Part shown: in pieces, positions 1 through 5,372 of the stretch | Layout: each line of letters opens with the position of its first letter | Position numbering within the stretch: position 1 is the stretch's first letter | Assembly (NCBI GenBank): GCA_031265345.1 | Contig: JAISCU010000242.1 | Location: 1 to 5,372, forward strand | DNA from: Bifidobacteriaceae bacterium | GTDB lineage: Bacteria; Actinomycetota; Actinomycetes; Actinomycetales; WQXJ01 | DNA length: 5,372 nt | Direction: 5' to 3' | Notes under the pieces: generated by a model | What the model saw: the letters and a program-made list of their open reading frames with translations, nothing else | What the model was told of the DNA's origin: nothing | Databases searched by the model: none | Position numbers and translations under genes: made by a program

Positions 1-1
1 G

Positions 2-1543
2 GTGCACATGCAAGACGCGCTTGATCTGGCTAGATGGCAGTTCGGCATCACCACTGTGTACCACTTCATCTTTGTTCCTCTGACCATCGGCCTGACGCCG
101 CTGGTCGCTTTGCTCCAGACATTCTGGTTCAAGACCGGCAAAGACGAGTGGTACCGCCTGACACGGTTCTTCGGCAAGCTCTTACTGATCAACTTCGCGC
201 TGGGCATCGTTACCGGCATTGTCCAAGAGTTCCAGTTCGGTCTGAACTGGTCCGAGTATTCACGCATGGTGGGCGACATCTTCGGCGCACCACTGGCAAT
301 GGAGGCGCTGGCGGCGTTCTTCGTCGAATCGACCTTCCTGGGCATCTGGATCTTCGGCTGGGGCCGCCTGTCGCGCGGCGTCCACCTGTTGACCATCTGG
401 TTGGTGGCTTTCGCCGTCAACCTGTCGGCTTTCTTCATCCTGGCGGCGAACTCCTTCATGCAGTACCCGAAAGGCGCCACCTTCGACGCTGAATTGGACC
501 GCGCGGCCATGGCGAACCTGGGCGAGGTCCTGTTCTCCCCACTGTCCCTGTCGACCTTCTGGCACACCATCTCGACCGCCTTCGTGGTGGCCGGCACCTT
601 CATGGCCGGCATCGCGATCTGGTGGATGGTCAGGGCGGTTCGGGCCGGCAACCAAGAGTCGGCCAAGGTCTACCGTCTGGGCGGCGCGGTCGGTTGCTGG
701 GCCGTGCTGATCGCGGGCATCTCGTTGGTCTTCTCCGGCCATCACCAGGCCCAGGTCATCACCGAGTTGCAGCCGACCAAGATGGCTGCTGCGGAGATGC
801 TCTGCGTGACGCCCGATCCCGGCGAGGGCGCCGGGTTCACGGTCATCGCCTTCGGCGAATGCGTCCAGAACGCGGACGGCACCTTCGACGAGGACTCGGT
901 CACTCGGCTGATCGAGATCCCGAAGATGCTCTCGTGGCTGGCCTGGACCAATGGCGACGCGCAGGTCACCGGCATGGACAAGGCGGAAGAAGTGCTCGAC
1001 GCGGCGTACCTGACGCCGGAAGAGGCCGAGGGCCTCGACTGGATTCCGCCGCAGGGCGTGGTCTTCTGGACCTTCCGACTGATGATCGCTTTCGGCGCGT
1101 TCTCGGCGGTGTTGGCCGTGGTCGGCCTGCTGGCTCTGCGCGGCGGACGGACCAGTGGCAGCGGTTTCTTGAAGTCGTGGGCGCTCATCTCGTTGCCCAC
1201 CCCGTTCCTGGGGGCCGCGTTCGGCTGGATCTTCACCGAGATCGGCCGCCAACCGTTCATCGTCTATCCGGCGGTGACGCCGGCTTTGACGCCGGAGAAT
1301 CCGGTCATGAGCGGCGTGGCGACGGACCTGTCCCTGCAGACCGCCAATGCGGTCTCACCTGTCGTCAGCGCGGGCTCCATCGTCTTGACGGTGGTCTCGT
1401 TCACGCTGCTCTACCTGGTTCTGGCCGTTGCCTGGTTCTACCTGATGAAGCGTTACACGTCCAAGGGCTTGAACTACGACGAAGCCATACCCGAGGTGAA
1501 GGCCGACTTGGATGATTCCAAGCCGTTGACCTTCTCGTACTGA
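2..1543 (+). CDS. cydA: Cytochrome bd quinol oxidase subunit I (CydA), short Q-loop type
   Basis: CydA carries haems b558, b595 and d, oxidises quinol at the outer membrane face and reduces O2 to water. Seen with the GTG at 2 as residue 1: about nine membrane segments; H21, H188 and M361 match the E. coli haem ligands H19, H186 and M393; E101 and E109 match E99 and E107. K260 and E265 match the quinol-site K252 and E257. The Q loop (about 246-352) lacks the long E. coli insert. C268 and C287 are spaced 19 residues apart, as in the mycobacterial Q-loop disulfide recalled from the literature. The usual GRQPW motif reads GRQPF (415-419). The C-terminus ends PLTFSY, like mycobacterial CydA. The start is uncertain: GTG at 2 or ATG at 8. 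The ATG would give exact E. coli ligand numbering; the RBS and promoter lie outside the window. Length is normal for the family. First gene of an operon with cydB. Confidence 0.97.
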   Translation: MHMQDALDLARWQFGITTVYHFIFVPLTIGLTPLVALLQTFWFKTGKDEWYRLTRFFGKLLLINFALGIVTGIVQEFQFGLNWSEYSRMVGDIFGAPLAMEALAAFFVESTFLGIWIFGWGRLSRGVHLLTIWLVAFAVNLSAFFILAANSFMQYPKGATFDAELDRAAMANLGEVLFSPLSLSTFWHTISTAFVVAGTFMAGIAIWWMVRAVRAGNQESAKVYRLGGAVGCWAVLIAGISLVFSGHHQAQVITELQPTKMAAAEMLCVTPDPGEGAGFTVIAFGECVQNADGTFDEDSVTRLIEIPKMLSWLAWTNGDAQVTGMDKAEEVLDAAYLTPEEAEGLDWIPPQGVVFWTFRLMIAFGAFSAVLAVVGLLALRGGRTSGSGFLKSWALISLPTPFLGAAFGWIFTEIGRQPFIVYPAVTPALTPENPVMSGVATDLSLQTANAVSPVVSAGSIVLTVVSFTLLYLVLAVAWFYLMKRYTSKGLNYDEAIPEVKADLDDSKPLTFSY

Positions 1544-1564
1544 CGGAGCTAAGGAGAAAATCTG

Positions 1565-3640
1565 ATGTTGACTAGCATTCTTGCTCTCGCTCCGGCAGCC
1601 CCGGTCGACCCGGCTGCGACTGAAGCCACCGCCGACGGCCTGGTCGGGCTGCTCCACCGGCTGGTGGAGGCTCCGCAGGGCCTGGAGCTTCTGTGGTTCG
1701 CGCTGATCGCCGTCCTGTGGACCGGCTATCTGGTGCTCGAAGGGTTCGACTTCGGTGTCGGCATGTTGTTGCCGATCATCGGCAAACGCGACAACGAACG
1801 TCGGGCCATGCTCTCGACCATCGGCCCGCTGTGGGACGGCAACGAGGTCTGGGTACTGACCGCTGGCGGCGCGACCTTCGCCGCTTTCCCGGAGTGGTAC
1901 GCGACCTTGTTCTCAGCGGCTTATCTGCCGCTGTTCCTGATCCTGGTCGGTTTGATCATCCGCGCCGTGGCGTTCGAGTACCGCGGCAAGATCGACGGCG
2001 TCGGTTGGCGCAAGCTCTGGGATTGGTGCATCATCCTCGGTTCGTGGATTCCCGCGATCCTGTGGGGCGTCGCCTTCGCCAACCTGGTGGCCGGCGTCAA
2101 AGCTGGCGTGGACGCGGCCCAGCTTGGCCCGTCGAAGATCCTCTACGACGGCAATTTCTTCGACTTGGTGTTCGCGCACAACGGCTTCCTGCTGCTGGGC
2201 GGCCTGACCACGGCGGCCCTGTTCATGGCCCACGGCGCGATCTTCCTGTCGCTGAAGACCGATGGCGAGGTCCGCCGACGGGCGGAGTCGTTGGCGCCCA
2301 AGCTGTCGATCGCGGCGACGGTGATCGCCGCCGTCTGGGTTGTCTGGCTGGGCTTCAAGTTCGCCGGTGGCAACCATCCGACGGTGTTGATCTGGATCGC
2401 CATCGCGGTGGCGGCCGTGGCCTTGGTCGTGGTGGTGCTGACCACCCTGGCCAAGAAGTCTGGACTGGCCTTCACCTCGATGACGGTGGCCTTGCTGGCG
2501 GCGGTGGTGACGATCTTCGCCGCGCTGTTCCCGAACGTGATCAACGGCTCGCGCGTGCGGATCACGGGCGATGCCGTGGCCGATCCGATCGTGGGCGCTG
2601 TGGTGCTCGACGGCGTGACCTTGGCCGATGTGGTGAACATCACCTTCGACCGGGTCGCTGCGGACGGCTTGCCGGAAGTGCCCGCCGAGCCCGCGGACAA
2701 CGCCGCCGCCATCACGCCGCTGATCTTGGAGAACGTGCGGGACCAGTCTTATCCGGCCCTCCAGGCACAGGGCGTGCCGCTGCCGCAAGCCGGGGTCGAG
2801 GCCGTCGTCAAGGCGACCTTCGACCGAGTCAAGGATTCAGGCGCCGACTTGTCCCAGGTCGGAGTGGACATCACAGAGCCCAGCGTGTTGGCGACTCAGC
2901 TCACGGTCGGTGTGCTGGATGATGTCGCGAACGGCGTGTTCCCGGCTCTCGGCGTGATCTCGCAAGAGAACGTGGTGGACGTTGTCACGATCACGCTGGC
3001 CCGTCTCGGACTTCCAACTGACGACACGACCATCAACGCGGTGGTCGCCGACGTGGTGGCCCACAAGGACGCGCTGGACCAACTGAAGGCCGAGTCGATC
3101 GAAATCGGCGACCTGGCTGGCGCCACCATCGCCGGCCAGCCGGCCGACGTGGTGGCCGTCCAGGTCGCCATCACGGTGGACGCGTTGGTGCCGTTCATCC
3201 AGGACAGTGTCAGCCAAGTGGTGAACGTCGAAGTCCCCGCGACCTTGCAGGCCGTGGCGGACAACCCGGCCACCCAGAAGTTCTCTGACGGCTTCGACGT
3301 GACGGAGATCGTCACGGGCAAGGCCTGGGAGAACGATGACGGCCTGGCGAACCTAAACGGCGCCGTGGACAACGCCAACGAGGCCCTGAACGCCCTGGTG
3401 GTCCTGGGTCTGCTGGACAGCCACACCCCGTTGGCGCAGTTCGAGCGTGGCGATGTGATCACCGGTCAGCCGATCCACGCCGCCGCCTCCAGCGAGAAGA
3501 CGCTCAAGCTGATGACCATCGTGGCCGTCTGCCTGGTGCCGATCGTGCTGGCGTACCAAGCATGGTCGATCTGGGTGTTCCGCCGTCGCATCAGCGCCGA
3601 GCGGATTCCAGCCGAGTCGGGTCTACCGGCCAAGGCATGA
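1565..3640 (+). CDS. cydB: Cytochrome bd quinol oxidase subunit II (CydB) with large extracytoplasmic insertion
   Basis: CydB is the haem-free partner of CydA in the membrane. Seen: 691 residues against about 340-380 in the family. GFDFGVG (60-66), LWDGNEVW (89-96) and R133 match E. coli D29, W57/D58 and R100 with a constant offset of 33, so the N-terminus is about 33 residues longer. I read nine membrane segments (about 42-70, 82-108, 112-136, 151-180, 200-230, 246-268, 273-296, 300-325, 645-672). The core is interrupted after LFPNV (321-325) and resumes at about residue 637 (IHAAASSEKTLKLM). Family members have only about a dozen residues there. The end, RRRISAERIP, is typical of actinobacterial CydB. 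The ATG is supported by AAGGAG at 1551-1556, 8 bases upstream. The reading frame is open throughout, so this is not a frameshift product. Arginine- and lysine-rich loops after helices 1, 3, 5 and 7 and at the C-terminus put the insert and the N-terminal extension outside the cell. It lies 21 bases after cydA and before a terminator. Confidence 0.96.
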   Translation: MLTSILALAPAAPVDPAATEATADGLVGLLHRLVEAPQGLELLWFALIAVLWTGYLVLEGFDFGVGMLLPIIGKRDNERRAMLSTIGPLWDGNEVWVLTAGGATFAAFPEWYATLFSAAYLPLFLILVGLIIRAVAFEYRGKIDGVGWRKLWDWCIILGSWIPAILWGVAFANLVAGVKAGVDAAQLGPSKILYDGNFFDLVFAHNGFLLLGGLTTAALFMAHGAIFLSLKTDGEVRRRAESLAPKLSIAATVIAAVWVVWLGFKFAGGNHPTVLIWIAIAVAAVALVVVVLTTLAKKSGLAFTSMTVALLAAVVTIFAALFPNVINGSRVRITGDAVADPIVGAVVLDGVTLADVVNITFDRVAADGLPEVPAEPADNAAAITPLILENVRDQSYPALQAQGVPLPQAGVEAVVKATFDRVKDSGADLSQVGVDITEPSVLATQLTVGVLDDVANGVFPALGVISQENVVDVVTITLARLGLPTDDTTINAVVADVVAHKDALDQLKAESIEIGDLAGATIAGQPADVVAVQVAITVDALVPFIQDSVSQVVNVEVPATLQAVADNPATQKFSDGFDVTEIVTGKAWENDDGLANLNGAVDNANEALNALVVLGLLDSHTPLAQFERGDVITGQPIHAAASSEKTLKLMTIVAVCLVPIVLAYQAWSIWVFRRRISAERIPAESGLPAKA
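2543..3472 (+). other. CydB insertion domain of unknown function (about residues 327-636)
   Basis: This segment of cydB has no counterpart in ordinary CydB, where helices 8 and 9 are joined by a short outer loop. By my count it has about 45 acidic and about 13 basic residues and no cysteine. It is rich in Val, Ala and Asp and has no obvious membrane helix. Hydrophobic stretches alternate with polar ones, as in a folded, repeat-containing soluble domain. The positive-inside rule places it on the outer face, the same side as the CydA Q loop, so it could cover the quinol site, bind a partner or cell-wall component, or stabilise the complex; all of this is inference. I recognise no known domain. 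Base composition looks like the rest of cydB, which argues against very recent foreign insertion. Confidence 0.85.
2627..3313 (+). repeat. Four degenerate protein repeats of about 58 residues inside the CydB insert
   Basis: A motif of the form [DA]-V-V-x-[IA]-T-[FL]-[DA]-R-[VL] recurs in CydB at residues 355-364 (DVVNITFDRV), 413-422 (AVVKATFDRV) and 472-481 (DVVTITLARL). A weaker fourth copy starts at 528 (DVVAVQVAIT). Spacings are 58, 59 and 56 residues, with unit starts at bases 2627, 2801, 2978 and 3146. The first two units also share a PAL-x-x-GV / PALGV element near their ends (397-404 and 460-464). Similarity is at the protein level, suggesting old tandem duplication. The right boundary is approximate. 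Confidence 0.6.
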
Positions 3641-3653
3641 TCCAGTGACAGTC

Positions 3654-3669
3654 TGAGGCTTCGGCCTCA
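3654..3669 (+). other. UUCG-capped hairpin after cydB
   Basis: The arms TGAGGC and GCCTCA form a perfect 6-bp stem closed by C(TTCG)G, an unusually stable RNA tetraloop. It starts 14 bases after the cydB stop. No T-run follows it directly, so on its own it is a poor terminator. It may protect the 3' end of the cyd mRNA or slow polymerase before the stronger hairpin that follows. Confidence 0.6.
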
Positions 3670-3674
3670 ACCCG

Positions 3675-3715
3675 AGTGGCCCCGGCGCCCCCGCGCCGGG
3701 GCCACTTTCATTTGT
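3675..3715 (+). terminator. Rho-independent terminator of cydAB
   Basis: A perfect 14-bp GC-rich stem (3675-3688 pairing with 3693-3706) with a CCCC loop is followed on the + strand by a T-rich tail, TTTCATTTGT. It lies 35 bases after the cydB stop and ends the operon before the convergent transposase gene. No cydC or cydD gene follows before it, although these are commonly linked to cydAB. Confidence 0.9.
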
Positions 3716-3755
3716 CCCCCGTCAGCCGACGACCGCGCACCAGCTGACCCACCGC

Positions 3756-3788
3756 AACACGGGTTGGTGCCTGGCACCAACCCGTGTT
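3756..3788 (+). repeat. REP-like palindrome, left copy
   Basis: A perfect inverted repeat: the 16-base arm AACACGGGTTGGTGCC (3756-3771), a single T, then its exact complement (3773-3788). It lies 25 bases beyond the stop codon of the transposase gene. The same element recurs in opposite orientation on the far side of that gene. No T-run follows on either strand, so it does not look like a plain terminator. Confidence 0.85.
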
Positions 3789-3813
3789 CCGGTCCTCCCG
3801 GCCCATCGTGCCG

Positions 3814-4617
3814 TTAGGCTCCGTCCGCTCCGGGGCCGAGGGCGGGATCGCGCAGAGCCCGGTTGATCCGCTTCATGCCCCAGCCCGTCAGCGCGGGTAG
3901 TCGCCTGACCGCGAGCCCACGGGCGGCCATTTCGCGGACCACCACGACTTGGGTGCGACTGGGCAGGTCCGCGAACGTCGCGCGACCGTACGCGCTGACC
4001 AACTCCGCCAAGACCGTGGCCGCTTGGTGGTTCGAGACCAGCGGGTGCGGGCCTCGGCGGTTTCCTGTCAGGGCCTGCTCGACGGCATCGTCTGCGTTGT
4101 CGTTCTGGGCTTCGAACGCGACGATGCGTTCGAGCGGCAGCAACTGCGCCAGACGCGCTATGTCTGCCGAACCCGGTCGCCCGTCGAGCTGCGGGCGGGA
4201 GCTCCACGGATAGTCGCCTGCGGCGTGGGCCAGTCCGGCTTTGACGGGATTGCGGTGAATGTAGCGGATCACGGCGGCGAGGTAGGCGTCATCGTTGACA
4301 GGGAAGGCCTTGAACCGACCTTGGAATAGGTGGCCCACCCGGTCGTGGCGCCAATTGAACCACTTCGCGTAACAAGAATTGAGTCGCTGGAAGAAGGCGC
4401 TGATCTGCGAGTCTTTGTCCCCGAGAAGCAGATGCACATGGTTGGGCATGAGCGCGTAGACCAGCACCGACATTCCGAATCGGTCGGCGGCCTCGGTGGC
4501 CAGCGCGAGGTAGCGGCGGTAGTCGGCGTCATCCGTGAAGATGGTCCGCTTGTTCACCCCGCGTGTGACGGCGTGGTAGACACCGGATTCGCTGATCGGG
4601 CGGCCGGATCGGGGCAT
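3814..4617 (-). CDS. REP-associated tyrosine transposase (RAYT; Y1/HUH family)
   Basis: Single-strand DNA transposase or nuclease of the Y1_Tnp/RAYT family, expected to nick at hairpins through a tyrosine-DNA link. Seen in the 267-residue product: an N-terminal YHAVTRG strand (14-20), the metal-binding HUH motif in MPNHVHLLL (H60 and H62), GHLFQGRFKAF (95-105), the likely catalytic tyrosine Y119 in RYIHRNPVKAG, and YPWSS (136-140). These are the signature motifs of the group in the right order, and the frame is intact. The C-terminal part (about 142-267) is helical and ends in a helix-turn-helix-like stretch (REMAARG...LTGWGMKRINRAL), probably for hairpin recognition. The frame is open upstream to 4761, but ATG at 4617 is chosen because a strong RBS precedes it and family similarity begins there. 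The gene is convergent with cydB and divergent from the heme-binding gene. The stop is TAA. Confidence 0.93.
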   Translation of the reverse strand: MPRSGRPISESGVYHAVTRGVNKRTIFTDDADYRRYLALATEAADRFGMSVLVYALMPNHVHLLLGDKDSQISAFFQRLNSCYAKWFNWRHDRVGHLFQGRFKAFPVNDDAYLAAVIRYIHRNPVKAGLAHAAGDYPWSSRPQLDGRPGSADIARLAQLLPLERIVAFEAQNDNADDAVEQALTGNRRGPHPLVSNHQAATVLAELVSAYGRATFADLPSRTQVVVVREMAARGLAVRRLPALTGWGMKRINRALRDPALGPGADGA

Positions 4618-4623
4618 TCGTGT

Positions 4624-4630
4624 CCTCCTC
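4624..4630 (-). promoter_or_regulatory. Ribosome binding site deciding the RAYT start
   Basis: The - strand reads GAGGAGG, then six bases, then ATG at 4617. This near-perfect Shine-Dalgarno fixes the start and rules out the 48 extra upstream residues, which show no family similarity and would begin with a GTG inside the right-hand palindrome. Confidence 0.88.
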
Positions 4631-4735
4631 GGGCAGTTCTCGCTCGGTGCCAGGTTACGTGCGCCGGAGTCGTCTTTGCACGATGCCGCCGTGACAGTCC
4701 CAATGGATGGCCGCGCGAACCGTCGGGCGGGTGCT
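4631..4735. other. Upstream region of the RAYT gene, nothing recognised
   Basis: The stretch between the RAYT RBS and the right-hand repeats must contain the RAYT promoter, if the gene has its own. I found no convincing -35/-10 pair and no gene here. Confidence 0.4.
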
Positions 4736-4753
4736 ACCAACGGGGTTGGTGCC
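4736..4753 (+). repeat. Partial REP-like sequence
   Basis: GGGTTGGTGCC at 4743-4753 is identical to 11 bases of the left palindrome arm (3761-3771). It forms a small palindrome of its own, ACCAAC-GGG-GTTGGT (4736-4750). It lies directly beside the full right copy on the RAYT side and looks like a decayed or half REP unit. Confidence 0.5.
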
Positions 4754-4756
4754 CCG

Positions 4757-4789
4757 AACACGGGTTAGTGCCAGGCACCAACCCGTTTT
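4757..4789 (-). repeat. REP-like palindrome, right copy
   Basis: The arms at 4757-4772 and 4774-4789 pair at 14 of 16 positions around a single A. Read on the - strand, the element matches the left copy at 31 of 33 bases, so the two are inverted relative to each other. It lies 140 bases upstream of the RAYT start and about 50 bases before the iron-box region of the next gene. Its imperfect arms contrast with the perfect left copy. Confidence 0.82.
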
Positions 4790-4835
4790 CGGGGCGGGGA
4801 CGAGGGAATTGCGCAGCGCGGATGTTGCGCAATAA

Positions 4836-4864
4836 TTGAAGGCAAGGCTAACCTAAGTTAGGAT
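4836..4864 (+). promoter_or_regulatory. Probable promoter of the heme-binding gene
   Basis: TTGAAG (4836-4841) and TAGGAT (4859-4864) lie 17 bases apart, each matching four of six bases of the vegetative -35 and -10 consensus. Both lie within or beside the iron-repressor boxes, so repressor binding would block polymerase. Transcription would start near 4870, leaving a leader of about 95 bases in which I see no riboswitch. Confidence 0.5.
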
Positions 4865-4871
4865 TACCTAA
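4838..4871 (+). promoter_or_regulatory. Two overlapping DtxR/IdeR-like iron boxes
   Basis: Against the 19-base IdeR/DtxR consensus TWAGGTWAGSCTWACCTWA, site 1 (4838-4856) matches 17 positions and site 2 (4853-4871) matches 16. Their centres are 15 bases apart. The half-sites alternate as CCTAA-g-TTAGG (4852-4862) and TTAGG-atta-CCTAA (4858-4871). In actinobacteria such sites bind the Fe2+-loaded repressor and shut off iron and heme uptake when iron is ample, which fits the downstream gene. Confidence 0.82.
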
Positions 4872-4964
4872 GTGGAGCGCCCCGGCGGCCCGGCACGAAC
4901 AGTGTCTGGGATGTCGGTGGTGCTCCCGCCATGACTGCACTTCGCCACGAAAGGAGACGCCCCG

Positions 4965-5372
4965 ATGGCTGACGCCCGCTCTGGACGCTTGGCCGGCGCG
5001 GCCCGATGGGCGCCCGCGGCCTGGTTGGCGATGGCCATGGCGGTGGCCATGACGGCCACCACGGCCTGCGCCCCGAATGGAGCGGGCGCCAGCGGAACGA
5101 CTGGCACCGCCGTTTTCGACCCCGCCCAGGCGTTGCCCGACCCGAAGTCCTATGTCGGCCCCTCGACTGCCGCAGTGCCCGAAGCGGCCATCGTGCCGAT
5201 CACCGAGCAGCCCAGCCCGGCGCTGCCCGCCGAAGTCGTCGACTCCCAGGGGACGGCCGTCACCATCACCGACGTGAGCCGTGTCCTCGCCCTCGACATC
5301 TACGGCACGACCAGCCGGATCGTCTTCTCGTTGGGGCTCGGGGGCAACGTGGTGGGCCGGGACACTTCATCG
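4965..5372 (+). CDS. hmuT: Heme-binding ABC transporter lipoprotein, HmuT-like (partial, runs off the right edge)
   Basis: This is the start of a substrate-binding protein for heme import. It would capture heme outside the cell and pass it to an ABC permease/ATPase (HmuUV in related organisms). The first 136 residues are visible. There is a signal peptide with an arginine-containing N-region and an Ala-rich core (16-32), then a cysteine at 35 in TTACAP as the probable lipid anchor; the usual Leu at -3 is missing, so the lipobox is weak. A low-complexity Ala/Pro/Gly linker of about 60 residues follows. From residue 99 the sequence VTITDVSRVLALDIYG and then FSLGLGGNVVGRDTS matches the opening of the periplasmic-binding fold in HmuT/BtuF-like proteins. 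AAGGAG at 4951-4956, 8 bases before the ATG, supports the start. The iron boxes upstream agree with heme/iron uptake. A vitamin B12 or siderophore binder is a less likely alternative. Confidence 0.85.
   Translation, partial: MADARSGRLAGAARWAPAAWLAMAMAVAMTATTACAPNGAGASGTTGTAVFDPAQALPDPKSYVGPSTAAVPEAAIVPITEQPSPALPAEVVDSQGTAVTITDVSRVLALDIYGTTSRIVFSLGLGGNVVGRDTSS

Follow-up and report, generated by a model that had tools for sequence, protein, structure and literature searches.

Cytochrome bd is a compact enzyme of two subunits, sometimes accompanied by small one-helix accessory subunits, and CydB is its half without hemes. The locus studied here raises the question of what a large extra segment is doing between the last two membrane helices of a CydB. 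The window, that is, the whole stretch of 5,372 nucleotides that was analysed, contains at 1565-3640 a gene whose product we assign to CydB of cytochrome bd from its profile matches, its modelled nine-helix fold and the adjacent cydA, located directly upstream. It scored 326 bits with PF02322 (Cyt_bd_oxida_II; curated cut-off 35.6) and 286 with TIGR00203 (cut-off 117). The features of the two genes are the following:

2-1543, plus strand: cydA, the partner subunit (PF01654, E 8e-140).
797-1057, plus strand: Q-loop of CydA, longer and more acidic than the standard one in the comparison of CydA rows.
1256-1363, plus strand: outer loop of CydA between helices 8 and 9 (loop 8), enlarged in the comparison of CydA rows.
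1565-3640, plus strand: cydB, 691 amino acids including the insert (open reading frame; PF02322 E 3e-97; TIGR00203 above cut-off).
1565-1681, plus strand: N-terminal extension of CydB, about 37 residues, on the outer side and leading into helix 1 (mean 36.7 in 21 long rows vs. 1.6 in 18 standard rows).
2540-2617, plus strand: N-terminal base of the insert, residues 326-351, well conserved (0.68-0.84 per 10-residue block), its start common to short loops.
2618-2758, plus strand: first copy of the repeat, divergent, residues 352-398 (7.2 bits and i-E 0.008, a weak match to the repeat model).
2780-2956, plus strand: full two-helix repeat unit, residues 406-464 (repeat-model match of 65.2 bits, i-E 6e-21).
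2957-3010, plus strand: partial repeat, residues 465-482 (weak match to repeat-model positions 1-18, i-E 0.04).
3011-3262, plus strand: helices in the middle of the insert, residues 483-566, some stretches of which vary in length (model and alignments).
3263-3481, plus strand: C-terminal base of the insert, residues 567-639 (alignment; conservation 0.77-0.78 in three blocks).
3500-3595, plus strand: helix 9 of CydB and the basic residues that follow (model helix 644-671; alignment with solved CydB).

The LFPNV motif of this CydB occupies residues 321-325 (2525-2539) and the insert lies at 2543-3472 (residues 327-636, NGSRV...ITGQP), placing about 310 extra residues between helices 8 and 9. Both flanks aligned with solved chains (7d5i_B to residues 39-327 and 637-689; 7nkz_B to residues 40-327 and 636-690) and the whole is read in a single open frame, as the preliminary description had proposed. 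In alignment A1 the segment corresponding to residues 322-643 averaged 22.7 residues in 18 standard rows vs. 362 in 21 long rows. Loop 8-9 measured 16-18 residues in all 20 standard loci matched by a sequence pattern, a count that covers pattern-matched loci and in which L015 and L143 look like the same gene; the dozen or so residues formerly given for an ordinary CydB was slightly low, while the contrast with the insert stands.

An assembly artefact is contradicted by 20 further distinct CydBs that carry the insert on separate contigs. Inteins typically start with Cys, Ser or Thr and end with a His-Asn pair before Cys, Ser or Thr. This insert starts INGSRV and ends ITGQPIHAAASS, the His-Asn pair being absent, and no Intein/Hint or homing-endonuclease profile was found using Pfam and NCBIfam on CydB or Pfam on 12 inserts. 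For residues 327-636, Pfam returned nothing significant (best E 0.15), the best NCBIfam hit (E 0.0031) reached 15 bits vs. a cut-off of 859, and the best E values were 0.034 with PHROGs on the insert and 0.036 with Pfam on the 12 inserts. The insert sequence gave no significant alignment with solved structures, and its model gave no match above chance level using Foldseek (PDB, BFVD) and VIA-align, a result that agrees with a new fold without proving one. The proposal of a real extra domain thus withstood the artefact, the intein and the already named domain, and in the open-licence literature, as far as its available text goes, we found no cytochrome bd described with such a domain. A weak insert match was seen at G014:C190:27331-27711, minus strand (L092; E 0.001, 33% identity), in a 967-residue open frame that is not the CydB of G014.

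The insert is folded and mostly helical in the AlphaFold2 model of CydB (44 rows; mean pLDDT 87.5, pTM 0.78), with a mean pLDDT of about 89 (73-94 per 10-residue block). Strands mark its entry (324-334) and its exit (634-636, a short one), with 13 helical segments between them (341-613); predicted alone, the insert kept a mean pLDDT of 85.4 (pTM 0.80), with the end strands unformed. When compared with M. tuberculosis CydB, the modelled core, including helix 9, superposed at 1.5 A (339 residues). The nine model helices agree with the published CydB topology (PMC8413341, PMC9846854; available portions of the text, as for the other papers cited here), and the C-terminus FRRRIS is inside by the positive-inside rule. 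This places the insert outside the membrane, on the side of quinol oxidation, as previously suggested.

Residues 322-650, compared with 5.8 billion proteins, retrieved 14 proteins, that of the window among them, and an insert profile retrieved nine (P0016-P0018 from this search were left out of later analyses); all proteins in both sets had PF02322. The insert alone as query returned one CydB piece. In a scan of 84,980 species genomes, 348 relatives were confirmed, and among the best 80 of these 348 the insert was present in L001-L011. Submitters had labelled L001-L010 as Bifidobacteriaceae metagenome-assembled genomes (MAGs), and L011 is the Micrococcales MAG Lab288P4bin104. The named carriers are gut MAGs: Lab288 corresponds to Labiotermes labralis (PMC7024585) and Gsp477 to a Glyptotermes sample (PMC11707648, on another bin of the same sample), and from the style of the remaining sample codes we infer that they are termites also. 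The highest identity of the window in the CydA plus CydB set was 91%, to L102. Since cytochrome and quinone synthesis are missing from the termite Bifidobacteriaceae of PMC11707648, the insert-bearing genomes probably belong to another lineage.

Among the 18 genomes of the G002 family, 11 had the long form, one (G018) an intermediate form and five a short loop, and one (G015) lacked CydB. Of the 221 genomes in the G011 family 216 had a match, with the best E below 1e-98 only in G011, G092 and G094, all long forms, the others being judged by E-values and the matches listed only. A search of 396 genomes sampled across the order gave 13 matches to the insert profile, namely the same 11 long forms and two short-loop genomes, the latter at the C-terminal end of the insert only. 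In a phylum-wide sample PF02322 was found in 135 of 396 genomes; among the matches listed, that of G002 stops at the insert start and a few others are incomplete, including G707, G853, G773 and G942. The survey of CydB length in actinobacteria that had been advised thus revealed long, intermediate and short loops among relatives of the window, next to the standard ones.

CydD scored above cut-off in 17 of the 18 G002-family genomes, and ferrochelatase and a strong MenB-like match, mostly just below the curated cut-off, were each present in 15, which makes it probable that the oxidase belongs to a functioning menaquinol chain. G015 is the sole member without a CydB match; its CydD was not above cut-off, and its ferrochelatase and MenB-like matches were present. 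No conserved neighbour gene other than cydA was found in the loci read. In the window, a transposase of the REP-associated tyrosine (IS200-like) type lies on the minus strand at 3814-4761 between cydB and the next gene (PF01797 E 2.9e-15, above the Pfam cut-off for IS200-like; NF047646 71 bits, below its cut-off of 80). On visual comparison, the open frame starting at 4965 (4965-5372) is similar to ABC binding proteins encoded at related loci, and the piece by itself had no profile match. Three long-form loci have an ABC substrate-binding protein 3' of cydB (L001:7102-8274, L004:6565-7716, L006:6320-7435), with weak TIGR04281 likeness and, in two of the three, likeness to heme-type IsdE, all far below cut-off. 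In four short-loop genomes and the long-form G008, cydD is directly 3' of cydB.

The relatives form a graded series of loop lengths. Three short loops measured 42, 57 and 57 residues by pattern, and two more (G013, on two contigs; L116) were by eye similar or slightly longer, giving about 40-65 residues for these sister CydBs; the long forms spanned 296-472 residues (21 rows, one ended by a contig end). The short loops of L012 and L014 have both ends of the long insert (INAS-K-TLVGDA and TGLPI-AASSS), and the insert profile matched the C-terminal end, ITG.PI.AASS, in the short-loop CydBs of G014 and G017. Long inserts contain one to three full copies of a repeat unit of about 62 residues. According to a repeat model seeded from five units, full or nearly full units number one in 11 of the 21 long rows, the window included, two in nine and three in one, with partial and divergent copies also present. 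Repeats of at least 30 nt in the DNA were found in one of three inserts examined, that of L010 (72% over the longest, 83 nt), and not in those of the window or L001; this near-absence implies that the duplications are not recent. L112 (G018) has an intermediate CydB with an outer loop of 158 residues, in which the repeat model found no unit.

In a 33-row tree of CydA plus the CydB core, all 21 rows with a short, intermediate or long loop fell into one group on a long branch (100/100), within which the long and intermediate rows grouped together (95/97). L112 was nested among the long rows, and a clade of long rows without it was rejected (AU p 0.0015), implying that L112 was shortened or that long forms arose twice. 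The position of the three long forms of the G011 family inside this group suggests a transfer of the operon.

CydA differs as well in the genomes with the insert. Its Q-loop averaged 90.5 residues and a net charge of -13 in 15 long rows vs. 77 residues and -5.8 in 12 standard rows, with overlapping charge ranges (-9 to -19 and 0 to -11, respectively), and its loop 8 averaged 34.7 vs. 21.2 residues; the five short-loop rows lay in between. As seen from the sequences, this is an association among related rows and no proof of contact. The Trp that follows GRQP in loop 8 is replaced by Phe in 12 of the 15 long rows and L112, and is kept in L011, L129, L130, all five short rows and the 12 standard rows aligned. 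Two Cys in the N-terminal part of the Q-loop occur throughout the aligned long, intermediate and short rows and in a few standard ones, resembling the disulfide pair of the M. tuberculosis enzyme (PMC8413341). In CydB, with the two sides of the membrane assigned by the nine-helix topology, growth was seen in four of the five segments that face outward and in none of the cytoplasmic ones; outer loop 2-3 showed no growth. The dimer interface of the C. glutamicum enzyme is built from helices 2, 3 and 9 of each subunit, and the mouth of its oxygen channel lies between helices 1 and 9 of CydB (PMC9846854); in the M. tuberculosis enzyme, loop 8 of CydA is packed against the Q-loop (PMC8413341). Since helix 9 is preceded by the insert and helix 1 by the extra N-terminal segment (about 37 residues), both additions would frame the opening of this channel.

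All 21 long inserts are acidic (net charge -26 to -48) at identities as low as 37%, and contain 3-7% Lys plus Arg, 13-18% Ala and 12-16% Val; no Cys, His, Met, Trp or Tyr is conserved across all of them. Few positions apart from the two ends of the insert are conserved, and those retained in 95% or more of 20 inserts carry mostly small or hydrophobic residues. The binding proteins adjoining cydB (L001, L004, L006), used as a control, carry a net charge of -17 to -22 per about 340 residues and 6-7% Lys plus Arg. In six pairs, dN/dS was 0.11-0.48 for the insert and 0.09-0.17 for the core, higher for the insert in all six, some values being rough with dS near or above 1; on this measure the insert evolves 1.2 to 4 times faster.

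We tentatively favor a reading, held at somewhat less than an even chance, in which the insert is a cap with a conserved base by the mouth of the oxygen channel and acidic, variable repeats directed toward the cell wall. In this reading the insert is a genuine module, confidently predicted to fold, on the outer face of a cytochrome bd quinol oxidase from a gut-associated actinobacterial lineage, having grown inside an already lengthened loop 8-9 and changing its length largely by whole two-helix repeats. Its conserved ends would make a base beside helix 9, at the CydA-CydB interface of solved relatives and near the co-enlarged outer loops of CydA, that holds and shapes the outer face on the quinol side and around the channel mouth, which lies between helices 1 and 9; the repeats would protrude from the membrane as a negatively charged, exchangeable layer. 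A contact of the insert with CydA, an effect on oxygen, quinol or proton traffic, and the reason for the exchange are what we infer beyond the data. Against the cap, loop enlargement is seen within a single group of related rows, which makes the co-occurrence of enlarged loops weak evidence; CydA Q-loop charges overlap between long and standard rows and CydB loop 2-3 did not grow; acidity, to a smaller degree, is also a feature of the lineage's secreted binding proteins; rapid evolution is unusual for a part tied to catalysis; and a position near the oxygen channel is uninformative by itself.

The exchangeable character of the layer comes from the conflict between core-only and insert-only trees (21 rows). 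Among clades picked after inspecting the trees, a core group of seven was rejected by the insert data (AU p 0.0004) and the insert group P0004-P0010-L001 by the core data (AU p 0.0005), and a third insert group, of six, was not rejected by the core data (p 0.30). L001 and L006 are 92% identical in the core and 46% in the insert, vs. 84% and 82% for L001 and P0010. At fourfold-degenerate sites, core and insert differed at the 95% level in 22 of 66 pairs, which are not independent; the insert was more diverged in 19 (e.g., WIN/L004), which could partly reflect codon bias of the core, and less diverged in three, including L001/L005. On these comparisons the conflict suggests that relatives have exchanged the insert, or else the core surrounding it, as a cassette; for L001 and L005, which come from one sample, a chimeric assembly is a residual alternative, and their inserts are only 82% identical.

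This exchange, together with the variable number of full repeats and the higher dN/dS of the insert, would also be expected if the insert were a surface target in an arms race with a phage, bacteriocin, predator or other binder, its repeats and sequence being varied by recombination around a fixed core. We consider this main rival of the cap rather unlikely, given that the binder is a conjecture, dN/dS remains below 0.5, one insert clade was not rejected by the core data, the clades were chosen afterwards and one pair may be chimeric; moreover, the origin of the domain and the growth of the CydA loops are left unexplained. The cap and the arms-race target can both hold, the former for the base and the latter for the tip.

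Helical-repeat builds often serve binding elsewhere. The build, the extracytoplasmic position and the conserved base would therefore suit a docking domain that keeps the oxidase in position by binding an assembly factor, the cell wall or an enzyme that reduces quinol. This reading is improbable considering the scarcity and mostly hydrophobic or small nature of conserved positions outside the ends and the lack of a shared neighbour gene beyond cydA. The gut of Glyptotermes, a lower termite, is near neutral. This argues against an acidic proton-holding layer at the outer face, by analogy with the H+-capacitor proposed for cytochrome c of alkaliphilic Bacillaceae (PMC12457358), as G002 comes from a Glyptotermes sample (PMC11707648); the persistent acidity of the long inserts, the on average more acidic Q-loop and the release of quinol protons on the outer side (PMC8951039) speak for such a layer, which we judge quite improbable, the analogue being itself a hypothesis and the secreted binding proteins being acidic as well. 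Nearly neutral expansion of a tolerated loop by repeat duplication, with no function of its own, would fit the fast evolution, the variable length and the nesting of G018 among long forms, and has little probability in view of a dN/dS well below 1, the confident predicted fold, the conserved ends, the long form in 11 of the 17 CydB-bearing G002-family genomes and the absence of an insert in SecY, the single control protein.

The repeats, the short precursor loops, the enlarged CydA loops, the strong acidity and the conflicting histories of core and insert go beyond the preliminary description. In its full form, the proposal is an acidic ectodomain with a new fold and a variable number of repeats, which is anchored at the mouth of the oxygen channel and travels as a cassette between related gut bacteria; the outer face would then vary in the manner of a surface antigen on a fixed membrane core. 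We regard this combination as possible, on balance doubtful. If true, a CydB outer domain about as large as the membrane core, variable in length and apparently exchanged, would mean that the outer face of the oxidase is able to evolve as an interface. With loops that range naturally from short to long, a role of this face becomes testable, be it in oxygen access, quinol oxidation, stability or recognition by others.

The solved actinobacterial CydBs (M. tuberculosis 7nkz/9fka, M. smegmatis 7d5i, C. glutamicum 8b4o) share with this protein the family, the nine-helix fold, the adjacent cydA and helix 9 in place, but are chains of 330-360 residues with a short loop 8-9 and neither outer domain nor N-terminal extension. 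The acidic N-terminal segment of cytochrome c in obligately alkaliphilic Bacillaceae is likewise an acid-rich extracytoplasmic part of a respiratory protein, although it is not a folded repeat domain in an oxidase and its proposed role is a hypothesis (PMC12457358). Loop 8 of mycobacterial CydA, with eight extra residues packing on Qh3 of the Q-loop (PMC8951039, PMC8413341), is also a lineage-specific enlargement of an outer loop 8-9, thought to stabilize the outer face; it differs in comprising eight residues in CydA, without repeats, vs. about 300-470 in CydB. Large inserts in an outer loop of a conserved membrane protein are known as well from the periplasmic side of TatC in Myxococcus xanthus and Nitratifractor salsuginis (PMC13323110; 9E0S), disordered in N. 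salsuginis and, in M. xanthus, folded and adding subunit contacts.
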